Part shown: positions 1-64,000 of the stretch, in pieces
Numbering within the stretch: the first letter of the stretch is position 1
Layout of the letters: the number at the start of each line of letters is the position of its first letter
Assembly: GCF_000973105.1 (NCBI RefSeq)
Contig: NC_015844.1
Location: 62,001-126,000 of the forward strand
DNA from: Zobellia galactanivorans
Lineage (GTDB): Bacteria > Bacteroidota > Bacteroidia > Flavobacteriales > Flavobacteriaceae
Direction: 5' to 3'
Length of the DNA stretch: 64,000 nt
The notes under the pieces: model-generated
What the model saw: the letters and a program-made list of their open reading frames with translations, nothing else
What the model was told of the DNA's origin: nothing
The model's database searches: none
Program-made: the position numbers and the translations under genes

Positions 1-2
1 CC

Positions 3-398
3 TTTGAAGCGCTAGAGTTGAGCGACTTAAAAGACAAAAAATGTTTTGAACTGAGCGACGGACAGTTACAACGGGTCATGATCGCCAGGGCCTTGGCCCA
101 AGACACCGATATCATTCTCTTAGATGAGCCTACGACCCATTTAGACCTCTACCATAAGGTGCAAATATTAAAATTACTGCGCACCATAGCGCACACCACA
201 AAAAAAACAGTGGTTTTTACCACTCATGAAATTGAGATGGCGATTCAACTTTGCGACAAAATGCTTCTCTTAGATGGGAAGTCGAACCATTTCGGACAAC
301 CTTGCGAACTTATCACACAAAAGGCCTTTGAATCTTTGTTTCCTTCCGACACTGTTGTTTTCGACCCAAAAACGGGATCTTTTAGAATAAAAAAGTAA
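3..398 (+). CDS. ABC transporter ATP-binding protein, C-terminal part (iron/heme type)
   Basis: The frame is open to the left window edge, so the start and the Walker A motif lie outside; 131 residues are visible. They contain an ABC signature in the variant form LSDGQLQRVMIARAL, the Walker B and D-loop stretch IILLDEPTTHLD, and a TTHE switch histidine. This order and the DEPTTHLD wording fit the FecE/HmuV-type ATPases that power siderophore, heme or cobalamin import with a BtuCD-like permease. The substrate cannot be told from this part. It ends 65 bases before rmuC on the same strand. Apart from the D in place of the first G of LSGGQ, the visible part looks intact. Confidence 0.85.
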   Translation, partial: FEALELSDLKDKKCFELSDGQLQRVMIARALAQDTDIILLDEPTTHLDLYHKVQILKLLRTIAHTTKKTVVFTTHEIEMAIQLCDKMLLLDGKSNHFGQPCELITQKAFESLFPSDTVVFDPKTGSFRIKK

Positions 399-463
399 CC
401 CAAGGGCAGTGTTCCGTTTTAATACCAATCTCGTATCTTTACCCTGAACATTTTACCAGGAAG

Positions 464-1810
464 ATGAACGTTTACCTTATTTACTTATTAATCGGATTAC
501 TATGCCTTGCCATAGGCTATTTTTTAGGAAATTATATTCAGAACCTAAAGACGAAGTCGAGCCAGAGTGCCCTTGAAGAACGGGAGCAACAACTGCATGC
601 CAACCTCAATGTATTGGAGGCGCGATTGAAAGATAGCGAAGCGCACAAAACCCGTTTACAGGATGAAAAGGAACAATTAGGCAACCAAATTGTCCGTTAT
701 CAGGCCGATCTGGAGAATCTTCAGCTGAAAAATAGGGAGCAAAAAGAAGAGGTTGAAAAACTACAGGAAAAATTCACCAAAGAATTCGAGAACCTCGCCA
801 ATAAAATTTTAGAGGAAAAAAGCCTAAAATTCACCGAACGCAACGAGAAGAACATTAAGGATATTTTGACGCCCCTCAATGAGAAAATACAGCTTTTTGA
901 GAAGAAGGTAGAAGAGAGCCAAAAAGAAAATATCAGCATACATTCCGCATTAAAGGAGCAACTTTTAAATCTTCAGAGCCAAAACCTGAAAATCACCCAA
1001 GAGGCCGAAAACCTTACCAAAGCCTTGAAAGGCGACAGTAAAATGCAAGGGAATTGGGGCGAGTTGGTACTGGAACGCGTGCTTGAAAAATCAGGATTGG
1101 AAAAAGACCGCGAATATACCGTTCAGCAAAGTTTTACCAGGGAAGATGGTTCGAGGGTGCTTCCCGATGTGATCATACACCTTCCCGATGGCAAGAAAAT
1201 GGTGGTCGACTCCAAAGTATCGTTAACGGATTACGAGCGGTTTGTAAATGCCGAAGACGATTTACGTGATAAATTCCTAAAAGACCATATCAATTCCCTA
1301 AAAAGACACGTCGACCAGCTTTCCGCCAAAAAATACGAAGACCTTTACGCCATGGAGAGTCCGGATTTCGTACTCATGTTCGTGCCCATAGAACCCGCTT
1401 TTGCCATTGCCATCAATAATGACAGTACACTTTACAGCAAGGCCTTCGAACAAAATATCGTCATCGTTACGCCATCGACCTTATTGGCTACATTACGTAC
1501 CATTGACAGTATGTGGAACAATGAAAAACAACAGCGTAACGCCTTGGAAATAGCTCGACAGGCCGGGGCCCTATATGATAAGTTCGAAGGTTTCGTAAAC
1601 GACCTGACCAAAGTGGGCAAGAAAATGGACGAGGCCAAATCGGAATACAAAGGCGCCATGAACAAACTGGTCGAAGGCCGTGGAAATATTGTCATCAGTA
1701 TTGAAAAATTGAAAAAAATGGGAGCAAAAGCAAAAAAATCGATTCCCGAACCCATACTTAAACGCGCTCAAGAAGATGACTTTGAAAGCGACCTAAAACT
1801 AGAAACATGA
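464..1810 (+). CDS. rmuC: DNA recombination protein RmuC
   Basis: A 448-residue protein with an N-terminal membrane segment (about residues 4-23), a long charged coiled coil (about 35-190), and the RmuC nuclease-like core (about 190-400). The core shows GNWGELVLERVLEKSGL, a PDVIIHLPDGK stretch and VVDSKVSLTDYERF, which fit the PD-(D/E)XK-like fold of the family. RmuC is known for limiting inversions and rearrangements at repeats; the biochemical activity is not settled. Its stop overlaps the next start as ATGA, so this gene, the small membrane protein and the thioesterase are probably translated from one mRNA. Length is usual for the family. Confidence 0.93.
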   Translation: MNVYLIYLLIGLLCLAIGYFLGNYIQNLKTKSSQSALEEREQQLHANLNVLEARLKDSEAHKTRLQDEKEQLGNQIVRYQADLENLQLKNREQKEEVEKLQEKFTKEFENLANKILEEKSLKFTERNEKNIKDILTPLNEKIQLFEKKVEESQKENISIHSALKEQLLNLQSQNLKITQEAENLTKALKGDSKMQGNWGELVLERVLEKSGLEKDREYTVQQSFTREDGSRVLPDVIIHLPDGKKMVVDSKVSLTDYERFVNAEDDLRDKFLKDHINSLKRHVDQLSAKKYEDLYAMESPDFVLMFVPIEPAFAIAINNDSTLYSKAFEQNIVIVTPSTLLATLRTIDSMWNNEKQQRNALEIARQAGALYDKFEGFVNDLTKVGKKMDEAKSEYKGAMNKLVEGRGNIVISIEKLKKMGAKAKKSIPEPILKRAQEDDFESDLKLET

Positions 1811-2172
1811 AAAAGTCGCTCTTTATTAGCTTGGGCATTATTTTAGCCCTATTCGCCATAGTGTACGCATTCATTTACTTCGTACCCTATAGCAACGGAA
1901 TACGTTCGGGCGAGCTTATCAAAATCAGCCACAAAGGTGTTATCGTCAAAACTTGGGAAGGAGAGATCAGTCAAGGCATATCAGGTGCCCAGATCTTTTC
2001 ATTTTCCATATTGGACAAAGACAAAGAAGTGATCGAACAGCTTCAGCAGTACCAAGGACAATACGTAAAGTTGCATTATGTTGAACGCTTTGCTACTTTT
2101 CTTTGGCTCGGAGATAGCAAATATTTTGTAACCAAAGTAGAAAAAGAACAATCACCTCATTTTAGAAACTAA
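1807..2172 (+). CDS. small membrane-anchored conserved protein, function unknown
   Basis: A 121-residue protein with one N-terminal hydrophobic segment (about residues 5-27) that is either an anchor or an uncleaved signal, followed by a soluble domain of about 90 residues with short beta-like stretches such as GVIVKTWEGEIS and AQIFSFSIL. It overlaps rmuC by four bases (ATGA) and the thioesterase by one base, so co-translation is likely. From memory, close relatives in flavobacterial genomes sometimes carry the label 6-phosphogluconate dehydrogenase. Nothing here supports that label: there is no GxGxxG loop and the protein is far too short. The true function is not recognisable. Confidence 0.8.
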   Translation: MKKSLFISLGIILALFAIVYAFIYFVPYSNGIRSGELIKISHKGVIVKTWEGEISQGISGAQIFSFSILDKDKEVIEQLQQYQGQYVKLHYVERFATFLWLGDSKYFVTKVEKEQSPHFRN

Positions 2173-2717
2173 TGGAAAAATTCAAGAGTGCTAACGATTC
2201 AAGAGTTTCAATAACCGAACTAATGCTTCCCTCCCACTCTAATTTTGGTGGGAAGGTCCACGGTGGACACATTCTAAACCTAATGGACCAGATTGCCTTT
2301 GCATGTGCCTCAAAACACTCTCAAAGATATTGTGTGACCGCATCGGTCAATCGGGTCGATTTCCTTCATCCGGTAGAAGTCGGTGAGCTGTTAACCTTGC
2401 GCGCTTCCATAAACTACACCGGTAAGACCTCTATGGTCGTAGGGGTTCGGGTAGAATCGCAAAACATCACCTCCGGCACCAAGCGCCATTGCAATTCCTC
2501 ATACTTTACCATGGTAGCCAAGGACGAAAACGGAAAAAGCGTACCCGTGCCCGGTCTATTGTTAGAGAACGAGCAAGGCGTTAGACGATTCGCCCGAAGC
2601 AAACAAAGAAAAGAAGAGGCTTTCTCAAGGGATACCCAATTCGACTCGTCCCAATTTAAAATAGAGGAACACCTCGACCTTTTGGCCAATGAAAACGTAA
2701 AGCTCGACCTTAGGTAA
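2172..2717 (+). CDS. acyl-CoA thioesterase, hotdog fold
   Basis: A 181-residue protein with the hallmark of the YciA/BFIT-type hotdog thioesterases: GGKVHGGHILNLMDQIAFACA near residues 18-38, followed by the strand RVDFLHPVEVGELLTLRA and the strand VGVRVESQN. These enzymes hydrolyse acyl-CoA to free acid and CoA in the cytoplasm. The C-terminal 50 residues are a charged tail outside the hotdog domain. It shares a base with the upstream gene, and its last eight bases overlap the end of the convergent pgl gene, so there is no room for a separate terminator between them. The acyl specificity cannot be inferred. Confidence 0.88.
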   Translation: MEKFKSANDSRVSITELMLPSHSNFGGKVHGGHILNLMDQIAFACASKHSQRYCVTASVNRVDFLHPVEVGELLTLRASINYTGKTSMVVGVRVESQNITSGTKRHCNSSYFTMVAKDENGKSVPVPGLLLENEQGVRRFARSKQRKEEAFSRDTQFDSSQFKIEEHLDLLANENVKLDLR

Positions 2718-3423
2718 GCTTATCGGCCGCCGCTTGATCCAAGAACCACAATAGATTGCCCGAGGTTGGGGCTACCAAGTGGGCCGGATAAGTGACGGAA
2801 CCACCATCGCTACCGAGAATTTCGCCTACTTTTTCCTTTTTTCCTTCACCGGTCACCAAGAAAGCAACGGTCTTTGCGTGATTGATCAGATTGCCCGTTA
2901 TAGTGATGCGCCTTTGCCCCGATTCGGGGTGTACGGCCACTTCACATAGATGTTCTGAATTCCAAAGTTCTATTTCATGGGGGAAGATAGAAGCGGTATG
3001 GCCGTCATCGCCCATACCTAAAACCACTAGGTCAAATTGAGGGAAACCGTTTTTGGCCGGAAGCCCCGATTTCAATTCCCTTGCATATCGTTCGGCTTCG
3101 CCTTGGGGCTCATCTTCCCCATGAACGCGATGGATGTTTCCTTCAGGAATTTCAATTTTAGACAACAGGTGTTCTACCGTCATCTTATAGTTGCTTTCAT
3201 CATCGGTCGGGGGCACACAACGCTCGTCTCCCCAGTACAAATGCACCTTAGACCAATCGATTTGTCCACCAAACTTATCGGCCAGTTCATCAAAAACTAT
3301 TTTTGGGGTACTTCCGCCCGAAAGGGCCACATGAAAAGTATCGTTTTGCTTCACTTGCTCGGCAAAATAGGCCGAAAACGCTTCGGCAACCTCGTTTTTA
3401 TCTTGATATATCTTTAAATCCAT
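2710..3423 (-). CDS. pgl: 6-phosphogluconolactonase
   Basis: A 237-residue cytoplasmic enzyme that hydrolyses 6-phosphogluconolactone to 6-phosphogluconate, the second step of the oxidative pentose-phosphate pathway. Seen in the sequence: LSGGSTPKIVFDEL near residues 34-47, HLYWGDERCVPPTDDESNYK near 81-100, and GMGDDGHTASIFP near 136-148, which are the conserved blocks of the NagB/Pgl family; the DGHTAS block holds the catalytic histidine. It lies 55 bases downstream of zwf on the same strand, so the two genes are probably one operon. The ATG at 3423 gives a complete N-terminus. Confidence 0.95.
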   Translation of the reverse strand: MDLKIYQDKNEVAEAFSAYFAEQVKQNDTFHVALSGGSTPKIVFDELADKFGGQIDWSKVHLYWGDERCVPPTDDESNYKMTVEHLLSKIEIPEGNIHRVHGEDEPQGEAERYARELKSGLPAKNGFPQFDLVVLGMGDDGHTASIFPHEIELWNSEHLCEVAVHPESGQRRITITGNLINHAKTVAFLVTGEGKKEKVGEILGSDGGSVTYPAHLVAPTSGNLLWFLDQAAADKLT

Positions 3424-3478
3424 AGTCGTTTTTTACAATTTATACGCAAAGCTTTGGACCAATGGCCATAAACCCCTA

Positions 3479-5011
3479 TTAGCATATGACACAAAAGCCC
3501 GGATCATCGGTCAAACTCGCTCCCGGGTTTCTCCATTCGCCTATACCGTCTATCAGCTCATTTGAATTTTCGGGTCCCCAGACCCCTGCCGCATACCCGT
3601 ACATGCGTACGTCTTTACCACTTTCCCAATACTTTAAGATCGGATCCACGAATTCCCAAGCTGCTTCAACCTCATCGGCCCTGGCGTACAAGGTAGCGTC
3701 ACCCTGCATAGCATCTAGAAGCAGGCGTTCATAGGCCTCCATCACATGGGTTTCCGCCAAACTGGAATAGTAGAAGTCAAGGTTGGCACGTTCGACCTTA
3801 AAACCTTGGCCGGGCACTTTTACCCCGAATTTTATCAAAATGCCTTCGTCTGGCTGTATTCTTATGACCAGTTTATTGTCCTTATTGTCCAATCCCGATT
3901 CTTGAAACACCTGATGATGTGGTGTTTTAAAATGTATGACCACTTCGGTAACCTTCGTTGGCATTCTCTTGGCGGTACGCACGTAGAAAGGCGTATCTTT
4001 CCATCTCCAGTTATCCACAAAAAACTTGATGGCCGCATAGGTTTCGGTAGTTGAATTTTTGTCGACCCCTTCTTCCTCACGGTATCCTTTCACGGGCTCA
4101 CCGTCTATAACCGAACTGGTATACTGCGCCCTTATGGTGTTATCGAACAATTCTTGCTCATCTTTCATGACCCTAAGCGACTTGAGCGCCTTTACTTTCT
4201 CGTTCCTAATATCTTCGGGAGCATCGCTGATCGGCGGCTCCATTACGATCAAGGAAACGATTTGGAGCAAATGGTTCTGGAACATGTCACGCAACGCGCC
4301 CGACTTGTCGTAATACCCTCCCCGTTTTTCAACACCGACACTCTCGGCATTGGTAATTTCTACGTGGTGGATATAGTTACGGTTCCAAAGGGGTTCAAAA
4401 ATGCTATTGGCAAATCGCGTCACCAATAGGTTCTGAACGGTCTCTTTGCCCAAATAATGGTCAATTCGGTAAATCTGGTGCTCTTCAAAGAACTGTTGTA
4501 ACCCCTGGTTCAGCTGTTTTGCGGTCTCAAGGCTATAACCGAAAGGCTTTTCAACGATCATACGTTTCCAACCGTTGTTCTGTGTGCTCATTCCCGCATC
4601 TGCCAATCGCTGCGCTATGGTTTCATATAAGGTCGGAGGCGTAGAAAGGTAATAGATGATATTTCCCGAAGTCTGATATTTGTTCTTAAGGTCTTCTACC
4701 CTTTTACGTAGGCGACCATAATCCGTATCATAGCTACCCCCCAAATCTTCGTAGAAAAATTTATTGGCGAATGCTTTTATATAGTCGTCGCTATGCTCTT
4801 TTATCTTTGTCTTTAGATATGTACTTTCCAAAACCACTTTATTTCTAAACGCGTTATCGGTCATATCACTTCTACTGGCCCCCAATACCACAAAATTTTC
4901 GGGAAGTTGACCTGCTAAATAAAGATTAAAAAGTGCAGGTACGAGTTTTCTTGCAGTAAGGTCGCCAGAGGCGCCAAATATCACAAGAATCTGGTTTTCT
5001 GTTTTATTCAT
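3479..5011 (-). CDS. zwf: glucose-6-phosphate 1-dehydrogenase
   Basis: A 510-residue enzyme that oxidises glucose 6-phosphate to 6-phosphogluconolactone with NAD(P)+. The N-terminal Rossmann loop reads IFGASGDLTARKL (about residues 11-23), and the catalytic and substrate-binding block reads RIDHYLGKETVQNL (about 182-195), the classical G6PD signature. Length is normal. It is the first gene of a leftward pair with pgl. It faces away from gnd across a 172-base region, so all three oxidative pentose-phosphate genes sit together, though gnd is in a separate transcription unit. The last residues (CVIC) are Cys-containing but have no obvious meaning. Confidence 0.96.
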   Translation of the reverse strand: MNKTENQILVIFGASGDLTARKLVPALFNLYLAGQLPENFVVLGASRSDMTDNAFRNKVVLESTYLKTKIKEHSDDYIKAFANKFFYEDLGGSYDTDYGRLRKRVEDLKNKYQTSGNIIYYLSTPPTLYETIAQRLADAGMSTQNNGWKRMIVEKPFGYSLETAKQLNQGLQQFFEEHQIYRIDHYLGKETVQNLLVTRFANSIFEPLWNRNYIHHVEITNAESVGVEKRGGYYDKSGALRDMFQNHLLQIVSLIVMEPPISDAPEDIRNEKVKALKSLRVMKDEQELFDNTIRAQYTSSVIDGEPVKGYREEEGVDKNSTTETYAAIKFFVDNWRWKDTPFYVRTAKRMPTKVTEVVIHFKTPHHQVFQESGLDNKDNKLVIRIQPDEGILIKFGVKVPGQGFKVERANLDFYYSSLAETHVMEAYERLLLDAMQGDATLYARADEVEAAWEFVDPILKYWESGKDVRMYGYAAGVWGPENSNELIDGIGEWRNPGASLTDDPGFCVIC

Positions 5012-5117
5012 AATGAGATGGTATCCTTATACGATTTGAAAGGCTAAAAGTATCGAAAAGATGCAGCAATACCAACGAGTTTACCCTAAGATAATCTTAC
5101 ATTTCAATTATTTCGCT

Positions 5118-5125
5118 TAATTTTG
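5118..5125 (+). promoter_or_regulatory. possible -7 box for gnd
   Basis: TAATTTTG matches the Bacteroidota -7 consensus TAnnTTTG and lies 58 bases before the gnd start. No good TTG element sits about 19 bases upstream, so this is a weak prediction. Confidence 0.3.
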
Positions 5126-5183
5126 GTCGTATTGCCCGAATATGACAATTTTAGGGCCGATCGTGTAATTTTAAATATAGAAA

Positions 5184-6596
5184 ATGGAAGGAAAATATGA
5201 TTTTGGATTGATAGGTCTCGGTGTTATGGGACGTAACTTCATTTTAAACGTTGCCGATAACGGATTCTCTGCGTTCGGCTACGACCTGGATCAGGAAAAA
5301 GTAGCGGCATTAAAGGAGGAAGGCGGCCACGAAGCCAAGGTGAATGCATCCACCAATATAAAGACCTTCGTTCAAGCCCTGAAACAGCCTAGAAAAATCA
5401 TGCTTTTGGTTCCGGCCGGAAAAATCGTAGACTCGGTCATCGAAAGTCTCTTGCCGCATATAGACCGAGGTGATATTATTATCGATGGAGGAAATTCTTT
5501 CTTTACCGATACCGACCGACGAGAAGCCTACCTTCACGACAAGGCCATCAATTTCTTTGGCGCGGGAGTTTCGGGTGGCGCCAAAGGTGCCCGACTGGGC
5601 CCCAGTATTATGCCCGGCGGATCAAAATCGGCCTACCAACACATTAAACCTATTTTTGAAGCGGTATCCGCAAAATATAAAGGGGAGCCTTGTGTAGCCT
5701 ATTTAGGTCCAAAATCATCTGGCAACTATGTAAAAATGGTTCACAATGGTATAGAATATGGTTTAATGCAGCTCACTTCAGAAGTTTATGATTTGCTTAA
5801 AAAAGCAGGCAACTTTTCCAATGAAGAAATGCACGATACCTTTTCTAAATGGAACCAAGGTCGTCTGCAGTCTTTTCTAGTGGAAATCACCTCTAAAATT
5901 CTGGAACAAAAAGATGAACTGGGCGCAGACAAAGGTCATCTCGTAGATCAGATTTTAGACAAAGCAAAACAAAAAGGAACAGGGAAATGGACGAGTCAAA
6001 ATGCCATGGACTTAGGTATACCGGTCCCTTCCATTGACATTGCGGTAAGTATGCGTGAAATATCGGCACTCAAAGCCGAAAGAACCGAAGCCGAAAAACT
6101 ATATGGTCGCCCAGAAGTGGCAATTTTAGATAAAGAAGAATTGGCAAAGCTGACCGAAGAGGCCCTTTACTTCTCTTTCATCATTACCTATGCCCAAGGC
6201 TTGCACCAATTGGCCGATGCCTCAAGAGAATACAAATACGATCTAGATATTGCCACCATTGCCAAAATCTGGCGTGCGGGCTGTATCATTCGGGCCGGTC
6301 TTTTGGCCGACATCACCGAGGCATTTGAAGCCGATAAAGACTTACCGAACTTATTGCTTTCCCCGAATTTCGTCGAGAAAATCAAGGGTACGGTAACCTC
6401 GGCCAGAACCTTGGTAGCACATGCCGCCAAAAACGGTATCCCGATGCCGGGACTGACAAACTCATTGACCTATTTCGATGCCTATACATCAAGTCGATTG
6501 CCTTTGAACCTTATACAGGCGCAACGTGATTTCTTCGGATCTCACACGTATGAACGCCTTGACCAAGAAGGTATTTTCCATACCGAATGGGAGTAG
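5184..6596 (+). CDS. gnd: 6-phosphogluconate dehydrogenase, decarboxylating
   Basis: A 470-residue cytoplasmic enzyme that oxidises and decarboxylates 6-phosphogluconate to ribulose 5-phosphate with NAD(P)+. Motifs seen: nucleotide loop GLGVMGRNFILNVADNG (about residues 11-27), IIDGGNSFFTDTDRRE, the substrate block FFGAGVSGGAKGARLGPSIM, and KMVHNGIEYGLMQ with the catalytic Lys and the Asn. Length is that of the long dimeric form found in enterobacteria. It is divergent from zwf-pgl and completes the oxidative branch of the pathway in this locus. Confidence 0.96.
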   Translation: MEGKYDFGLIGLGVMGRNFILNVADNGFSAFGYDLDQEKVAALKEEGGHEAKVNASTNIKTFVQALKQPRKIMLLVPAGKIVDSVIESLLPHIDRGDIIIDGGNSFFTDTDRREAYLHDKAINFFGAGVSGGAKGARLGPSIMPGGSKSAYQHIKPIFEAVSAKYKGEPCVAYLGPKSSGNYVKMVHNGIEYGLMQLTSEVYDLLKKAGNFSNEEMHDTFSKWNQGRLQSFLVEITSKILEQKDELGADKGHLVDQILDKAKQKGTGKWTSQNAMDLGIPVPSIDIAVSMREISALKAERTEAEKLYGRPEVAILDKEELAKLTEEALYFSFIITYAQGLHQLADASREYKYDLDIATIAKIWRAGCIIRAGLLADITEAFEADKDLPNLLLSPNFVEKIKGTVTSARTLVAHAAKNGIPMPGLTNSLTYFDAYTSSRLPLNLIQAQRDFFGSHTYERLDQEGIFHTEWE

Positions 6597-6645
6597 CCTA
6601 AAAAGGCCTACCAAAACATGGATACCATAAAACTAGAATGCTGAA

Positions 6646-7212
6646 ATGATAGGAAAATACCGCTACGGCATATATTTTTACGCTATTGAAAATAGTCTGA
6701 AATCAATAGCAGTTGTACTTGTTCTTGTTTTGTTGTCCATGTCGTGTAAACGACCCGCGGAGGAAAAGCCGATACCGGTACTCGATGAACATACATTAAA
6801 CAGAAGGGTCGACGGTAATGCCGTCGACCCTCTTTTAAAACAGGTTTACGTACCTATTTACTCTGATATCTACAATCAGACCAGAGACTCCAGAACCTTA
6901 TTGACGGCTACGTTAAGCATCAGGAATACCAGCCTTAAAGACAGTCTCTTCATTTCAAAAATAGATTACTACAATACCGGGGGCGACCTTGTAAGGAGCT
7001 ATATAGACCAAACCATCTACCTCCGCCCTATGGAATCTATCGATTACGTTATAGAACAACAAGACAATTCCGGTGGCAGCGGTGCCAACTTTATTATCGA
7101 TTGGTATGCCAAGCGCCCGTTAAACCCCTTGTTTCAAGCCGTTATGGTCGGCGGATTGGGTGCACAAGCTTTCTCCTTTACCACGGAAGGTGTAAACATA
7201 GAGGGCGAATAA
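6646..7212 (+). CDS. DUF3124 family lipoprotein
   Basis: A 188-residue protein with a long N-terminal region, a hydrophobic stretch (about residues 20-33) and a lipobox-like LSMSC around Cys 34, so probably an envelope lipoprotein. The mature part has QVYVPIYSDIYNQT, TATLSIRNTSLKDSLFI and a C-terminal AQAFSFTTEGVNI. I recognise these as the pattern of DUF3124, a family without an established function. It lies 49 bases after gnd on the same strand and about 150 bases before the hybrid kinase; the relation to either is unclear. An upstream in-frame start giving a shorter or longer signal region is possible. Confidence 0.75.
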   Translation: MIGKYRYGIYFYAIENSLKSIAVVLVLVLLSMSCKRPAEEKPIPVLDEHTLNRRVDGNAVDPLLKQVYVPIYSDIYNQTRDSRTLLTATLSIRNTSLKDSLFISKIDYYNTGGDLVRSYIDQTIYLRPMESIDYVIEQQDNSGGSGANFIIDWYAKRPLNPLFQAVMVGGLGAQAFSFTTEGVNIEGE

Positions 7213-7357
7213 CCCGTTTTCAGTCGCACTATTTTTTTTGAATGCCCATACCATCTATCGATCTATTGGCCGCTTGCCGATAATTTGAGAAGCAAATTCT
7301 TATCTTAGCTTGCCGAAAAGGCCGACCGTACAACCCTATACCGGCCCCAATGTGAAC

Positions 7358-9589
7358 ATGAGGATATCAAAACCACTAGTATTCATTTTTTTCCTTGCGC
7401 TGTATACTAATGGAATAGCCCAAGAGGCCACGGATTGGAAAAGAGATACCTTAGAATTGTACGTCAACCGATCGAATGACGCCTACGACGAATACAACTA
7501 TAAAGAAGCCATAAAATACGCTTCGGCCCTAGTAGAAAAAGGAAAGGAGTTCAATTACAAATACTACGAGTTTTTAGGCTATGATATACTAGGTGGAATC
7601 TATTCCGAGACGGACGATAGTGTGCAGGGAAGGATTTATTCCGAAAAGGCACTGGAACTGGCCCGGGCCACACACGTCGATAGTCTTATAGCATGGGGAA
7701 CCCTGAATTTAGGCATTTTGTATTCCGACAATAAGGCCACCTATGAAAAAGCGGTCCGCTTCTTTAAGGAAAGCATCGACATAAATGAAAAGAACCAAGA
7801 CTACGATGAAGTTTACCTCACTTATGTAAACCTCATCTGGACCTACCTCGACAACAAACAAATAGACGAGGCCTATACCTATCTTCAAAAAGCGGAAGAT
7901 CTGTCCGCAAAGGAAGTCGATTCCCTTGACAAACTTTATATAGACCTTTTATACGGCAAGTATTACCTAATAAAGAAAGAGTACGATGCCGCCGCCCAAA
8001 AACTAGAGAACATCGCCTTAACCGCCGATAAGAACAACAATACCGATTTGGCCATTGAAGCTTACGACAATTTAGCCAAACTCTACAGTGAAACGGACGA
8101 CTACCGAAAAGCCTTTACCAACCTAGACAAACACAACCAGTTCAAGCAAAAGGCATACACCCTTAAAAAAGTGGAAGAGACCGAAAAGGCCAGGGCCAAA
8201 TTCAATTTGGAACAGGCCCAAAAAGACCTTGAATCGGCCCTAAAGGAAAAAGTATACTCAGAACAATTGATCTCAAAATCAAAAACACTGACCACGGTAC
8301 TTATTATTGCCGTTGTTATTCTCATTATCACCCTGCTCATCATAATCGTATTCTTCAAGACCCGAAGAAAATACATCAACAACCTCCGGGCAAAGAACAA
8401 ACAACTGAGTATCGCCCATGCCAAGGCCGAGAAACTTTCGACGATCAAGACCAAGTTTCTTTCTACGGTCAGCCATGAGCTTCGAACCCCCCTATACGGA
8501 GTTATAGGTATATCGAGAATTTTAAAAGAAGACGAAAAACTCAAAGATTATGCAGATGATCTCGATTCCCTAAAATTCTCGGCCGATTACCTCCTGGCCT
8601 TGATCAATGACGTACTCTTATTAAGCAAGATGGATGCCGAAGCCATTACCTTGTCAAAAATACCCTACGAGCTAGACACGCTCATAAAAAATATTGTACG
8701 TTCCTTCGAATCAACCCTACAACAAAACAATAACACCCTACATTTACACATTGACGACAAACTGCCGAACCACCTTATTGGAGATCCGATAAGATTATCG
8801 CAAGTGCTTATAAACTTAGTTGGGAACGCCATAAAATTTACAGAAAACGGTGACATTTGGCTAAAGCTTGTTCTTGTTGAAGCCATAGATGACGACACCT
8901 ACTACACCCAATTTGTCATAAAGGACAACGGTCTTGGAATTCCATTGGATATGCAAAAAGACATTTTCAATGAATTCACCCAAATCGAAAACAAAAACCT
9001 CAATTATACAGGTACGGGGCTCGGCCTTACCATCGTAAAAAAAATATTGAAGCTCTACCAAAGCAAAATTGAACTCGATAGTACCCCGGGCAAAGGGTCG
9101 CAATTCAGTTTTCGCCTAAATCTCAAAAGATACAGTGAGAGCCAAAAGGCTAATGAAAGCCCTATCGCCAATTTACCTAAAGGAAGTGCATCAACTGAAA
9201 ATAGACGGACCAATAAAGTGCTTATTGTCGACGATAATAGAATCAACCAAAAAGTAACGCAAAAAACCTTAGAAAAACACCATATTGAATCGAGTTTGGC
9301 AGATGATGGCGCCCAAGCCGTGGCCATGAGCAAAGCCAATGACTACGATTTGATACTCATGGACATACATATGCCGAACATGAACGGGATGGAAGCCACC
9401 CAATTGATACGTGAATTCGATAAAGACATTCCGATAATTGCGTTAACTGCCGTAGAGTTGGACGAGAGCAAAAAGGAAATACTCAATTCAGGCATTGACG
9501 ATATTATCCACAAACCCTACAATCTTCCCGAATTCCTAGAGACAATCTTTAAGCACCTTCCGAAGGAAGAAATCAATCTTTCCCAATAA
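7358..9589 (+). CDS. TPR-containing hybrid sensor histidine kinase/response regulator
   Basis: The frame opens earlier with TTG at 7310, but the ATG at 7358 places a clean signal peptide (MRISKPLVFIFFLAL and onward to about residue 22) at the N-terminus, so I chose it; the product is 743 residues. Order of parts: signal peptide; periplasmic TPR-like helical repeats (about 30-265); coiled coil; one membrane segment (about 308-332); HisKA with STVSHELRTPLYG and the phospho-acceptor His near 372; HATPase with INLVGNAIKFTENG and GTGLGL; a receiver domain (about 615-735) with ILMDIHMPN giving the Asp near 668 and a conserved Lys in HKPYN. There is no DNA-binding output, so signal must leave through another protein. 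The GIY-YIG-like gene follows 13 bases later. Confidence 0.92.
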   Translation: MRISKPLVFIFFLALYTNGIAQEATDWKRDTLELYVNRSNDAYDEYNYKEAIKYASALVEKGKEFNYKYYEFLGYDILGGIYSETDDSVQGRIYSEKALELARATHVDSLIAWGTLNLGILYSDNKATYEKAVRFFKESIDINEKNQDYDEVYLTYVNLIWTYLDNKQIDEAYTYLQKAEDLSAKEVDSLDKLYIDLLYGKYYLIKKEYDAAAQKLENIALTADKNNNTDLAIEAYDNLAKLYSETDDYRKAFTNLDKHNQFKQKAYTLKKVEETEKARAKFNLEQAQKDLESALKEKVYSEQLISKSKTLTTVLIIAVVILIITLLIIIVFFKTRRKYINNLRAKNKQLSIAHAKAEKLSTIKTKFLSTVSHELRTPLYGVIGISRILKEDEKLKDYADDLDSLKFSADYLLALINDVLLLSKMDAEAITLSKIPYELDTLIKNIVRSFESTLQQNNNTLHLHIDDKLPNHLIGDPIRLSQVLINLVGNAIKFTENGDIWLKLVLVEAIDDDTYYTQFVIKDNGLGIPLDMQKDIFNEFTQIENKNLNYTGTGLGLTIVKKILKLYQSKIELDSTPGKGSQFSFRLNLKRYSESQKANESPIANLPKGSASTENRRTNKVLIVDDNRINQKVTQKTLEKHHIESSLADDGAQAVAMSKANDYDLILMDIHMPNMNGMEATQLIREFDKDIPIIALTAVELDESKKEILNSGIDDIIHKPYNLPEFLETIFKHLPKEEINLSQ

Positions 9590-9602
9590 AACTTCGCTCC
9601 AA

Positions 9603-9953
9603 ATGGCCAAAACCCAATATCATATCTACGTAATAGAGCTGTCAAAAAAGGTGTTTACTGAAAATCGGCGTTTTCGCGAAGCCAATCCACAATTCAACGG
9701 GGTCTTAGAATGTTTATATGTAGGAATGACCAGCAAAACCCCGAAAGAGCGCTTCCAACAGCACAAAACGGGTTATGTAAATAAAAAGGGACACCGCCTA
9801 GCTTCAACCATCGTAAAGAAATACGGATCCTACCTTAGGCCCAGCCTATACAATCATATTAAACCATTGACCACACGGGCCGCGGCCCTAAAAATGGAAG
9901 AAACCCTGGCCCTTGAACTGCGTAGGAAACGTTACGCTGTTTGGTACAATTGA
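9603..9953 (+). CDS. divergent GIY-YIG superfamily protein
   Basis: A 116-residue protein. The GIY half-motif is represented by HIYVIEL (about residues 7-13), the YIG half by CLYVGMTSKTPKERFQQH (about 37-54) with the conserved Arg, and a possible metal-binding Glu lies in LKMEETLAL (about 98-106). These positions fit a minimal GIY-YIG nuclease domain with a long insertion between the two half-motifs. Family members include UvrC and homing endonucleases, and also many small bacterial proteins of unknown role. It starts 13 bases after the hybrid kinase stop, so co-transcription is likely. Whether it cuts DNA is not shown. Confidence 0.65.
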   Translation: MAKTQYHIYVIELSKKVFTENRRFREANPQFNGVLECLYVGMTSKTPKERFQQHKTGYVNKKGHRLASTIVKKYGSYLRPSLYNHIKPLTTRAAALKMEETLALELRRKRYAVWYN

Positions 9954-10036
9954 CCCTCCCCCTCCTACTTTCCCCTACATAACAAAAAATCAGTAACTTT
10001 AGGAAAACTGGCCCAACGATTTAACCCCGATAGCCT

Positions 10037-11662
10037 ATGGAAGGATTAATAATGGATTACCCGCTCACTACGACCACTATTCTTGAATATGGCAACAGCG
10101 CTTTTAAGCACAAAAAAATCATCAGTTATTTGCCCGATGCCTCCAGGCATGAATACACCTTTGGAGACCTTTACAAACGCTGCATGCAATTGGCCAATGC
10201 ACTCACCAATACCCTCGGGGTAAAAAAAGGCGATATGGTCGGCACCTTTGCCTGGAACCATTACCAACATGTAGAACTATACTACGGCGTACCCGGTATT
10301 GGGGCCATTTGCCACACCATCAACATCAGGCTTTCATCACAACAGACCGAATTTATAATCAACCACGCGGAAGACAAGGTTATTTTTGTAGACGCCACGC
10401 TTGTACCCTTACTTGAAAAAATTGCCGGGAAACTGGAAACCGTAGAGCATTTTATTATTCTAAACGCACCAGAAAATTTCAACACCACATTGCCCAATGT
10501 TTTACATTACGAAGATATACTGGCAGGACAATTGGAAGAATTTCAATGGCCTACCCTAAACGAAAACGACGCAAGCGGCATGTGCTATACCAGTGGCACA
10601 ACGGGGCTGCCCAAAGGTGTGCTCTACACCCATAGGTCTACCTACCTACATGCCCTGACCATCTCCACGCCCAATGCCGCCAACTACAGCAACTCCGATA
10701 TTGTACTGCTCATTGTTCCCCAGTTTCACGTTATGGCCTGGGGATATCCGTACCTATGTCTTCTTACGGGGTCTGATATGGTCTTGCCCTCATCAAACCT
10801 ACAACCCGAGGCATTGATCAAAATTTTACAAAAAGAAAAGGTCACCAAGGCCAATGGTGTGCCTACAATCTGGATGGGGATCTATGAGAGCATGAAAAAA
10901 AATCCCCCTAGGCCCAAATTAGATTTGGAAGAGTATCTGGTCGGGGGGTCCGCGCTTCCCGCAAGCCTAATAAAGGCCATGGAGAAGGATTTTGGCATTA
11001 GAGGGGTCCACGCTTGGGGAATGACGGAAACGTCGCCCCTAGGCACCGTAAGCCGACTACAGCCCCACCATCAAGACTTAAGTGAAGACAAAAAGGTGGG
11101 GATACGGGCAAAACAAGGCATAGAGTTTCCCGGTATTGAAATGCGTATTGTAGACAACAACGGAAACGTCGCCCCAAGGGATGGCAAAACAATGGGCGAA
11201 CTACAAGTTAAGGGAGCTTGGGTCATCAGTTCTTATTTTAAAACAAAGAACCGCGACAATTTCACCAATGACGGATGGTTTAGAACCGGAGACGTAAGTA
11301 CTGTCGACCAAGATGGTTATATGCATATTACCGACCGAACAAAAGACCTGATCAAAAGTGGGGGCGAATGGATCTCTAGCGTTGCCTTGGAAACGACCTT
11401 AATGGCCCATCCGAAAATAAAAGAAGCGGCCGTAATTGCCATACCCGATGAAAAATGGTCAGAAAGACCCTTGGCCGTTATCGTGCTCCATGATAGAAAC
11501 GAAAGGGTAACGAATTACGAATTAAAAGAATTTTTAAGTCGTGACTTCGCCAATTATCAAATCCCGGAAAAATATTTGTTCATAGGCCAAGTGCCAAGGA
11601 CCAGCGTGGGCAAATTCGACAAAAAGGAAATCAGGAGACGTTACGCCCAAGGTAAATTATAA
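10037..11662 (+). CDS. long-chain-fatty-acid-CoA ligase (AMP-forming)
   Basis: A 541-residue member of the ANL superfamily that activates carboxylic acids to acyl-CoA through an acyl-adenylate. Motifs: YTSGTTGLPKGVLYTHRS (about residues 185-202) is the AMP-binding loop, GMTETSPLG (about 330) the A5-like block, ITDRTKDLIKSGGEWIS (about 432-447) the hinge, and GKFDKKEIR (about 527) holds the catalytic Lys. The start MEGLIMDYPLT is kept because the G-L-x-M-D-x-P-L pattern is common at the N-terminus of this subgroup; the ATG at 10052 is the alternative. Substrate may be a medium- or long-chain acid. It stands alone, apart from the fad locus at 40-49 kb. Confidence 0.88.
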   Translation: MEGLIMDYPLTTTTILEYGNSAFKHKKIISYLPDASRHEYTFGDLYKRCMQLANALTNTLGVKKGDMVGTFAWNHYQHVELYYGVPGIGAICHTINIRLSSQQTEFIINHAEDKVIFVDATLVPLLEKIAGKLETVEHFIILNAPENFNTTLPNVLHYEDILAGQLEEFQWPTLNENDASGMCYTSGTTGLPKGVLYTHRSTYLHALTISTPNAANYSNSDIVLLIVPQFHVMAWGYPYLCLLTGSDMVLPSSNLQPEALIKILQKEKVTKANGVPTIWMGIYESMKKNPPRPKLDLEEYLVGGSALPASLIKAMEKDFGIRGVHAWGMTETSPLGTVSRLQPHHQDLSEDKKVGIRAKQGIEFPGIEMRIVDNNGNVAPRDGKTMGELQVKGAWVISSYFKTKNRDNFTNDGWFRTGDVSTVDQDGYMHITDRTKDLIKSGGEWISSVALETTLMAHPKIKEAAVIAIPDEKWSERPLAVIVLHDRNERVTNYELKEFLSRDFANYQIPEKYLFIGQVPRTSVGKFDKKEIRRRYAQGKL

Positions 11663-11698
11663 AAAAAGGTCGCGGCAAAACAATTACCACGACCTTTT
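11661..11698. terminator. bidirectional intrinsic terminator
   Basis: AAAAGGTCG (11664-11672) pairs perfectly with CGACCTTTT (11690-11698) between the convergent acyl-CoA ligase and carB genes. A seven-base A run on the left makes a T tract for the leftward transcript; the rightward transcript has four Ts. Confidence 0.8.
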
Positions 11699-11719
11699 AC
11701 ACTCTTCCAATAAGCAATT

Positions 11720-14575
11720 TTACTTGCTTAAGTACATTTTTCTTCGACCGTAAAGATCATAAAACTGATCATCTTTAAGGCTGTCGATAAAGAGAATGCT
11801 CTCGCCCGTACTCTTCATTTCAGGCCCTAGGTTTTTGTTTACATTCGGGAATTTATTAAAGGAAAAGACCGGTTGCTTAATGGCAAAACCTTTAAGCTGT
11901 GGGTTAAAATCAAAATCCTTGACCTTTTTATCCCCTAACATGACCTTGGTGGCATAATTCACATAAGGCTCCTTATAAGCTTTGGCAATAAAAGGAACGG
12001 TTCTAGAAGCACGTGGATTCGCTTCTATGATATACACCATGTCGTCTTTTACGGCAAATTGAATGTTGATCAAACCTACGGTGTTCAAGGCCAAGGCAAT
12101 TTTCTTGGTATGGTCTTTTATCTGCTGCATTACAAACTCGCCCAAATTGAACGGAGGCAGTGTTGCGTTAGAGTCGCCCGAGTGAATACCACAAGGCTCT
12201 ATATGTTCCATAATACCAATAATATAAACATCTTCCCCATCACAAATGGCATCGGCTTCCGCCTCTATCGCGCCATCCAAATAATGGTCTAACAACAATT
12301 TATTATTCGGTATTTTTCTAAGAAGATCTACAACATGCTCCTCTAGCTCCTCTTTGTTTATGACAATTTTCATTCCTTGCCCACCCAACACGTACGAAGG
12401 TCTTACCAACAACGGAAAGTTAAGTTCATCGGCCAAGGCCAAGGCTTCATCGGCAGTTTCTGCAACCCCGAACTGTGGAAACGGAATGTCGTTTGCTTTT
12501 AAAAGCTCGGAAAAACTACCACGGTCTTCCGCAAGGTCCAGTGCCTTGAAACTGGTTCCGATAATCTTAATACCGTATTTCTCCAATTTCTCCGCAAGTT
12601 TCAATGCGGTCTGCCCGCCTAGCTGTACAATAACGCCTTCAGGCTTCTCATGACGGATAATATCGTAGATATGCTCCCAGAAAACCGGCTCAAAGTAAAG
12701 TTTGTCGGCCGTATCAAAATCGGTAGAAACCGTTTCAGGGTTACAATTGATCATGATGGTCTCGTAGCCACATTCGGCAGCGGCAAGCACACCGTGAACA
12801 CAACAGTAATCGAATTCTATACCCTGCCCTATTCGATTGGGACCAGAACCAAGCACTACAATTTTTTTACGATCGGTAACGATACTGTCGTTCTCAACAT
12901 ATCGGGTTCCGTCGGGCTTTTCTATTTCTTCTTCAAAAGTAGAATAGTAATATGGGGTCATCGCCTTAAATTCGGCGGCACAGGTATCGACCAATTTATA
13001 CACCCTGTTGATATTCATCTCCTCGGTTCGTTTTTTATGCACCTCGCTCTCGTAGCAATCGAGCATATGGGCAATTTGCCTATCGGCAAAACCTTTTTGC
13101 TTGGCTTCCAGCATCAATTCCTTGGTCAAGGTAGCAATGGTATAGGTAGAGATTTCCTTTTCCAAGAGATAAAGTTCTTCGTACTGTTTCAAGAACCACA
13201 TATCTATTTTGGTAATCTCGTGTATCCTACCCAATGGAATACCCAATTGAATGGCATCGTAAATCACGAAAACCCTGTCCCAACTAGGAATCGTCAGTTT
13301 TTGAATGATTTGGTCATAATTGGTGTAGCCTTTACCGTCGGCACCTAGACCGTTTCTTTTTATTTCCAAGGATTGTGTTGCCTTATGCAAGGCTTCCTGA
13401 AAGGAACGTCCAATACCCATTACCTCACCTACCGACTTCATTTGAAGTCCTAATGTACGGTCTGAACCTTCAAACTTATCAAAGTTCCATCTCGGTATCT
13501 TTACGATAACATAATCGAGGGTGGGTTCGAACAATGCCGATGTAGATTTCGTAATCTGGTTGTCCAACTCGTTCAAGTTGTAACCAATGGCCAATTTAGA
13601 AGCTATTTTGGCAATAGGATAACCCGTTGCCTTTGAAGCCAATGCCGAAGAGCGCGAAACCCTTGGGTTGATCTCTATGGCAATAATATCTTCTTCTTCA
13701 TCTGGGCTAACCGCAAACTGAACGTTACACCCCCCTGCAAAGTCACCGATACTGCGCATCATATGAATGGCCATATCCCGCATCTTTTGGAAAGTCCGGT
13801 CAGAAAGTGTCATTGCCGGTGCCACGGTTATGGAGTCACCCGTATGTATCCCCATAGGGTCCATATTCTCAATGGTACATATAATGACAACGTTATCGTT
13901 TTTATCACGGAGCAACTCAAGCTCGTACTCTTTCCACCCCATAAGGGCCTTATCGATCATTACCTCATGAATGGGCGATATTTCGAGTCCGCGACTTAAC
14001 AGCTCATCAAAGTCTTCCGGTTTGTAAACTATCGAAGCTCCTGCCCCACCCAAGGTATATGATGCCCTAATCACTAATGGGAAACCAAATTCTTGGGCTA
14101 TCTCCTTCCCTTTCAGGAATGAGGTAGCCGTAGCTTGGGGTGCCATCCCAACACCGATTTTCAACATCAGTTCACGAAACTTCTCACGGTCTTCCGTAAT
14201 GTTGATCGCGTTGATATCGACCCCTATGATCTCTACGCCAAAATCTTTCCAAATACCCTTTTCATCAGCTTCAATACACAAATTCAAGGCCGTTTGCCCT
14301 CCCATAGTAGGCAATACCGCATCGATTTGGGGATGTTCCTTTAAAATCTCAACTATTGATTTGGTGGTTAAGGGCTTTAGATAAACGTGATCCGCCATGG
14401 TGGGGTCCGTCATAATGGTAGCAGGGTTGCTATTTATCAAAACGGTCTCTATACCATCTTCACGAAGACTTCGCAAAGCTTGTGAACCTGAGTAATCAAA
14501 CTCACAGGCTTGACCTATTACAATGGGACCGGAACCGATCAGTAGTATTGACTTTAAATCTTTTCTTTTGGGCAT
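11720..14575 (-). CDS. carB: carbamoyl-phosphate synthase large subunit, without allosteric domain
   Basis: A 951-residue enzyme that makes carbamoyl phosphate from ammonia (delivered by CarA), bicarbonate and two ATP for arginine and pyrimidine synthesis. The two homologous ATP-grasp halves are visible: the first starts at LLIGSGPIVIGQACEFDYSG (about residues 10-29), the second at VVLGSGPNRIGQGIEFDYC (about 562-580). Conserved blocks such as VIRASYTLGG, EINPRVSRSSALASKATGYP and LVRPSYVLGGQGM are intact. The protein stops soon after GPEMKSTGE, where E. coli CarB (1073 residues) continues into its MGS domain that binds ornithine, UMP and IMP. No carA is adjacent. rpmH lies upstream behind its own terminator. 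Confidence 0.95.
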   Translation of the reverse strand: MPKRKDLKSILLIGSGPIVIGQACEFDYSGSQALRSLREDGIETVLINSNPATIMTDPTMADHVYLKPLTTKSIVEILKEHPQIDAVLPTMGGQTALNLCIEADEKGIWKDFGVEIIGVDINAINITEDREKFRELMLKIGVGMAPQATATSFLKGKEIAQEFGFPLVIRASYTLGGAGASIVYKPEDFDELLSRGLEISPIHEVMIDKALMGWKEYELELLRDKNDNVVIICTIENMDPMGIHTGDSITVAPAMTLSDRTFQKMRDMAIHMMRSIGDFAGGCNVQFAVSPDEEEDIIAIEINPRVSRSSALASKATGYPIAKIASKLAIGYNLNELDNQITKSTSALFEPTLDYVIVKIPRWNFDKFEGSDRTLGLQMKSVGEVMGIGRSFQEALHKATQSLEIKRNGLGADGKGYTNYDQIIQKLTIPSWDRVFVIYDAIQLGIPLGRIHEITKIDMWFLKQYEELYLLEKEISTYTIATLTKELMLEAKQKGFADRQIAHMLDCYESEVHKKRTEEMNINRVYKLVDTCAAEFKAMTPYYYSTFEEEIEKPDGTRYVENDSIVTDRKKIVVLGSGPNRIGQGIEFDYCCVHGVLAAAECGYETIMINCNPETVSTDFDTADKLYFEPVFWEHIYDIIRHEKPEGVIVQLGGQTALKLAEKLEKYGIKIIGTSFKALDLAEDRGSFSELLKANDIPFPQFGVAETADEALALADELNFPLLVRPSYVLGGQGMKIVINKEELEEHVVDLLRKIPNNKLLLDHYLDGAIEAEADAICDGEDVYIIGIMEHIEPCGIHSGDSNATLPPFNLGEFVMQQIKDHTKKIALALNTVGLINIQFAVKDDMVYIIEANPRASRTVPFIAKAYKEPYVNYATKVMLGDKKVKDFDFNPQLKGFAIKQPVFSFNKFPNVNKNLGPEMKSTGESILFIDSLKDDQFYDLYGRRKMYLSK

Positions 14576-14636
14576 TAGTTGTATTCTTTAAGGCTTTGGC
14601 AAAAAATTGTTACAAATATCAGGACAAACCTGACAT

Positions 14637-14669
14637 AAAAAAAGGTGTTACTTATAAAAAGTAACACCT
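14637..14669 (-). terminator. rpmH intrinsic terminator
   Basis: An 11-base perfect stem (AGGTGTTACTT at 14643-14653 with AAGTAACACCT at 14659-14669) and a 5-base loop. Read leftward, it is followed by a run of Ts, and it sits 27 bases after the rpmH stop. It separates rpmH from carB. Confidence 0.88.
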
Positions 14670-14695
14670 ATATATTTCTTAAAAAAATAATATCA

Positions 14696-14863
14696 TTATT
14701 TCTTATGTCTCGGCTCAGAGGATACAGAAAGTTTTTTTCTTCCTTTAGCTCTTCTACGAGCTAAAACTTTTCTTCCGTTTACGGACGCCATACGCTCCCT
14801 AAATCCGTGTTTATTTCTTCTTTTTCTTTTCGAAGGCTGATATGTTCTTTTCTGTCCGGGCAT
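14696..14863 (-). CDS. rpmH: 50S ribosomal protein L34
   Basis: A 55-residue, very basic protein read on the minus strand from the ATG at 14863. It begins [20 protein letters not shown] and continues with [21 protein letters not shown] and a C-terminal SSEPRHKK, the complete L34 signature with the RxxHGFRxRM block. L34 is part of the large ribosomal subunit. It is its own transcription unit: a consensus promoter lies upstream at 14923-14953 and a strong terminator downstream. In many bacteria rpmH sits beside rnpA and dnaA; here neither is adjacent. Confidence 0.97.
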
Positions 14864-14922
14864 TGTATTATCCTTTTCGTTTTGTGATACTAGTTTGCGA
14901 AACCGCTCGCTAAAACTGGGCG

Positions 14923-14953
14923 CAAATATACAAAGAGTTTTCTCTCTAGCAAA
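14923..14953 (-). promoter_or_regulatory. rpmH promoter
   Basis: On the minus strand TTTG (14953-14950), a 19-base spacer and TATATTTG (14930-14923) match the Bacteroidota housekeeping promoter (TTTG, N17-23, TAnnTTTG) exactly. The start codon is 60 bases downstream of the -7 box. Confidence 0.65.
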
Positions 14954-15048
14954 TACATTTAGAAAAATATTTTTATTGAATGCCTGCCGCCTAGCGATAG
15001 GTTTTTATTACTTTTGCCAAAATCGGATTTTAGCACTAAAATCAATCT

Positions 15049-15954
15049 ATGAGAAACTTTTTTGGCATTATTTTTATTGTTCTGTCAAGTACCATCTCCT
15101 TAGCCCAGACAAAGCTCGAGTACAAACTGGAGAAAAATGCCGTCTTCACCATAAAACAAAACGCCGAGCAGATCATCACCCAAGAGCTCGACGGGGCCAG
15201 TCATGTAATGACCAACAAAATTAACGGTATTCTTGAATTCAAAGTACTGGAGGTAAGGGATTCCACTTATAAAATCGCCTTGAAATTCAAGGACCTCAAC
15301 CTCAATATGAAATCGAGTATACAAGGGGAATTATTAAACGTACGGGCCAAGGAAGTCGCTCCCGACGATATGCAATCGCAAATATTCAACAGTCTGCTCA
15401 ACAGACCGGTCAACATTCTTTTGGCCAAAACAGGCAATATCATCGAAGTAAAGGGAGGAGATAGCCTTGTAGTGAAAATGGCCGAGGCTTCAGGACTTAC
15501 AGATGAATTTTCATTGAAAATGATGAAAAAATCCTTGGAGAAAGAATTTGGTTCGGAAGCACTTTCAAAAAGTTACGAACAGATGACCTATATCTATCCG
15601 AAGAAAAAAGTACGTATAGGCGATACCTGGAAAAACAAATACACTGGAAAATTAGAGAGCCAAAACACATGGACCCTAAAAGGGCTCACCGCTGACACGG
15701 CCACTATAGACGGTTCTGCCGAGGTACACATGGATGTTACCGAATTGGCCACGACCATGAAGCTCGACGGCTCACAAAAAACACAGATAATTACGGATGT
15801 CTCTACTGGTTTTGTAAAAAAAATGACCGTGGAGGGACTCTCAAACGGGTCTTCGACCATGACCCAAATGGGCGACCAAGAAATCCCCACGACCATACAA
15901 TCTTCCATTACCTACGAACTCATAGATAATTTAAACGAACCGATCAATAATTAA
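15049..15954 (+). CDS. secreted conserved protein, DUF6263-like
   Basis: A 301-residue protein with a signal peptide (MRNFFGIIFIVLSSTISLAQ, cleavage after about residue 20). The mature part is a beta-rich domain with alternating hydrophobic strands, including KLEYKLEKNAVFTIKQNAEQ, GILEFKVLEV and the late block PKKKVRIGDTWKN, which is typical of the flavobacterial DUF6263 group where a GDTW motif recurs. No catalytic motif is evident. It is divergent from rpmH and is followed six bases later by a TPR-type membrane protein, so they are likely co-expressed. A TACTTTTG box at 15009-15016 could be its -7 element, but no matching -33 element is visible. Confidence 0.78.
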   Translation: MRNFFGIIFIVLSSTISLAQTKLEYKLEKNAVFTIKQNAEQIITQELDGASHVMTNKINGILEFKVLEVRDSTYKIALKFKDLNLNMKSSIQGELLNVRAKEVAPDDMQSQIFNSLLNRPVNILLAKTGNIIEVKGGDSLVVKMAEASGLTDEFSLKMMKKSLEKEFGSEALSKSYEQMTYIYPKKKVRIGDTWKNKYTGKLESQNTWTLKGLTADTATIDGSAEVHMDVTELATTMKLDGSQKTQIITDVSTGFVKKMTVEGLSNGSSTMTQMGDQEIPTTIQSSITYELIDNLNEPINN

Positions 15955-15959
15955 TACAC

Positions 15960-16475
15960 ATGTTTAACAAAAATCTTAAACTGGTCATAGCAGGACTTAT
16001 AATCGCATACGCCGTATATCAATTCATCGAGGGCAACATTGGCAACGGAATCTTTCTCATTCTTTTATCCCTCATTTTTATATTCCTCTATTTTAGAAAC
16101 GAAATCATTCTCTTGGCCTTTTTAAGAATGAGGAAGCAAGACCTTGAGGGCACGGAAAAATGGTTGAGCAAAATCAAAAATCCAGAGGCGGCCCTAATCA
16201 CCAAACAACAAGGCTATTTCAATTACCTTCATGGTATCATACACTCACAAAAAAACTTGACACAGGCCGAAAAGTACTTTAAAAAGGCCTTGAAATTAGG
16301 ACTCACAATGGACTACGATATCGCCATGGCCAAATTAAGCCTTGCAGGTATTGCCATGCAAAAGCGTAGAAAACGTGAGGCCACTACCCTGCTCCAAGAA
16401 GCCAAAAAACTCGATAAGAGCAATATGCTTACCGAGCAAATCAAGATGATGCAACAGCAGATGAAGAAAATTTAG
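15960..16475 (+). CDS. membrane protein with C-terminal TPR-like repeats
   Basis: A 171-residue protein with two hydrophobic segments near the N-terminus (about residues 8-26 and 29-46) forming a hairpin in the membrane, and a helical cytoplasmic part (about 60-165). That part contains TPR-like pairs, for example YFNYLHGIIHSQKNLTQAEK followed by YFKKALKLGL. It starts six bases after the preceding gene. TPR domains bind other proteins; the partner is unknown. It faces the cardiolipin synthase-like gene, with a palindromic terminator between. Confidence 0.72.
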   Translation: MFNKNLKLVIAGLIIAYAVYQFIEGNIGNGIFLILLSLIFIFLYFRNEIILLAFLRMRKQDLEGTEKWLSKIKNPEAALITKQQGYFNYLHGIIHSQKNLTQAEKYFKKALKLGLTMDYDIAMAKLSLAGIAMQKRRKREATTLLQEAKKLDKSNMLTEQIKMMQQQMKKI

Positions 16476-16489
16476 CCGAAGGAAACACT

Positions 16490-16508
16490 AAAGGCCTAGG
16501 CCTTTTTT
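16490..16508. terminator. probable intrinsic terminator
   Basis: The 16-base palindrome AAAGGCCTAGGCCTTT (16490-16505) runs into a T tract on the plus strand, between the convergent TPR membrane protein and cls-like genes. The stem is short once a four-base loop is allowed. Confidence 0.6.
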
Positions 16509-16519
16509 TAAACTTGCGA

Positions 16520-18016
16520 TTAAAGTAAAGGTGCCCAAAGCCTACTGAACGACTCTTTCAGTTTACGCACCAGTCCGCGATTGTTCCAGCGCACCAGGTC
16601 AACCTCTTCACACGCTTTCAAATCGTCAAAGAAAACCTCTGTCAGCCGACGGTTGATTTCTTTACTGTAAAGCATGGCGTTTATCTCAAAATTGATCGAG
16701 AAGCTGCGATAATCAAGGTTAGCGGTACCCACTGTAGAGAAGATATCATCTATGACCATAGTCTTTGCGTGTATAAAGCCCTTGTGATAGCGGTAGATTT
16801 TTATTCCCGATTCAAGACAGTATGCGATATACGAATCCGAAGCATATTGTGCCGCCCACGAATCCGACTCGTACGGAATGATGACACGCACATCGAGGCC
16901 ACTCCTTGCCCCTGTAGCCAAGGCCGTTAATATGGCATCGTTAGGCATAAAATAGGGCGAGGTGATATAGATGCGTTCCTTTGCGGAACTAATAGCCGAA
17001 AAAATAGCTTCCATAATATTGGCCCAATCGGTGTCGGGTCCGCTTGCCGCAATCTGCACGGCGACCGGTCTTTCCGTTTGTGGTTTTTCCTTCGGAAAGA
17101 AGGCTTTTTCAATTTCGATCTCATTGTTCGAGGCAAAATTCCAATTCAACAAAAAAGACGATTGTAGCGAGCCTACCGCCCCGCCCCTCAGCCTTAAATG
17201 GGTATCACGCCAGTACCTTGGGTTGTCATACGAATTGTCATATCGCTGCGCCATATTGATTCCCCCTACATAACCTATTATTCCATCTATGACAACTATT
17301 TTCCGATGGTCCCTATAATTTAGCTTTCCCGTGGAGTTCGAAAACAGAACCGGCATAAAAGCGTAGTGCTCCACCCCCGCCTTGGTCATTTTCCGTTTCA
17401 TACTATTGGCAATATTGCTTCCCACATCGTCGTACACCAGCCTTACCTTTACGCCCTCACGGGCCTTATCCATAAGGATATTCATGATTTCATTTCCCAA
17501 AGCATCGGAAAACAACACAAAATATTCCATATGAATACACACGCTTGCATTCCGCAAATCGTCTCGCAACCGCTTGAACTTTTCTTCCCCATTGATCAAC
17601 AGCTCTACATCATTGTCAAAGGTCAGAACCGCTTTTTGATTGTTTTTAAGAAGCTTATAGACCTTAAAGATTCCCTCGCCATAGGTTTCCTCAAAATCGT
17701 CACGCTCCTCTTGGTCCAATTTAAAATTGGCCCGCCAATCTTTGATCCGCTCATTGTCGAGAAAGTATTTTTTTTCGAAAATTTTAGATTTCCTATAGTC
17801 TTGCCCGAATAAGTAATAAACCACCAAACCCAAAAAAGGGAGTACGGCAAGGGCGAACAAGAATGACAGGGTCTTAACGGGATTCTTGTTCTTTAAAAGA
17901 ATAAAAAAAGAAAGGGCAATGACGAGGATGTAGTTGACCGCCAAAAGCACCAACCATAAGTTCTTATGAATAAAAGTAAGGATAGAATCCATCAATTTGA
18001 ATACGGCCCGAATCAT
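16520..18016 (-). CDS. cls: cardiolipin synthase (phospholipase D superfamily)
   Basis: A protein of 498 residues from the ATG at 18016; a TTG one codon earlier and an ATG at 17992 are alternatives. Two membrane segments at the N-terminus (about residues 15-33 and 44-66) precede two PLD domains. Their HKD motifs read HRKIVVIDG (about 237) and HAKTMVIDD (about 419), each with the following Gly- or Asn-rich stretch. The enzyme class condenses two phosphatidylglycerol molecules to cardiolipin and glycerol at the inner membrane. PLD-type Cls enzymes also use other alcohols, so the exact lipid is inferred. The lytic transglycosylase gene lies about 100 bases upstream on the same strand. Confidence 0.88.
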   Translation of the reverse strand: MIRAVFKLMDSILTFIHKNLWLVLLAVNYILVIALSFFILLKNKNPVKTLSFLFALAVLPFLGLVVYYLFGQDYRKSKIFEKKYFLDNERIKDWRANFKLDQEERDDFEETYGEGIFKVYKLLKNNQKAVLTFDNDVELLINGEEKFKRLRDDLRNASVCIHMEYFVLFSDALGNEIMNILMDKAREGVKVRLVYDDVGSNIANSMKRKMTKAGVEHYAFMPVLFSNSTGKLNYRDHRKIVVIDGIIGYVGGINMAQRYDNSYDNPRYWRDTHLRLRGGAVGSLQSSFLLNWNFASNNEIEIEKAFFPKEKPQTERPVAVQIAASGPDTDWANIMEAIFSAISSAKERIYITSPYFMPNDAILTALATGARSGLDVRVIIPYESDSWAAQYASDSYIAYCLESGIKIYRYHKGFIHAKTMVIDDIFSTVGTANLDYRSFSINFEINAMLYSKEINRRLTEVFFDDLKACEEVDLVRWNNRGLVRKLKESFSRLWAPLL

Positions 18017-18114
18017 CAAGACGATCCGGGCCCGTTATTCTATAAAGATGGCTCAAATTATGCAATAAAACGGTCTCTAATCCAATTTAAGATAACCGCA
18101 TCGAAGATGTTTGG

Positions 18115-19080
18115 CTACTTACCTACCCTATAATACCCTTTGTTCGGTATTTCTATAGTGTATTTTTTGCGCGAACTATTGTTCAAATGCGCTTCTCTAA
18201 GCCAAGGATTGTGTCTCTTTAAAATTTTGTAGTTGATTTCGTATTGCTGCGCAAAATCGGCAAAACTCAATACAGGCTCATCGATTTCAACTTTGAAGGT
18301 CGGAACGGGCTTGTACATATCTTCCTCGTCTATATCGAAGCCGTATTTCTCAGGATGGCTCAATATTTCCTTTATGGCCATAATACGGAACACGTATCTT
18401 CCCGTCTCCTGCCCCAGTAACAAATCGTAATAATCGCTTACCTGCTGAATACCCAAGTATTTGTTTATAGCACCGGCACCAGCGTTATACGAAGCCGCAG
18501 TCAAGGTCCAACTGCCGTACTTGTTGTAATGTCTTTTTAAGTAGGCACAAGCCACTTCTGTAGCTTTTTCGAGGTTATAACGTTCGTCTACGTTACTGTT
18601 CACCTCTAGGCCGTATTCCCTTCCTGTAGCCTTCATAATCTGCCAAAAACCGGCCGCACCGGCATGTGACACCACATTTTGCAATCCGCTTTCGGCAACC
18701 GCCAAATATTTAAAATCGTCGGGGATTCCGTTTTTTGCCAAAATAGGCTCGATTATCGGAAAATATTTGTTCGCCCTTTTGATCAACAGTACGGCATTCG
18801 ACTGCCAATAGGTGTTTACCAAAAACTCACGGTCGACACGCTCCATGATCTCAGGGTCTTCCTGAGGCACCATTTCACCTGCAAAGTTCAAGTCTTCAGG
18901 AATATCTATGGCCGAAATTCGATACGATTCCGCAACGTTCTTATCGTTTACTTCAATCTCGTTTTCGCTTACATCGGCATCTCCCTTACTCGGTTCTACA
19001 TTATTTTGTACGGCAAATATCAAAGTACTCACGACAAAAAAGACGCCCAAGAGCATCAATACATTCTTTAAAATCTTCAT
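18115..19080 (-). CDS. membrane-anchored lytic transglycosylase (SLT, MltD-like)
   Basis: A 321-residue protein with an N-terminal membrane segment (about residues 7-24), a spacer, and an SLT domain (about 105-240). The catalytic Glu is seen in YLAVAESGLQN (Glu 130), followed by GAAGFWQIMKATGREYGL and ASYNAGAGAINKYL, the three classic SLT blocks. The last 60 residues (SFADFAQQYEINYKILKRHN) look like a degenerate LysM peptidoglycan-binding module. It cleaves glycan strands to 1,6-anhydro-MurNAc ends. A TAACTTTG box lies just upstream (19111-19104 on the minus strand) without a clear -33 partner. Confidence 0.9.
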   Translation of the reverse strand: MKILKNVLMLLGVFFVVSTLIFAVQNNVEPSKGDADVSENEIEVNDKNVAESYRISAIDIPEDLNFAGEMVPQEDPEIMERVDREFLVNTYWQSNAVLLIKRANKYFPIIEPILAKNGIPDDFKYLAVAESGLQNVVSHAGAAGFWQIMKATGREYGLEVNSNVDERYNLEKATEVACAYLKRHYNKYGSWTLTAASYNAGAGAINKYLGIQQVSDYYDLLLGQETGRYVFRIMAIKEILSHPEKYGFDIDEEDMYKPVPTFKVEIDEPVLSFADFAQQYEINYKILKRHNPWLREAHLNNSSRKKYTIEIPNKGYYRVGK

Positions 19081-19271
19081 TTTTTGGTATTGTTCGGTTT
19101 ATTCAAAGTTAGTAAACTCTTTTTGAATTTTTCTACCTCGGCCCCTTACTTATTGAGGTTTAACTTTTACTTTGCCATAATCCCACTAAAAGGCAGAGAT
19201 CACAACAAGGCTTACGATTAAATTCACATGGGGGGTCTTCAGATAGAGATGAATCTAATACTACAACTCGT

Positions 19272-19934
19272 TTATTCCAAAATAATTGTGGGCAGATGCT
19301 CATTAAACCACCGAGCCCTGTGAATGATCATCGTATGCGTGCCACTTTTTACGGTAATACAATGCTTTATTTTTTCAATAGGAAAAACAGCATCTTTATC
19401 ACCATGAATATGAACGAGGTTAGGTATGGGCTCGACCGGTTTCCAATTGACGATTTGATCAATAGACCAGTCGATATAATATTTGTCACGAATGGAAAGG
19501 TATTCTTCATAGAGCGCCAACCGCTTGGTTACCGTCTCCCCGAAAGCGTACTTCGCCAGAAGCTCAATATTGTTGACAAGTCCTGTGGGCAAAAGTTTAT
19601 GCACCTTTGTATACTTAGCGAATATCATGCGCTTCGGCAGCTCTGAGGCCTCTTTTACACTTGATACCAACACAACCTTCCTAAAGGATTTGAACCGTGC
19701 CATTTCTTGTGCGAGCATCCCCCCAAAAGATACACCGACCAAAACCGCATTATCATGAAGCACATATTCGTTCATTTTTTTGGCATAGTCGGAAAGTGAC
19801 ATATCCCGTTCGGGTACGAACCATTCAAGCAGATGTTGCTCAAAGATATCTTCAGGTAAGCGGATATGCTTAAAAATGGAAGGGTTAGCCGCCATTCCCG
19901 GCATAAAATAGACATGAACCTTAGTACTGCGCAT
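19272..19934 (-). CDS. alpha/beta hydrolase, substrate unknown
   Basis: A 220-residue cytoplasmic protein with the nucleophile elbow GVSFGG (Ser 69), a candidate acid in HIHGDKDAVFP (Asp 179 or 181) and a candidate base in SGTHTMI (His 200), in the expected order for an alpha/beta hydrolase. The oxyanion region reads YFMPGMAANPSIF near the N-terminus. No lid-type signature points to a substrate. It is divergent from the small GNAT-like gene across about 170 bases and does not appear to be in an operon. Confidence 0.8.
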   Translation of the reverse strand: MRSTKVHVYFMPGMAANPSIFKHIRLPEDIFEQHLLEWFVPERDMSLSDYAKKMNEYVLHDNAVLVGVSFGGMLAQEMARFKSFRKVVLVSSVKEASELPKRMIFAKYTKVHKLLPTGLVNNIELLAKYAFGETVTKRLALYEEYLSIRDKYYIDWSIDQIVNWKPVEPIPNLVHIHGDKDAVFPIEKIKHCITVKSGTHTMIIHRARWFNEHLPTIILE

Positions 19935-20103
19935 TTTGAATAAGCATAGGAATTGTTAGGAAATTAACATTTTTTTCACTACTTTTGCTGTCGACTTTGG
20001 GGTTAATCCATAGTTTATACAAATCTGAGCAAAAGTATACAAAATTGCGATTTGAGAACACCGTAATTTTCTTACCTCTTGCCGTCATCTAAAATCAAAC
20101 TAT

Positions 20104-20397
20104 ATGAATGAAGTAGAAATTATTGACAACAGTTTCTTGCGCCAATTCGAAACCAAGGTTGAAGGTCATTTAGCCAAGATCGAATATTCTTCGCAAGAAC
20201 GCAAAGTATTTCTAACAAAATTAGTAGTGCCTGAAGAAATCACTAAAGAAGGTTTCAAAGAAGATTTTATCAAATCCGTTCTTCACCACATTCAAGAGCA
20301 AAATCAGAGAGTGGTTCCTACAAGTCCTCAAATTGCCGGTTTCTTACGTAAAAACAGACAATATAAAGAGATGTTACCTGTAGGTATTAGAATCTAA
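20104..20397 (+). CDS. small GNAT-fold protein (COG2388/YjdJ-like), degenerate CoA loop
   Basis: A 97-residue protein resembling the short GNAT family of YjdJ type: a strand with HLAKIEYS, the strand FLTKLVVPEEI, a helix, then VVPTSPQIAGFLRKNRQYKEM, which corresponds to the usual KVxPxCPxVxxFixxHxEY stretch. In active relatives the VPxExRGKGIA loop binds acetyl-CoA; here it reads VVPEEITKEGFKED, so the Gly-rich pyrophosphate loop is missing. It may bind a different ligand or be non-catalytic. A terminator follows at 20425-20452. Confidence 0.65.
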   Translation: MNEVEIIDNSFLRQFETKVEGHLAKIEYSSQERKVFLTKLVVPEEITKEGFKEDFIKSVLHHIQEQNQRVVPTSPQIAGFLRKNRQYKEMLPVGIRI

Positions 20398-20424
20398 TCG
20401 AATTTCAGAGTTTTTTTGAAGATG

Positions 20425-20452
20425 AATCCCGCACGAAGCGGGATTTTTTTTG
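20425..20452 (+). terminator. intrinsic terminator
   Basis: AATCCCGC (20425-20432) and GCGGGATT (20438-20445) form a perfect stem with a five-base loop, followed by a T run. It ends the GNAT-like transcript and lies next to the end of the convergent mtaB gene. Confidence 0.9.
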
Positions 20453-20455
20453 CCC

Positions 20456-21784
20456 TTATACTTCCGCTGTACTTTTAGCGAACTCAAAACGCACCAGGCC
20501 ATCGGTATCTATATCGGTCAAGACTACCTCGTGAAGGGTATTTACCAATTCTGGGTTCCACGGCGATTTTACCTTGACGTAGTTGGCCGTAAAACCATGA
20601 ATGTATCCTTCTTTGTTCTCTCCTTCGAACAATACCTGATGCGTGCGCCCCAACTGACTTTCATAAAAAGCCCTTCGTTTCTTAACCGAAAGTCCACGTA
20701 ACATCTTACTACGCTTGTTCCTTACCTGTTTCGGTACAACGCCGGCCATATCGGCCGCAGCCGTATTATCGCGTTCGGAATAGGTAAAAACGTGCAAATA
20801 CGATATATCCAGCTCGTTCAGAAAATGGTAAGTTTCAAGAAAGTGTTCGTCGGTTTCCCCCGGAAACCCGACAATAACATCGACACCGATACACGCATGC
20901 GGCATAACCTCCTTGATCTTTCTGACCCTATCTACATATAGGTCGCTCATATACCTGCGGCGCATCAGCTTTAAAATAGCATCGCTCCCACTTTGTAAGG
21001 GAATATGAAAATGAGGCACGAAGGAGTCGCTCTGCGATACAAAGTCTATAGTTTCATTCTTTAGCAGGTTCGGCTCAATAGAGGATATTCGCAAACGATG
21101 TATGCCCTCTACCCTATCCAAGGCCTTTACCAAGTCTAAAAACGTATGCTCATGCTTCTTGTTACCAAACTCCCCTTTACCGTAGTCTCCGATATTCACG
21201 CCGGTCAGTACAATTTCCTTAATGCCTTTTGCCGATATTTCAGCCGCATTGTCCAAGACGTTCTGCAAGGTATCGCTTCTAGAGATGCCCCTAGCCAAGG
21301 GAATCGTGCAATAGGTACACTTATAGTCACATCCGTCCTGTACCTTTAAAAAAGCACGTGTACGGTCTCCGATAGCATAGCTACCCACATAAAAATCGGC
21401 TTCGTGGATCTCACAGGAGTGCACTTCGCCAAAATCGTTTTTGGTAAGGTCGTTGATATAGTCGGTAATCTTAAATTTTTCGGTAGCCCCCAACACCAAG
21501 TCCACACCATCTACAGCGGCCAATTCTTCCGGTTTCAACTGCGCATAGCAGCCGATAGCCGCCACAAAGGCATCAGGGTTTACTTTCTGGGCCTGTTTTA
21601 CAATGGTCTTGAACCTTTTGTCCGCGTTTTCAGTCACCGAACACGTATTAATCACATACATATCGGCCGATTCGGCAAAATCTACACGTTCGAAACCCTC
21701 ATCCTGAAATCCTCTGGCAATGGTTGAAGTTTCGGAAAAATTGAGTTTACAGCCCAATGTATAAAAAGCAACTTTCTTTTTCAT
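20456..21784 (-). CDS. mtaB: tRNA t6A37 methylthiotransferase MtaB
   Basis: The ATG at 21784 gives a 442-residue protein starting MKKKVAFYTLGCKLNFSE; an in-frame TTG ten codons upstream would only add a charged, unconserved tail. Parts: UPF0004 domain with conserved Cys (TLGCKLN, INTCSVTENADKR, AAIGCYAQ) for one Fe-S cluster; radical SAM domain with CDYKCTYCTIPLARG holding the CxxxCxxC cluster; C-terminal TRAM domain. The enzyme adds a methylthio group to t6A37 in tRNAs that read ANN codons. A TATATTTG box (21843-21836, minus) could serve as its -7 element. Confidence 0.94.
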   Translation of the reverse strand: MKKKVAFYTLGCKLNFSETSTIARGFQDEGFERVDFAESADMYVINTCSVTENADKRFKTIVKQAQKVNPDAFVAAIGCYAQLKPEELAAVDGVDLVLGATEKFKITDYINDLTKNDFGEVHSCEIHEADFYVGSYAIGDRTRAFLKVQDGCDYKCTYCTIPLARGISRSDTLQNVLDNAAEISAKGIKEIVLTGVNIGDYGKGEFGNKKHEHTFLDLVKALDRVEGIHRLRISSIEPNLLKNETIDFVSQSDSFVPHFHIPLQSGSDAILKLMRRRYMSDLYVDRVRKIKEVMPHACIGVDVIVGFPGETDEHFLETYHFLNELDISYLHVFTYSERDNTAAADMAGVVPKQVRNKRSKMLRGLSVKKRRAFYESQLGRTHQVLFEGENKEGYIHGFTANYVKVKSPWNPELVNTLHEVVLTDIDTDGLVRFEFAKSTAEV

Positions 21785-21850
21785 ACCCTTTTCCCTTTCT
21801 GCATTCGTATTCAATTGACGCTTTTTTTAAGGTCACAAATATACAAACTT

Positions 21851-21887
21851 GAAGCGACCCTGTAACATTCGCTAAAGAGGTCGCTTC
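21851..21887 (-). terminator. stem-loop between the GlmU-like gene and mtaB
   Basis: GAAGCGACC (21851-21859) and GGTCGCTTC (21879-21887) form a perfect nine-base stem with a 19-base loop, 39 bases after the stop of the GlmU-like gene on the minus strand. There is no T tract, so it may be a weak terminator or an RNA-processing structure in front of mtaB. Confidence 0.4.
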
Positions 21888-21925
21888 CTTCCCCTTTTAA
21901 AAGACACTTATCTTGAAGATTCAAA

Positions 21926-23101
21926 TTAATAGTTACGCCATTTTTTAGTCAACTCAAAGACGTGCTCCAAAATACGGGCCTCCTTATCATCGAACTCCAC
22001 ATTTCTTCTCGCCATCATCACTTTGGCCGCATCGAAAGCTTTGGTCGTACTATAGGTAGAAAAGCCCGAAGCCCCGCCCCAACTGAAACTTGGCACAAAA
22101 TTACGAGGAAATCCTGGTACGTAAATATTACAGTTCACCCCGATTACCGTACCGGTATTGAACATTGTGTTTATGGCCGTTTTACTATGATCCCCCATCA
22201 TCAGGCCGCAAAATTGCAATCCGGTCTGTTCAAAACTTTCAGAGGCGTAATTCCATAAACGGACCTTAGCGTAATTGTTCTTAAGGTTCGAGTTGTTCGA
22301 ATCGGCTCCAATATTACACCACTCCCCCAATACCGCATTACCCAAATAACCCTCATGGCCCTTACTTGAGTAGCCAAAAATTACCGAGTTGCTGATTTCG
22401 CCGCACACCTTTCCGTACGGGCCTATTGTTGTTGCACCATAAATCTTGGCCCCCATTTTCACCACGGCATTATTGCACAGTGCAAAAGCACCCCGAATCA
22501 AATTACCTTCCCACACCTGTGAATCTTTACCCAAATAAATGGGGCCGTCCGTGGCATTTAAAATACTGTGCTCTACCTGTGCCCCTTCCTCCATAAAGAT
22601 ACGCTCTGGGTGAATCAGGGTATTGCTCTTCGGTATAGGTGCACTTTTTCTTCCTGCGGTAATCAAATCAAAATCGGCCTGCAGGGCTTCCCCGTTTTTC
22701 GAGAAGATATCCCAGGTATTTACCACCTGTATGACATCATCTTCAAAATCGATATGCCGGTACGACGCAAAATCTACCTCTTCCTGTGTTTCCTTGGTAA
22801 AAAAAGCTATGACTTCCTCCCCTTTAAAAATAGCCTCGTTCTCCTTTAGGTCTTGAATCAGGCCGACCAACTTTTCATTGGGAAGAAAAGAGGCATTGAT
22901 CAATACGTTCTCTTCCATCTCGACCATCGGATACTTTTCCGATAGATACTCTTCGGTAATCGTGGTAGTGGTATTGCCAAGATACTTTTCCCATTTTTCA
23001 CGTATGGTCAATATTCCTATCCGTATATCGGCAACCGGCCTTGTAAAAGTAAACGGCAGCAGGTTTTCCCTTACCCTACCATCAAAAAGTATATAGTTCA
23101 T
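21926..23101 (-). CDS. GlmU-like putative sugar nucleotidyltransferase
   Basis: A 391-residue protein of the Bacteroidota GlmU-related group. The N-terminal part starts MNYILFDGRVRENLLPFTFT, with TRPVADIRIGILTIREKWE following, a conserved opening of this group that lacks the usual LAAGxGTRM loop of nucleotidyltransferases. The C-terminal half is a left-handed beta-helix with hexapeptide-like repeats (GPIYLGKDSQVWEGNLIRG, VKMGAKIYGATTIGPYGKVC). It may transfer or acylate a sugar nucleotide for envelope glycan synthesis; that is inferred from fold only. It is followed by mtaB and preceded by rpmE2, each with its own signals. Confidence 0.82.
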   Translation of the reverse strand: MNYILFDGRVRENLLPFTFTRPVADIRIGILTIREKWEKYLGNTTTTITEEYLSEKYPMVEMEENVLINASFLPNEKLVGLIQDLKENEAIFKGEEVIAFFTKETQEEVDFASYRHIDFEDDVIQVVNTWDIFSKNGEALQADFDLITAGRKSAPIPKSNTLIHPERIFMEEGAQVEHSILNATDGPIYLGKDSQVWEGNLIRGAFALCNNAVVKMGAKIYGATTIGPYGKVCGEISNSVIFGYSSKGHEGYLGNAVLGEWCNIGADSNNSNLKNNYAKVRLWNYASESFEQTGLQFCGLMMGDHSKTAINTMFNTGTVIGVNCNIYVPGFPRNFVPSFSWGGASGFSTYSTTKAFDAAKVMMARRNVEFDDKEARILEHVFELTKKWRNY

Positions 23102-23148
23102 TGCTGGTTATTTTTCTGCAAAAATAGACATTCTGTTTCTCTCGTCAG

Positions 23149-23174
23149 ATAGACCACAATTGTAATTGGTCTAT
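23149..23174. repeat. perfect inverted repeat upstream of the GlmU-like gene
   Basis: ATAGACCA (23149-23156) and TGGTCTAT (23167-23174) are separated by ten bases. The element lies upstream of a TATTTTTG box (23126-23119, minus) that may be the -7 element of the GlmU-like gene, so it could be an operator. No regulator is identified. Confidence 0.35.
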
Positions 23175-23183
23175 GCTATAAAC

Positions 23184-23212
23184 AAAAAAAGCCTCCGACA
23201 ATTGTGGAGGCT
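23184..23212 (-). terminator. rpmE2 intrinsic terminator
   Basis: AGCCTCC (23190-23196) pairs with GGAGGCT (23206-23212), with further pairing inside the loop. Read leftward, the stem runs into a seven-base T tract. It starts 27 bases after the rpmE2 stop. Confidence 0.85.
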
Positions 23213-23238
23213 CTTCTAAAAATATCGTGTACAAGAAA

Positions 23239-23535
23239 TTACTTTTCTTCTTTATCAGCTTTTTCTTCTTTGGCTGCAGCAGGTTTCTTCTTGAACTTCT
23301 CGTATTTACTTTTGAACTTATCAATACGTCCGGCAGTATCCAAGAATTTAGCCTTACCAGTATAGAAAGGGTGAGATGTTCTAGAGATTTCCAATTTTAC
23401 CAAAGGGTATTCAACACCGTCAACTTCTAATGTTTCTTTGGTGTTTGCGGTAGATTTAGTCAAAAAAACCTCGTCATTTGACATGTCTTTAAAAGCGACT
23501 AATCTATAATTTTCTGGGTGTATTCCTTTTTTCAT
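23239..23535 (-). CDS. rpmE2: 50S ribosomal protein L31, type B
   Basis: Read from the ATG at 23535, this is a 98-residue protein starting [20 protein letters not shown], with the conserved [20 protein letters not shown] block and a Lys/Glu/Ala-rich tail. An in-frame start ten codons upstream adds no conserved residues. The zinc-binding CxxC pairs of type A L31 are absent, so this is the zinc-independent (type B) form that is usual as the only L31 in Bacteroidota. It has its own consensus promoter and terminator. Confidence 0.95.
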
Positions 23536-23586
23536 TCTAATTAAAATTTTACGCACCCATTCCAACAGGCACTCATTTTAAGGCTG

Positions 23587-23616
23587 CAAATTTAATTAAT
23601 TTTCCTTAATCTACAA
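23587..23616 (-). promoter_or_regulatory. rpmE2 promoter
   Basis: On the minus strand TTG (23616-23614), a 19-base spacer and TAAATTTG (23594-23587) match the Bacteroidota promoter consensus. The start codon lies 52 bases downstream of the -7 box. Confidence 0.65.
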
Positions 23617-23639
23617 TCTTATTACTAAAAAAAGAACCA

Positions 23640-23835
23640 ATTAGTACCCGAAAAAAAATTAAGCCCTCCAAATAAAGGCGTGCCGGCCTTTGCGACAACA
23701 AAAAGAGCGGCGTGTACGGGTTTATGCCCAACCGTTTTGCAACCGTTCCGTTTCCGAACCCCAAAACACCAATAAACCTTGGCCGAAGATGCCTCCACCC
23801 CAGACAAACAACCGATAGGGCTTTAAACCTCCGCT
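23640..23835. other. non-coding, GC-richer intergenic segment
   Basis: Between the rpmE2 promoter and the end of the small lipoprotein gene. It is visibly richer in G and C than the flanking intergenic DNA and has no open frame with a recognisable protein; a 60-codon frame on the minus strand has low-complexity ends and no motif. I see no tRNA-like fold. Confidence 0.4.
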
Positions 23836-24213
23836 TTAGTCACAATCATAGGTGAGAACCACATCCGTTTCCATTTCCAATATCAGCCTCTCAAAAATAT
23901 TGTTGATATCAAATTTTTCCTTATCTGAACATTGGGAAAAATACGGACCATTAAACTCTTCTTCCTTTTCCTCGTAGGTAACCAAGTACTCCTGGGCAAT
24001 TTCCCTCTGTTCCTGGCATTGTTCCAATGTATAAAAAGTACCATCGGGGTTTCTTACTTCCGCAATTTCCGCATAATAAGCCTCTTCCGTTTCTTCAAGA
24101 TATCTCATCATGGCCGCCGCACAATTCGACACTTCGTCTTCTTTTTCATCATCTTCGATACACCCCATATTTAGAATTATCAATAGTAATGGGAACAACA
24201 ATCTCGTTTTCAT
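23836..24213 (-). CDS. small lipoprotein, function unknown
   Basis: A 125-residue protein with a lipoprotein signal (MKTRLLFPLLLIILNMGC, Cys 18 as lipidation site) followed by an acidic linker (IEDDEKEDEVSN), which is common in flavobacterial surface lipoproteins. The rest is helical and acidic, with four more cysteines (SNCAA, EQCQEQ, SQCSD and the C-terminal YDCD) that could form two disulfides outside the cytoplasm. I do not recognise a family. It stands alone, with a gap of about 600 bases upstream. Confidence 0.72.
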   Translation of the reverse strand: MKTRLLFPLLLIILNMGCIEDDEKEDEVSNCAAAMMRYLEETEEAYYAEIAEVRNPDGTFYTLEQCQEQREIAQEYLVTYEEKEEEFNGPYFSQCSDKEKFDINNIFERLILEMETDVVLTYDCD

Positions 24214-24309
24214 TTTTTAGAATTTATAACATTAGTACTTATTTGAACTCTTACTCATTTTTCTTCTACCCATGCCATATAAAAACAGACCGTTACCTCT
24301 TTTCAAACT

Positions 24310-24545
24310 CCCTTTGGCCTTATCAGGTCGGTTCGGCGACATCCCAAACCTTGGCACGCCTATCGCCGGCCCTATGGCGCCTCGTTAAAGCATCCGTCCG
24401 CATAGGTATTACCTGCCGTCCCGACCTCATCCAAAAGAGACGGTTCGGGCAGCATGGCCGACAGAACGATTATGGTGAAGTGACGCCCATAAAAGAGCCC
24501 TTCACGAAATTCGGCACCATTTTACCCTATCTAGGGCTATAGAAT
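24310..24545. other. GC-rich segment without recognisable gene in a 594-base gap
   Basis: The gap 24214-24807 contains a block clearly richer in G and C than either flank. A plus-strand open frame through it (24027-24542) runs antisense into the lipoprotein gene and looks spurious: no motif, abundant Arg, Ser and Phe. The block has short repeats: CGGTTCGG occurs at 24329-24336 and 24441-24448, and AGGTCGG (24325-24331) can pair with CCGACCT (24421-24427). On the minus strand the reading is broken by stops. It may be a dispersed repeat, a decayed gene or a structured RNA. The remaining 24546-24807 is AT-rich leader for the DUF4199 gene with a lone TATCTTTG box at 24635-24642. Confidence 0.4.
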
Positions 24546-24807
24546 AACACATTGAAGATTTACGGTCGGGGGAACCGTTGAAGAAAATCCCCATTTTGTT
24601 TACGGAATAGAAGGAACATTTTCTTTTTCTATCCTATCTTTGTCGAGCAAAACACATAAACAATTGTTTTTAAGACGGTTACGGCTTACGATAAAAATAC
24701 ATAAAAACCTAGATTTCAATCCAAATTAAGATTTTAATCACCCACAATGTAACAAAAAGATGGTTTAAATCACATATATAACCGTACAACAACCTAAATA
24801 CACTAAA

Positions 24808-25329
24808 ATGGAAGAAATCCAAGCAAAAACAGGAAAGTTTGCCCTTAATCATGGTCTAATAGTAGGTGTTATTGGTATAGCCTTCGCTATTATGCTTTAC
24901 ACTATGGATATGCACTATGAGCGTGGCATCGCCGTTCAAGGTACCCAAACATTGATTTTGATAGCAGGTATCGTATTGGGCGTCTATCAGTTCAGGAAAG
25001 CCAATTCAGGCTTTTTAACCATCTCGGAAGCTTTAAAGGTAGGGGCCGGCGTTGCCCTTATAGCCGCAATTATGGGACTACTCTATTTTTATGTTTTTTC
25101 AAATTTTGTAGAGCCCGATTTTATGGACCATATGTACGAGATCGGAAAACAACAGGCTTTGGAAAACAACCCGAAGCTGACCGAGGAACAGCTTAACCAA
25201 GGTATCGAGATGCAAAAACAGTTCGCTTGGATGAACTACCCTATCATTCTGATCATGAACATTCTCATTGGTTTGGTCGTAGGCCTTGTGGTGGGTCTTA
25301 TTTTAAAGAAAGACAAACCCACGTATTAG
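24808..25329 (+). CDS. DUF4199 family membrane protein
   Basis: A 173-residue protein with four predicted membrane segments (about residues 14-32, 45-60, 73-96 and 143-166) and an amphipathic loop (about 100-140). The pattern GIxLGVYQFRKANxGFLTISEALKVG matches DUF4199, a Bacteroidota family of unknown role often next to a glycosyltransferase gene. It opens a same-strand block with the GT2, phosphohexomutase and ABC exporter genes, although 200 bases and a promoter separate it from the GT2 gene. Confidence 0.82.
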   Translation: MEEIQAKTGKFALNHGLIVGVIGIAFAIMLYTMDMHYERGIAVQGTQTLILIAGIVLGVYQFRKANSGFLTISEALKVGAGVALIAAIMGLLYFYVFSNFVEPDFMDHMYEIGKQQALENNPKLTEEQLNQGIEMQKQFAWMNYPIILIMNILIGLVVGLVVGLILKKDKPTY

Positions 25330-25472
25330 ATACCCTTTTTAAAAATTATGTGTCCACTCCCCTAAAAAATCATACAATTCACTAAAGACCAATTAGTTAA
25401 TTCATTTATCTTTTTAAATATTCTATATGTGGCCCCATTAAGGGACGATAAAGAAGGCTTATACCTGAAAAG

Positions 25473-25506
25473 TTTGAATGACTTCTAGATCAAAATTGTA
25501 TTTTTG
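25473..25506 (+). promoter_or_regulatory. probable promoter of the glycosyltransferase operon
   Basis: TTTG (25473-25476), a 22-base spacer and TATTTTTG (25499-25506) fit the Bacteroidota promoter pattern. The -7 box ends 22 bases before the start at 25529. Confidence 0.5.
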
Positions 25507-25528
25507 GTCTGATTTATAGAAACTGTGA

Positions 25529-26503
25529 ATGGATCTATCCATAATAATACCCTTACTTAACGAAGAAGAATCTTTAAAAGAACTCCATGATTGGATCGTA
25601 AAAGTCATGCGCTCCAATCAATTCACCTATGAGATTCTTTTTATTGACGATGGCAGTACCGATGGCTCTTGGAAGACCATTACGGAGCTCTCCCATTCGA
25701 ACCCTAACGTAAAGGGCATACGGTTCAATACGAATTTCGGAAAATCACAGGCGCTTCACGCCGGTTTTAAAGCGGCCAAAGGCAATGTGGTCATAACTAT
25801 GGATGCCGACCTGCAAGACAATCCTGAAGAAATTCCCGAACTGTACCGATTGATAAAAGAAGACAAGTTCGATTTGGTATCGGGCTGGAAGAAGAAACGA
25901 TATGATTCGGTACTCTTCAAGAATATGCCTTCCAAACTGTTCAACTGGGCAGCTAGACAAACCTCAGGCGTAAAGTTGCACGATTTCAATTGCGGTTTAA
26001 AGGCTTTTGACCAAAAAGTCATCAAAAGCATTGAGGTTTCGGGCGAAATGCACCGCTATATTCCGGTTTTGGCAAAAAATGCAGGCTATGGCAACATAGG
26101 CGAAAAAATAGTTAAGCATCAGGCCCGAAAATACGGCAAGACCAAATTTGGCATGGAACGCTTTATAAACGGTTTTTTAGACCTCTTGACCATATGGTTC
26201 GTCTCTAAATTCGGACGCCAGCCCATGCATTTGTTCGGGGCCTTGGGCGTTCTTATGTTCATTATAGGTTTCGGCTTCGCCATTTACCTCGGTATCGATA
26301 AACTTTTTATCAACCCGTACGGTCGGCTCATTACCGATCGCCCCCAATTTTTTATTGCACTTACCGCAATGATAATTGGCACCCAGTTATTTTTGGCTGG
26401 ATTTTTAGGCGAAATTTTAATAAGATCACGAAAAAACGAGACGCGTTATACCATTTCCGAAGAAATATACCCAGAGCAAAAAGCAAATGAATATTCTTCG
26501 TAA
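25529..26503 (+). CDS. family 2 glycosyltransferase, polyprenyl-phosphate sugar synthase type
   Basis: A 324-residue inner-membrane enzyme. The GT-A domain (about residues 1-225) opens with LSIIIPLLNEEESLKEL and has the metal-binding DADLQDNPEEIPELY (DAD near residue 92) and a VSGWKKKR stretch. Two membrane segments follow (about 233-258 and 268-296). This layout is that of the DPM1/GtrB-like group that moves a sugar from a nucleotide donor to polyprenyl phosphate on the cytoplasmic face. The product is probably a lipid-linked sugar for envelope glycans; the sugar is unknown. The phosphohexomutase gene follows 39 bases later. Confidence 0.87.
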   Translation: MDLSIIIPLLNEEESLKELHDWIVKVMRSNQFTYEILFIDDGSTDGSWKTITELSHSNPNVKGIRFNTNFGKSQALHAGFKAAKGNVVITMDADLQDNPEEIPELYRLIKEDKFDLVSGWKKKRYDSVLFKNMPSKLFNWAARQTSGVKLHDFNCGLKAFDQKVIKSIEVSGEMHRYIPVLAKNAGYGNIGEKIVKHQARKYGKTKFGMERFINGFLDLLTIWFVSKFGRQPMHLFGALGVLMFIIGFGFAIYLGIDKLFINPYGRLITDRPQFFIALTAMIIGTQLFLAGFLGEILIRSRKNETRYTISEEIYPEQKANEYSS

Positions 26504-26542
26504 TTTTATGCGCTAATTAACATACTTAATATAGACACTACT

Positions 26543-28252
26543 ATGGACGCCATTCTAAATACCGCCAAATCTTGGTTGACCGATTTTTTTGACCCAGAAG
26601 TAAAAAAAGAGGTCCAAAACCTAATCGACAACGATACCGATGAACTGAAAGACCGTTTTTACAAGCATATGGAATTCGGAACCGGTGGTATGCGCGGAGT
26701 TATGGGAGTCGGCACCAACAGAATAAACAAATACACCTTGGGGAAAAGCACCCAGGGCCTAAGCAACTACTTAAAAAAGACCTATACCGACGAAGATATC
26801 AAAGTGGTTATTGCCTTCGATTGCCGTCACAATAGCGACACCTTGGCAAGAACCGTGGCAGAAGTACTTTCGGCAAACGGTATCAAGGTCTTCCTTTTTT
26901 CGGAACTTCGCACAACCCCCGAACTTTCGTTTGCCGTTAGGCATTTAGGCTGCCATGCAGGCATCGTTTTGACCGCATCGCACAACCCGCCCGAATACAA
27001 CGGTTACAAGGTATATTGGACCGATGGGGGGCAAATTGTGCCGCCACAGGACGGCGAGATAATTGCCGAAATCAATTCCCTTTCTTTTGAGGACATCAAT
27101 TTTGAGGCAAACAATGCGCTCATTGAGCTTATAGATAAAGACGTAGACGAGGCTTTCATTAAGGAATCCGTTGCCAACGGAAATTTTAACGCTGCCGGTA
27201 AAGACGATTTTAAAATTGTTTTTACTTCGCTTCACGGTACATCTATCACCGCTATTCCCGAAGTCTTAAAAAGGGCCGGTTATAAGAACGTGACCATAAT
27301 AGAGGAACAGGCCAAGCCCGACGGAAACTTCCCTACCGTAAAATCACCGAACCCTGAAGAGCCGGAAGCACTGTCTATGGCCGTTGCCAAAGCGGAAGAA
27401 ATCGGTGCGGACATGGTAGTAGGTACGGACCCCGATAGCGACCGTTTAGGTATAGCGGTTCGAAACCTTGACGGAAAAATGGAAATCGTCAACGGCAACC
27501 AAGCCATGATCTTGATGACCAAGTTCCTCTTGGAACAACAAAGACGAAAAGGCTTTAAGGGCAATGAATTTATAGCCACCACCATTGTTTCCACCCCTAT
27601 GATGGAAGCCATGGCCAAAGCATATGGCGTAGAGTTCAAGACTGCCCTGACCGGTTTTAAATGGATCGGAAAAATGATAAAAGATTTCCCCGAGTCGAAT
27701 TTTATCGGTGGCGGTGAAGAAAGCTTTGGTTATATGGTAGGCGATTTTGTACGTGACAAAGATGCCGTTACCTCTACCCTATTGGCATGTGAGATTGCTG
27801 CTCAAGCCAAAGCGGATGGAAGCTCTTTTTACAAAAAATTGATCGACTGTTATGTTGATTACGGTTTCTACAAAGAGAAGCTGATCTCCATTACCAAAAA
27901 AGGGATGAGCGGTGCCGAGGAAATCAAACAAATGCTGAAGGATTTCAAGGAAAACCCTGTTTCTTCCGTGGCCGGTTCAAAGGTAAAATGGATCGAAGAT
28001 TACAACACTTCCATCGCCAAGAACGTACTTACAGGTGAAGAAAAGACAATCGACATTCCAAAATCGAACGTACTGATCTACGAAACCGAAGATGGCACAC
28101 GTATTGCCGCAAGACCAAGTGGAACCGAACCTAAGGTAAAGTTTTATATCAGCACGAATACGAAATTGGAAAAAGCGGAAGATTTCAAAAAAGTCTCAAA
28201 AGAATTGGATGATAAAATCCAAAACATTCTTACAGAGCTTAATCTCGGTTAA
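26543..28252 (+). CDS. phospho-sugar mutase (phosphoglucomutase/phosphomannomutase)
   Basis: A 569-residue enzyme of the alpha-D-phosphohexomutase family. Motifs in order: TGGMRGVMGVG near the N-terminus, catalytic serine loop TASHNPPEYNGYKVYW (Ser near residue 146), metal loop GTDPDSDRLGIAVR (about 292-305), sugar loop GGGEESFGYM (about 391-400) and phosphate loop RPSGTEPKVKFY. It interconverts hexose 1- and 6-phosphates, which supplies precursors for nucleotide sugars; this length is that of the eukaryote/Bacteroidota PGM2-like form. Its stop shares one base with the start of the ABC exporter gene, so the two are translationally coupled. Confidence 0.93.
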   Translation: MDAILNTAKSWLTDFFDPEVKKEVQNLIDNDTDELKDRFYKHMEFGTGGMRGVMGVGTNRINKYTLGKSTQGLSNYLKKTYTDEDIKVVIAFDCRHNSDTLARTVAEVLSANGIKVFLFSELRTTPELSFAVRHLGCHAGIVLTASHNPPEYNGYKVYWTDGGQIVPPQDGEIIAEINSLSFEDINFEANNALIELIDKDVDEAFIKESVANGNFNAAGKDDFKIVFTSLHGTSITAIPEVLKRAGYKNVTIIEEQAKPDGNFPTVKSPNPEEPEALSMAVAKAEEIGADMVVGTDPDSDRLGIAVRNLDGKMEIVNGNQAMILMTKFLLEQQRRKGFKGNEFIATTIVSTPMMEAMAKAYGVEFKTALTGFKWIGKMIKDFPESNFIGGGEESFGYMVGDFVRDKDAVTSTLLACEIAAQAKADGSSFYKKLIDCYVDYGFYKEKLISITKKGMSGAEEIKQMLKDFKENPVSSVAGSKVKWIEDYNTSIAKNVLTGEEKTIDIPKSNVLIYETEDGTRIAARPSGTEPKVKFYISTNTKLEKAEDFKKVSKELDDKIQNILTELNLG

Positions 28253-30075
28253 TGGAATATTTCAAAAAAATCCTTCGTTTTGCAAAGCCTTATAGCAAAT
28301 ACGGATATCTAAATATTTTTTTTAACATCCTCTACGCATTGTTCAGTGCCCTTTCGTTTGCGGCACTGATTCCAATGCTCGATGTCTTGTTCAAGCCTGA
28401 AAACAGGGTTTTGCAAGAACCTGTGTACACAGGTATGGGCAGTTTAAAGGATTATCTTCAGGCCTACATCAATTTCAGGGTTAATGAATATTCCGGTGAT
28501 GACGAGATGAAAGGACTGATATTGGTCATTGGCCTGGTACTCGTGCTTTTCCTTCTAAAGAATTTTTTCAATTATTTGGCCATGTACTTCATTACCTTTC
28601 TAAGGAACGGCGTACTGAAAGACATTCGCAACAAGATGTACAAAAAAATTGTTGAGCTGCCCATCTCTTTTTATTCCGAAAAAAGAAAGGGTGATGTTAT
28701 TGCCCGTATCACCTCAGACGTTCTTGAGATTCAACATTCCTTTCTTTCGGTCTTGGAACTGATCGTACGAGAACCCTTGACCATATTGTTTACCATCATT
28801 ATCATGTTTGGTATCAGCACCAAGCTGACCATTTTTGTTTTTGTATTCATACCTATTGCGGGCACCATCATCTCAAGGATCGGTAAATCGTTAAAGAAAA
28901 AATCGGACCGCGTACAAAAAGAACAAGGCGAATTCCTTTCCATTGTTGAGGAAACCTTGGGCGGACTCCGTGTGATAAAGGCTTTTAACTCGGAATCTTA
29001 TTTTTCACGTGTTTTCGAAAAATCGACCAACAGGTTCTTTCGCTTTTCAAACTCTCTTTTAAACCGACAAAACCTAGCCTCGCCCACCGGTGAATTTTTG
29101 GGTATTTTGGTCATAGGCGTACTCCTATGGTTCGGTGGAAAGATGGTCTTGGTCGACAAAACCTTAGACCCCTCTTCATTCATTGCCTATATGGGACTGG
29201 CTTATAACATCTTGACGCCCGCAAAAGCCATCAGTAAAGCTTCCTATGGCGTAAAGAAAGGGAATGCCGCCGCTGAAAGGGTCTTAGAGATATTAGAGAC
29301 CGAAAACCCAATTGTAGACAAAATCGATGCCGTAAACAAACCTAGTTTTGACAGCGGTATAACCCTTGAGGATATTTCCTTTAAATATGAAGATGAATAC
29401 GTACTCAAAAACTTCAACCTTTCCGTTCCCAAAGGCGACACGGTAGCCTTGGTAGGGCAGTCAGGAAGTGGCAAAAGTACCATCGCCAATCTCATTACCC
29501 GGTTCTACGATGTGAACGAAGGTTCCATTTTAATCGATGGGCACAACATCAAGGACATCTCTAAAAAATCATTACGTGGCCTTATGGGCCTCGTTACCCA
29601 AGATTCCATTTTATTCAATGATACGGTAGCCCACAATATTGCTTTAGGGAAGGAAAACGCTACCCAAGAAGAGATCATTGAAGCGGCAAAAATCGCCAAT
29701 GCCCACGAATTTATTGTCGAGCTTCCCAATGGCTACGACACCAATATAGGCGATAGCGGAAACAAGTTGAGTGGCGGGCAAAAGCAACGCCTATCCATTG
29801 CCAGGGCCGTACTGAAGAATCCGCCCATCATGATACTCGACGAGGCCACCTCGGCCCTCGATACCGAGAGCGAACGCTTGGTACAAGATGCGCTCGAAAA
29901 AATGATGCGCAACAGAACATCCATAGTGATTGCCCATAGGTTATCGACCATTCAAAATGCCAATACCATCGTCGTACTTCAAAAAGGCGTAATCGTAGAA
30001 CAAGGCTCACACGACGAGCTTCTTGCAAAGAATGGCACCTATAAAAAACTGGTGCAAATGCAATCTTTGGGCTAG
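28252..30075 (+). CDS. ABC exporter, fused permease and ATPase (MsbA-like)
   Basis: A 607-residue half-transporter. The membrane domain (about residues 1-325) has six hydrophobic segments; the ATPase domain shows Walker A GQSGSGKST (about 402), Q-loop LVTQDSILF, signature LSGGQKQRLSIARAV (about 505), Walker B IMILDEATSALD and the switch IAHRLS. It works as a homodimer exporting a lipid or lipid-linked substrate. Its overlap with the phosphohexomutase gene and closeness to the GT2 gene suggest a glycolipid or lipid-linked glycan, which is inference. It is followed 58 bases later by the ECF sigma gene. Confidence 0.92.
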   Translation: MEYFKKILRFAKPYSKYGYLNIFFNILYALFSALSFAALIPMLDVLFKPENRVLQEPVYTGMGSLKDYLQAYINFRVNEYSGDDEMKGLILVIGLVLVLFLLKNFFNYLAMYFITFLRNGVLKDIRNKMYKKIVELPISFYSEKRKGDVIARITSDVLEIQHSFLSVLELIVREPLTILFTIIIMFGISTKLTIFVFVFIPIAGTIISRIGKSLKKKSDRVQKEQGEFLSIVEETLGGLRVIKAFNSESYFSRVFEKSTNRFFRFSNSLLNRQNLASPTGEFLGILVIGVLLWFGGKMVLVDKTLDPSSFIAYMGLAYNILTPAKAISKASYGVKKGNAAAERVLEILETENPIVDKIDAVNKPSFDSGITLEDISFKYEDEYVLKNFNLSVPKGDTVALVGQSGSGKSTIANLITRFYDVNEGSILIDGHNIKDISKKSLRGLMGLVTQDSILFNDTVAHNIALGKENATQEEIIEAAKIANAHEFIVELPNGYDTNIGDSGNKLSGGQKQRLSIARAVLKNPPIMILDEATSALDTESERLVQDALEKMMRNRTSIVIAHRLSTIQNANTIVVLQKGVIVEQGSHDELLAKNGTYKKLVQMQSLG

Positions 30076-30133
30076 GCCATTAAACCTTTTCTTAAATTTA
30101 TAGTCTTAACTATACATTTTAAGCCCGAAACAT

Positions 30134-30688
30134 TTGATTGCAGAGGAAACCTTAGTAAATCAGTTACAGCGAGCAGAAACCCAGGCCAGCGCCTTTGGGG
30201 TGCTTGTAGATACCTACAAAGAAAGGTTGTACTGGCATATACGTAGAATTGTGTTGAACCACGACGATACCGATGATATTCTGCAGAATACCTTTATCAA
30301 GGTTTACAAAAACATTTCAAATTTTAAGGGCGACAGTAAGTTATATTCTTGGATGTACAGGATAGCGACCAACGAAGCCCTCTCCTTTCTCAAGAATAAA
30401 TCAAGAATGATGGGTGTCGGTGACAGCGAATTACAAGACCGCCTAGTCGAAAACCTGAAAGCGGACGTATATTTTGAAGGAGAAGAAATTCAATTGAAAT
30501 TACAACGGGCCATTGCAACACTGCCCGAAAAACAAAAACTAGTGTTCAATATGAAATACTTTCAAGAACTGAAATACGAAGAGATCTCAGAGATACTTGA
30601 AACATCGGTCGGGGGACTAAAAGCTTCTTACCACCTGGCCACCAAGAAGATAGAAGCTTACCTAAAAGAACAAAAAGAATATCTTTAG
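30134..30688 (+). CDS. ECF-family RNA polymerase sigma factor
   Basis: A 184-residue sigma factor starting at TTG 30134; the frame is closed by a stop at 30107-30109 and no ATG exists between, so TTG is the only sensible start. Region 2 reads DDTDDILQNTFIKVYKNI, then KLYSWMYRIATNEALSFL (about residues 39-92); region 4 reads LPEKQKLVFNMKYFQELKYE then EISEILETSVGGLKASYHLA (about 125-172). It should direct RNA polymerase to a small regulon, perhaps for envelope stress. The next two genes follow with 11 bases and then an 8-base overlap, so the three form one operon. Confidence 0.92.
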   Translation: MIAEETLVNQLQRAETQASAFGVLVDTYKERLYWHIRRIVLNHDDTDDILQNTFIKVYKNISNFKGDSKLYSWMYRIATNEALSFLKNKSRMMGVGDSELQDRLVENLKADVYFEGEEIQLKLQRAIATLPEKQKLVFNMKYFQELKYEEISEILETSVGGLKASYHLATKKIEAYLKEQKEYL

Positions 30689-30699
30689 AAGCATAGCAT

Positions 30700-31215
30700 A
30701 TGAAGCCATTCGATAAAAAAAATCCGTTTAAGACCCCAGAAGGTTATTTTGAAAAGTTCGATGAAAGACTTTTTGAAAAGCTTTCCGAAAAGCGCTCGGC
30801 CATACCCGAAACGGAAGGCTTTAAGCTTCCTGAAGGCTACTTTGATACTTTGGGCGATAAGCTTCAACAAAAATTAAACGAAGAAGGATCGAGTAAGGTC
30901 ATCCCCTTAAAATCCTACAAAAAATACTATTACGCCATAGCGGCCGCGGCCGCAGTTTTGGTCGTAGCATTGGTACTGAACCTGAACAAAACAAACGAGG
31001 TAGGTTTTGACGACCTGGCCCAAGCAGATATTGAATACTATTTCGACCAAAATGAACTAGACCTTAGCAGCTATGAAATAGCAGAGGTCGTACCCATAAG
31101 CGAACTTGAAATCACCGATATGTTCGAGAGTAGTTTCAGCGAAGATTACGTGATAGACTACCTTGATGAAAACACAGATTATATTGATGAATTAAATCTT
31201 GTATACGATGAATAG
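30700..31215 (+). CDS. single-pass membrane protein, candidate anti-sigma factor
   Basis: A 171-residue protein with a cytoplasmic N-terminus, one membrane segment (about residues 76-96) and an acidic outer domain (about 100-171). The cytoplasmic part holds a duplicated motif: PFKTPEGYFEKFDERLFEKL (residues 9-28) and GFKLPEGYFDTLGDKLQQKL (40-59), with PEGYF at 13-17 and 44-48. The zinc anti-sigma motif HxxxCxxC is absent. Position directly after an ECF sigma gene and the topology suggest a membrane regulator of that sigma factor; this is inference, not homology. The next gene starts inside it in another frame. Confidence 0.72.
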   Translation: MKPFDKKNPFKTPEGYFEKFDERLFEKLSEKRSAIPETEGFKLPEGYFDTLGDKLQQKLNEEGSSKVIPLKSYKKYYYAIAAAAAVLVVALVLNLNKTNEVGFDDLAQADIEYYFDQNELDLSSYEIAEVVPISELEITDMFESSFSEDYVIDYLDENTDYIDELNLVYDE

Positions 31216-31669
31216 ATTAAAATACATAATAATCGTACTCCTCCTATTTGTATCTGCGCAATTTTACGCCCAGAAACCACATGATTACGACAAAATCAAA
31301 TCGTTAAAAATAGCCTTCCTGACCGAACGATTGAATTTGAGCAGCAAGGAAGCACAAGCCTTTTGGCCCATTTATAACGAGTACGAGAACAATCGTGGAA
31401 AACTCAGGGAGAAAGAGCACACCCAGGTCTACCCAAAAGTAAAAGAACCGGAAAAACTTTCGGAGAAAGAGGCGAGTGCTGTTGTTGAACTGTTTCTTGA
31501 ATTCGAACAAAAAGAGGAAGACATTAGAAAGGACTTCATCAAAAAAGCGGCAGGGGTCATTACGGCCAAAAAAACCCTTTTACTCTTGCGTTCCGAAGAA
31601 GAGTTTAAAAGACAGCTGATCAGAAAGTACCACCAAAAGCGTGGTGAAAGCAACAAAAACAGGCCCTAA
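31208..31669 (+). CDS. Spy/CpxP-like periplasmic protein
   Basis: A 153-residue protein from the ATG at 31208, which overlaps the preceding stop by eight bases; a TTG three codons earlier is possible. It has a signal peptide (MNRLKYIIIVLLLFVSAQFYAQ) and then a charged, helical domain with IAFLTERLNLSSKEAQAFWP then IYNEYEN, reminiscent of the LTxxQ repeats of Spy/CpxP chaperone-type proteins. In such families the protein senses or buffers misfolded envelope proteins. As third gene of a sigma / membrane protein operon it may be the periplasmic sensor or a stress effector. The assignment is by pattern only. Confidence 0.7.
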   Translation: MNRLKYIIIVLLLFVSAQFYAQKPHDYDKIKSLKIAFLTERLNLSSKEAQAFWPIYNEYENNRGKLREKEHTQVYPKVKEPEKLSEKEASAVVELFLEFEQKEEDIRKDFIKKAAGVITAKKTLLLLRSEEEFKRQLIRKYHQKRGESNKNRP

Positions 31670-31681
31670 ATTTCCTAAAAC

Positions 31682-32710
31682 CTATTTAAAAACGAGTTTG
31701 GCGATTCTGTGCTTACCTGCAGCGTAGGCCGTGTTGGAATCGAAAAAACGGAGGGTATAAAAGGGTTCGTCCGATAACGACTTCCAAGTTAGCCCCCTAT
31801 CGTTCGAGTAGGATATTCCGGTAAAACCGATAGCCACAAGGCCATTGCCTTCTGAGCCGGGCACAAATTGTACACAACTTTTATATTGTGGATTTTGACC
31901 GTCGGCAATCAACTGCCAGGTTTTACCACCGTCTTCGGTAATGGCCTTGTTCGCTTTGTTGATTTCCGGCCGGGTGAAATCGCCCCCAATGGCCATCCCT
32001 AGCTTTTCATTGTAAAAATCAACGGAAAAAATACCTTGGGTTGGGGCTTCGCTACTAATCGGGGTCTTTTGTATTTGCCATGTCTTGCCCTTATCAGCCG
32101 AAAAATAAATGCGGCTTTTGGTGGTGGCTACCCACGCCTTATCCCCCAAAACCTTAATATTCGTATTGCTGGCCGCAAAGGCCCCTTCACCTTCCACTCC
32201 TTCCGGTAATTCCGAACAGGGTATTTTTTCCCATGTATTTCCCCCGTCCCTTGTGATCAGAATGCTCAGACATCCGTTCATACTATCCCCTATGGCAATT
32301 CCCTCCTTATCGTTCCAAAAACTCATGGCGTCGTAAAACACGTTTTCGTCCTCTTCTTTGTATACCAATTGCATACGCCCCTTATCGCCCGTTTTGTACA
32401 GCAAGGCCGGATTCGCTATCGAAAGCATAAAAAAATCGGAGGAAGTATGCGCAATAGAGCGAAACTCGGGTAGGCTATCTCGATATTCCTGAACGCTTTC
32501 CATCACCTTGCCCGTAGCCAAATCTATACTACCGAAGACGCCGTTATTCCCCGCATAGCCCAAGCTATTGCCCATAAGCTCTATGGCTCGGATACTTACG
32601 GAATCTTCATATACCGTTTGAACGGCCACCGATGTAAATGATGGGGCCTTCCGTTTTTCGGAACACGAAACCAAGAGAACAACAAGTAAAAAAGGAAATA
32701 GAGTGCGCAT
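31682..32710 (-). CDS. Ycf48/BNR-repeat lipoprotein
   Basis: A 342-residue protein from the ATG at 32710, which places a lipoprotein signal (MRTLFPFLLVVLLVSC, Cys 16) at the N-terminus; a TTG six codons earlier is less likely. The mature part is a beta-propeller with several BNR/Asp-box-like repeats: ITRDGGNTWEKIP, FSADKGKTWQIQKTP, ITEDGGKTWQLIADG and YSNDRGLTWKSLSDEP. The shape resembles plant and cyanobacterial Ycf48/HCF136, a photosystem assembly factor, but in non-phototrophs the role is unknown. It ends close to the convergent Spy-like gene. Confidence 0.85.
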   Translation of the reverse strand: MRTLFPFLLVVLLVSCSEKRKAPSFTSVAVQTVYEDSVSIRAIELMGNSLGYAGNNGVFGSIDLATGKVMESVQEYRDSLPEFRSIAHTSSDFFMLSIANPALLYKTGDKGRMQLVYKEEDENVFYDAMSFWNDKEGIAIGDSMNGCLSILITRDGGNTWEKIPCSELPEGVEGEGAFAASNTNIKVLGDKAWVATTKSRIYFSADKGKTWQIQKTPISSEAPTQGIFSVDFYNEKLGMAIGGDFTRPEINKANKAITEDGGKTWQLIADGQNPQYKSCVQFVPGSEGNGLVAIGFTGISYSNDRGLTWKSLSDEPFYTLRFFDSNTAYAAGKHRIAKLVFK

Positions 32711-32782
32711 ACGTACAAAGTTTCTCAAAAATACAGGTAATCCAATGGCAAAACAATACCTTTGCAGCCTTAATTTTTTGTA

Positions 32783-33994
32783 ATGAAGCTACATAGAAAC
32801 TTGGTTTTCGCAGTAATCGATGCCTTGAACTTGATTTTTAACGAAGGGGAGTATGCCGATAAGGTGGTACAGAAAGTACTAAAGTTCGATAAACGTTGGG
32901 GTGCCCGAGATCGCGGCTTTATTGCCGAGACCACTTATGAAATGGTCCGCTACAAACGTTTGTATACCGAAATTGCCGAGGTAAAGGCTCCCTTCAGTAG
33001 ACCCGACCTTTTTAGAATGTGGGCCGTATGGGCCGTTTTAAAAGGAATAAAACTTCCAGATTGGAAGCAACTTGAACCTACACCGGAACGTCGTATCAAA
33101 GGGCGTTTTGACGAACTTTCGAAAATAAGGAAATACCGCGAGTCACTACCCGACTGGATCGATGAGATCTGTCTTAAGGCTTTAGGGGAAAAGCTATGGA
33201 ACGAAGAAAGTGCCGCACTCAACCAACAGGCCGAAGTAATTTTAAGGACCAATACCTTAAAGACCAAAAAGGAAACCCTTCGCAAGGCCTTATTGGATGA
33301 AGGTATCGTTGCCGAACCTATCAAAGGATACGCCGATGCCCTCCGATTACCCGAACGCGCCAATGTTTTCGTTACCGAGTCTTTCAAAAAAGGATATTTT
33401 GAGGTACAAGATGCCTCTTCACAGTTGGTGGCCGCATATTTAGATGTAAAGCCAGGACAACGTGTGGTCGATACCTGCGCCGGTGCCGGTGGAAAATCAC
33501 TTCACTTGGCGGCCCTTATGGAAAACAAGGGACAACTTATCGCTATGGATATCTATGGCAGTAAGCTTAAGGAACTGAAACGACGTGCCAGAAGAAACAA
33601 TGCCCATAACATCGAAACCCGCGAAATCGATTCTACCAAGGTCTATAAAAAATTATACGGCAGTGCCGATCGCGTTTTGATAGATGCCCCATGTACGGGT
33701 CTTGGCGTGCTTCGCAGAAATCCGGATAGCAAATGGAAAATGCAGCCCGAGTTTCTTGAGAAGATTACGAAAACGCAGCACGAGATCATTCGCAACTATA
33801 GCAAAATCGTTAAACCGGGCGGAAAAATGGTGTATGCCACCTGCTCTATCCTTCCTCAAGAAAACAACGACCAGGTACAATCTTTTCTAGCTTCAGAGGA
33901 AGGAAAAGACTTCAGTTTGGTCAAGGAGAAAAAGATATATGCCTCCAAAAGTGGGTTTGACGGTTTCTATATGGCATTGCTAGAAAAGAAGTAA
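32783..33994 (+). CDS. RsmB-like RNA (cytosine-5) methyltransferase
   Basis: A 403-residue SAM-dependent methyltransferase of the NOL1/NOP2/sun family. An N-terminal NusB-like helical region (about residues 1-140) precedes the Rossmann core with the SAM loop DTCAGAGGKSLHLAAL (about 230), the first cysteine motif VLIDAPCTGLGVLRRNP (about 300) and the second cysteine motif VYATCSILPQENN (about 352). The family methylates cytosine at C5 in rRNA or tRNA; RsmB modifies 16S C967 in E. coli. The exact target here is inferred. A TACCTTTG box at 32757-32764 may be its -7 element. Confidence 0.88.
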   Translation: MKLHRNLVFAVIDALNLIFNEGEYADKVVQKVLKFDKRWGARDRGFIAETTYEMVRYKRLYTEIAEVKAPFSRPDLFRMWAVWAVLKGIKLPDWKQLEPTPERRIKGRFDELSKIRKYRESLPDWIDEICLKALGEKLWNEESAALNQQAEVILRTNTLKTKKETLRKALLDEGIVAEPIKGYADALRLPERANVFVTESFKKGYFEVQDASSQLVAAYLDVKPGQRVVDTCAGAGGKSLHLAALMENKGQLIAMDIYGSKLKELKRRARRNNAHNIETREIDSTKVYKKLYGSADRVLIDAPCTGLGVLRRNPDSKWKMQPEFLEKITKTQHEIIRNYSKIVKPGGKMVYATCSILPQENNDQVQSFLASEEGKDFSLVKEKKIYASKSGFDGFYMALLEKK

Positions 33995-34093
33995 TCAACA
34001 ATTCCCGGAAATACTGTTAACTTTTCTTGTGTGATCATTGCGCGAAAAGCTGTAAATTTGCCTTTTCTCAAAACCTATCAATTCACAAGCTCA

Positions 34094-37000
34094 ATGATTC
34101 ACTTCTTCGGGGATGCAGCCACTAAAGTCTTTGCCGTTCAAACGGTAAACGAACTTTCGCAGGAAAACACAAATAAATTGACATGGTTGTTCGGCAACCT
34201 ACCTAAAATAAACACGGCGTCTATCGACGCCTTTTTTGTTGGCCCTAGGGCGGCCATGATTACGCCCTGGAGCACCAATGCTACCGAAATCACCCAAAAC
34301 ATGGGTATCGAGGGCATTATAAGGATAGAAGAGTTCAAAGCGGTAAGCGAAGATTTTACCGATTTCGACCCAATGCTTTCGGAAAAATATAAAGGACTCT
34401 CACAAAGTATCTTTCAAATCGATGTGGTTCCCGAAGCGATTCTAGAGATAGATAATATTGCCGAGTACAACCAAAAGGAAGGCTTGGCCCTTAGTGATGA
34501 AGAAGTGGTCTACCTCGAGACCCTATCGAAAAAAATCGGTAGAAAATTGACCGATTCCGAGGTTTTCGGCTTCAGTCAGGTAAATTCAGAACACTGTAGA
34601 CACAAAATATTTAACGGAAGCTTCGTTATCGACGGTGAGGAAAAACCCGTTTCGCTCTTTAAGCTGATCAAAAAAACATCACAAGAGCATCCGAACGATA
34701 TCGTTTCGGCCTATAAAGACAACGTGGCTTTTGTAAAAGGGCCCAAAGTGACCCAATTTGCCCCTAAAAGTGCCGATAAACCCGATTTTTACCAAGAAAA
34801 GGAGTTCGATTCGGTAATTTCCCTAAAAGCGGAAACGCACAACTTCCCGACTACCGTAGAGCCCTTTAACGGGGCCGCCACAGGTTCCGGAGGTGAAATT
34901 CGAGACCGCTTGGCCGGTGGTAAAGGTTCATTGCCCTTGGCCGGTACGGCCGTCTACATGACCGCCTATTCGCGTTTGGAAAAAGACCGCCCATGGGAAA
35001 AAGCGTTTCCGGAAAGGGAATGGCTCTACCAAACCCCAATGGATATCCTTATCAAGGCCTCCAACGGTGCTTCCGATTTCGGAAATAAGTTCGGCCAACC
35101 CCTTATTACGGGTTCGGTATTGACTTTTGAACATGACGAATCGAAAGACAGTAATGAAAAGAATACAAGAAAACTAGGCTTCGACAAAGTCATCATGCAA
35201 GCCGGCGGTATTGGTTACGGAAAAGCGGAACAAGCTTTAAAAGATACCCCGAGGGAGGGGGACAAGATCGTCATCTTAGGAGGCGACAACTACCGTATCG
35301 GTATGGGCGGTGCAGCCGTTTCGAGTGCCGATACCGGTGCATTTAGCTCCGCTATCGAGTTGAACGCCATACAACGCTCCAATCCCGAAATGCAAAAAAG
35401 GGCCTCAAACGCCATCAGGGGAATGGTAGAGAACGACGTTAACCCGATTGTTTCCATTCATGACCACGGTGCGGGCGGACACCTCAACTGCCTTTCCGAA
35501 TTAATAGAAGATACGGGCGGAAAAATCGATTTAGACAAACTTCCCGTAGGAGACCCTACCCTATCGGCCAAGGAGATCATCGGTAACGAATCCCAAGAAC
35601 GTATGGGCTTGGTCATCGGTCAAAAGGATGTCGATTTATTACATCGTATCGCCGAACGCGAGCGCTCACCAATGTACGAGGTTGGCGATGTAACCGGCGA
35701 CCATAAATTTACTTTCGAATCGGCTACCACAGGTGAAAAACCTATGGATATGAATTTAGAGGATATGTTCGGAAGTTCCCCAAAGACCGTATTGACCGAC
35801 ACTACCGTTCAAAGAAACTATACCAATCCCGAGTACTCTTTAGAGTTCTTCCACGATTATTTGGAACAACTATTACAACTGGAAGCCGTTGCCTGTAAAG
35901 ACTGGCTAACGAACAAAGTTGACCGTTGTGTTGGCGGACGTGTTGCCAAGCAACAATGTGCCGGCCCCTTGCAACTGCCTTTGAACAATTGCGGTGTTAT
36001 GGCCCTCGACTTCAAAGGAAAAGAGGGAATTGCCACCAGTATCGGCCACTCCCCTATTTCCGGACTTATCGATCCGGCCGCAGGAAGCCTAAACAGTATT
36101 GCGGAAGCCTTGACCAATATCGTCTGGGCTCCGTTAAAAGACAATTTAAAATCCGTTTCCCTATCCGCCAACTGGATGTGGCCCTGTAAGAACGAAGGCG
36201 AAGACGCCCGATTGTACAAGGCCGTTGAAGCGGTTTCCGAATTCTCCATCGCCCTGGGTATCAACGTACCTACAGGAAAGGACTCGCTTTCAATGAAGCA
36301 AAAATATAAAGATGGGGATGTCATCGCGCCTGGTACGGTCGTTATTTCCGCCGCCGGAAATTGTAATGACATTACCCAAGTAGTAGAGCCCGTATTCCAA
36401 AAAAATGGCGGTTCGGTATACTACATCAACCTATCTAAAGATTCGTATAAACTAGGAGGCTCGTCCTTTGCCCAGATTCGCAATACCATCGGTAACGAAG
36501 CCCCAAGTATTAAGGACGCTTCTTATTTTAAGACCGTTTTCAACGCTATTCAAGACCTGATAAAAGAAGGGAAAATCGTTGCAGGGCACGATGTAGCTTC
36601 GGGCGGATTGATCACTACCTTATTGGAAATGTGCTTCGCCGACAACGATTTGGCCGCGGATCTCGACCTTTCAAGCTTAGGTGAGGAAGATACGATCAAA
36701 CTACTTTTCTCCGAAAACTCCGGAATTGTTTTTCAAGCGAAAAATGCTTCAGTAGAGGAAAAATTAGCGGACCTCAACATCGATTTCAAGAAAATAGGAA
36801 GCGTAGTTTCCGATACCGTTCTGAAAATCAAGAATGGAGGAATGGAAATGGGCTTGAACATAGCATCGTTAAGGGATACCTGGTTTAAGACTTCCTATTT
36901 GTTAGACAACAAGCAAACGGCCGGCAATTTAGCCAAAGACCGATATGACAACTATAAAAATCAACCGCTTCAGTATAAATTCCCTGAAAACCTTGATTTA

Positions 37001-37777
37001 AGTACGGTTCCTGCAAACACTGCACCACGACCAAAAGCAGCCATCCTTCGTGAAAAGGGAAGTAATTCTGAACGCGAAATGGCCAATGCCATGTATTTGG
37101 CCGGTTTTGATGTTAAAGACGTTCATATGACCGACCTGATCTCGGGCCGCGAAACCCTTGAGGACATTCAATTTATCGGTGCCGTTGGCGGATTTTCCAA
37201 CTCAGACGTTTTAGGAAGCGCCAAGGGTTGGGCAGGTGCTTTTAAGTACAACGAAAAGGCCAATGCCGCCCTTAAAAACTTCTTTGCAAGACCTGATACC
37301 TTATCCATAGGTATCTGTAACGGATGTCAGTTGTTCATGGAATTGGATTTGATCAATCCTGAACACGAGACCCATGGCCGAATGACCTATAACGATTCAC
37401 ACAAGCACGAAAGCAATTTTACTTCGGTAAAAATACAAGAGAACAACTCGGTGATGCTTTCAAGTTTGGCCGGAAGCACCCTAGGCGTTTGGATCTCACA
37501 TGGCGAAGGTAAATTCAGTCTTCCGCATAATGAAGATCAGTATGACATCGTTGCCAAATACGGTTACGAAGGCTATCCCGCCAATCCGAACGGAAGTGAT
37601 TTCAACACGGCTATGCTTTGTGATACCACTGGCCGCCATCTGGTGACCATGCCCCATATCGAACGCTCTATCTTCCCTTGGAACTGGGCGTATTACCCAG
37701 AAGGCACTACCGATGTAGTATCGCCATGGTTAGAGGCTTTTGTAAATGCACGAAAATGGATTTTGGAGAACAAATAG
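34094..37777 (+). CDS. purL: phosphoribosylformylglycinamidine synthase
   Basis: The ATG at 34094 gives MIHFFGDAATKVFAVQ and 1227 residues, the usual length for the single-chain form; an in-frame GTG at 34031 adds 21 unconserved residues. The enzyme converts FGAR, glutamine and ATP to FGAM in purine synthesis. Visible parts: PurS-like N-terminus; linker with SQVNSEHCRHKIFNG; the ATP/FGAR domain with KAETHNFPTTVEPFNGAATG; the second AIRS-like half with HDVASGGLITTLLEM; and a C-terminal glutaminase domain with the Cys nucleophile in IGICNGCQLFMEL (about residue 1075-1078). A terminator follows at 37810. Confidence 0.96.
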   Translation: MIHFFGDAATKVFAVQTVNELSQENTNKLTWLFGNLPKINTASIDAFFVGPRAAMITPWSTNATEITQNMGIEGIIRIEEFKAVSEDFTDFDPMLSEKYKGLSQSIFQIDVVPEAILEIDNIAEYNQKEGLALSDEEVVYLETLSKKIGRKLTDSEVFGFSQVNSEHCRHKIFNGSFVIDGEEKPVSLFKLIKKTSQEHPNDIVSAYKDNVAFVKGPKVTQFAPKSADKPDFYQEKEFDSVISLKAETHNFPTTVEPFNGAATGSGGEIRDRLAGGKGSLPLAGTAVYMTAYSRLEKDRPWEKAFPEREWLYQTPMDILIKASNGASDFGNKFGQPLITGSVLTFEHDESKDSNEKNTRKLGFDKVIMQAGGIGYGKAEQALKDTPREGDKIVILGGDNYRIGMGGAAVSSADTGAFSSAIELNAIQRSNPEMQKRASNAIRGMVENDVNPIVSIHDHGAGGHLNCLSELIEDTGGKIDLDKLPVGDPTLSAKEIIGNESQERMGLVIGQKDVDLLHRIAERERSPMYEVGDVTGDHKFTFESATTGEKPMDMNLEDMFGSSPKTVLTDTTVQRNYTNPEYSLEFFHDYLEQLLQLEAVACKDWLTNKVDRCVGGRVAKQQCAGPLQLPLNNCGVMALDFKGKEGIATSIGHSPISGLIDPAAGSLNSIAEALTNIVWAPLKDNLKSVSLSANWMWPCKNEGEDARLYKAVEAVSEFSIALGINVPTGKDSLSMKQKYKDGDVIAPGTVVISAAGNCNDITQVVEPVFQKNGGSVYYINLSKDSYKLGGSSFAQIRNTIGNEAPSIKDASYFKTVFNAIQDLIKEGKIVAGHDVASGGLITTLLEMCFADNDLAADLDLSSLGEEDTIKLLFSENSGIVFQAKNASVEEKLADLNIDFKKIGSVVSDTVLKIKNGGMEMGLNIASLRDTWFKTSYLLDNKQTAGNLAKDRYDNYKNQPLQYKFPENLDLSTVPANTAPRPKAAILREKGSNSEREMANAMYLAGFDVKDVHMTDLISGRETLEDIQFIGAVGGFSNSDVLGSAKGWAGAFKYNEKANAALKNFFARPDTLSIGICNGCQLFMELDLINPEHETHGRMTYNDSHKHESNFTSVKIQENNSVMLSSLAGSTLGVWISHGEGKFSLPHNEDQYDIVAKYGYEGYPANPNGSDFNTAMLCDTTGRHLVTMPHIERSIFPWNWAYYPEGTTDVVSPWLEAFVNARKWILENK

Positions 37778-37809
37778 CCCTGTAAAACACCCTTATTCAA
37801 ATCTTACAG

Positions 37810-37842
37810 CAGCGTGCATTTAAAAGTGCACGCTGTCTTTTT
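37810..37842 (+). terminator. purL intrinsic terminator
   Basis: CAGCGTGCA (37810-37818) and TGCACGCTG (37827-37835) form a perfect nine-base stem with an eight-base loop, followed by TCTTTTT. It lies between purL and the convergent T9SS protein gene. Confidence 0.88.
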
Positions 37843-37899
37843 GTAATACATTAGGGCGTGAAACTACATCCTTAACGCCGTACAAAAGTCTAAAAGACC

Positions 37900-40473
37900 T
37901 TATTTCACCATCAATTTATTGCTCCATATTTTATCATTGCTGCTCGTGATCTTATAGAAATAGAGTCCCGATGTCAAATTGTTCCTTTTCAAGACAATAC
38001 TATTCTGGCCCGCCTTGGTATCACCGCCCATATCATGCGATGAGATTTTTTTACCGGCCATATTGAAGAGTTCCAAGGTATAGCTTCCCGCACCTTCCTC
38101 GTAAAAATAGAGATGGGATTCTGATTGCATGGGGTTGGGAAACACAAGAGATTCCGAAGTGTCTTCGGAAATAAAAATTCTTTCTTCCTCATTGTTATTA
38201 AAGGAAATATTCGATAGGCTCATTTGCTTGCTTTCCTGACTTCCATCTTCGGACAATAAATTAAAATTGATGACTTTCAGACTCGAGAAATCGGTTGTCG
38301 CATTCGTTGCGCTTTTAAAGTCGGAATACAACACATTGTAAGTTTTGGTCTCTCCCGTTAAATTCACTTGGGCCGAATAGGATGCCCCATCACCTTTTAG
38401 CAATTTTACTTCCAATACACCCGTTCCACTAGCGTCAAATGTCAACTTGCCGTAATCCGATAAATTGACCGGTGTAAACCGTGGGCTCAGTGCACGATAT
38501 ACCCCAATATAGCTTGATGTTTTTCCACTCAACTCAACATTTCGTTCTACCGGATAACCATCTTCGATATAAGGTGCCTGTACAGGTTTTACTTCATAGT
38601 TATCTACCGTAGTACCTTCCGATGAAGCGTCTAACCCCCATGGGGCATCGGCCACAAATAGGTCATCGGGAGTACCATTGGCGATACTCACCCTAAAGCC
38701 GAAATCAAAAATATTCCCCGTACTTAAAGCTACTGAATCTAAGTAGCCTTCTATTGGCGCACTTAAGGTTATATTCTCAGAATCACTGGTTTCCGTCCTT
38801 TTAAGACCACCTTCCAATTGTATTTTCTCCGTTTTATTGTTGTTCACCAAATTAAGTACCACCTCTCCTTTGGCATATTTTGCCGATTTCACGAAAACCG
38901 GTGGGGGTGTAGAGCCCTTAAATTCAGATATTGGACTATGTACTTCCAAAAGGTTCAAAATCTCATCTGCAAGCAGTAAAAGATCATCTACCGTATTGGA
39001 CCATATCTGAAAATTATAATAGGCCGTGTTGTCGGCGTAGGTATCAATATTCCAATGCGATTCCACCACAAATTCGTCGTTGGCATCCAATCGCACCGAA
39101 AAGGTCAATGCGAATTCGGTATTTCCATCGGGCTGTTTGATGATCGACTTGATAAAGTCTTTCTCCCTTAGCTGTAGGGTGGATACCGATAACAGTTGGG
39201 CCCCAAGGAATCTGTCACAAATAAACTTACTGTGTTCATACACCTTGTTATCGGTCTTGATAACCATCAATGCGCCTATATTATCGTCCTTCCTTAAATA
39301 ATCTACCGAGTAGATATCGGAAGCATTCGTAAGGTCTAAAAGATCGGCCGGGGAAGACTCTATGGTACTGGTTTCACCGACCACATCTAAGGGAACCAAT
39401 TGCTCCAAAGGAATAGCGTCTGCCGCAAATTTTCCCGTCTTGGCATAAGTTGAACCTTTCATCACCTTTTTGGCGCTAAGCTTATCAAACTTATAATTGG
39501 TTTTGGCCCGGTTGTAATTCCTCTCTCCGATAAGGGAAGATAACCGGTCATTGCTTTCCAAGCCCCCATCATTGGCACCAGAAGTAAGGTTTATGGTCGG
39601 ACAAGAAGCTACTCCCGAACACGAAGGGTCATCACAATCTACAAGTCCGTCCCCATCATCATCCACCCCGTTGATACAATCTTCCTGTGGTACAGGGGCC
39701 GTAGGACACCTTGCCCCATCATTACTTGAGGCCGCAGGACCAAAGGCGAAAATATTGGATTTGATGGTACCCGAAACAATGTCTTGCACCTTTTCGATTT
39801 TATAAACAGCCCCGGTTTGGTTGGCCGAAATATAAAAATTGCCATCTACATCAAAATAAACGGCTCCAAAGGAATAATTCAGCCCCTCTAAAACCGGGAC
39901 TTCCCCCAAAGGTTCCACTACTCCCGTTTCTGCGGAAATTCGATACAGCACATTCGTTCCCCGCTCTACCGTATACAGCTTATTATCTTGGGCATTAAAG
40001 GCCCAGTCGGCTATTGAAAGGCCTTGACTTAGAGAGAACTGCCCTAAATATTCGAGGTAGGTTTCAGATTCAGGGTTTAAATCGATTTTGTAGTAAGAAG
40101 TGCCACCCGCTTTAAAGTAATAGATACCGTCCGTTGAAATATCGCCTACATATTTATTACCCGTAGGCAATTCCGGAATGGTATATTGCTCAACCTTAAA
40201 ATCCTTACCTATACGAACAATAGATTGTGAAGGGGTTGATAAATACCCCCAGATATAACCATCGGTACTATTATAAGCTACCGCATTAACATTACCTGGC
40301 GTAATGTTTTCCGATACCAAATATGAACTGCCAGACGCTAGGTCTAATGCATAAATATCATTATATTGAAATAAATACGCATTGAAGTCACAATCGAACG
40401 GAGTGGACTGTGATTGCCCTATTGTACCCAATAATACGATCAGATACGTTAACTTTTGTAAAAAAAAATTCAT
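37900..40473 (-). CDS. T9SS-exported beta-propeller protein
   Basis: An 857-residue protein with a signal peptide (about residues 1-23). The next part (about 27-255) is a YVTN/DUF6923-like beta-propeller with repeats such as DIYALDLASGSSYLVSENI and NVLYRISAETGVVEPLGEV. A short Cys/Asp module follows, CINGVDDDGDGLVDCDDPSC, a pattern that binds calcium in related proteins. The middle (about 295-760) is beta-rich with one region like a carbohydrate-binding module. The last 85 residues form the type A T9SS sorting domain: FPNPMQSESHLYFYEEG, LELFNMAGKKI and LTSGLYFYKI. It is exported across both membranes and probably anchored or released at the surface; the ligand is unknown. The 271-base gap upstream shows no further gene. 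Confidence 0.88.
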   Translation of the reverse strand: MNFFLQKLTYLIVLLGTIGQSQSTPFDCDFNAYLFQYNDIYALDLASGSSYLVSENITPGNVNAVAYNSTDGYIWGYLSTPSQSIVRIGKDFKVEQYTIPELPTGNKYVGDISTDGIYYFKAGGTSYYKIDLNPESETYLEYLGQFSLSQGLSIADWAFNAQDNKLYTVERGTNVLYRISAETGVVEPLGEVPVLEGLNYSFGAVYFDVDGNFYISANQTGAVYKIEKVQDIVSGTIKSNIFAFGPAASSNDGARCPTAPVPQEDCINGVDDDGDGLVDCDDPSCSGVASCPTINLTSGANDGGLESNDRLSSLIGERNYNRAKTNYKFDKLSAKKVMKGSTYAKTGKFAADAIPLEQLVPLDVVGETSTIESSPADLLDLTNASDIYSVDYLRKDDNIGALMVIKTDNKVYEHSKFICDRFLGAQLLSVSTLQLREKDFIKSIIKQPDGNTEFALTFSVRLDANDEFVVESHWNIDTYADNTAYYNFQIWSNTVDDLLLLADEILNLLEVHSPISEFKGSTPPPVFVKSAKYAKGEVVLNLVNNNKTEKIQLEGGLKRTETSDSENITLSAPIEGYLDSVALSTGNIFDFGFRVSIANGTPDDLFVADAPWGLDASSEGTTVDNYEVKPVQAPYIEDGYPVERNVELSGKTSSYIGVYRALSPRFTPVNLSDYGKLTFDASGTGVLEVKLLKGDGASYSAQVNLTGETKTYNVLYSDFKSATNATTDFSSLKVINFNLLSEDGSQESKQMSLSNISFNNNEEERIFISEDTSESLVFPNPMQSESHLYFYEEGAGSYTLELFNMAGKKISSHDMGGDTKAGQNSIVLKRNNLTSGLYFYKITSSNDKIWSNKLMVK

Positions 40474-40744
40474 AAGAAGTAGTTTTAAGGCATACTTTGG
40501 GTGTAAAAATGGGAGGAGTAAGAATTATTTTAAAAGCGTATGTTTTTTCTTACTTTGGTGCTTCGTCAAAAGATATAACTATTTCATTTTCTTTTTATTG
40601 CGGTCTTATAAAATTATCGGTCGAAAAGAGCGTTCTTAGTAAGTGAAATAGTGATTTCTCATAAAACCAATATCAATTTTATGAAAGCTGTTTTAAAATC
40701 CCGTGTTCTTTCCCTAATTTGCAAGGACCTTTTAGATATATACT

Positions 40745-42520
40745 ATGCAAGAAATTAGCCGACTTTTTGATTTCCCCTACTATCAGTTGGAAAAATTCAA
40801 TCTGGAAAAATCACTCGTCTCCAAAAAGGATGGCAAGTGGATTTCCACATCGACCCAAGAATATATAGACCAAGCCAACGCCATGAGCCGTGCCCTACTG
40901 CGAATGGGGGTACGCCCTAATGATAAAATTGCCGTCATATCGATGACGAACCGAACGGAATGGAATATTATGGATATCGGCATTCTTCAACTAGGCGCGC
41001 AAAACGTTCCTATTTATCCCACTATTTCGGAAGAAGACTATGCTTATGTACTGAACCACTCAGGGGCTAAACTTTGTTTTGTTTCATGTGAAGAGGTCTA
41101 CAAAAAAGTGAGTTCGGTAAAAGACCAGGTGCCGAGTCTTGATCATATCTATTCCTTCGATGAAATCGGCGAATGCGATAATTGGAAGAAAGTACTTGAA
41201 CTCGGTGCCGACACCTCTAATCAAGAGGAAGTAGAACAATTAAAAAAACAGGTCAAGTCAGACGATTTGGCCACCCTTATCTATACATCGGGAACCACCG
41301 GAAGACCTAAAGGAGTGATGCTATCGCACAATAACCTGGTCAGCAACGCCCTGGAAAGCTCAAAGCGCTTTCCCATAGAAGACGGCAAGACCAAGGCACT
41401 TAGTTTCTTGCCTTTATGCCATGTGTACGAACGTATGTTGATCTATTTGTACCAATTCAGGGGCGTAACCATATACTATGCGGAGTCACTCGATAAGATC
41501 AGCGAGAACCTTAAGGAAACACAACCTCATGTAATGACGGCCGTACCTAGGCTTCTAGAGAAAGTGTATGATAAAATATACGCCAAGGGCGCCGAACTAT
41601 CAGGCATTAAAAAAGCCTTGTTCTTTTGGGCGGTAAACCTAGGGTTAAAATATGAGCCCTACGGCAAGAACGGTTGGTGGTACGAACAGCAATTGTCCCT
41701 CGCCAGAAAATTAATTTTTAGCAAATGGAAAGAAGGCCTAGGCGGCAACCTAAGCTTGATCGCTTCAGGAAGTGCAGCCTTACAGCCCCGTTTATCACGT
41801 ATTTTCAACGCTGCTGAATTCGGGCTCATGGAGGGTTACGGCCTTTCGGAAACATCACCGGTCATTTCGGTAAACGACATGCGCGATGGAGGTTTCCGCA
41901 TAGGCACGGTCGGAAAACCAATAGACCGTACCGAAGTAAAGATTGCCAGTGACGGGGAAATCTGTATAAAAGGCCCACAGGTAATGTTGGGCTATTACAA
42001 AGACCCACAGAAAACCGAAGAGGTGATTATAGACGGCTATTTCCACACCGGCGATATCGGAGAATTGGACAGTGACGGCTTTTTAAAGATCACCGACCGT
42101 AAAAAAGAAATGTTCAAGACCTCCGGCGGCAAGTACGTAGCACCCCAACTCTTAGAGAACCGCTTCAAGCAATCTCGTTTTATCGAACAGATCATGGTTG
42201 TCGGTGAGGGAGAAAAAATGCCCGCAGCCCTCATTCAGCCCGATTTCGACTTTTTACACGAATGGGCCTCTAAACACAACATATCGGCTTCAAGCAATTC
42301 CGAAATCATTAAGAACGAGCAGGTCTTGGCACGCTACCAACAAGAGGTCGACCTGGCTAACGAAAAATTTGCCAAGTGGGAGAAAGTGAAACAATTTCGT
42401 CTAACCCCCGATGTTTGGAGTATTAATGAAGGGCATCTTACCCCTACCCTTAAACTTCGACGTAAAATTGTCAAAGAAAAATATATGGATCTCTATAACG
42501 ACATCTATGGGCGTTCATAG
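40745..42520 (+). CDS. long-chain-fatty-acid-CoA ligase (FadD/LcfA type)
   Basis: A 591-residue ANL-superfamily enzyme that activates fatty acids to acyl-CoA. Motifs: IYTSGTTGRPKGVMLSHNN (about residues 179-197), SFLPLCHVYERM (about 220), GYGLSETSPVIS (about 364), HTGDIGELDSDGFLKITDRK (about 437-456) and a C-terminal catalytic Lys in TPTLKLRRKIV. The spacing and PLCHVYER block fit the long-chain group. It lies immediately upstream of the MarR gene and the fadN-fadA-fadE operon on the same strand, so it probably feeds that pathway, although a possible terminator and the MarR promoter lie between. Confidence 0.9.
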   Translation: MQEISRLFDFPYYQLEKFNLEKSLVSKKDGKWISTSTQEYIDQANAMSRALLRMGVRPNDKIAVISMTNRTEWNIMDIGILQLGAQNVPIYPTISEEDYAYVLNHSGAKLCFVSCEEVYKKVSSVKDQVPSLDHIYSFDEIGECDNWKKVLELGADTSNQEEVEQLKKQVKSDDLATLIYTSGTTGRPKGVMLSHNNLVSNALESSKRFPIEDGKTKALSFLPLCHVYERMLIYLYQFRGVTIYYAESLDKISENLKETQPHVMTAVPRLLEKVYDKIYAKGAELSGIKKALFFWAVNLGLKYEPYGKNGWWYEQQLSLARKLIFSKWKEGLGGNLSLIASGSAALQPRLSRIFNAAEFGLMEGYGLSETSPVISVNDMRDGGFRIGTVGKPIDRTEVKIASDGEICIKGPQVMLGYYKDPQKTEEVIIDGYFHTGDIGELDSDGFLKITDRKKEMFKTSGGKYVAPQLLENRFKQSRFIEQIMVVGEGEKMPAALIQPDFDFLHEWASKHNISASSNSEIIKNEQVLARYQQEVDLANEKFAKWEKVKQFRLTPDVWSINEGHLTPTLKLRRKIVKEKYMDLYNDIYGRS

Positions 42521-42542
42521 GCACTCCCTTCGAACGCTATAA

Positions 42543-42558
42543 ATTTTCGCCCGAAAAT
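42543..42558 (+). terminator. possible short terminator after the acyl-CoA ligase
   Basis: ATTTTCG (42543-42549) and CGAAAAT (42552-42558) flank a two-base centre and are followed by TTCTTTT. The stem is AT-rich and needs its inner pair opened to form a loop, so termination would be weak. Confidence 0.35.
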
Positions 42559-42640
42559 ATTCTTTTCCCAAAAAGGACCCTACCCCTTTACGAATAAGGT
42601 AATTTCTTCGTAGGAAGGTTGTTTAATTGGTTTAAAAAAT

Positions 42641-42674
42641 CAAAAATATATTATGCATGCATAATATATTTTTG
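42641..42674. promoter_or_regulatory. perfect 34-bp palindrome, probable MarR operator
   Basis: Positions 42641-42674 read identically on both strands, centred on GCATGC at 42655-42660 with AT-rich arms. The palindrome ends directly at the -7 box TATATTTG (42675-42682) and covers the place where the -33 element and spacer would be. It lies 31 bases before the MarR start. MarR dimers bind palindromes of this kind, so autoregulation is the obvious reading. Confidence 0.75.
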
Positions 42675-42682
42675 TATATTTG
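42675..42682 (+). promoter_or_regulatory. -7 box of the marR-fad promoter
   Basis: TATATTTG matches TAnnTTTG exactly. No TTG element is found at the usual 17-23 bases upstream, because that interval is occupied by the 34-bp palindrome. The box ends 23 bases before the MarR ATG. Confidence 0.55.
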
Positions 42683-42705
42683 ATAACCGACAACCCACCT
42701 TATGT

Positions 42706-43188
42706 ATGAAAGATATTACAATAGACTACGCGCTGCGTGCCACATGGCAAGCGGTAGCCCGTATGTACAATGAAGAAGCCAAAAAATTCGATTCCACCAT
42801 GGCCGTGGGTTTTACCCTATTGAGTGTCGACCCTAAGACCGGCACTCCCTCCACAGCCTTGGGGCCCAAAATGGGCATGGAAGCTACGAGCTTATCGCGT
42901 ATTCTAAAAAGGATGGAAGAACAAGGCCTTATTGAACGAAAACCCAACCCTAATGACGGGCGCGGTGTTCTTATCTATTTGACAGACTTCGGTCTCGAAA
43001 AAAGAAACGATTCAAAAAACGTGGTCTTAAAATTTAACGAATCGGTCAGGAACAGTTTATCCGAAGAAAAGATAAATACCTTTTTTGAAGTTATGGAAAC
43101 CATAAACGAACTCATAGCGGAAAAAACAATTTATACCAACGATAACCCAATAGGCGGTCAAGGTGCACTTGATCCAAAAACAGATTAA
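42706..43188 (+). CDS. MarR-family transcriptional regulator
   Basis: The ATG at 42706 gives a 160-residue protein starting MKDITIDYALRATWQAVARM; the frame is open further upstream, but that would run through the palindrome and promoter. The winged-helix domain is clear: MGMEATSLSRILKRMEEQGL contains the recognition helix, and the wing reads KPNPNDGRGVLIYLTDFG with the conserved DxR. N- and C-terminal helices form the dimer interface. It is 22 bases upstream of fadN, so it likely regulates its own operon, possibly releasing DNA on binding acyl-CoA; the ligand is inferred from context. Confidence 0.9.
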   Translation: MKDITIDYALRATWQAVARMYNEEAKKFDSTMAVGFTLLSVDPKTGTPSTALGPKMGMEATSLSRILKRMEEQGLIERKPNPNDGRGVLIYLTDFGLEKRNDSKNVVLKFNESVRNSLSEEKINTFFEVMETINELIAEKTIYTNDNPIGGQGALDPKTD

Positions 43189-43210
43189 TTAATAACCCAA
43201 TAACTACATC

Positions 43211-45616
43211 GTGAACAAGCATATTAAAAAAGTAGCAGTCATTGGATCCGGAATCATGGGGAGTGGCATTGCTTGCCATTTCGCAAATATCGGAGTAGAA
43301 GTGTTATTGCTCGATATCGTTCCTAGAGAGTTGAACGATAAGGAAAAAGCAAAAGGATTAACCCTTGAAGACAAGGCCGTACGCAATCGATTGGTAAACG
43401 ATTCATTGACGGCAGCCTTGAAATCTAAACCTTCACCCATCTATCATCAAAAATTCGCCTCGCGTATCACCACGGGAAACCTTGAAGACGATATCGCCAA
43501 GGTGAGTAAGGTAGACTGGATCATAGAAGTTGTGGTAGAGCGTCTTGATATCAAGAAGAAGGTTTTCGAAAATCTTGAAAAATACCGTACTCCCGGTACC
43601 TTGATTACCTCTAATACATCGGGTATCCCTATCAAATTTATGTCCGAAGGCCGAAGTGATGACTTCCAAAAGCATTTCTGCGGAACGCATTTCTTCAATC
43701 CGGCACGATACTTAAAACTTTTTGAAATCATTCCTGGCCCGAAAACCTCTCAAGAAGTCCTTGACTTTTTGAACGGATACGGGGAGAAGTTCTTAGGAAA
43801 GACTTCTGTTGTAGCCAAAGATACCCCAGCCTTTATTGGTAACCGCATCGGTATTTTTAGTATTCAAAGCCTTTTCCACACGGTGAAAGACGTGGGCATG
43901 ACCATTGAAGAGGTTGACAAACTTACCGGTCCCGTTATCGGCAGACCCAAATCGGCTACCTTTAGAACCGTTGATGTGGTCGGACTCGATACCTTGGTAC
44001 ACGTGGCCAACGGTATTCACGAAAATTGTAAGGACGATGAAAGGTTAGAACTTTTTAAACTCCCCGATTTCATCGATACCATGATGGAAAACAAATGGTT
44101 GGGAAGCAAAACCGGACAAGGGTTCTACAAAAAATCAAAAGATAAGGACGGAAAGACGGAAATCTTGACCTTGGATTTGGACACGATGGACTACCGTTCA
44201 AAGAAAAGTGCCAAGTTCGCCACGCTAGAGCTTACCAAAACCATTGATAAGGTGGTGGACCGTTTTGCCGTATTAGTTGGAGGAAAAGATAAGGCCGGCG
44301 AGTTTTACCGAAAGAGCTTCGGTCAATTATTCGCTTACGTATCGCACAGGATTCCTGAAATAACCGATGAACTTTACAAGATTGACGATGCTATGAAAGC
44401 CGGTTTTGGCTGGGAACACGGACCTTTCCAAATTTGGGATGCCGTTGGTTTGGATAAAGGGTTGGAATTCGTTCAAGCCGAAGGCCTAGAGGCCGCTGCT
44501 TGGGTAAAAGAAATGAAAGCTTCCGGACACGACTCGTTCTATTCGGTGAAAGATGGGGCTTCTTATTTCTATGATATCCCTAAAAAGTCCATGGAAAAAA
44601 TACCGGGACAAGATGCCTTTATCATTTTAGATAATATCAGAAAGACCAAAGAGGTATTTAAAAACAGTGGTGTTGTTATCGAAGATTTGGGCGATGGCAT
44701 TTTAAATGTCGAGTTTCAGTCGAAAATGAACACCATCGGCGGTGACGTCCTTGCCGGTCTGAACAAGGCCATTGACCTTGCCGAGAAAGATTTTCAAGGT
44801 TTGGTTGTCGGTAACCAAGCGGCAAACTTCTCTGTAGGGGCCAATATCGGTATGATTTTTATGATGGCCGTTGAGCAAGAATATGACGAGCTTAATATGG
44901 CTATTAAAATGTTCCAAGATACGATGATGCGTATGCGCTACTCGGCTATCCCTACGGTCTCTGCCCCACACGGCATGACCCTTGGTGGTGGATGTGAGCT
45001 TTCACTTCACGCGGATAAGGTCGTAGCTGCGGCAGAAACCTATATCGGTCTTGTAGAATTTGGTGTTGGTGTTATCCCCGGTGGAGGTGGCTCAAAAGAG
45101 TTTGCCGTGAGAGCACAGGATACCTTTAAAAAGAACGATGTTGAACTAAACGTCTTGCAAGAGTATTTCTTGACCATCGGTATGGCCAAAGTTTCTACTT
45201 CGGCTTACGAAGCCTATGATTTAGGTATTCTTCAACATGGAAAAGATATCGTAGTGGTGAACAAAGACCGCCAGATTGCGACAGCTAAGGCACATGCCAA
45301 ACTGATGGCCGAAGCCGGATATACACAACCCGTAAAACGAAAAGATATCAAAGTACTTGGTAAACAAGCTTTGGGTATGTTCTTAGTGGGCACTGATTCT
45401 ATGGAAGCTAGCCACTACATCAGTGAGCACGACAAGAAAATCGCAAATAAATTGGCCTATGTCATGGCCGGTGGCGATTTATCGGAGCCTACTTTGGTAA
45501 ACGAACAATATCTATTGGATTTAGAGCGTGAGGCTTTCTTATCGCTTTGTACCGAACGCAAAACGCTCGAGCGTATCCAACACATGTTAAAGACAGGTAA
45601 ACCTTTAAGAAATTAA
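43211..45616 (+). CDS. fadN: 3-hydroxyacyl-CoA dehydrogenase/enoyl-CoA hydratase
   Basis: An 801-residue bifunctional beta-oxidation enzyme starting at GTG 43211. The N-terminal dehydrogenase has the NAD loop VIGSGIMGSGIACHFANIG (about residues 10-28), catalytic stretch GTHFFNPARYLKLFEIIPG and the C-domain block FIGNRIGIFSIQ. The C-terminal part (about 500-700) is a crotonase-fold hydratase with GANIGMIFMMA, HGMTLGGGCELSLHADKV and GLVEFGVGVIPGGGG. This order, dehydrogenase first, is that of Bacillus FadN and opposite to E. coli FadB. It is the first structural gene after the MarR gene. Confidence 0.92.
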   Translation: MNKHIKKVAVIGSGIMGSGIACHFANIGVEVLLLDIVPRELNDKEKAKGLTLEDKAVRNRLVNDSLTAALKSKPSPIYHQKFASRITTGNLEDDIAKVSKVDWIIEVVVERLDIKKKVFENLEKYRTPGTLITSNTSGIPIKFMSEGRSDDFQKHFCGTHFFNPARYLKLFEIIPGPKTSQEVLDFLNGYGEKFLGKTSVVAKDTPAFIGNRIGIFSIQSLFHTVKDVGMTIEEVDKLTGPVIGRPKSATFRTVDVVGLDTLVHVANGIHENCKDDERLELFKLPDFIDTMMENKWLGSKTGQGFYKKSKDKDGKTEILTLDLDTMDYRSKKSAKFATLELTKTIDKVVDRFAVLVGGKDKAGEFYRKSFGQLFAYVSHRIPEITDELYKIDDAMKAGFGWEHGPFQIWDAVGLDKGLEFVQAEGLEAAAWVKEMKASGHDSFYSVKDGASYFYDIPKKSMEKIPGQDAFIILDNIRKTKEVFKNSGVVIEDLGDGILNVEFQSKMNTIGGDVLAGLNKAIDLAEKDFQGLVVGNQAANFSVGANIGMIFMMAVEQEYDELNMAIKMFQDTMMRMRYSAIPTVSAPHGMTLGGGCELSLHADKVVAAAETYIGLVEFGVGVIPGGGGSKEFAVRAQDTFKKNDVELNVLQEYFLTIGMAKVSTSAYEAYDLGILQHGKDIVVVNKDRQIATAKAHAKLMAEAGYTQPVKRKDIKVLGKQALGMFLVGTDSMEASHYISEHDKKIANKLAYVMAGGDLSEPTLVNEQYLLDLEREAFLSLCTERKTLERIQHMLKTGKPLRN

Positions 45617-45626
45617 TTATAAATAA

Positions 45627-45636
45627 GTATTGAGAT
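45627..45636 (+). repeat. left inverted repeat flanking the S23-family gene
   Basis: GTATTGAGAT at 45627-45636 is the exact reverse complement of ATCTCAATAC at 46009-46018. The two copies bracket the four-helix-bundle gene between fadN and fadA. Confidence 0.6.
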
Positions 45637-45660
45637 ATTAGAATTGGGAAATTAGATATA

Positions 45661-46008
45661 ATGCATAAAGTAGAAAATTTAAAAATATGGAAGAAGGCTA
45701 TTGAATTAGCTAAATCCATTTATCTACTAGCAGCTGATTTGCCTTCCGAAGAAAAATACGGGCTAGTTTCTCAAATTAAAAGATGCTCTGTATCAATTCC
45801 TTCAAATATAGCAGAAGGAGCTGGTAGAAATTCGCAAAAAGAGTTTAAACATTTTTTGAGTATTGCAAATGGTTCAGCTTATGAACTTCAAACTCAGTTA
45901 ATACTCTTAATCGAATTAAACTTAATAAAAAAAGAAAAAGTAAAACCAGTAATTGACGTTTGTGTTGAAATTCAAAAAATGAATTATTCGTTTCAAAAAA
46001 CATTATAG
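45661..46008 (+). CDS. four-helix-bundle protein (S23/23S rRNA intervening sequence family)
   Basis: A 115-residue helical protein with the family signature: MHKVENLKIWKKAIELAKSI at the start, LVSQIKRCSVSIPSNIAEGA (about residues 38-57), then RNSQKEFKHFLSIANGSAYE (about 59-78), and a C-terminal helix. The family (TIGR02436) was first seen in intervening sequences of 23S rRNA genes and forms small oligomers; its cellular role is unknown, and the Avd protein of diversity-generating retroelements is related. The gene and its flanks are visibly richer in A and T than fadN and fadA, and are bracketed by short inverted and direct repeats, suggesting insertion into the fad operon. Confidence 0.88.
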   Translation: MHKVENLKIWKKAIELAKSIYLLAADLPSEEKYGLVSQIKRCSVSIPSNIAEGAGRNSQKEFKHFLSIANGSAYELQTQLILLIELNLIKKEKVKPVIDVCVEIQKMNYSFQKTL

Positions 46009-46039
46009 ATCTCAATACAATAAACTCAATACTCAATAC
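46009..46039. repeat. right repeat cluster flanking the S23-family gene
   Basis: Three copies of CTCAATAC (46011-46018, 46025-46032, 46032-46039) lie between the S23-family stop and the fadA start. The first lies within the inverted copy of the left repeat; CTCAATACT at 46025-46033 also mirrors AGTATTGAG at 45626-45634. Confidence 0.6.
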
Positions 46040-46047
46040 CATTTAAA

Positions 46048-47238
46048 ATGAAAACTGCATATATAGTTAAAGCATACAGAACGGCTGTCGGAAAAGCTCC
46101 GAAAGGTGTTTTTAGGTTCAAGCGAACAGATGAGCTCGCCGCGGAGACCATTGAATACATGATGAAAGAATTGCCCGATTTTGATAAAAAACGGATCGAT
46201 GACGTCATCGTTGGTAACGCCATGCCAGAAGGATCGCAAGGGCTGAACATGGCCCGATTGATTTCTTTAATGGGACTAGACATTGTTGATGTTCCCGGGG
46301 TTACGGTAAACCGTTTTTGTTCTTCAGGTATTGAAACCATTGGTATTGCCACTGCAAAAATTCAGGCGGGAATGGCCGATTGTATTATAGCCGGTGGGGC
46401 CGAAAGTATGAGTTCCGTCCCTATGACGGGATATAAAACCGAATTGAACTACGATTTGGTAAGTGAAGGCCATGAAGATTACTACTGGGGCATGGGAAAT
46501 ACTGCCGAAGCTGTAGCCAACGAGTACAAAGTATCTCGTGAAGACCAAGATGAGTTTGCTTACAATTCGCACATGAAAGCTTTGAAGGCGCAGGCGGAAG
46601 ACCGTTTTCAAGATCAGATCGTTCCTATTGAAGTAGAGCAAACCTACATTGACGAAAATGGAAAAAAAGCCACTAGAAAATACACCGTGACCAAAGATGA
46701 GGGCCCTAGAAAAGGAACTTCCATAGAGGTACTGAATAAATTACGCCCCGTTTTTGCAGCCGGTGGTAGCGTTACCGCAGGTAACTCTTCGCAGATGAGC
46801 GATGGTGCCGCATTTGTATTGGTAATGAGCGAAGATATGGTCAAGGAACTTAATCTTGAGCCTATCGCCCGTTTGGTGAATTATGCCGCTGCCGGCGTAC
46901 CCCCAAGAATTATGGGTATCGGTCCGGTTGCCGCCATTCCAAAAGCTTTAAAACAGGCTGGCCTAAAACAAGATGACATAGAGCTTATCGAGTTGAACGA
47001 AGCCTTCGCTTCACAATCACTTGCGGTAATACGCGAACTCGGATTGAACCAAGACATCGTAAACGTTAACGGAGGTGCTATTGCACTGGGGCACCCATTG
47101 GGCTGTACCGGTGGCAAATTATCGGTGCAACTATTCGATGAGATGAGAAAACGGAATATGCAAGGCAAGTACGGCATGGTAACCATGTGTGTAGGTACAG
47201 GTCAAGGCGCTGCCGGCATCTACGAATTTTTGAACTAA
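46048..47238 (+). CDS. fadA: acetyl-CoA C-acyltransferase (3-ketoacyl-CoA thiolase)
   Basis: A 396-residue thiolase that splits 3-ketoacyl-CoA with CoA to acetyl-CoA and a shortened acyl-CoA. The acylated cysteine is Cys 91 in [15 protein letters not shown]; the C-terminal active-site blocks are [18 protein letters not shown] with the His and [13 protein letters not shown] with the second Cys. The N-terminal [10 protein letters not shown] block is also typical. Second of the three beta-oxidation genes; the S23-family gene separates it from fadN and 30 bases separate it from fadE. Confidence 0.95.
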
Positions 47239-47268
47239 CACAAGAAAACTAACATTAAGCAAAAAACT

Positions 47269-49065
47269 ATGAGCAAAGAAATTCTACGTGGTGGTCAGTT
47301 TTTGGTAAAAGAGACCAATTGCGAAGACATCTTCACTTTAGAAGATTTGAACGAAGAGCAGAAAATGATGCGCGAAAGTACCAAGGAGTTCGTTGATCGC
47401 GAACTATGGGCGCATTGGGAACGCTTTGAAAAGAAAGATTACGCCTACACCGAAGCGTGTATGCGCAAGGCGGGCGAACTCGGACTCTTAAGTGTTGCCG
47501 TACCCGAATCTTATGGAGGAATGGGCATGGGCTTTGTTTCTACCATGTTGGTCTGTGACTATATTTCGGGGGCTACAGGTTCTTTTAGTACCGCTTTCGG
47601 TGCACATACAGGTATTGGTACTATGCCTATCACCCTGTACGGAACCGAAGAGCAAAAACAGAAATATGTTCCTAAATTGGCTTCTGGCGAATGGTTCGGT
47701 GCCTATTGTTTGACCGAACCTGGCGCGGGATCTGATGCCAATTCGGGTAAAACAAAAGCGGTACTTTCCGACGATGGAAAATACTACAGCATTACCGGAC
47801 AGAAAATGTGGATTTCGAATGCTGGTTTTTGTAACCTCTTCATTGTTTTTGCCCGTATAGAAGACGATAAGAACATTACCGGTTTCATTGTTGAGAACGA
47901 CCCTGAAAACGGTATCTCATTCGGTGATGAAGAAAAAAAATTAGGGATCCACTCCTCCTCGACCCGTCAGGTGTTCTTTAACGACACCAAAGTACCGGTA
48001 GAAAATATGCTCTCTGAAAGGGGCAACGGATTCAAGATCGCGATGAACGCCTTGAACATAGGCCGTATTAAATTGGCCGCAGCCTGCTTAGATGCCCAAA
48101 GACGGGTAATCAAAGAGGCGGTGACCTATGCCAATGAACGCATTCAATTTAAGACACCGATTATCAATTTTGGCGCGATCAAAGCCAAAATCGCCAATAT
48201 GGCCACCAATGCCTATGCCGGTGAATCGGCCAGTTATCGTGCCGCCAAGAACATTGAAGACCGTATTGCCATTCGTGAAGCCGAAGGCAATTCGCATCAA
48301 GAGGCCGAATTAAAAGGTGTTGAAGAATACGCCATCGAATGTTCTATCTTAAAGGTGGCCGTTTCCGAAGATGTTCAAAACACCACCGATGAAGGTATTC
48401 AGATTTTCGGAGGAATGGGCTTTAGTGCCGATGCCCCAATGGAAAAGGCATGGAGAGATGCCCGTATCGCCCGTATTTACGAAGGAACCAACGAAATCAA
48501 CAGAATGCTGGCCGTTGGTATGCTGGTTAAAAAAGCAATGAAAGGCCATGTAGACCTATTAGGTCCGGCTACGGCAGTAGGTGAAGAATTAATGGGAATC
48601 CCATCGTTTGATACCCCTGATTTTTCAGAGTTGTTTGCCGAAGAAAAAGATTTGATCAAGAGGTTGAAAAAAGTCTTCTTGATGGTTGCCGGAAGTGCCG
48701 TTCAAAAATTTGGTCCTGAATTGGAAAAACACCAACAATTGATGCTTGCCGCCGCCGATATACTGATTGAAGTATACATGGCCGAAAGTACCATCTTGAG
48801 AACCGAGAAAAATGCGAAACGCTCTGGGGAGGATTCCCAAAAAACCCAGATCGCCATGTCTAAATTGTACTTATACAATGCTACCGAAACCATAATCCAA
48901 AAAGGGAAAGAGGCCATTGTCTCTTTTGCCGAAGGTGACGAGCAACGTATGATGCTTATGGGCTTGAAACGTTTCACCAAATACACGAACAATCCCAATG
49001 TGGTTGCCCTGCGCACACAAATCGCAGATCGAATCGCCGCTGATAACGGATACACTTTCGATTAG
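47269..49065 (+). CDS. fadE: acyl-CoA dehydrogenase (FadE type)
   Basis: A 598-residue flavoenzyme that makes trans-2-enoyl-CoA. The family core (about residues 25-430) shows YCLTEPGAGSDANSGKTKA and MWISNAGFCNLFIVFARIED in the FAD/substrate region, and IQIFGGMGFSADAPMEKAWR and RDARIARIYEGTNEINRML in the C-domain; the catalytic base is expected in the IYEGTNEI block. An extra C-terminal helical domain of about 160 residues follows, as in the longer bacterial FadE of Bacillus. It ends at a strong bidirectional terminator, closing the operon. Confidence 0.94.
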   Translation: MSKEILRGGQFLVKETNCEDIFTLEDLNEEQKMMRESTKEFVDRELWAHWERFEKKDYAYTEACMRKAGELGLLSVAVPESYGGMGMGFVSTMLVCDYISGATGSFSTAFGAHTGIGTMPITLYGTEEQKQKYVPKLASGEWFGAYCLTEPGAGSDANSGKTKAVLSDDGKYYSITGQKMWISNAGFCNLFIVFARIEDDKNITGFIVENDPENGISFGDEEKKLGIHSSSTRQVFFNDTKVPVENMLSERGNGFKIAMNALNIGRIKLAAACLDAQRRVIKEAVTYANERIQFKTPIINFGAIKAKIANMATNAYAGESASYRAAKNIEDRIAIREAEGNSHQEAELKGVEEYAIECSILKVAVSEDVQNTTDEGIQIFGGMGFSADAPMEKAWRDARIARIYEGTNEINRMLAVGMLVKKAMKGHVDLLGPATAVGEELMGIPSFDTPDFSELFAEEKDLIKRLKKVFLMVAGSAVQKFGPELEKHQQLMLAAADILIEVYMAESTILRTEKNAKRSGEDSQKTQIAMSKLYLYNATETIIQKGKEAIVSFAEGDEQRMMLMGLKRFTKYTNNPNVVALRTQIADRIAADNGYTFD

Positions 49066-49087
49066 TGTTTATGAATGGATGAGAAAT

Positions 49088-49115
49088 AAAAAACACCCCG
49101 GCCGGGGTGTTTTTT
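49088..49115. terminator. bidirectional intrinsic terminator
   Basis: A perfect 28-base palindrome with A run, CACCCCGGCCGGGGTG core and T run, between the convergent fadE and GH15 genes. It can serve both strands. Confidence 0.93.
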
Positions 49116-49145
49116 TATTATTGGATTTCTTTTATAAAAAAGGAC

Positions 49146-50948
49146 TTACGCACGCATAGACTCCTTGATATCCTCGTTGGAATCTTTTTTTGAAAAGTTA
49201 ACGGCACACTCGATCAATGCCAAATGGGAATAAGCTTGCGGGAAGTTCCCCAGCAACCTTTTGGTCTTAAAATCCAAATCTTCACTGAAGAGTCCCAAAT
49301 GGTTACTATACCCGAGTAATTTTTCGAATAGCTCAAGCGCCTGGTCGTGTTCCCCAATTTTAAACAAGCTGTTCACATACCAAAAAGTACAGACCGTAAA
49401 CGATGATGAAGGCAGTCCAAAATCGTCTTCATTCTTGTATCTATATAGCAGTCCATCATTGCTCAACTCCTTACCAATGGCCCTTACCGTGCTCTTATAA
49501 CGCTCATCGGAGGCGTCAACGCAACCGTAAGATTCCATAAGTAAAACGGAGGCATCCAAATGTTTGGACCCGTACGATTGGGTGTACGCCCCTACTTCCT
49601 CGTTCCAGGCATTTTCGTAGATATCGTTCCAGATTTCCTCCCTCAAGGGCTTCCATTTTTCTATTTTATGGTGCTTTCCTAACATTTCCGCCACCTTTAT
49701 GGCCCTATCCAAAGCCGTCCAACACAATACTTTCGAGAAGGTAAAGTGCCGGTCTTCGGTACGGAATTCCCATATCCCCTTATCCGCTTCATGCCAATGG
49801 TTTCCAACGATCCAAACGATTCCCTTGGTAATCGACCACAAGTCTTCACCGTTTTCGATATCTACGCTAAACTTTACCATCTGTTCGTAGATTACATCCA
49901 TAAGGATCCCATAAATATCGTTCTGCTTTTGGTGATATGCGGCATTTCCGATACGTACTGGCTTTGACCCTTTGTAACCGCTTAAATGCTCTAAGGTTTC
50001 CTCGGTCAATTTTTTCTCCTTGTTGATCCCGTACATAATCTGTAGTTTCTCGGCCTTATCGGGAATCAAGTCGATAATAAACTTCAAATAGCGTCGGGCT
50101 ATGTTCTTATGGCCCAATTCAGACACCACTTTTATTACCATGGAAGCATCGCGAATCCAACAAAAACGATAATCCCAGTTTCTTACCTCCCCTATGGTTT
50201 CGGGCAAGGAGGTAGTAGCTGCGGCCAATACCGCACCGGTTTTATCGTAACTCAATAGTTTTAGGGTTAGCGCACTCCTTGAAATTTCTTCGTTGAACTT
50301 TTTATATATGGGTGTCCGAGCAGACCAGTTCAACCAATAGACCTTGGTACTCTCTAGTTCCAAATAGGCCTTGTTCGTTGTGGTCGGGAATATTTTCTCG
50401 TTATAGCCCATTAAGAAAAAACCATCTTCGGTCAAACTGATTTCCTTTCCGTACAGTACGGCTTCCTTATCAAAGGAAGTATAAAGAAATACGGTATCAA
50501 ACTTGATTTCATGGGTTAAGCTGGCAATGAAATCCTTTTTAATATAACTCTTGGTCTCCCCTTGGGCATATTCCAATTTGGGGTCGTAGCGTACCTTGAA
50601 CTTTGGCTTACCCTCTACCAACCTAATATATCTTATAAATTCGGGCGGAGCCACATAGCTACCGTCTTCTTTATGATAACGCGGCATGAAATCATGGACT
50701 TCAAAACAATTATCCCCATCGGTAAACGTGGTTATTAAAATACAGGTCCTTGGTTCATATCGTTGTTCTATAGTATATTTTTCATCGACCAAAAACTCAA
50801 AACTCCCTCCGATTTCCTCATCTAAAAGTTTCGCAAATACCGAAGGGGAATCAAATTCTGGTAAACAGCACCAATCGACACTACCCGTCTTAGATATTAA
50901 TGCTGCACTTCGACAATTTCCTATTATTCCGTAGTCTAAACTATCCAT
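49146..50948 (-). CDS. glycoside hydrolase family 15 protein (trehalase/glucoamylase type)
   Basis: A 600-residue cytoplasmic protein with no signal peptide. The N-terminal beta-sandwich (about 1-220) opens LDYGIIGNCRSAALISKTGS and has WCCLPEFDSPSVFAKLLD; the (alpha/alpha)6 catalytic domain (about 240-590) has EVRNWDYRFCWIRDASMVI, GNAAYHQKQNDIYGILMD and a C-terminal GLFSEDLD stretch. These are the blocks of the bacterial GH15 group that includes trehalases and glucodextranases. Divergent from the trehalose synthesis gene, so trehalose hydrolysis is a plausible role; glucan hydrolysis remains possible. Confidence 0.9.
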   Translation of the reverse strand: MDSLDYGIIGNCRSAALISKTGSVDWCCLPEFDSPSVFAKLLDEEIGGSFEFLVDEKYTIEQRYEPRTCILITTFTDGDNCFEVHDFMPRYHKEDGSYVAPPEFIRYIRLVEGKPKFKVRYDPKLEYAQGETKSYIKKDFIASLTHEIKFDTVFLYTSFDKEAVLYGKEISLTEDGFFLMGYNEKIFPTTTNKAYLELESTKVYWLNWSARTPIYKKFNEEISRSALTLKLLSYDKTGAVLAAATTSLPETIGEVRNWDYRFCWIRDASMVIKVVSELGHKNIARRYLKFIIDLIPDKAEKLQIMYGINKEKKLTEETLEHLSGYKGSKPVRIGNAAYHQKQNDIYGILMDVIYEQMVKFSVDIENGEDLWSITKGIVWIVGNHWHEADKGIWEFRTEDRHFTFSKVLCWTALDRAIKVAEMLGKHHKIEKWKPLREEIWNDIYENAWNEEVGAYTQSYGSKHLDASVLLMESYGCVDASDERYKSTVRAIGKELSNDGLLYRYKNEDDFGLPSSSFTVCTFWYVNSLFKIGEHDQALELFEKLLGYSNHLGLFSEDLDFKTKRLLGNFPQAYSHLALIECAVNFSKKDSNEDIKESMRA

Positions 50949-51050
50949 TCAATAAAATTGTTAATTCAATCAGGGTTCGTATTGTAATTGCCCTTCTTTT
51001 TCACGAAATTTAGAGAAATTAAATATAAAACACCGCAAAATATCCGATTT

Positions 51051-53261
51051 ATGGGCAAAACTATCATAATCTCAAATAGACTACCCGTTCAGTTGCAAAT
51101 CAGCAACGGAACCATTACCGCAATACCGAGTGTTGGCGGTTTAGCTACAGGTATGAAATCTGTACATTCGAGCGGAGACAGCTTGTGGATCGGGTGGAGC
51201 GGACTCACGGAAGAGGATATTGTACCGGAGTTGGAACCTAAGATCGATGAGGCCCTTGCTGCGCACGGTTCTTCCAAGGTGAAGCTTACCGAAAAGGAAG
51301 TGGACGGCTTTTACTACGGATTCAGTAACCGGACTATCTGGCCTTTGTTCCACTATTTTTTAGAGTATTCCGAGTTTCAACTGGACTATTGGAATACCTA
51401 TAAGAAGGTAAACCAAAAATTTGCCGATGCCATTTTGGCAAAAGCGGAAGACGGCGATACCATTTGGGTGCACGACTACCAACTCATGTTGGTGCCACAA
51501 ATGGTCCGCAAAGAACGACCCAATGTTTCCATAGGATTCTTTTTGCACATCCCGTTTCCCTCTTTCGAAATTTTCAGGACACTACCTTGGCGTGAAGAAC
51601 TGTTGGAAGGCGTTTTAGGCTCCGACCTTATCGGTTTTCATACCTACGACTACGAAAGACACTTTCTTAGCTCCGTAAGACGTTTGTTGGGGCTGGAGGT
51701 GAGCTTTAACGATATCTCCATGGGCGACCGGTTGATCAAAGTGGATTCCTTTCCTATGGGTATCGATTACAAGAAGTTCAGCGATGCGGCCAAAATACAC
51801 TACAACAGGGCCGAAGATGAACAATCGGAATTACAGCAACGTTTAAATGCCCATAAGAAGACCGACCCCGAAGCCAAATTCTTTTTATCCATAGACCGTT
51901 TGGACTACAGTAAGGGAATTGCCAAACGATTGAACGCCTTTGAGTATTTTCTAAATAAATATCCACAATATAAAGAGAAGGTAAGGTTGATCATATTGGC
52001 CGTCCCCTCCAGATCCAATGTGCCACAGTACCAATTATTGAAAAGGGAGATAGACGAGCTTGTGGGCCGTATAAACGGTGAGTTTTCAACCGTAAGCTGG
52101 ACCCCCATCTGGTATTTCTACCGATCCATGCCCTTTGAAAACCTTATCGACCTTTATACTTCCAGTGATATTGCCTGGCTTACGCCACTGCGCGACGGTA
52201 TGAATTTGGTAGCCAAAGAGTACATCGCCACCAGAACCGACAAAACCGGTGTTTTGATCCTGAGCGAAATGGCGGGATCGGCCAACGAAATGAACGAATC
52301 ACTACTGGTCAACCCCAATAACTTTGAACAAACGGCCGATGCCTTGCACGAAGCGATAAACATGCCGGTAGAAGAACAAAAAGCCCGGAATTCAATACTG
52401 CAAAAGAGATTGGCACGCTACAATGTGGAAAAATGGGCCAACGACTTTATGACCTCGCTTAAATCGCAAAAGGAACGCGATGCGGCCAATGTTTCGCGTA
52501 AACTGACCGATAAGTTATTGGAGTCTATATCCGTACAATATTCCAAAGCGAAAAAAAGATTACTATTCCTCGATTATGACGGAACGCTCGCCGGTTTTCA
52601 CAACGACCCGCAAAAAGCAGGTCCCGACGAACAATTATACGAACTGTTGGACATATTGAACGAGCAACCCAATACCGTTCTTTACTTAATAAGCGGTAGA
52701 GACAAAGATACCTTTACCCAATGGTTCTTGCCCAAAAAGTACAATATGATCGTTGAGCACGGGGTATGGATCTCGCAGGAAGGCGAACCCTTTAGAATGC
52801 TGGAAAACGTTAAGAACGACTGGATGGAAAAGGTGCGCCCCGTATTGGAATCCTTTGTAGACCGTACACCGGGAAGTTTTATCGAAGAGAAGAACTATAG
52901 CTTGGCCTGGCACTACAGAAAAACCGATCCCGATTTTGGTAGCAAACGCGCCATGGAGCTTTCCACAACCTTGACCAGCCTTATCGGCACCGACGACCTG
53001 AGCCTGCTCAACGGAAACAAAGTGGTGGAAGTAAAGAGCAGTAACGTAAACAAGGGCCGGGCTTCGGTACGGATCCTGGGTGAGGACGAATACGATTTTG
53101 TCTTTGCCATCGGCGATGACTGGACAGACGAGTTCATGTTTCAAGAATTACCGGAAAGCACGGTCACCGTAAAAGTGGGCATACAAAAAACAGCGGCCAA
53201 ATATTATGTAGAGAGCACACAAAAAGTTAGGGGACTCCTGCAAAAATTTGCCGAACTGTAA
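51051..53261 (+). CDS. bifunctional trehalose-6-phosphate synthase/phosphatase
   Basis: The ATG at 51051 starts MGKTIIISNRLPVQ, the conserved opening of trehalose-6-phosphate synthases; an in-frame ATG at 50988 adds 21 unconserved residues. The 736-residue protein has a GT20 synthase domain (about 1-475) with IWVHDYQLMLVPQMVRK, FFLHIPFPSFEIFRTLPWR, DRLDYSKGIAKRL and TPLRDGMNLVAKEY, then a HAD phosphatase domain (about 500-730) with LFLDYDGTLAGFHNDP and FAIGDDWTDEFMF. It makes trehalose from UDP-glucose and glucose 6-phosphate in one chain. Divergent from GH15 with about 100 bases between. Confidence 0.95.
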   Translation: MGKTIIISNRLPVQLQISNGTITAIPSVGGLATGMKSVHSSGDSLWIGWSGLTEEDIVPELEPKIDEALAAHGSSKVKLTEKEVDGFYYGFSNRTIWPLFHYFLEYSEFQLDYWNTYKKVNQKFADAILAKAEDGDTIWVHDYQLMLVPQMVRKERPNVSIGFFLHIPFPSFEIFRTLPWREELLEGVLGSDLIGFHTYDYERHFLSSVRRLLGLEVSFNDISMGDRLIKVDSFPMGIDYKKFSDAAKIHYNRAEDEQSELQQRLNAHKKTDPEAKFFLSIDRLDYSKGIAKRLNAFEYFLNKYPQYKEKVRLIILAVPSRSNVPQYQLLKREIDELVGRINGEFSTVSWTPIWYFYRSMPFENLIDLYTSSDIAWLTPLRDGMNLVAKEYIATRTDKTGVLILSEMAGSANEMNESLLVNPNNFEQTADALHEAINMPVEEQKARNSILQKRLARYNVEKWANDFMTSLKSQKERDAANVSRKLTDKLLESISVQYSKAKKRLLFLDYDGTLAGFHNDPQKAGPDEQLYELLDILNEQPNTVLYLISGRDKDTFTQWFLPKKYNMIVEHGVWISQEGEPFRMLENVKNDWMEKVRPVLESFVDRTPGSFIEEKNYSLAWHYRKTDPDFGSKRAMELSTTLTSLIGTDDLSLLNGNKVVEVKSSNVNKGRASVRILGEDEYDFVFAIGDDWTDEFMFQELPESTVTVKVGIQKTAAKYYVESTQKVRGLLQKFAEL

Positions 53262-53330
53262 AATCGCCTTGCCCTATACGCTCAAAAAACATACGAAGTA
53301 CGGCCATACCGTTTGAATAAATACAATTCA

Positions 53331-53363
53331 GTCCAACAGGATATCAGGGTATACCTGTTGGAC
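53331..53363 (+). terminator. stem-loop after the trehalose synthesis gene
   Basis: GTCCAACAGG (53331-53340) and CCTGTTGGAC (53354-53363) form a perfect ten-base stem with a 13-base loop. No T tract follows, so it may be a protective 3' structure or a factor-assisted terminator. Confidence 0.5.
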
Positions 53364-53549
53364 ATCCTATAAAGAAACGGAAGGACCGAGAAACACAAAA
53401 ATGGGCAAACCAAGAACCACATTATCACCGATAATAAAACTAGTGGCAAAAAGAAGTCTACCTCTGCAGGCGTCCCCTCTTGTACAGTTACCCTTTACGC
53501 GCATGAAAAAGACAATAATGCCAGGGCCACTTTTGTTCCGTAAATTATA
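53364..53549 (+). other. leader of the MFS gene with a possible 50-codon frame
   Basis: This stretch has no recognised gene. An ATG at 53401 opens a 50-codon frame ending at TGA 53551-53553, so its stop overlaps the TTG start of the MFS gene (TTGA). The peptide is basic and proline-rich with no motif; it may be chance or a short upstream coupling frame. Confidence 0.25.
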
Positions 53550-54725
53550 TTGAAGCCGCGCGCCCACATACTCCCCATAATCATCCTCTCGCAATTTGCC
53601 TGCACCTCTTTATGGTTTGCCGGCAATGCCATTGTAGATGAACTGACGCTTAAAACGGGATTAGGACCTGAAATCATTGGCTACGTGCTCTCTTCGGTAC
53701 AATTGGGCTTTATCATCGGCACTTTGGTCTTTGGCCTTTTTATGATTGCCGACCGGTTTTCGCCCTCCCGAGTATTTCTCATCTGCTCCCTTTTAGCCGC
53801 CCTCTGCAATTTTCTACTGCTCTCTGAAACCTTATCGAAGTGGACCTTGCTCTTCGCCCGTTTCGGTACGGGATTTTTTCTTGCCGGCATCTATCCCGTG
53901 GGCATGAAAATAGCGGCAGATTATTACCAAAAAGGATTGGGAAAGGCCTTGGGCTATTTGGTAGGCGCCCTTGTCTTGGGAACCGCCTTCCCCTATTTTG
54001 TGAGCGGTACCAGTTTGGGCAAGGATTTTACCTTGGTCATAAAAATTACTTCCGCCCTTGCCATAATGGGCGGTGTGGCCTTATGGGCATTCGTCCCCAA
54101 CGGCCCCTTCCGTAAGCCCAGTGCCAAGCTTTCGCTAGGTGCGGGGCCCTTACTTTTTAAATTACACAGTTTTAGACAGGCCGCTTTTGGGTATTTTGGC
54201 CATATGTGGGAGCTTTACGCCTTTTGGGCCTTTACCCCACTCGCCCTTCAAACCTATAATACAATGTGGGCTTCGGAGATATCCGTTCCCTTATCCACTG
54301 GAATGATCATTGCCTTAGGTGGACTTTCCTGCGTGTTTGGAGGATTGCTATCCTTGCGAAGCGGAAGTCGAAAAGTGGCGGTGGTCTCCCTGCTTCTTTC
54401 CGGTCTTTTCTGCTTAATTTCCCCCGTACTCTTTACCCTCCCCTCGGGATTGTTTTTGGTCGGTTGGTGTTTTTGGGGGATGGCCATTACCGCAGACTCC
54501 CCTCAATTTTCAAACCTGGTGGCCACCTCGGTTCCACCCGAATTAAAAGGTACGGCACTGACCCTCGTAAATTGCATCGGTTTTGCTATTAGCATTTTCA
54601 GCATACAATTGCTTTCCTTCTTAGCGGAAACCTTCGACATTACCTACCTCTTTATCGCTTTGGCCTTGGGGCCTTTCATCGGACTCTTGGGTTTGCTTGG
54701 AAGAAAGCACAGGCATGTTCGATAG
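53550..54725 (+). CDS. MFS transporter
   Basis: A 391-residue membrane protein with about twelve hydrophobic segments and no signal peptide. The start is TTG at 53550; no ATG or GTG lies before the first membrane segment. The first helix with QFACTSLWFAGNAIVDEL, the loop FGLFMIADRFSPSRVFLICS between helices 2 and 3 (MFS motif A region) and GTGFFLAGIYPVGMKIAADY fit the major facilitator superfamily, perhaps a CynX/NarK-like branch. The substrate is unknown. It stands alone after the trehalose gene. Confidence 0.82.
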   Translation: MKPRAHILPIIILSQFACTSLWFAGNAIVDELTLKTGLGPEIIGYVLSSVQLGFIIGTLVFGLFMIADRFSPSRVFLICSLLAALCNFLLLSETLSKWTLLFARFGTGFFLAGIYPVGMKIAADYYQKGLGKALGYLVGALVLGTAFPYFVSGTSLGKDFTLVIKITSALAIMGGVALWAFVPNGPFRKPSAKLSLGAGPLLFKLHSFRQAAFGYFGHMWELYAFWAFTPLALQTYNTMWASEISVPLSTGMIIALGGLSCVFGGLLSLRSGSRKVAVVSLLLSGLFCLISPVLFTLPSGLFLVGWCFWGMAITADSPQFSNLVATSVPPELKGTALTLVNCIGFAISIFSIQLLSFLAETFDITYLFIALALGPFIGLLGLLGRKHRHVR

Positions 54726-54829
54726 CATATCGGTAAAACGATATCGTCATTCTTTCAATCTCCCCAATAATTCTTATAATTAGTTCAAATACACACGCAA
54801 ATAGGATTTTTCTTAATTACTTTTACACA

Positions 54830-56188
54830 ATGGACACTTTCGATGATTTTAAGATTAAAAAACAGTTAAAAAAGGCCATTGTTGATTTAGGGCTTGAAAA
54901 GCCGACCCCTATTCAACAAGCGTCGTATTCTACCATTCTTGGTGGCTCCGATTTTGTGGGAATTGCACAGACCGGAACCGGAAAAACAATTGCATACCTG
55001 CTACCCATCTTACAGGATTTGAAATTTTCAGACCAACTACATCCTCGGGTAGTCATTCTGGCACCGACCCGCGAACTTGTAATTCAAATTGTAGAAGAAA
55101 TAGAAAAATTAACACCCTTCCTTAGCGTAAGGGCTCTTGGCGTCTTCGGAGGCTCTAACAACATAAATCGTCAAAAAAGAGCCGTTGCAGAGGGGCAAGA
55201 CATCATCGTAGGTACGCCCCAAAGGTTGTACGACTTGGTTCTGGCCAACGTCTTGCGACTCAAATCGGTAAAAAAACTAGTAATCGATGAAGTTGACATT
55301 ATGCTCGACTTTGGCTATAAAACACAGTTAAAGAACATCTTTGAATACCTTCCCAAGAAACGGCAGAACATTCTTTTTTCGGCTACCATGACGACCTACA
55401 TAGATGAATTAATGGACGATTTTCTGATCAACCCCGTTAAAAAAACCATCTCTATCAGTGGTACACCTTTAGAGACTATAAAACAAGAGTCTTATACGGC
55501 CCCTAATTTTTACACCAAGGCCAACCTACTGAACCATTTATTGGAAGACCGGGAAGAATATAATAAAGTCTTGATTTTTGTTGCGAGCAAGGTCGATGCC
55601 GATAGGTTGTTTGAAGTGCTCGATTTTGAATCTGAAATATCGGTCATCCATTCAGGTAAGGAGCAAAACCATCGTACCAAATCCATAGAAAAATTCGAAA
55701 GCGGTAAAAGCAGGATCCTAATTGCTACCGATGTTATATCCCGTGGAATCGATATAGAAAAAATCAGTACCGTAATCAGTTTTGACACCCCTTATTATCC
55801 TGAAAACTACATCCACCGTATTGGGAGGACCGGTAGGGCCGGGGAAAAAGGACGGTCTATCCTCCTTTATAATGAAAAGGAGACCATTTTAAAGGAAGCC
55901 ATTGAAGAGTTGATGAATTACGCCATCCCCTTCAATGAATTTCCAAAGGAAGTGGAAATAAGTTCAAAACTCACTCCCGAAGAGGATGTCAAGCCCATAG
56001 ACCCCAACAATGAATTGGACGACGACCAAGCACACAAGGCCGGGGCTTCCTTTCATGAAAAATCGGCCAAGAACCGCAAGAAAAAGCCCGAACTAAAGAG
56101 CTACGAGAGAAAACTAAAAAAGAAATACAAGAAGCCCCAAAAGCGAGGAGACAAAATACAAAACAAAAAAAGCAGGAAAAAGAGGTAA
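54830..56188 (+). CDS. DEAD-box RNA helicase (DEVD variant)
   Basis: A 452-residue helicase. Motifs in order: Q-motif region LEKPTPIQQASYSTIL, motif I AQTGTGKT (about residue 46-53), Ia APTREL, II as DEVD in LVIDEVDIMLDFG instead of DEAD, III SAT in FSATMT, then the C-terminal RecA-like domain with VIHSGKEQNHR, ATDVISRGID and HRIGRTGRAG. The last 70 residues are strongly basic (ELKSYERKLKKKYKKPQKRG and similar) and probably bind RNA. Likely roles are ribosome assembly or RNA turnover; the exact one is not shown. Confidence 0.92.
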   Translation: MDTFDDFKIKKQLKKAIVDLGLEKPTPIQQASYSTILGGSDFVGIAQTGTGKTIAYLLPILQDLKFSDQLHPRVVILAPTRELVIQIVEEIEKLTPFLSVRALGVFGGSNNINRQKRAVAEGQDIIVGTPQRLYDLVLANVLRLKSVKKLVIDEVDIMLDFGYKTQLKNIFEYLPKKRQNILFSATMTTYIDELMDDFLINPVKKTISISGTPLETIKQESYTAPNFYTKANLLNHLLEDREEYNKVLIFVASKVDADRLFEVLDFESEISVIHSGKEQNHRTKSIEKFESGKSRILIATDVISRGIDIEKISTVISFDTPYYPENYIHRIGRTGRAGEKGRSILLYNEKETILKEAIEELMNYAIPFNEFPKEVEISSKLTPEEDVKPIDPNNELDDDQAHKAGASFHEKSAKNRKKKPELKSYERKLKKKYKKPQKRGDKIQNKKSRKKR

Positions 56189-56312
56189 TACATTCCTTAA
56201 AGAAAGGCGTTCTATCAAAACAAGCTTTCCTTTAAATTTTACAGAAAAGCGGAACCCAAAAAGCATAAGCCGCTATCTTGAACCTGTTTCTAATTCCATA
56301 TACCCAATACCA

Positions 56313-57926
56313 ATGAAACGGATATTAATTTTAACTATGATGATGGTTGCCACCGCAACCTATGCCCAACAATTCACAGAACAAGACAGCCTGAGGGGGA
56401 GCATTACCCCGGAACGCGAATGGTGGGACCTCAACTATTATCATCTTGACGTAGCCGTAGACCCCGACAAAAAGTTCATTTCAGGAAGCAATACCATTCG
56501 CTATAAAGTCTTAAAGAAAAATCAGGTGATGCAGGTTGACCTACAGCCTCCCATGACCATAGAAAAGGTAACCCAAGACGGCCAAGAACTACAGGTAGCC
56601 CATAATGGCAATGCCCATTTCGTACATCTGAAAAAGATCCAGAAAAAGGGAGATTTCAATGAGATCAAGGTATACTATTCCGGTCACCCGAAAGAAGCGG
56701 TAAGAGCTCCTTGGGACGGCGGGTTCTCTTGGAAAAAAGACAATAAGGGCAAAGACTTCGTAGCCACCTCGAACCAAGGCCTGGGAGCCAGCGTGTGGTG
56801 GCCCAACAAAGACCATATGTACGACGAGGTAGATAGTATGCTTATCAGCGTAAAGGCCCCAAAAGGGCTAATGGATGTCTCCAACGGCAGGTTGAGAAAA
56901 GTCGACAAAGACACCAATACCTACCACTGGTTCGTATCGAACCCCATTAACAACTATGGCGTAAATATCAACATAGGGGACTATGTACACTTTGGTGAAA
57001 AGTACAATGGGGAAAAAGGTATATTAGACATGGATTATTACGTGCTCCGCGATAATCTTGAAAAGGCCAAGGAACATTTTAAGGACGCCCCTAAAATGAT
57101 GAAGGCCTTTGAACACTGGTTCGGCCCCTACCCTTTTTACGAAGACAGTTTTAAACTGGTAGAAGTTCCTTACCTCGGCATGGAACACCAAAGTTCGGTT
57201 ACCTACGGAAATCAATATATGAAGGGGTATTTAGGAAGAGACCTTTCAGGAACCGGATGGGGGCTGAAATTCGATTTTATTATCATTCACGAAGCCGGAC
57301 ACGAGTGGTTCGCCAACAACATTACCTACAAAGATGTGGCCGATATGTGGGTACATGAAGGGTTTACCGCCTATTCGGAAAACTTGTTCGTGGACTTTTA
57401 CTATGGAAAAGAGGCCGCCGCCGATTATGTAATCGGTACCCGTGCAAGCATTCAAAACGACAAACCGATCATTGGCCCGTACAACGTAAACGTAGAGGGG
57501 TCAAAAGATATGTACTATAAAGGGGCCAACCTTCTACATACGATAAGACAGCTAGTAAACGACGATGAAAAATGGCGACAGATCCTTAGGGGGCTAAACC
57601 GTGAGTTCTACCATCAAACGGTAACTACCGGGCAGATTGAAGATTATATTTCCCGTCACGCAAAAATAGACCTTTCAAAGGTGTTCGACCAGTATTTACG
57701 TACGGCAAAGATTCCTATGTTCGAGTACAAGGTGGATGGAAACGAGGTAAAATACCGATATACGAACGTTATAGCAGGTTTTAATATGCCTTTAAAAGTC
57801 TGGGTCGACGGTACGGCACATATCCTTAAACCGGCCGGAAAGTGGAAAAAGCAAAAACTGGATGGAGATCTATCGACATTGGAAGTAGACCGGAATTATT
57901 ACGTAGACCAGCAATTTTTACCCTAG
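56313..57926 (+). CDS. secreted M1-family metallopeptidase
   Basis: A 537-residue protein with a signal peptide (MKRILILTMMMVATATYAQQ). An M1 N-terminal beta domain (about residues 25-225) precedes the catalytic gluzincin domain with YLGMEHQSSVTYG in the place of the GxMEN exopeptidase motif, and the zinc site IIHEAGHEWFANN (HExxH near residue 326) with the third ligand in WVHEGFTAYSE. The chain ends after a short C-domain, much shorter than classical aminopeptidase N. It probably trims peptides in the periplasm or outside the cell. Confidence 0.9.
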   Translation: MKRILILTMMMVATATYAQQFTEQDSLRGSITPEREWWDLNYYHLDVAVDPDKKFISGSNTIRYKVLKKNQVMQVDLQPPMTIEKVTQDGQELQVAHNGNAHFVHLKKIQKKGDFNEIKVYYSGHPKEAVRAPWDGGFSWKKDNKGKDFVATSNQGLGASVWWPNKDHMYDEVDSMLISVKAPKGLMDVSNGRLRKVDKDTNTYHWFVSNPINNYGVNINIGDYVHFGEKYNGEKGILDMDYYVLRDNLEKAKEHFKDAPKMMKAFEHWFGPYPFYEDSFKLVEVPYLGMEHQSSVTYGNQYMKGYLGRDLSGTGWGLKFDFIIIHEAGHEWFANNITYKDVADMWVHEGFTAYSENLFVDFYYGKEAAADYVIGTRASIQNDKPIIGPYNVNVEGSKDMYYKGANLLHTIRQLVNDDEKWRQILRGLNREFYHQTVTTGQIEDYISRHAKIDLSKVFDQYLRTAKIPMFEYKVDGNEVKYRYTNVIAGFNMPLKVWVDGTAHILKPAGKWKKQKLDGDLSTLEVDRNYYVDQQFLP

Positions 57927-57948
57927 CGTAATTTGCTTACTCCCCATA

Positions 57949-57984
57949 AAAAAAGCGGCCCACATAAATGTAGGCCGCTTTTCT
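57949..57984. terminator. bidirectional intrinsic terminator
   Basis: AAAAGCGGCC (57951-57960) pairs with GGCCGCTTTT (57973-57982), with A and T runs outside. It lies between the convergent M1 peptidase and ThuA-protein genes. Confidence 0.9.
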
Positions 57985-58003
57985 ATTTTTAAGGAAAGAC
58001 GTT

Positions 58004-61000
58004 TTATTTAGACGTATCCGCTGCTTCCTTTTCTTTCAACACTACGGTTTGTACACCGGTAAGCGGTATGGCCCCTTCTTGGCCGTTATCGGTATAACTT
58101 GCCGTGATGACCATCACCTTGTCATCCTTGGTCGGTTTCGGTACAATACTGCCCGAAGCGGGAAGCGACTTCTCCTTTACCGAAGTGTCGGCCAAAGACA
58201 TGATGTACTCCACGATCTGTCGGGTTTCATCTTTGGTGATATTCGGATGCGCAGGCATTACTACCTCGCCCCAAACACCGCCACCGCCTGAAACGATTTT
58301 TTTCTGCAGGTAGGCCTTGGCTTTTTTGTCCTTTTTATACTTATCGGCCACAGCCATATAATTCGGGCCAATAGACGGACCGTTCTCTTTGTGGCACGTT
58401 TTACAGTCCATTCCCTGAGTAAGCGCCTTTCCTGTTACGGCTGCGGAAACCTGTTGATGTCCCAATGACATATTCTGCTCATCAAAACTTTCCAAATAAT
58501 CGACCGAAACAAAAATGTTTTTGGGGTCTATGATATCCCCATCGGCATCCTTGGCCTTCACCTCATATTTCACGGGAACCCCTTTTTCAAAAAACTCGGC
58601 GTTTCCTTCTAAAGCAATGGTCACTTCTGGTCTCGAATTTCCGGCCACTATCGTAATCATATCGCTTTTTACGGCATCGCCCTTATCGTCTTTTACTTCC
58701 ACGGAAATCCTATAATCACCGGCCGTGTCGTACGTGTGACTTATTTTTGGTTCAGTAGTTTCCTTGGTCTCACCATTGCCCAAATCCCACACATAGGTAA
58801 TAGCATCGTCTTCGCGGTCTCTTGCCTCTACCTTGGCATTGACTGTAAGCGGTAATTTCCCCGAAGTGTGATCTACGATCATATGGTCTATAATCGGTGG
58901 ACGGTTACCGCCATTGTATTCAATATAACTTAAAGCGGAATTCTCGTTTTGGGTAAACCAACCGCTACCGTATTCCAACAAGTAGACCCTACCGTTCGGC
59001 CCCATCTCCATATCGATCAGGTTATTGACCTTAATATCGGAAGCAAAAGGCTCCATTTTATATAAGGTACCATCTTCAAAGAAGGTAACGGCCTTCATCC
59101 AACCACGCATCCAATCGTAAATAATGGTTTTTCCATCGAAATAACTTGGGAGTCCCCCTCCATTGGGATACATATCGGAATAATAGGTAGGTCCGGCCAT
59201 GGCATTCCTTCCACCCGACCCTACTTCCGGAAATTCTTTGGAATCGACGTAAGGGTAGTAGATATAGGCCTCTTTTGCAGGAGGAAGCTCTCGGAGCCCC
59301 GTATTGTTCTTAGAATCGTTTATAGGCTTTTGCGGATCAAAAGTAATGCCGCTTTCACCGGTTTCGTAATCGTAATCTACATAAGGCTTGTTATCGGCAA
59401 TGAACAAAGGCCAACCAAAGTTACCGGCTTCCGTTGCACGGTTCATCTCATCGTACCCCTTTGGCCCTCGTTTTTCAAACTGATCATTACGCGCATCAGG
59501 TCCGACCTCGCCCCAGTACAGGGTACTGTTTTTCTGGTCTACCGAAATACGATAAGGGTTTCTATGCCCCATCGTGTAGATTTCGGGCCTTGCCTTTTCA
59601 GTTCCCTTAGCGAACAAATTGCCTTCAGGAATATCATAACTACCGTCTTCGTTCACTTTTATACGAATAATTTTCCCTCTTAGGTCATTGGTGTTACCGG
59701 AAGACCTGCGGGCATCATATTGCTCATGTCCAGGGATGTCGTTTAAAGGCGCATAACCATTGTTCACATACTTTACCCCTTTTTCGTTAAAAGGAGTAGA
59801 ATTGTCTCCCGTTGAAAGGTAGAGCAATTTATCAGGACCAAAGGCAATGGAGCCTCCGGTATGGCAGCAGATTTCACGCTGTGAATCCACTTCCAAAATA
59901 ACCTGCTCCGAAGCTAGGTCGAAAACCCCGTCTTTGTATTGAAAACGAGACAGGCGGTTCACCCATTTATCTCCCGTAGGGGAATAATAAAGGTAAATCC
60001 AATGGTTTGTGGCAAAATCAGGGTCTTTCTGGAGTCCCATTAACCCTTCTTCCGCATTGACCCCCGGGGTGTTCAAGGTTTTATAATAGACATCCAACGA
60101 AGCCACTTCCTTGAGTTCTTGGCTAGCATCGCTATACAGGAGTACCTGTCCGCGACGTTGCGCGATCAATACATCGTTATTAGGTAATACGGCCATTTCG
60201 GTAGGCTCAAAAAACTCGCCTACACTCAATTGTTTTTTGGTGAAACGGTCTAAATCGGGTGGTATCTGTGTAGTAGCCTTTGAATAGTCCAATACTTTGT
60301 TTTCACCGATGGCATAATTGATTCCTCCCAGTAAATGTTTTAAGAAAAGTTCTTCAGAAAAGGTTTCATCGGTATGACCCGCACCTGTATAAAAGGCCCG
60401 ACCCCCATCAAACTCATGGTACCAAGCGAACGGATGGTAATCGCCGTTGGTGCCCCCTTCATAGGTTGATTCATCTACGGTCATTACGACGTGTACATCA
60501 GGATTGATCTTGTTGTAATTGTAGATTTCATCGCTTCTATGCCAAACGGAGTCGGTAAAAAATTCCGTTGCCGCAAAGTTTTTATCGGTAATGATAAAAT
60601 CGGCCTCTGGTGTCCCTTTGGGGTGACTTGCAAACTGAGCCCCCACCAGTTTGGTGTACCAGCCCCAGTCGTACTCGGTATCGGCTGCAGCGTGTATGCC
60701 TACAAAACCGCCACCGGCCTGAATATAACGCTCAAAAGAAGCTTCTTGCTTGGCATCCAGTACATTCAGAGTGGTGCTCAAAAAGATAATTGCGGAATAC
60801 TGCTTTAAATTGTCTTCATTAAAAAGTTCCGAATTTTTTGTGGTATCGACCTGAAAGCCGTTTTCTGCGCCCAACTTTTGAATGGCGGCAATACCGGCAG
60901 GTATCGATTTGTGGTGCCAGCCCGAGGTCTTTGAAAAAACCAAAACTTTAGGTTTACCCTCTCTTTTTTGGCTTCCATCACCACAAGCGGCAAGGATCAG

Positions 61001-61039
61001 TCCTACCATAAGGACTAAAATGGATACTGTTTTCTTCAT
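58004..61039 (-). CDS. ThuA / PQQ-type sugar dehydrogenase-like / PKD / cytochrome c lipoprotein
   Basis: The ATG at 61039 gives MKKTVSILVLMVGLILAAC, a lipoprotein signal with Cys 19, and 1011 residues. Domains in order: ThuA-type Rossmann domain (about 30-260; VLVFSKTSGWHHKSIPAGI, GGFVGIHAAADTEYDWGWY); six-bladed GSDH/PQQ-like propeller (about 285-705; ICCHTGGSIAFGPDKLLYLS, DLRGKIIRIKV, YTMGHRNPYRISVD); PKD domain (about 730-815); class I cytochrome c (about 870-960; CKTCH near 879-883 and the Met ligand in VMPAHP). The layout suggests a cell-surface or periplasmic carbohydrate oxidation enzyme that hands electrons to its own heme. The cofactor of the propeller is inferred only. Confidence 0.9.
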   Translation of the reverse strand: MKKTVSILVLMVGLILAACGDGSQKREGKPKVLVFSKTSGWHHKSIPAGIAAIQKLGAENGFQVDTTKNSELFNEDNLKQYSAIIFLSTTLNVLDAKQEASFERYIQAGGGFVGIHAAADTEYDWGWYTKLVGAQFASHPKGTPEADFIITDKNFAATEFFTDSVWHRSDEIYNYNKINPDVHVVMTVDESTYEGGTNGDYHPFAWYHEFDGGRAFYTGAGHTDETFSEELFLKHLLGGINYAIGENKVLDYSKATTQIPPDLDRFTKKQLSVGEFFEPTEMAVLPNNDVLIAQRRGQVLLYSDASQELKEVASLDVYYKTLNTPGVNAEEGLMGLQKDPDFATNHWIYLYYSPTGDKWVNRLSRFQYKDGVFDLASEQVILEVDSQREICCHTGGSIAFGPDKLLYLSTGDNSTPFNEKGVKYVNNGYAPLNDIPGHEQYDARRSSGNTNDLRGKIIRIKVNEDGSYDIPEGNLFAKGTEKARPEIYTMGHRNPYRISVDQKNSTLYWGEVGPDARNDQFEKRGPKGYDEMNRATEAGNFGWPLFIADNKPYVDYDYETGESGITFDPQKPINDSKNNTGLRELPPAKEAYIYYPYVDSKEFPEVGSGGRNAMAGPTYYSDMYPNGGGLPSYFDGKTIIYDWMRGWMKAVTFFEDGTLYKMEPFASDIKVNNLIDMEMGPNGRVYLLEYGSGWFTQNENSALSYIEYNGGNRPPIIDHMIVDHTSGKLPLTVNAKVEARDREDDAITYVWDLGNGETKETTEPKISHTYDTAGDYRISVEVKDDKGDAVKSDMITIVAGNSRPEVTIALEGNAEFFEKGVPVKYEVKAKDADGDIIDPKNIFVSVDYLESFDEQNMSLGHQQVSAAVTGKALTQGMDCKTCHKENGPSIGPNYMAVADKYKKDKKAKAYLQKKIVSGGGGVWGEVVMPAHPNITKDETRQIVEYIMSLADTSVKEKSLPASGSIVPKPTKDDKVMVITASYTDNGQEGAIPLTGVQTVVLKEKEAADTSK

Positions 61040-61218
61040 AAATGAAATGCTTGACTTATTTGGTTTAGTTTGAAACAAGTTTTAAATGTAAGGATTAGCT
61101 TTCTAATCGCCCAAAAGGAAGTGTTAGAAATACAATTTTGGGAAAATATTAATACAGTTTGACCATGATTTTATACTAACTTGAAAATTCAGATTACTTT
61201 ATTAAATAAAAAAATACG

Positions 61219-61812
61219 ATGAACGACCAACATGACTATTGGACGCAACGGTACAAAGAAAACAATACGGGATGGGATATCGGCTACCCCTCTACCCCCA
61301 TAAAGACCTACGTTGACCAACTTACCGACAAAAACCTTTCTATTTTAATACCCGGGGCCGGAAATGCCTATGAAGCAGAATACCTTTGGAAAGAAGGTTT
61401 TAAGAATGTTTTTGTGATGGACGTCTCGGAAATACCTTTAGAACATTTTCTCAATAGAAATCCCGATTTCCCCAAAGCACAATTGCTACAGGAAAACTTC
61501 TTTGAACACCAAGGGCAATACGATCTTATTCTTGAGCAAACCTTTTTCTGTTCATTCCCTCCTACCGACGATAATCGCAATGCCTATGCACGGCAAATGG
61601 CCAAACTTTTAAAACCCAAGGGGAAACTGGTAGGCCTTTGGTTCGATATTCCCCTGACAGGAGATATGGAAAAACGTCCTTTTGGCGGCTCTAAAGAACT
61701 ATACCTGAACCACCTAAACCCTTTCTTCAAGACAACCACTTTTACCCGATGCTACAACTCGATAGGCCCAAGAGCGGATAACGAGCTCTTTGGTATTTTT
61801 GTAAAAAAGTAA
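61219..61812 (+). CDS. TPMT-family SAM methyltransferase (thiol/halide type)
   Basis: A 197-residue cytoplasmic methyltransferase. The N-terminus has DYWTQRYKENNTGWDIGYPS, the W-x-x-GWDxG lid block of the thiopurine/halide methyltransferase family; then the SAM loop LIPGAGNAYEAEYLW, the acidic strand VMDVSE, the active-site strand LEQTFFCSFPP and the late block RPFGGSKELYLNHL. In plants this family (HOL/HMT) makes methyl halides and methylates hydrosulfide or thiols; in bacteria TPMT methylates selenium or tellurium species and thiols. The acceptor here is unknown. It is monocistronic between the ThuA protein and the copper-type cluster. Confidence 0.85.
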   Translation: MNDQHDYWTQRYKENNTGWDIGYPSTPIKTYVDQLTDKNLSILIPGAGNAYEAEYLWKEGFKNVFVMDVSEIPLEHFLNRNPDFPKAQLLQENFFEHQGQYDLILEQTFFCSFPPTDDNRNAYARQMAKLLKPKGKLVGLWFDIPLTGDMEKRPFGGSKELYLNHLNPFFKTTTFTRCYNSIGPRADNELFGIFVKK

Positions 61813-61920
61813 ACTACCTCGGGGCATTTAATCTCGATTATCGAGTAAAATATCTCGTACGAAGACTTTTATATGGTATTGCCGTAACCACAAAAACGAT
61901 TCTTTTTGACAAATTCTATT

Positions 61921-61949
61921 TTGTCTAAAGGAAAAAGAAAGTATTTTTG
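61921..61949 (+). promoter_or_regulatory. promoter of the copper-type cluster
   Basis: TTG (61921-61923), an 18-base spacer and TATTTTTG (61942-61949) fit the Bacteroidota promoter. The -7 box ends only four bases before the ATG at 61954, so the transcript would be nearly or fully leaderless if this start is right. Confidence 0.5.
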
Positions 61950-61953
61950 CCGA

Positions 61954-62331
61954 ATGAAACAGTACGTAGTGCTTTTCGTGACGTTTATAATGATGGTCAA
62001 ACCACTTTGGCCAGTAGCGGAATATATCGCCAACTACGACTATATCAAAAACGTACTTTGCGAGAACCGAGACAAACCGATGCTTCATTGTGACGGTAAA
62101 TGTTACTTGGCCAAACAACTCGCCAAAGAATCCGAAGAAAATAGTAAAAACCCTTTTGGGGAAAAACAGGCGAAAGTAGAAATACAGCCCGTTGTTTTCT
62201 TTCAATCCCTATTACCAATAGAATTTGGTTTCGATACCGATATTCCTTCGATCAAAAACTACAAAGTTGAATCGAATTTAATTTCCCTTCTTTTAACTTC
62301 CGACATATCGGAGCCGCCCGAGTGCGCATAA
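61954..62331 (+). CDS. small membrane-anchored protein with Cys motif, possible metal handling
   Basis: The ATG at 61954 gives a 125-residue protein; an open frame continues upstream but would cross the promoter. An N-terminal hydrophobic segment (about residues 4-22) is followed by NVLCENRDKPMLHCDGKCYL, with Cys 36, 46 and 50 plus His 45, then a charged stretch and a C-terminal hydrophobic stretch. From memory, similar short proteins with a C-x9-C-x3-C pattern are widespread in Bacteroidota, often near metal-related genes, and have no assigned role. The next same-strand genes are MbnP- and MbnH-like, which suggests copper or another soft metal; this is inference. Confidence 0.7.
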   Translation: MKQYVVLFVTFIMMVKPLWPVAEYIANYDYIKNVLCENRDKPMLHCDGKCYLAKQLAKESEENSKNPFGEKQAKVEIQPVVFFQSLLPIEFGFDTDIPSIKNYKVESNLISLLLTSDISEPPECA

Positions 62332-62544
62332 GGTCTTTCCTTGGAAAATAGCTACGCCAAACTGTATCCTAAATCGAACAGGGCGGGCATTTCCCTTTAC
62401 TAAATCGACAGGTTTTTCCTTTTTTAGGATATAAACCCTTGTCACTCAAATAAAATACAACATTCGAATGGGTTTTGGTATGCCTAGAACACATAGCATC
62501 AACATAAGCTGTTAGGTCTACCGTCCCTCAAAAAATATTTATCC

Positions 62545-63348
62545 ATGAAACATTCTTTATTGGCCCTTTCGGCCCTATTCGCCCTTTTTATGACCTCTTG
62601 TTCAAACGATGACGACATGAGCGATGACGATGCCCTAACAGGAAGCGGTGAAATCTCAATAAAATTCGATAATGGTTACAATGGTAACGACCTAGTATTA
62701 GGCGTCGAAAACGCGGCCAATGCCAATGGTGAAAAGATTACCATCAACCGTTTCAACTACATCATCAGCAACGTAAGGTTTGTCAACAAAGACGGTGAAG
62801 AGTACGCTTACGATAAAGACAATAGCTATTTTATCATCAGCCAAGAAGAAGAGGAAGACCAAATAGAACTTGACGATATCCCTGCCGGCGAATACACAAC
62901 CTTGAAATTCGGTGTTGGTGTCGATCAAGAAAAATATCTTCAAGGTTCCGAAGGACAAGGCGATTTCCTCGTCGAGGCCGAAGAGAACAACATGATGTGG
63001 TCATGGCAAGCAGGTTATAAATTCTTGAACTTTGAAGGCACCTTTACATCGGAAAGCATTACCGAGGCGACGGAATTTAAGATTCATATGGGCAGCCACG
63101 GCTCAAGTCTTGACAACTACAAGGAAGTCGTTTTACAACTACCGATGAATGTTCGTGTAAGTGATGAGATCGACTCGAATATCCACTTAAAGATAGACGC
63201 CTCAAAAATATTGGCAGGGGCCACCAACAGTATTTCACTTACCGAAAAGCAGGTGATTATGGTCGATGCCGAAAAATCGCCTCAAATAGCCGTGAATACT
63301 TCTGAAATGTTCGAAGTAGACCACATTCACAACGGTGGAGGGCACTAA
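62545..63348 (+). CDS. mbnP: MbnP-family copper-binding lipoprotein
   Basis: A 267-residue lipoprotein (signal MKHSLLALSALFALFMTSC, Cys 19) with an acidic linker. The mature domain has strands typical of MbnP: GEISIKFDNGYNG, NYIISNVRFVNKDG, IPAGEYTTLKFGVGVD, the Trp block MMWSWQAGYKFLNFEG (Trp 152 and 154), FKIHMGSHGSS (His 181 and 185) and a His-rich end VDHIHNGGGH. In Methylosinus, MbnH oxidises a Trp of MbnP to kynurenine and the product binds copper(I). Which Trp would be modified here is not known. The gap upstream (213 bases) holds no gene I can support. The peroxidase gene follows after a stem-loop. Confidence 0.85.
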   Translation: MKHSLLALSALFALFMTSCSNDDDMSDDDALTGSGEISIKFDNGYNGNDLVLGVENAANANGEKITINRFNYIISNVRFVNKDGEEYAYDKDNSYFIISQEEEEDQIELDDIPAGEYTTLKFGVGVDQEKYLQGSEGQGDFLVEAEENNMMWSWQAGYKFLNFEGTFTSESITEATEFKIHMGSHGSSLDNYKEVVLQLPMNVRVSDEIDSNIHLKIDASKILAGATNSISLTEKQVIMVDAEKSPQIAVNTSEMFEVDHIHNGGGH

Positions 63349-63365
63349 GCCAAAAGCAAAGTAAT

Positions 63366-63396
63366 TGATAACCGGCCTTTATTCGGCCGGTTATCA
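63366..63396 (+). other. intercistronic stem-loop between mbnP and mbnH
   Basis: A 12-base perfect stem with loop TTTATTC: TGATAACCGGCC (63366-63377) with GGCCGGTTATCA (63385-63396). It starts 17 bases after the mbnP stop and ends 13 bases before the mbnH ATG. No T tract follows, so it may protect the upstream message or cause partial termination. Confidence 0.7.
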
Positions 63397-63409
63397 TAAC
63401 AAAGTTAAG

Positions 63410-64000
63410 ATGCAAAAATCCAGTATACTTGTAGTACTTGTAACCTTGGCGTTGTGGTCTTGTGATACGTCCTCGGATGACTACCAGACCGTTAACGAAC
63501 CCTTGGAATTTACAGTGCCCTCGAATTTTCCGGAGCCGATCTATGACTTAGAGGCAAATCCTCCGACTACCGTGGGTTTTGAGCTGGGCAAAAAGCTTTT
63601 CTACGATGGCCGACTGTCAAGCAATGGGTTTATCTCGTGTGGATTTTGTCATGAACAACGTACCGCTTTCACACACCATGGCCACCAATTCAGCCACGGC
63701 ATAGACGACCTCGAAGGGGTTAGAAACACCCCCGCGATACAGAACGCGGCATTTATGAAAGAATTTACCTGGGATGGCGCCACAAGCCATTTAGACCTAT
63801 TTCCTATAATACCCATTACCAATGAGGTCGAAATGGGCGAAACGGTTAGCAATGTAATCGCTAAAATCAAAAGCGACGACGAATACCAAAAACTCTTCGC
63901 TCTGGCCTTTGAAGATGAGGAAGTAAACACCGAAAACTTTTTCAAGGCCCTCTCCCAATTTATGGTGATGATGATTTCGGCCGATTCAAAGTACGATAAG
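63410..64000 (+). CDS. mbnH: MbnH/MauG-like diheme cytochrome c peroxidase, N-terminal part
   Basis: The gene runs off the right edge; 197 residues are visible from the ATG at 63410. A lipoprotein-type signal ends at LALWSC (Cys 18). The first heme motif is CGFCH (residues 77-81), preceded by ELGKKLFYDGRLSSNGFIS, the standard opening of the CcpA/MauG family, and followed by VRNTPAIQNAAFMKEFTWDG. The second heme lies beyond the window. In MbnP/MbnH pairs the diheme enzyme reaches a bis-Fe(IV) state and oxidises a Trp of MbnP. Adjacency to mbnP with no other gene between supports that assignment over a plain peroxidase. Confidence 0.82.
   Translation, partial: MQKSSILVVLVTLALWSCDTSSDDYQTVNEPLEFTVPSNFPEPIYDLEANPPTTVGFELGKKLFYDGRLSSNGFISCGFCHEQRTAFTHHGHQFSHGIDDLEGVRNTPAIQNAAFMKEFTWDGATSHLDLFPIIPITNEVEMGETVSNVIAKIKSDDEYQKLFALAFEDEEVNTENFFKALSQFMVMMISADSKYDK

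Follow-up and report, generated by a model that had tools for sequence, protein, structure and literature searches.

The small Cys-motif open reading frame (ORF) ahead of mbnP and mbnH in Zobellia galactanivorans is probably a regulatory leader peptide through which copper would be sensed during the peptide's own synthesis; in this joint reading the leader, mbnP, mbnH and an outer-membrane barrel form a single operon. The window analysed here is a 64,000-nt stretch (positions 62,001-126,000 of contig NC_015844.1), and genes are numbered below in window positions. Reading of the ORFs finds the three genes at the places given by an earlier, sequence-only reading of this DNA, all on the + strand and in the order Cys-motif leader, mbnP, mbnH, with the barrel gene next, outside the window. 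The features are as follows.

61907..61918, + strand: degenerate TGA-N6-TCA palindrome (TGACAAATTCTA) with two mismatches in its second half, 35 nt ahead of the promoter box
61920-61923, + strand: TTTG, a possible -33 element
61942..61949, + strand: TATTTTTG, a match to TAnnTTTG that ends 4 nt before the start codon (from the sequence and its relatives)
61954..62331, + strand: Cys-motif leader ORF, 125 aa, proposed copper-sensing nascent-chain regulator (from the ORF and the family alignment)
62059..62103, + strand: C-x9-C-x3-C codons (CENRDKPMLHCDGKC), proposed metal sensor; all three Cys invariant in alignment A1
62314..62319, + strand: Pro-Pro codons, three codons ahead of the stop, proposed ribosome pause site (from the sequence and the family alignment)
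62332..62544, + strand: leader-mbnP gap of 213 nt that holds no TAnnTTTG box; proposed conditional termination site
62545..63348, + strand: mbnP, an MbnP-family lipoprotein of 267 aa with W152/W154 and H181 (from PF20243, fold and alignment)
62998..63006, + strand: WxW codons (W152, W154) of MbnP, the first Trp being the expected kynurenine site (from alignment)
63410..64000, + strand: 5′ part of mbnH, a di-heme MauG-type enzyme that continues to 64456 (contig 126456), with PF03150 and two CxxCH

The Cys protein had been labelled a membrane protein, which is consistent with the hydrophobic, signal-like N-terminal segment common to its family. CxGxC and a third Cys ten residues upstream are invariant in all 37 members of alignment A1; a Cys pattern was used to select the frames, yet all 32 loci that similarity had turned up yielded such a frame. 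Pro-Pro (PP) occurs a few residues before the stop in 154/155 complete relatives judged by eye and in 151/152 frames classed by script, compared with 12/1042 other ORFs of at least 100 aa on both strands of the same loci. The only PP-less relative by eye, L091, looks frame-disrupted, and the only PP-less frame kept by the script is an antisense frame and not a member. Of 158 distinct frames the script kept 152; the six it classed as 'others' comprise three true PP members that the pattern missed, the PP-less L091, a spurious frame and a frame truncated at a contig end. The residue before PP is mostly H, K, R or Q. The last Cys and PP are separated by 64-73 residues (mean 68.5, SD 1.8, n = 151), and mean pairwise identity in A1 is 0.63 for the Cys core, 0.17 for the linker and 1.00 for PP. 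An unconserved linker of fixed length, between a Cys core and a PP at the stop, fits a regulatory leader better than a chaperone.

This leader family is present in 105/296 Bacteroidota genomes, and DUF2946 exceeds its cut-off in 5/296. Comparison with the Pfam and NCBIfam families returned chance-level matches only. Membership in DUF2946 (PF11162) was rejected: none of the 37 members matches at E <= 1, and a profile search found no DUF2946 match in the Z. galactanivorans genome.

The sequence TAnnTTTG is the Bacteroidota -7 promoter consensus. In the stretch searched upstream of the leader it is found in 111/151 relatives, compared with 193/3020 background windows, and it lies 4-5 nt before the leader start in 68/151, compared with 18/652 control genes, many of them internal operon genes. 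In 43/104 relatives, TGA-N6-TCA precedes the box by 34-36 nt. The TAnnTTTG, -33, CRP/FNR and leaderless-start readings follow general consensus sequences. On sequence grounds the leader is the putative opening gene of a transcript that carries copper genes downstream. Some leaders need not be first in their transcript, because in 16/151 rows a same-strand ORF of at least 60 aa (some of these are spurious) stops under 50 nt ahead of the leader, and the stretch searched holds no box for 40/151 leaders.

Behind the leader, a TAnnTTTG box is found in only 3/145 gaps. These gaps fold better than their shuffles (mean z -2.40, n = 125), and control operon gaps do so at least equally (-2.82, n = 110 of 160); a consensus structure computed for 11 aligned Flavobacteriaceae gaps (11 of the 12 listed) contains no pairs. 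On these two results we reject the idea that the gap before mbnP holds a conserved RNA switch, and for the same reasons a CutF-type stem-loop is unsupported. Each species may carry a different hairpin. A rut-like, C-rich gap was also rejected, since the bias of C over G that Rho loading would call for is only slight (C/G 1.16 versus 1.08, p = 0.008). No intrinsic terminator was found after the leader on the + strand of 61800-64000.

Gene order, family membership, the conservation pattern, the fixed spacing, the position of the promoter box and the copper-type neighbours are read from sequence, and on them we build the following model. Transcription would start at or beside the start codon, giving a leaderless mRNA, and the hydrophobic N-terminus would target the growing chain to the Sec channel. 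With Pro-Pro in the ribosome active site, the Cys cluster would lie ~68 residues ahead, past the tunnel and the inner membrane; because a chain of this length would clear the one and cross the other, the cluster could sample periplasmic copper. At low copper the ribosome would pause at PP, and mbnPH and the barrel would stay expressed. Binding of Cu(I) to C-x9-C-x3-C would cause the chain to fold or be pulled, ending the pause. The downstream message would then not survive the gap, with Rho, as for CruR of Bordetella, the simplest route to its loss. MbnH would oxidise the first Trp of the MbnP WxW to kynurenine, forming a Cu(I) site. In this model the stalling, copper as the ligand, the sign of the response, Rho, the transcription start and the kynurenine are what we infer.

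The genes behind the leaders bear on both the ligand and the sign of this response. Neighbours were counted for PP-selected leaders (157 rows, 153 distinct, at 140/141 loci, L091 giving none) using longest-ORF gene calls, and each cluster takes its name from one or two representatives. At least one gene of a strict copper-type set (MbnP, MbnH, OprC-like TonB receptor, YtkA-like lipoprotein, PepSY_TM, SCO1, YHS) follows on the same strand for 138/153 distinct leaders. The 15 that fail this count are mostly barrel-first or have a second TonB receptor group, and a loose count that adds this group and Met/His-rich or CDxCGC barrels reaches 150/153. OprC-like means that TIGR01778 is the top-scoring model; its scores of 123 and 233 bits stay under the 472-bit cut-off. 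Gene types behind the family include OprC-like TonB receptors, a TonB receptor with PepSY_TM, YtkA-like lipoproteins, SCO1/YHS and mbnPH, and leaders also occur in tandem. Z. galactanivorans itself has three leader paralogs, ahead of mbnPH-barrel, of a TonB receptor with PepSY_TM (the receptor scoring best as a siderophore type) and of an OprC-like TonB receptor.

The sign could be the opposite, with copper stabilising the pause and inducing the genes, the mechanism suggested for CutF-CutO. The leader's CxxxC metal motif resembles that of CutF, which likewise requires its export signal. We nevertheless consider this unlikely, as the neighbours are of uptake type (OprC-like TonB receptors, PepSY_TM), as in the copper-repressed cruR-crtA-crpH operon of Bordetella (PMC13038864), and no CutF-type RNA stem-loop was found in the leader gaps.

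The sequence-only reading had proposed the Cys protein as a possible third partner of MbnP and MbnH. Such a finished protein, a small membrane-anchored copper chaperone or a metallothionein-like one, would account for three invariant Cys in a well-conserved core and for the copper-type genes that adjoin 138 (strict count) to 150 (loose count) of the 153 leaders. It would not account for a linker that keeps its length at such low identity, for an invariant PP at the very end, for leaders in tandem or for one family standing ahead of genes with quite different products. Because the family precedes varied copper-type genes and its conservation is leader-like, the third-partner role is unsupported; because the Cys core is conserved enough, we leave a finished-protein role a small share, and judge it quite improbable. 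The protein resembles a copper gauge that would stall the ribosome more than it does a third component of the pair. Regulation by protein export or periplasmic disulfide formation, to which a signal-like N-terminus with a Cys cluster, the arrest peptides known before sec genes, the leaders predicted before DsbA or thioredoxin-type genes (PMC12992588) and the Bacteroidota secDF leaders with C-terminal NAP/NSP (PMC10987492) might point, is very unlikely given that the genes behind the leader are mostly copper-type and that secDF-like genes (cluster 5, assigned by eye) occur in only 13 loci, later, after TonB receptor and YtkA-like genes.

Returning to the proposed copper-sensing leader and its operon, the genes behind it bear out most of the earlier description. 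The lipoprotein scores 162.4 bits on PF20243 (cut-off 27), carries W152 and W154, ends in HIHNGGGH and is the only MbnP match in the Z. galactanivorans genome. W152, W154 and H181 are invariant in 35/35 homologs, with MxWxW in 32/35, and MxWxW and HxGS align with those of 7l6g, the MbnP of Methylosinus trichosporium; we take the Met and His to be ligands of the copper site. The structural model has a pLDDT of 89.3, and all six fold matches below E 0.001 are 7l6g; in sequence searches of the PDB, 7l6g is reached at E 0.79 with the single sequence and at 0.0017 with a profile. The protein falls short of the TIGR04052 (MbnP_like_WxW) cut-off (54 bits versus 140). That family presumably has four Cys, to judge from its old name, and the protein here has none besides the lipobox. 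By Pfam model and predicted fold, it is best placed in the MbnP family. The Trp of MbnP is reportedly turned into kynurenine, according to a 2021 paper on that protein.

The CGFCH peroxidase, whose frame is open at the window end, matches PF03150 at 148 bits. Extending past 64000, as the earlier reading had suggested, reveals a second heme motif, CASCH, before the ORF ends at 64456. Both CxxCH are invariant in 32/32 aligned homologs, TIGR04039 (MbnH) is the best-scoring model (219 bits, under its cut-off of 363), and the best PDB relative is 6e1c, 'Di-heme enzyme' (E 2e-61), which we take to be MbnH of M. trichosporium. With its CCP_MauG domain, two CxxCH and position beside mbnP, the protein is predicted to be MbnH, a MauG-type di-heme enzyme. 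An MbnP/MbnH pair in a flavobacterium of the genus Zobellia is thus upheld by PF20243, the invariant WxW, the 7l6g fold and the di-heme partner, and copper handling by the cluster is likely.

Behind mbnH comes the gene for an outer-membrane beta-barrel that carries CDxCGC. MbnH follows mbnP in 44/44 leader-mbnP loci, and this barrel follows in 43/44 leader-mbnP-mbnH loci. Its best fold matches are FapF / COG4313 outer-membrane channels, from which it differs by an invariant CDxCGC in a disordered N-terminal region. With this flexible tail it is the likely outer-membrane partner of MbnP/MbnH, and a better candidate than the Cys protein for a third structural partner.

Co-occurrence of the three genes, also expected by the earlier reading, holds for one MbnP subfamily. 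Among 199 genomes, MbnP of at least 110 bits lies behind a Cys-protein gene (same strand, within 6 kb) in at least 37/53 cases, a lower bound since leaders were drawn from matches listed or within an E-value limit; for matches below 110 bits co-occurrence fails (1/57). Compared with M. trichosporium, the Zobellia pair shares the MbnP fold, MxWxW, HxGS and an adjoining di-heme partner. It differs in lacking Cys outside the lipobox, in scoring below the NCBIfam cut-offs, in its added leader and barrel, and in its surroundings: in agreement with the earlier reading, no methanobactin genes were noticed among the ORFs read from about 52 kb to 81 kb (window numbering). The pair is known to be conserved far beyond methanobactin producers (PMC3621798).

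Nascent-chain copper gauges have already been described in other bacteria, and the Cys leader looks like a distinct form of them in many Bacteroidota. CruR and CutF are both first genes with a Cys motif and a C-terminal PP, spaced 45 residues from metal motif to PP (PMC9426467, PMC9973294). Like CruR (DUF2946) of Bordetella pertussis, the leader is a first gene before a copper-uptake operon, with a Cys motif, a C-terminal PP and a long gap. MbnPH-like genes are reported behind some CruR-type DUF2946 leaders too, and the order of TonB receptor and PepSY_TM behind one Zobellia paralog is that of cruR-crtA-crpH (PMC13038864). In contrast to CruR, the Zobellia-type leader lacks a DUF2946 match, has C-x9-C-x3-C rather than CXXC, carries PP mostly after H/K/R/Q rather than as RAPP and belongs to a Bacteroidota family, whereas the CruR family is mainly from Proteobacteria. 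With CutF of Rhodobacter capsulatus (cutFOG) it shares a signal-like N-terminus, CxxxC, PP in the last 15 residues and a length below 150 aa, but CutF has a cutF-cutO stem-loop and no shared structure was found in the leader gaps. The leader spacing of 64-73 is about 23 residues longer than the 45 of either protein.

A 2023 survey sorted 5,334 'CutF-like' proteins into 29 clusters, 40% of them from Bacteroidota when normalised and 19% otherwise, and its main text does not name MbnP (PMC9973294). Because of the 40% share, its rules probably caught members of the leader family. A 2025 study reports copper-related RAPP/RGPP leaders as missing from Bacteroidota. Our literature search found no paper describing in its own right a copper leader for Bacteroidota MbnP/MbnH or other copper genes, and no expression or copper data for any Bacteroidota member, Zobellia and other flavobacteria included.

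More tentatively, and with some doubt, we suggest that leaders on leaderless mRNAs might run much of copper uptake across the phylum as a ~68-residue ruler, whose fixed length would keep the three Cys of the sensor barely beyond the inner membrane during the wait of the ribosome at the terminal PP. Each operon (MbnP/MbnH, OprC-like receptors, TonB receptor with PepSY_TM) would read periplasmic copper through its own paralog, and the origin of the family would be separate from that of DUF2946. A widespread family that follows the logic of CruR and CutF in another sequence and at another spacing would fill the Bacteroidota gap. It offers a direct test of spacer length against the compartment sampled by the nascent chain, and it provides a catalogue of putative copper operons, in which the unnamed CDxCGC barrel stands as the likely outer-membrane partner of MbnP/MbnH.

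The locus that the sequence-only reading had taken for a copper-handling cluster (a Cys-motif membrane protein, MbnP and MbnH) lies in a genome of 5,521,712 bases, of which the window covers 62001-126000, and is arranged as follows, with numbering continued past 64000:

61954 (ATG) to 62331 (stop), + strand: Cys-motif ORF of 125 aa, the proposed leader
between 62331 and 62545, + strand: leader-mbnP gap of 213 nt
62545-63348, + strand: mbnP
63410-64456, + strand: mbnH, ending beyond the window

A 339-aa gene follows mbnH, with an overlap of 26 nt. About 4 kb past mbnH, on its strand, stands a gene that by eye resembles Cu/Zn superoxide dismutase (68569-69198; 7569-8198 in extracted locus L002). 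Upstream, on the - strand (58004-61078), a 1024-aa lipoprotein looks by eye like a single chain made up of ThuA, sugar-dehydrogenase, PKD and cytochrome c segments.

Searches of Pfam and NCBIfam gave no name for the Cys-motif family, which turns up in 116 of the 199 genomes from the bacterial family (E ≤ 1e-3) and in 105 of 296 genomes of a phylum sample (E ≤ 1e-4), with three paralogs in Z. galactanivorans. DUF2946, to which CruR and CutF belong, appears in 8 of the same 296 at E ≤ 1e-3, five over the cut-off. Of 158 distinct frames that contain the Cys core, a script classed 152 as complete, and 151 of these carry Pro-Pro (PP) within the last 14 residues, the exception being an antisense frame; the control rate is 12 of 1042 other ORFs of at least 100 aa in the same loci. 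The six frames set aside comprise three members with PP, one frame cut at a contig end, one spurious frame and the L091 copy, so that by eye PP is present in 154/155 complete members. The L091 copy (8400-9000, - strand), the only complete member seen without terminal PP, seems to have a disrupted frame towards the end. Between PP and the stop there are two to four residues in 144/151 leaders, and the residue before PP is H, K, R or Q in 137/151. The last Cys lies 64-73 residues before PP (mean 68.5, SD 1.8, n = 151), with mean identity in an alignment of 37 frames at 63% in the Cys core and 17% in the linker. A hydrophobic segment lies ahead of the core: in 151/151 the best stretch of 14 residues averages a hydropathy of 1.6 or more.

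Neighbours, named from cluster representatives, were counted for 153 distinct leaders, all selected for PP (157 rows from 140/141 loci). The gene next behind the leader on its strand encodes an OprC-like TonB receptor in 50 cases, MbnP in 44 and a YtkA-like lipoprotein in 23; in the rest it encodes a barrel (9), a lipoprotein of 145 aa (8), a different TonB receptor (7), a second leader (5), a YHS protein (4) or something else (3). A strict list of copper types (MbnP, MbnH, OprC-like receptor, YtkA-like, PepSY_TM, SCO1, YHS) covers 138/153 leaders, rising to 150/153 when barrels and the second receptor group are included. In L053, L056 and L058, a leader and a 144-145-aa lipoprotein precede a second leader and mbnP-mbnH-barrel, perhaps for two-stage control. 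At these three places (L025, L028 and L030 in the promoter count), an exact promoter box (TAnnTTTG) precedes 0/3 second and 1/3 first leaders.

MbnP matches PF20243 at 162 bits. In 35 aligned homologs (from 55 loci with an MbnP), W152, W154 and H181 are invariant, MxWxW is found in 32 and a C-terminal HxHN in 27. A profile search finds the solved MbnP structure 7l6g at E 0.0017, with MxWxW and HxGS aligned, and the predicted fold (pLDDT 89.3) matches that structure alone below E 0.001, in six chains. In a 2021 MbnP paper, the first Trp is reportedly converted to kynurenine, with His and Met as copper ligands. MbnH contains two CxxCH motifs, both invariant in 32/32 aligned sequences (32 of 55 loci), and its closest solved relative is 6e1c, a 'di-heme enzyme' (E 2e-61). 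Neither protein reaches its NCBIfam cut-off, so both are divergent members of their families. Across the 199 family genomes, 38/110 MbnP matches are leader-linked: 37/53 at 110 bits or more and 1/57 below. There are therefore two MbnP subfamilies, one leader-linked and the other not.

Where a leader directly precedes mbnP (44 distinct loci), mbnH follows in 44/44 and a barrel of one cluster is present in 43. Behind mbnH, all 43 distinct sequences of the barrel have CDxCGC near the N-terminus, its positions invariant in 35/35 aligned. The model (pLDDT 77.7) is an outer-membrane barrel nearest to FapF and COG4313 channels; CDxCGC falls in a low-confidence, probably disordered stretch. Met/His-rich barrels (MNMHM or HMHMHM) directly behind the leaders of L066, L068, L069, L070, L073, L078, L083 and L085 fall into the same cluster.

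TAnnTTTG, the Bacteroidota -7 consensus, occurs upstream of 111/151 leaders compared with 193/3020 background windows. It lies 4-5 nt before the start in 68/151 leaders versus 18/652 control genes, a set that includes many genes internal to operons, from which we infer transcription starting at or beside the leader start codon. Counting against a strict promoter rule, 40/151 leaders show no box, and in 16/151 rows an ORF on the leader's strand stops fewer than 50 nt before it. Since only 3/145 gaps behind leaders contain a box, the downstream genes appear to rely on the promoter in front of the leader. TGA-N6-TCA palindromes are of the kind bound by CRP/FNR regulators. In 43/104 cases one lies 34-36 nt ahead of the box (background, any position in 45 nt, 69/4530), and a palindrome at this fixed distance suggests that such a regulator activates the leader promoter on top of copper control. 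The Zobellia copy (61907-61918) is degenerate.

Two known copper leaders offer models. For CruR, a ribosome arrest at RAPP is relieved by copper, after which Rho stops transcription (PMC9426467), the arrest having later been demonstrated in vitro (PMC12992588); in CutF, copper prolongs a pause, which opens a stem-loop (PMC9973294). We sought a conserved stem-loop in the leader gaps and found none, and for this reason prefer a CruR-type outcome over a CutF-type one. The metal motif lies 45 residues from PP in both CruR and CutF (PMC9426467, PMC9973294), in contrast to 68 in the Cys-motif leaders. On the CutF authors' count of about 30 residues inside the tunnel and 17 spanning the membrane (PMC9973294), the Cys cluster would sit some 21 residues beyond these, on the periplasmic side. 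The neighbours argue for genes that copper would switch off. One Zobellia paralog stands before a TonB receptor and PepSY_TM, the same order as in the copper-repressed cruR-crtA-crpH operon (PMC13038864), although this receptor scores highest as a siderophore type. The receptor behind another paralog has TonB-copper as its best model (233 bits).

The CutF survey collected 5,334 CutF-like proteins, with Bacteroidota at 40% normalised and 19% otherwise (PMC9973294), a share large enough that Cys-motif members were probably caught in it; the main text does not name MbnP. The CruR authors reported MbnPH-like genes behind DUF2946 leaders (PMC9426467), and the EMBO J study reports that Bacteroidota have no copper-related RAPP/RGPP leaders (PMC12992588).
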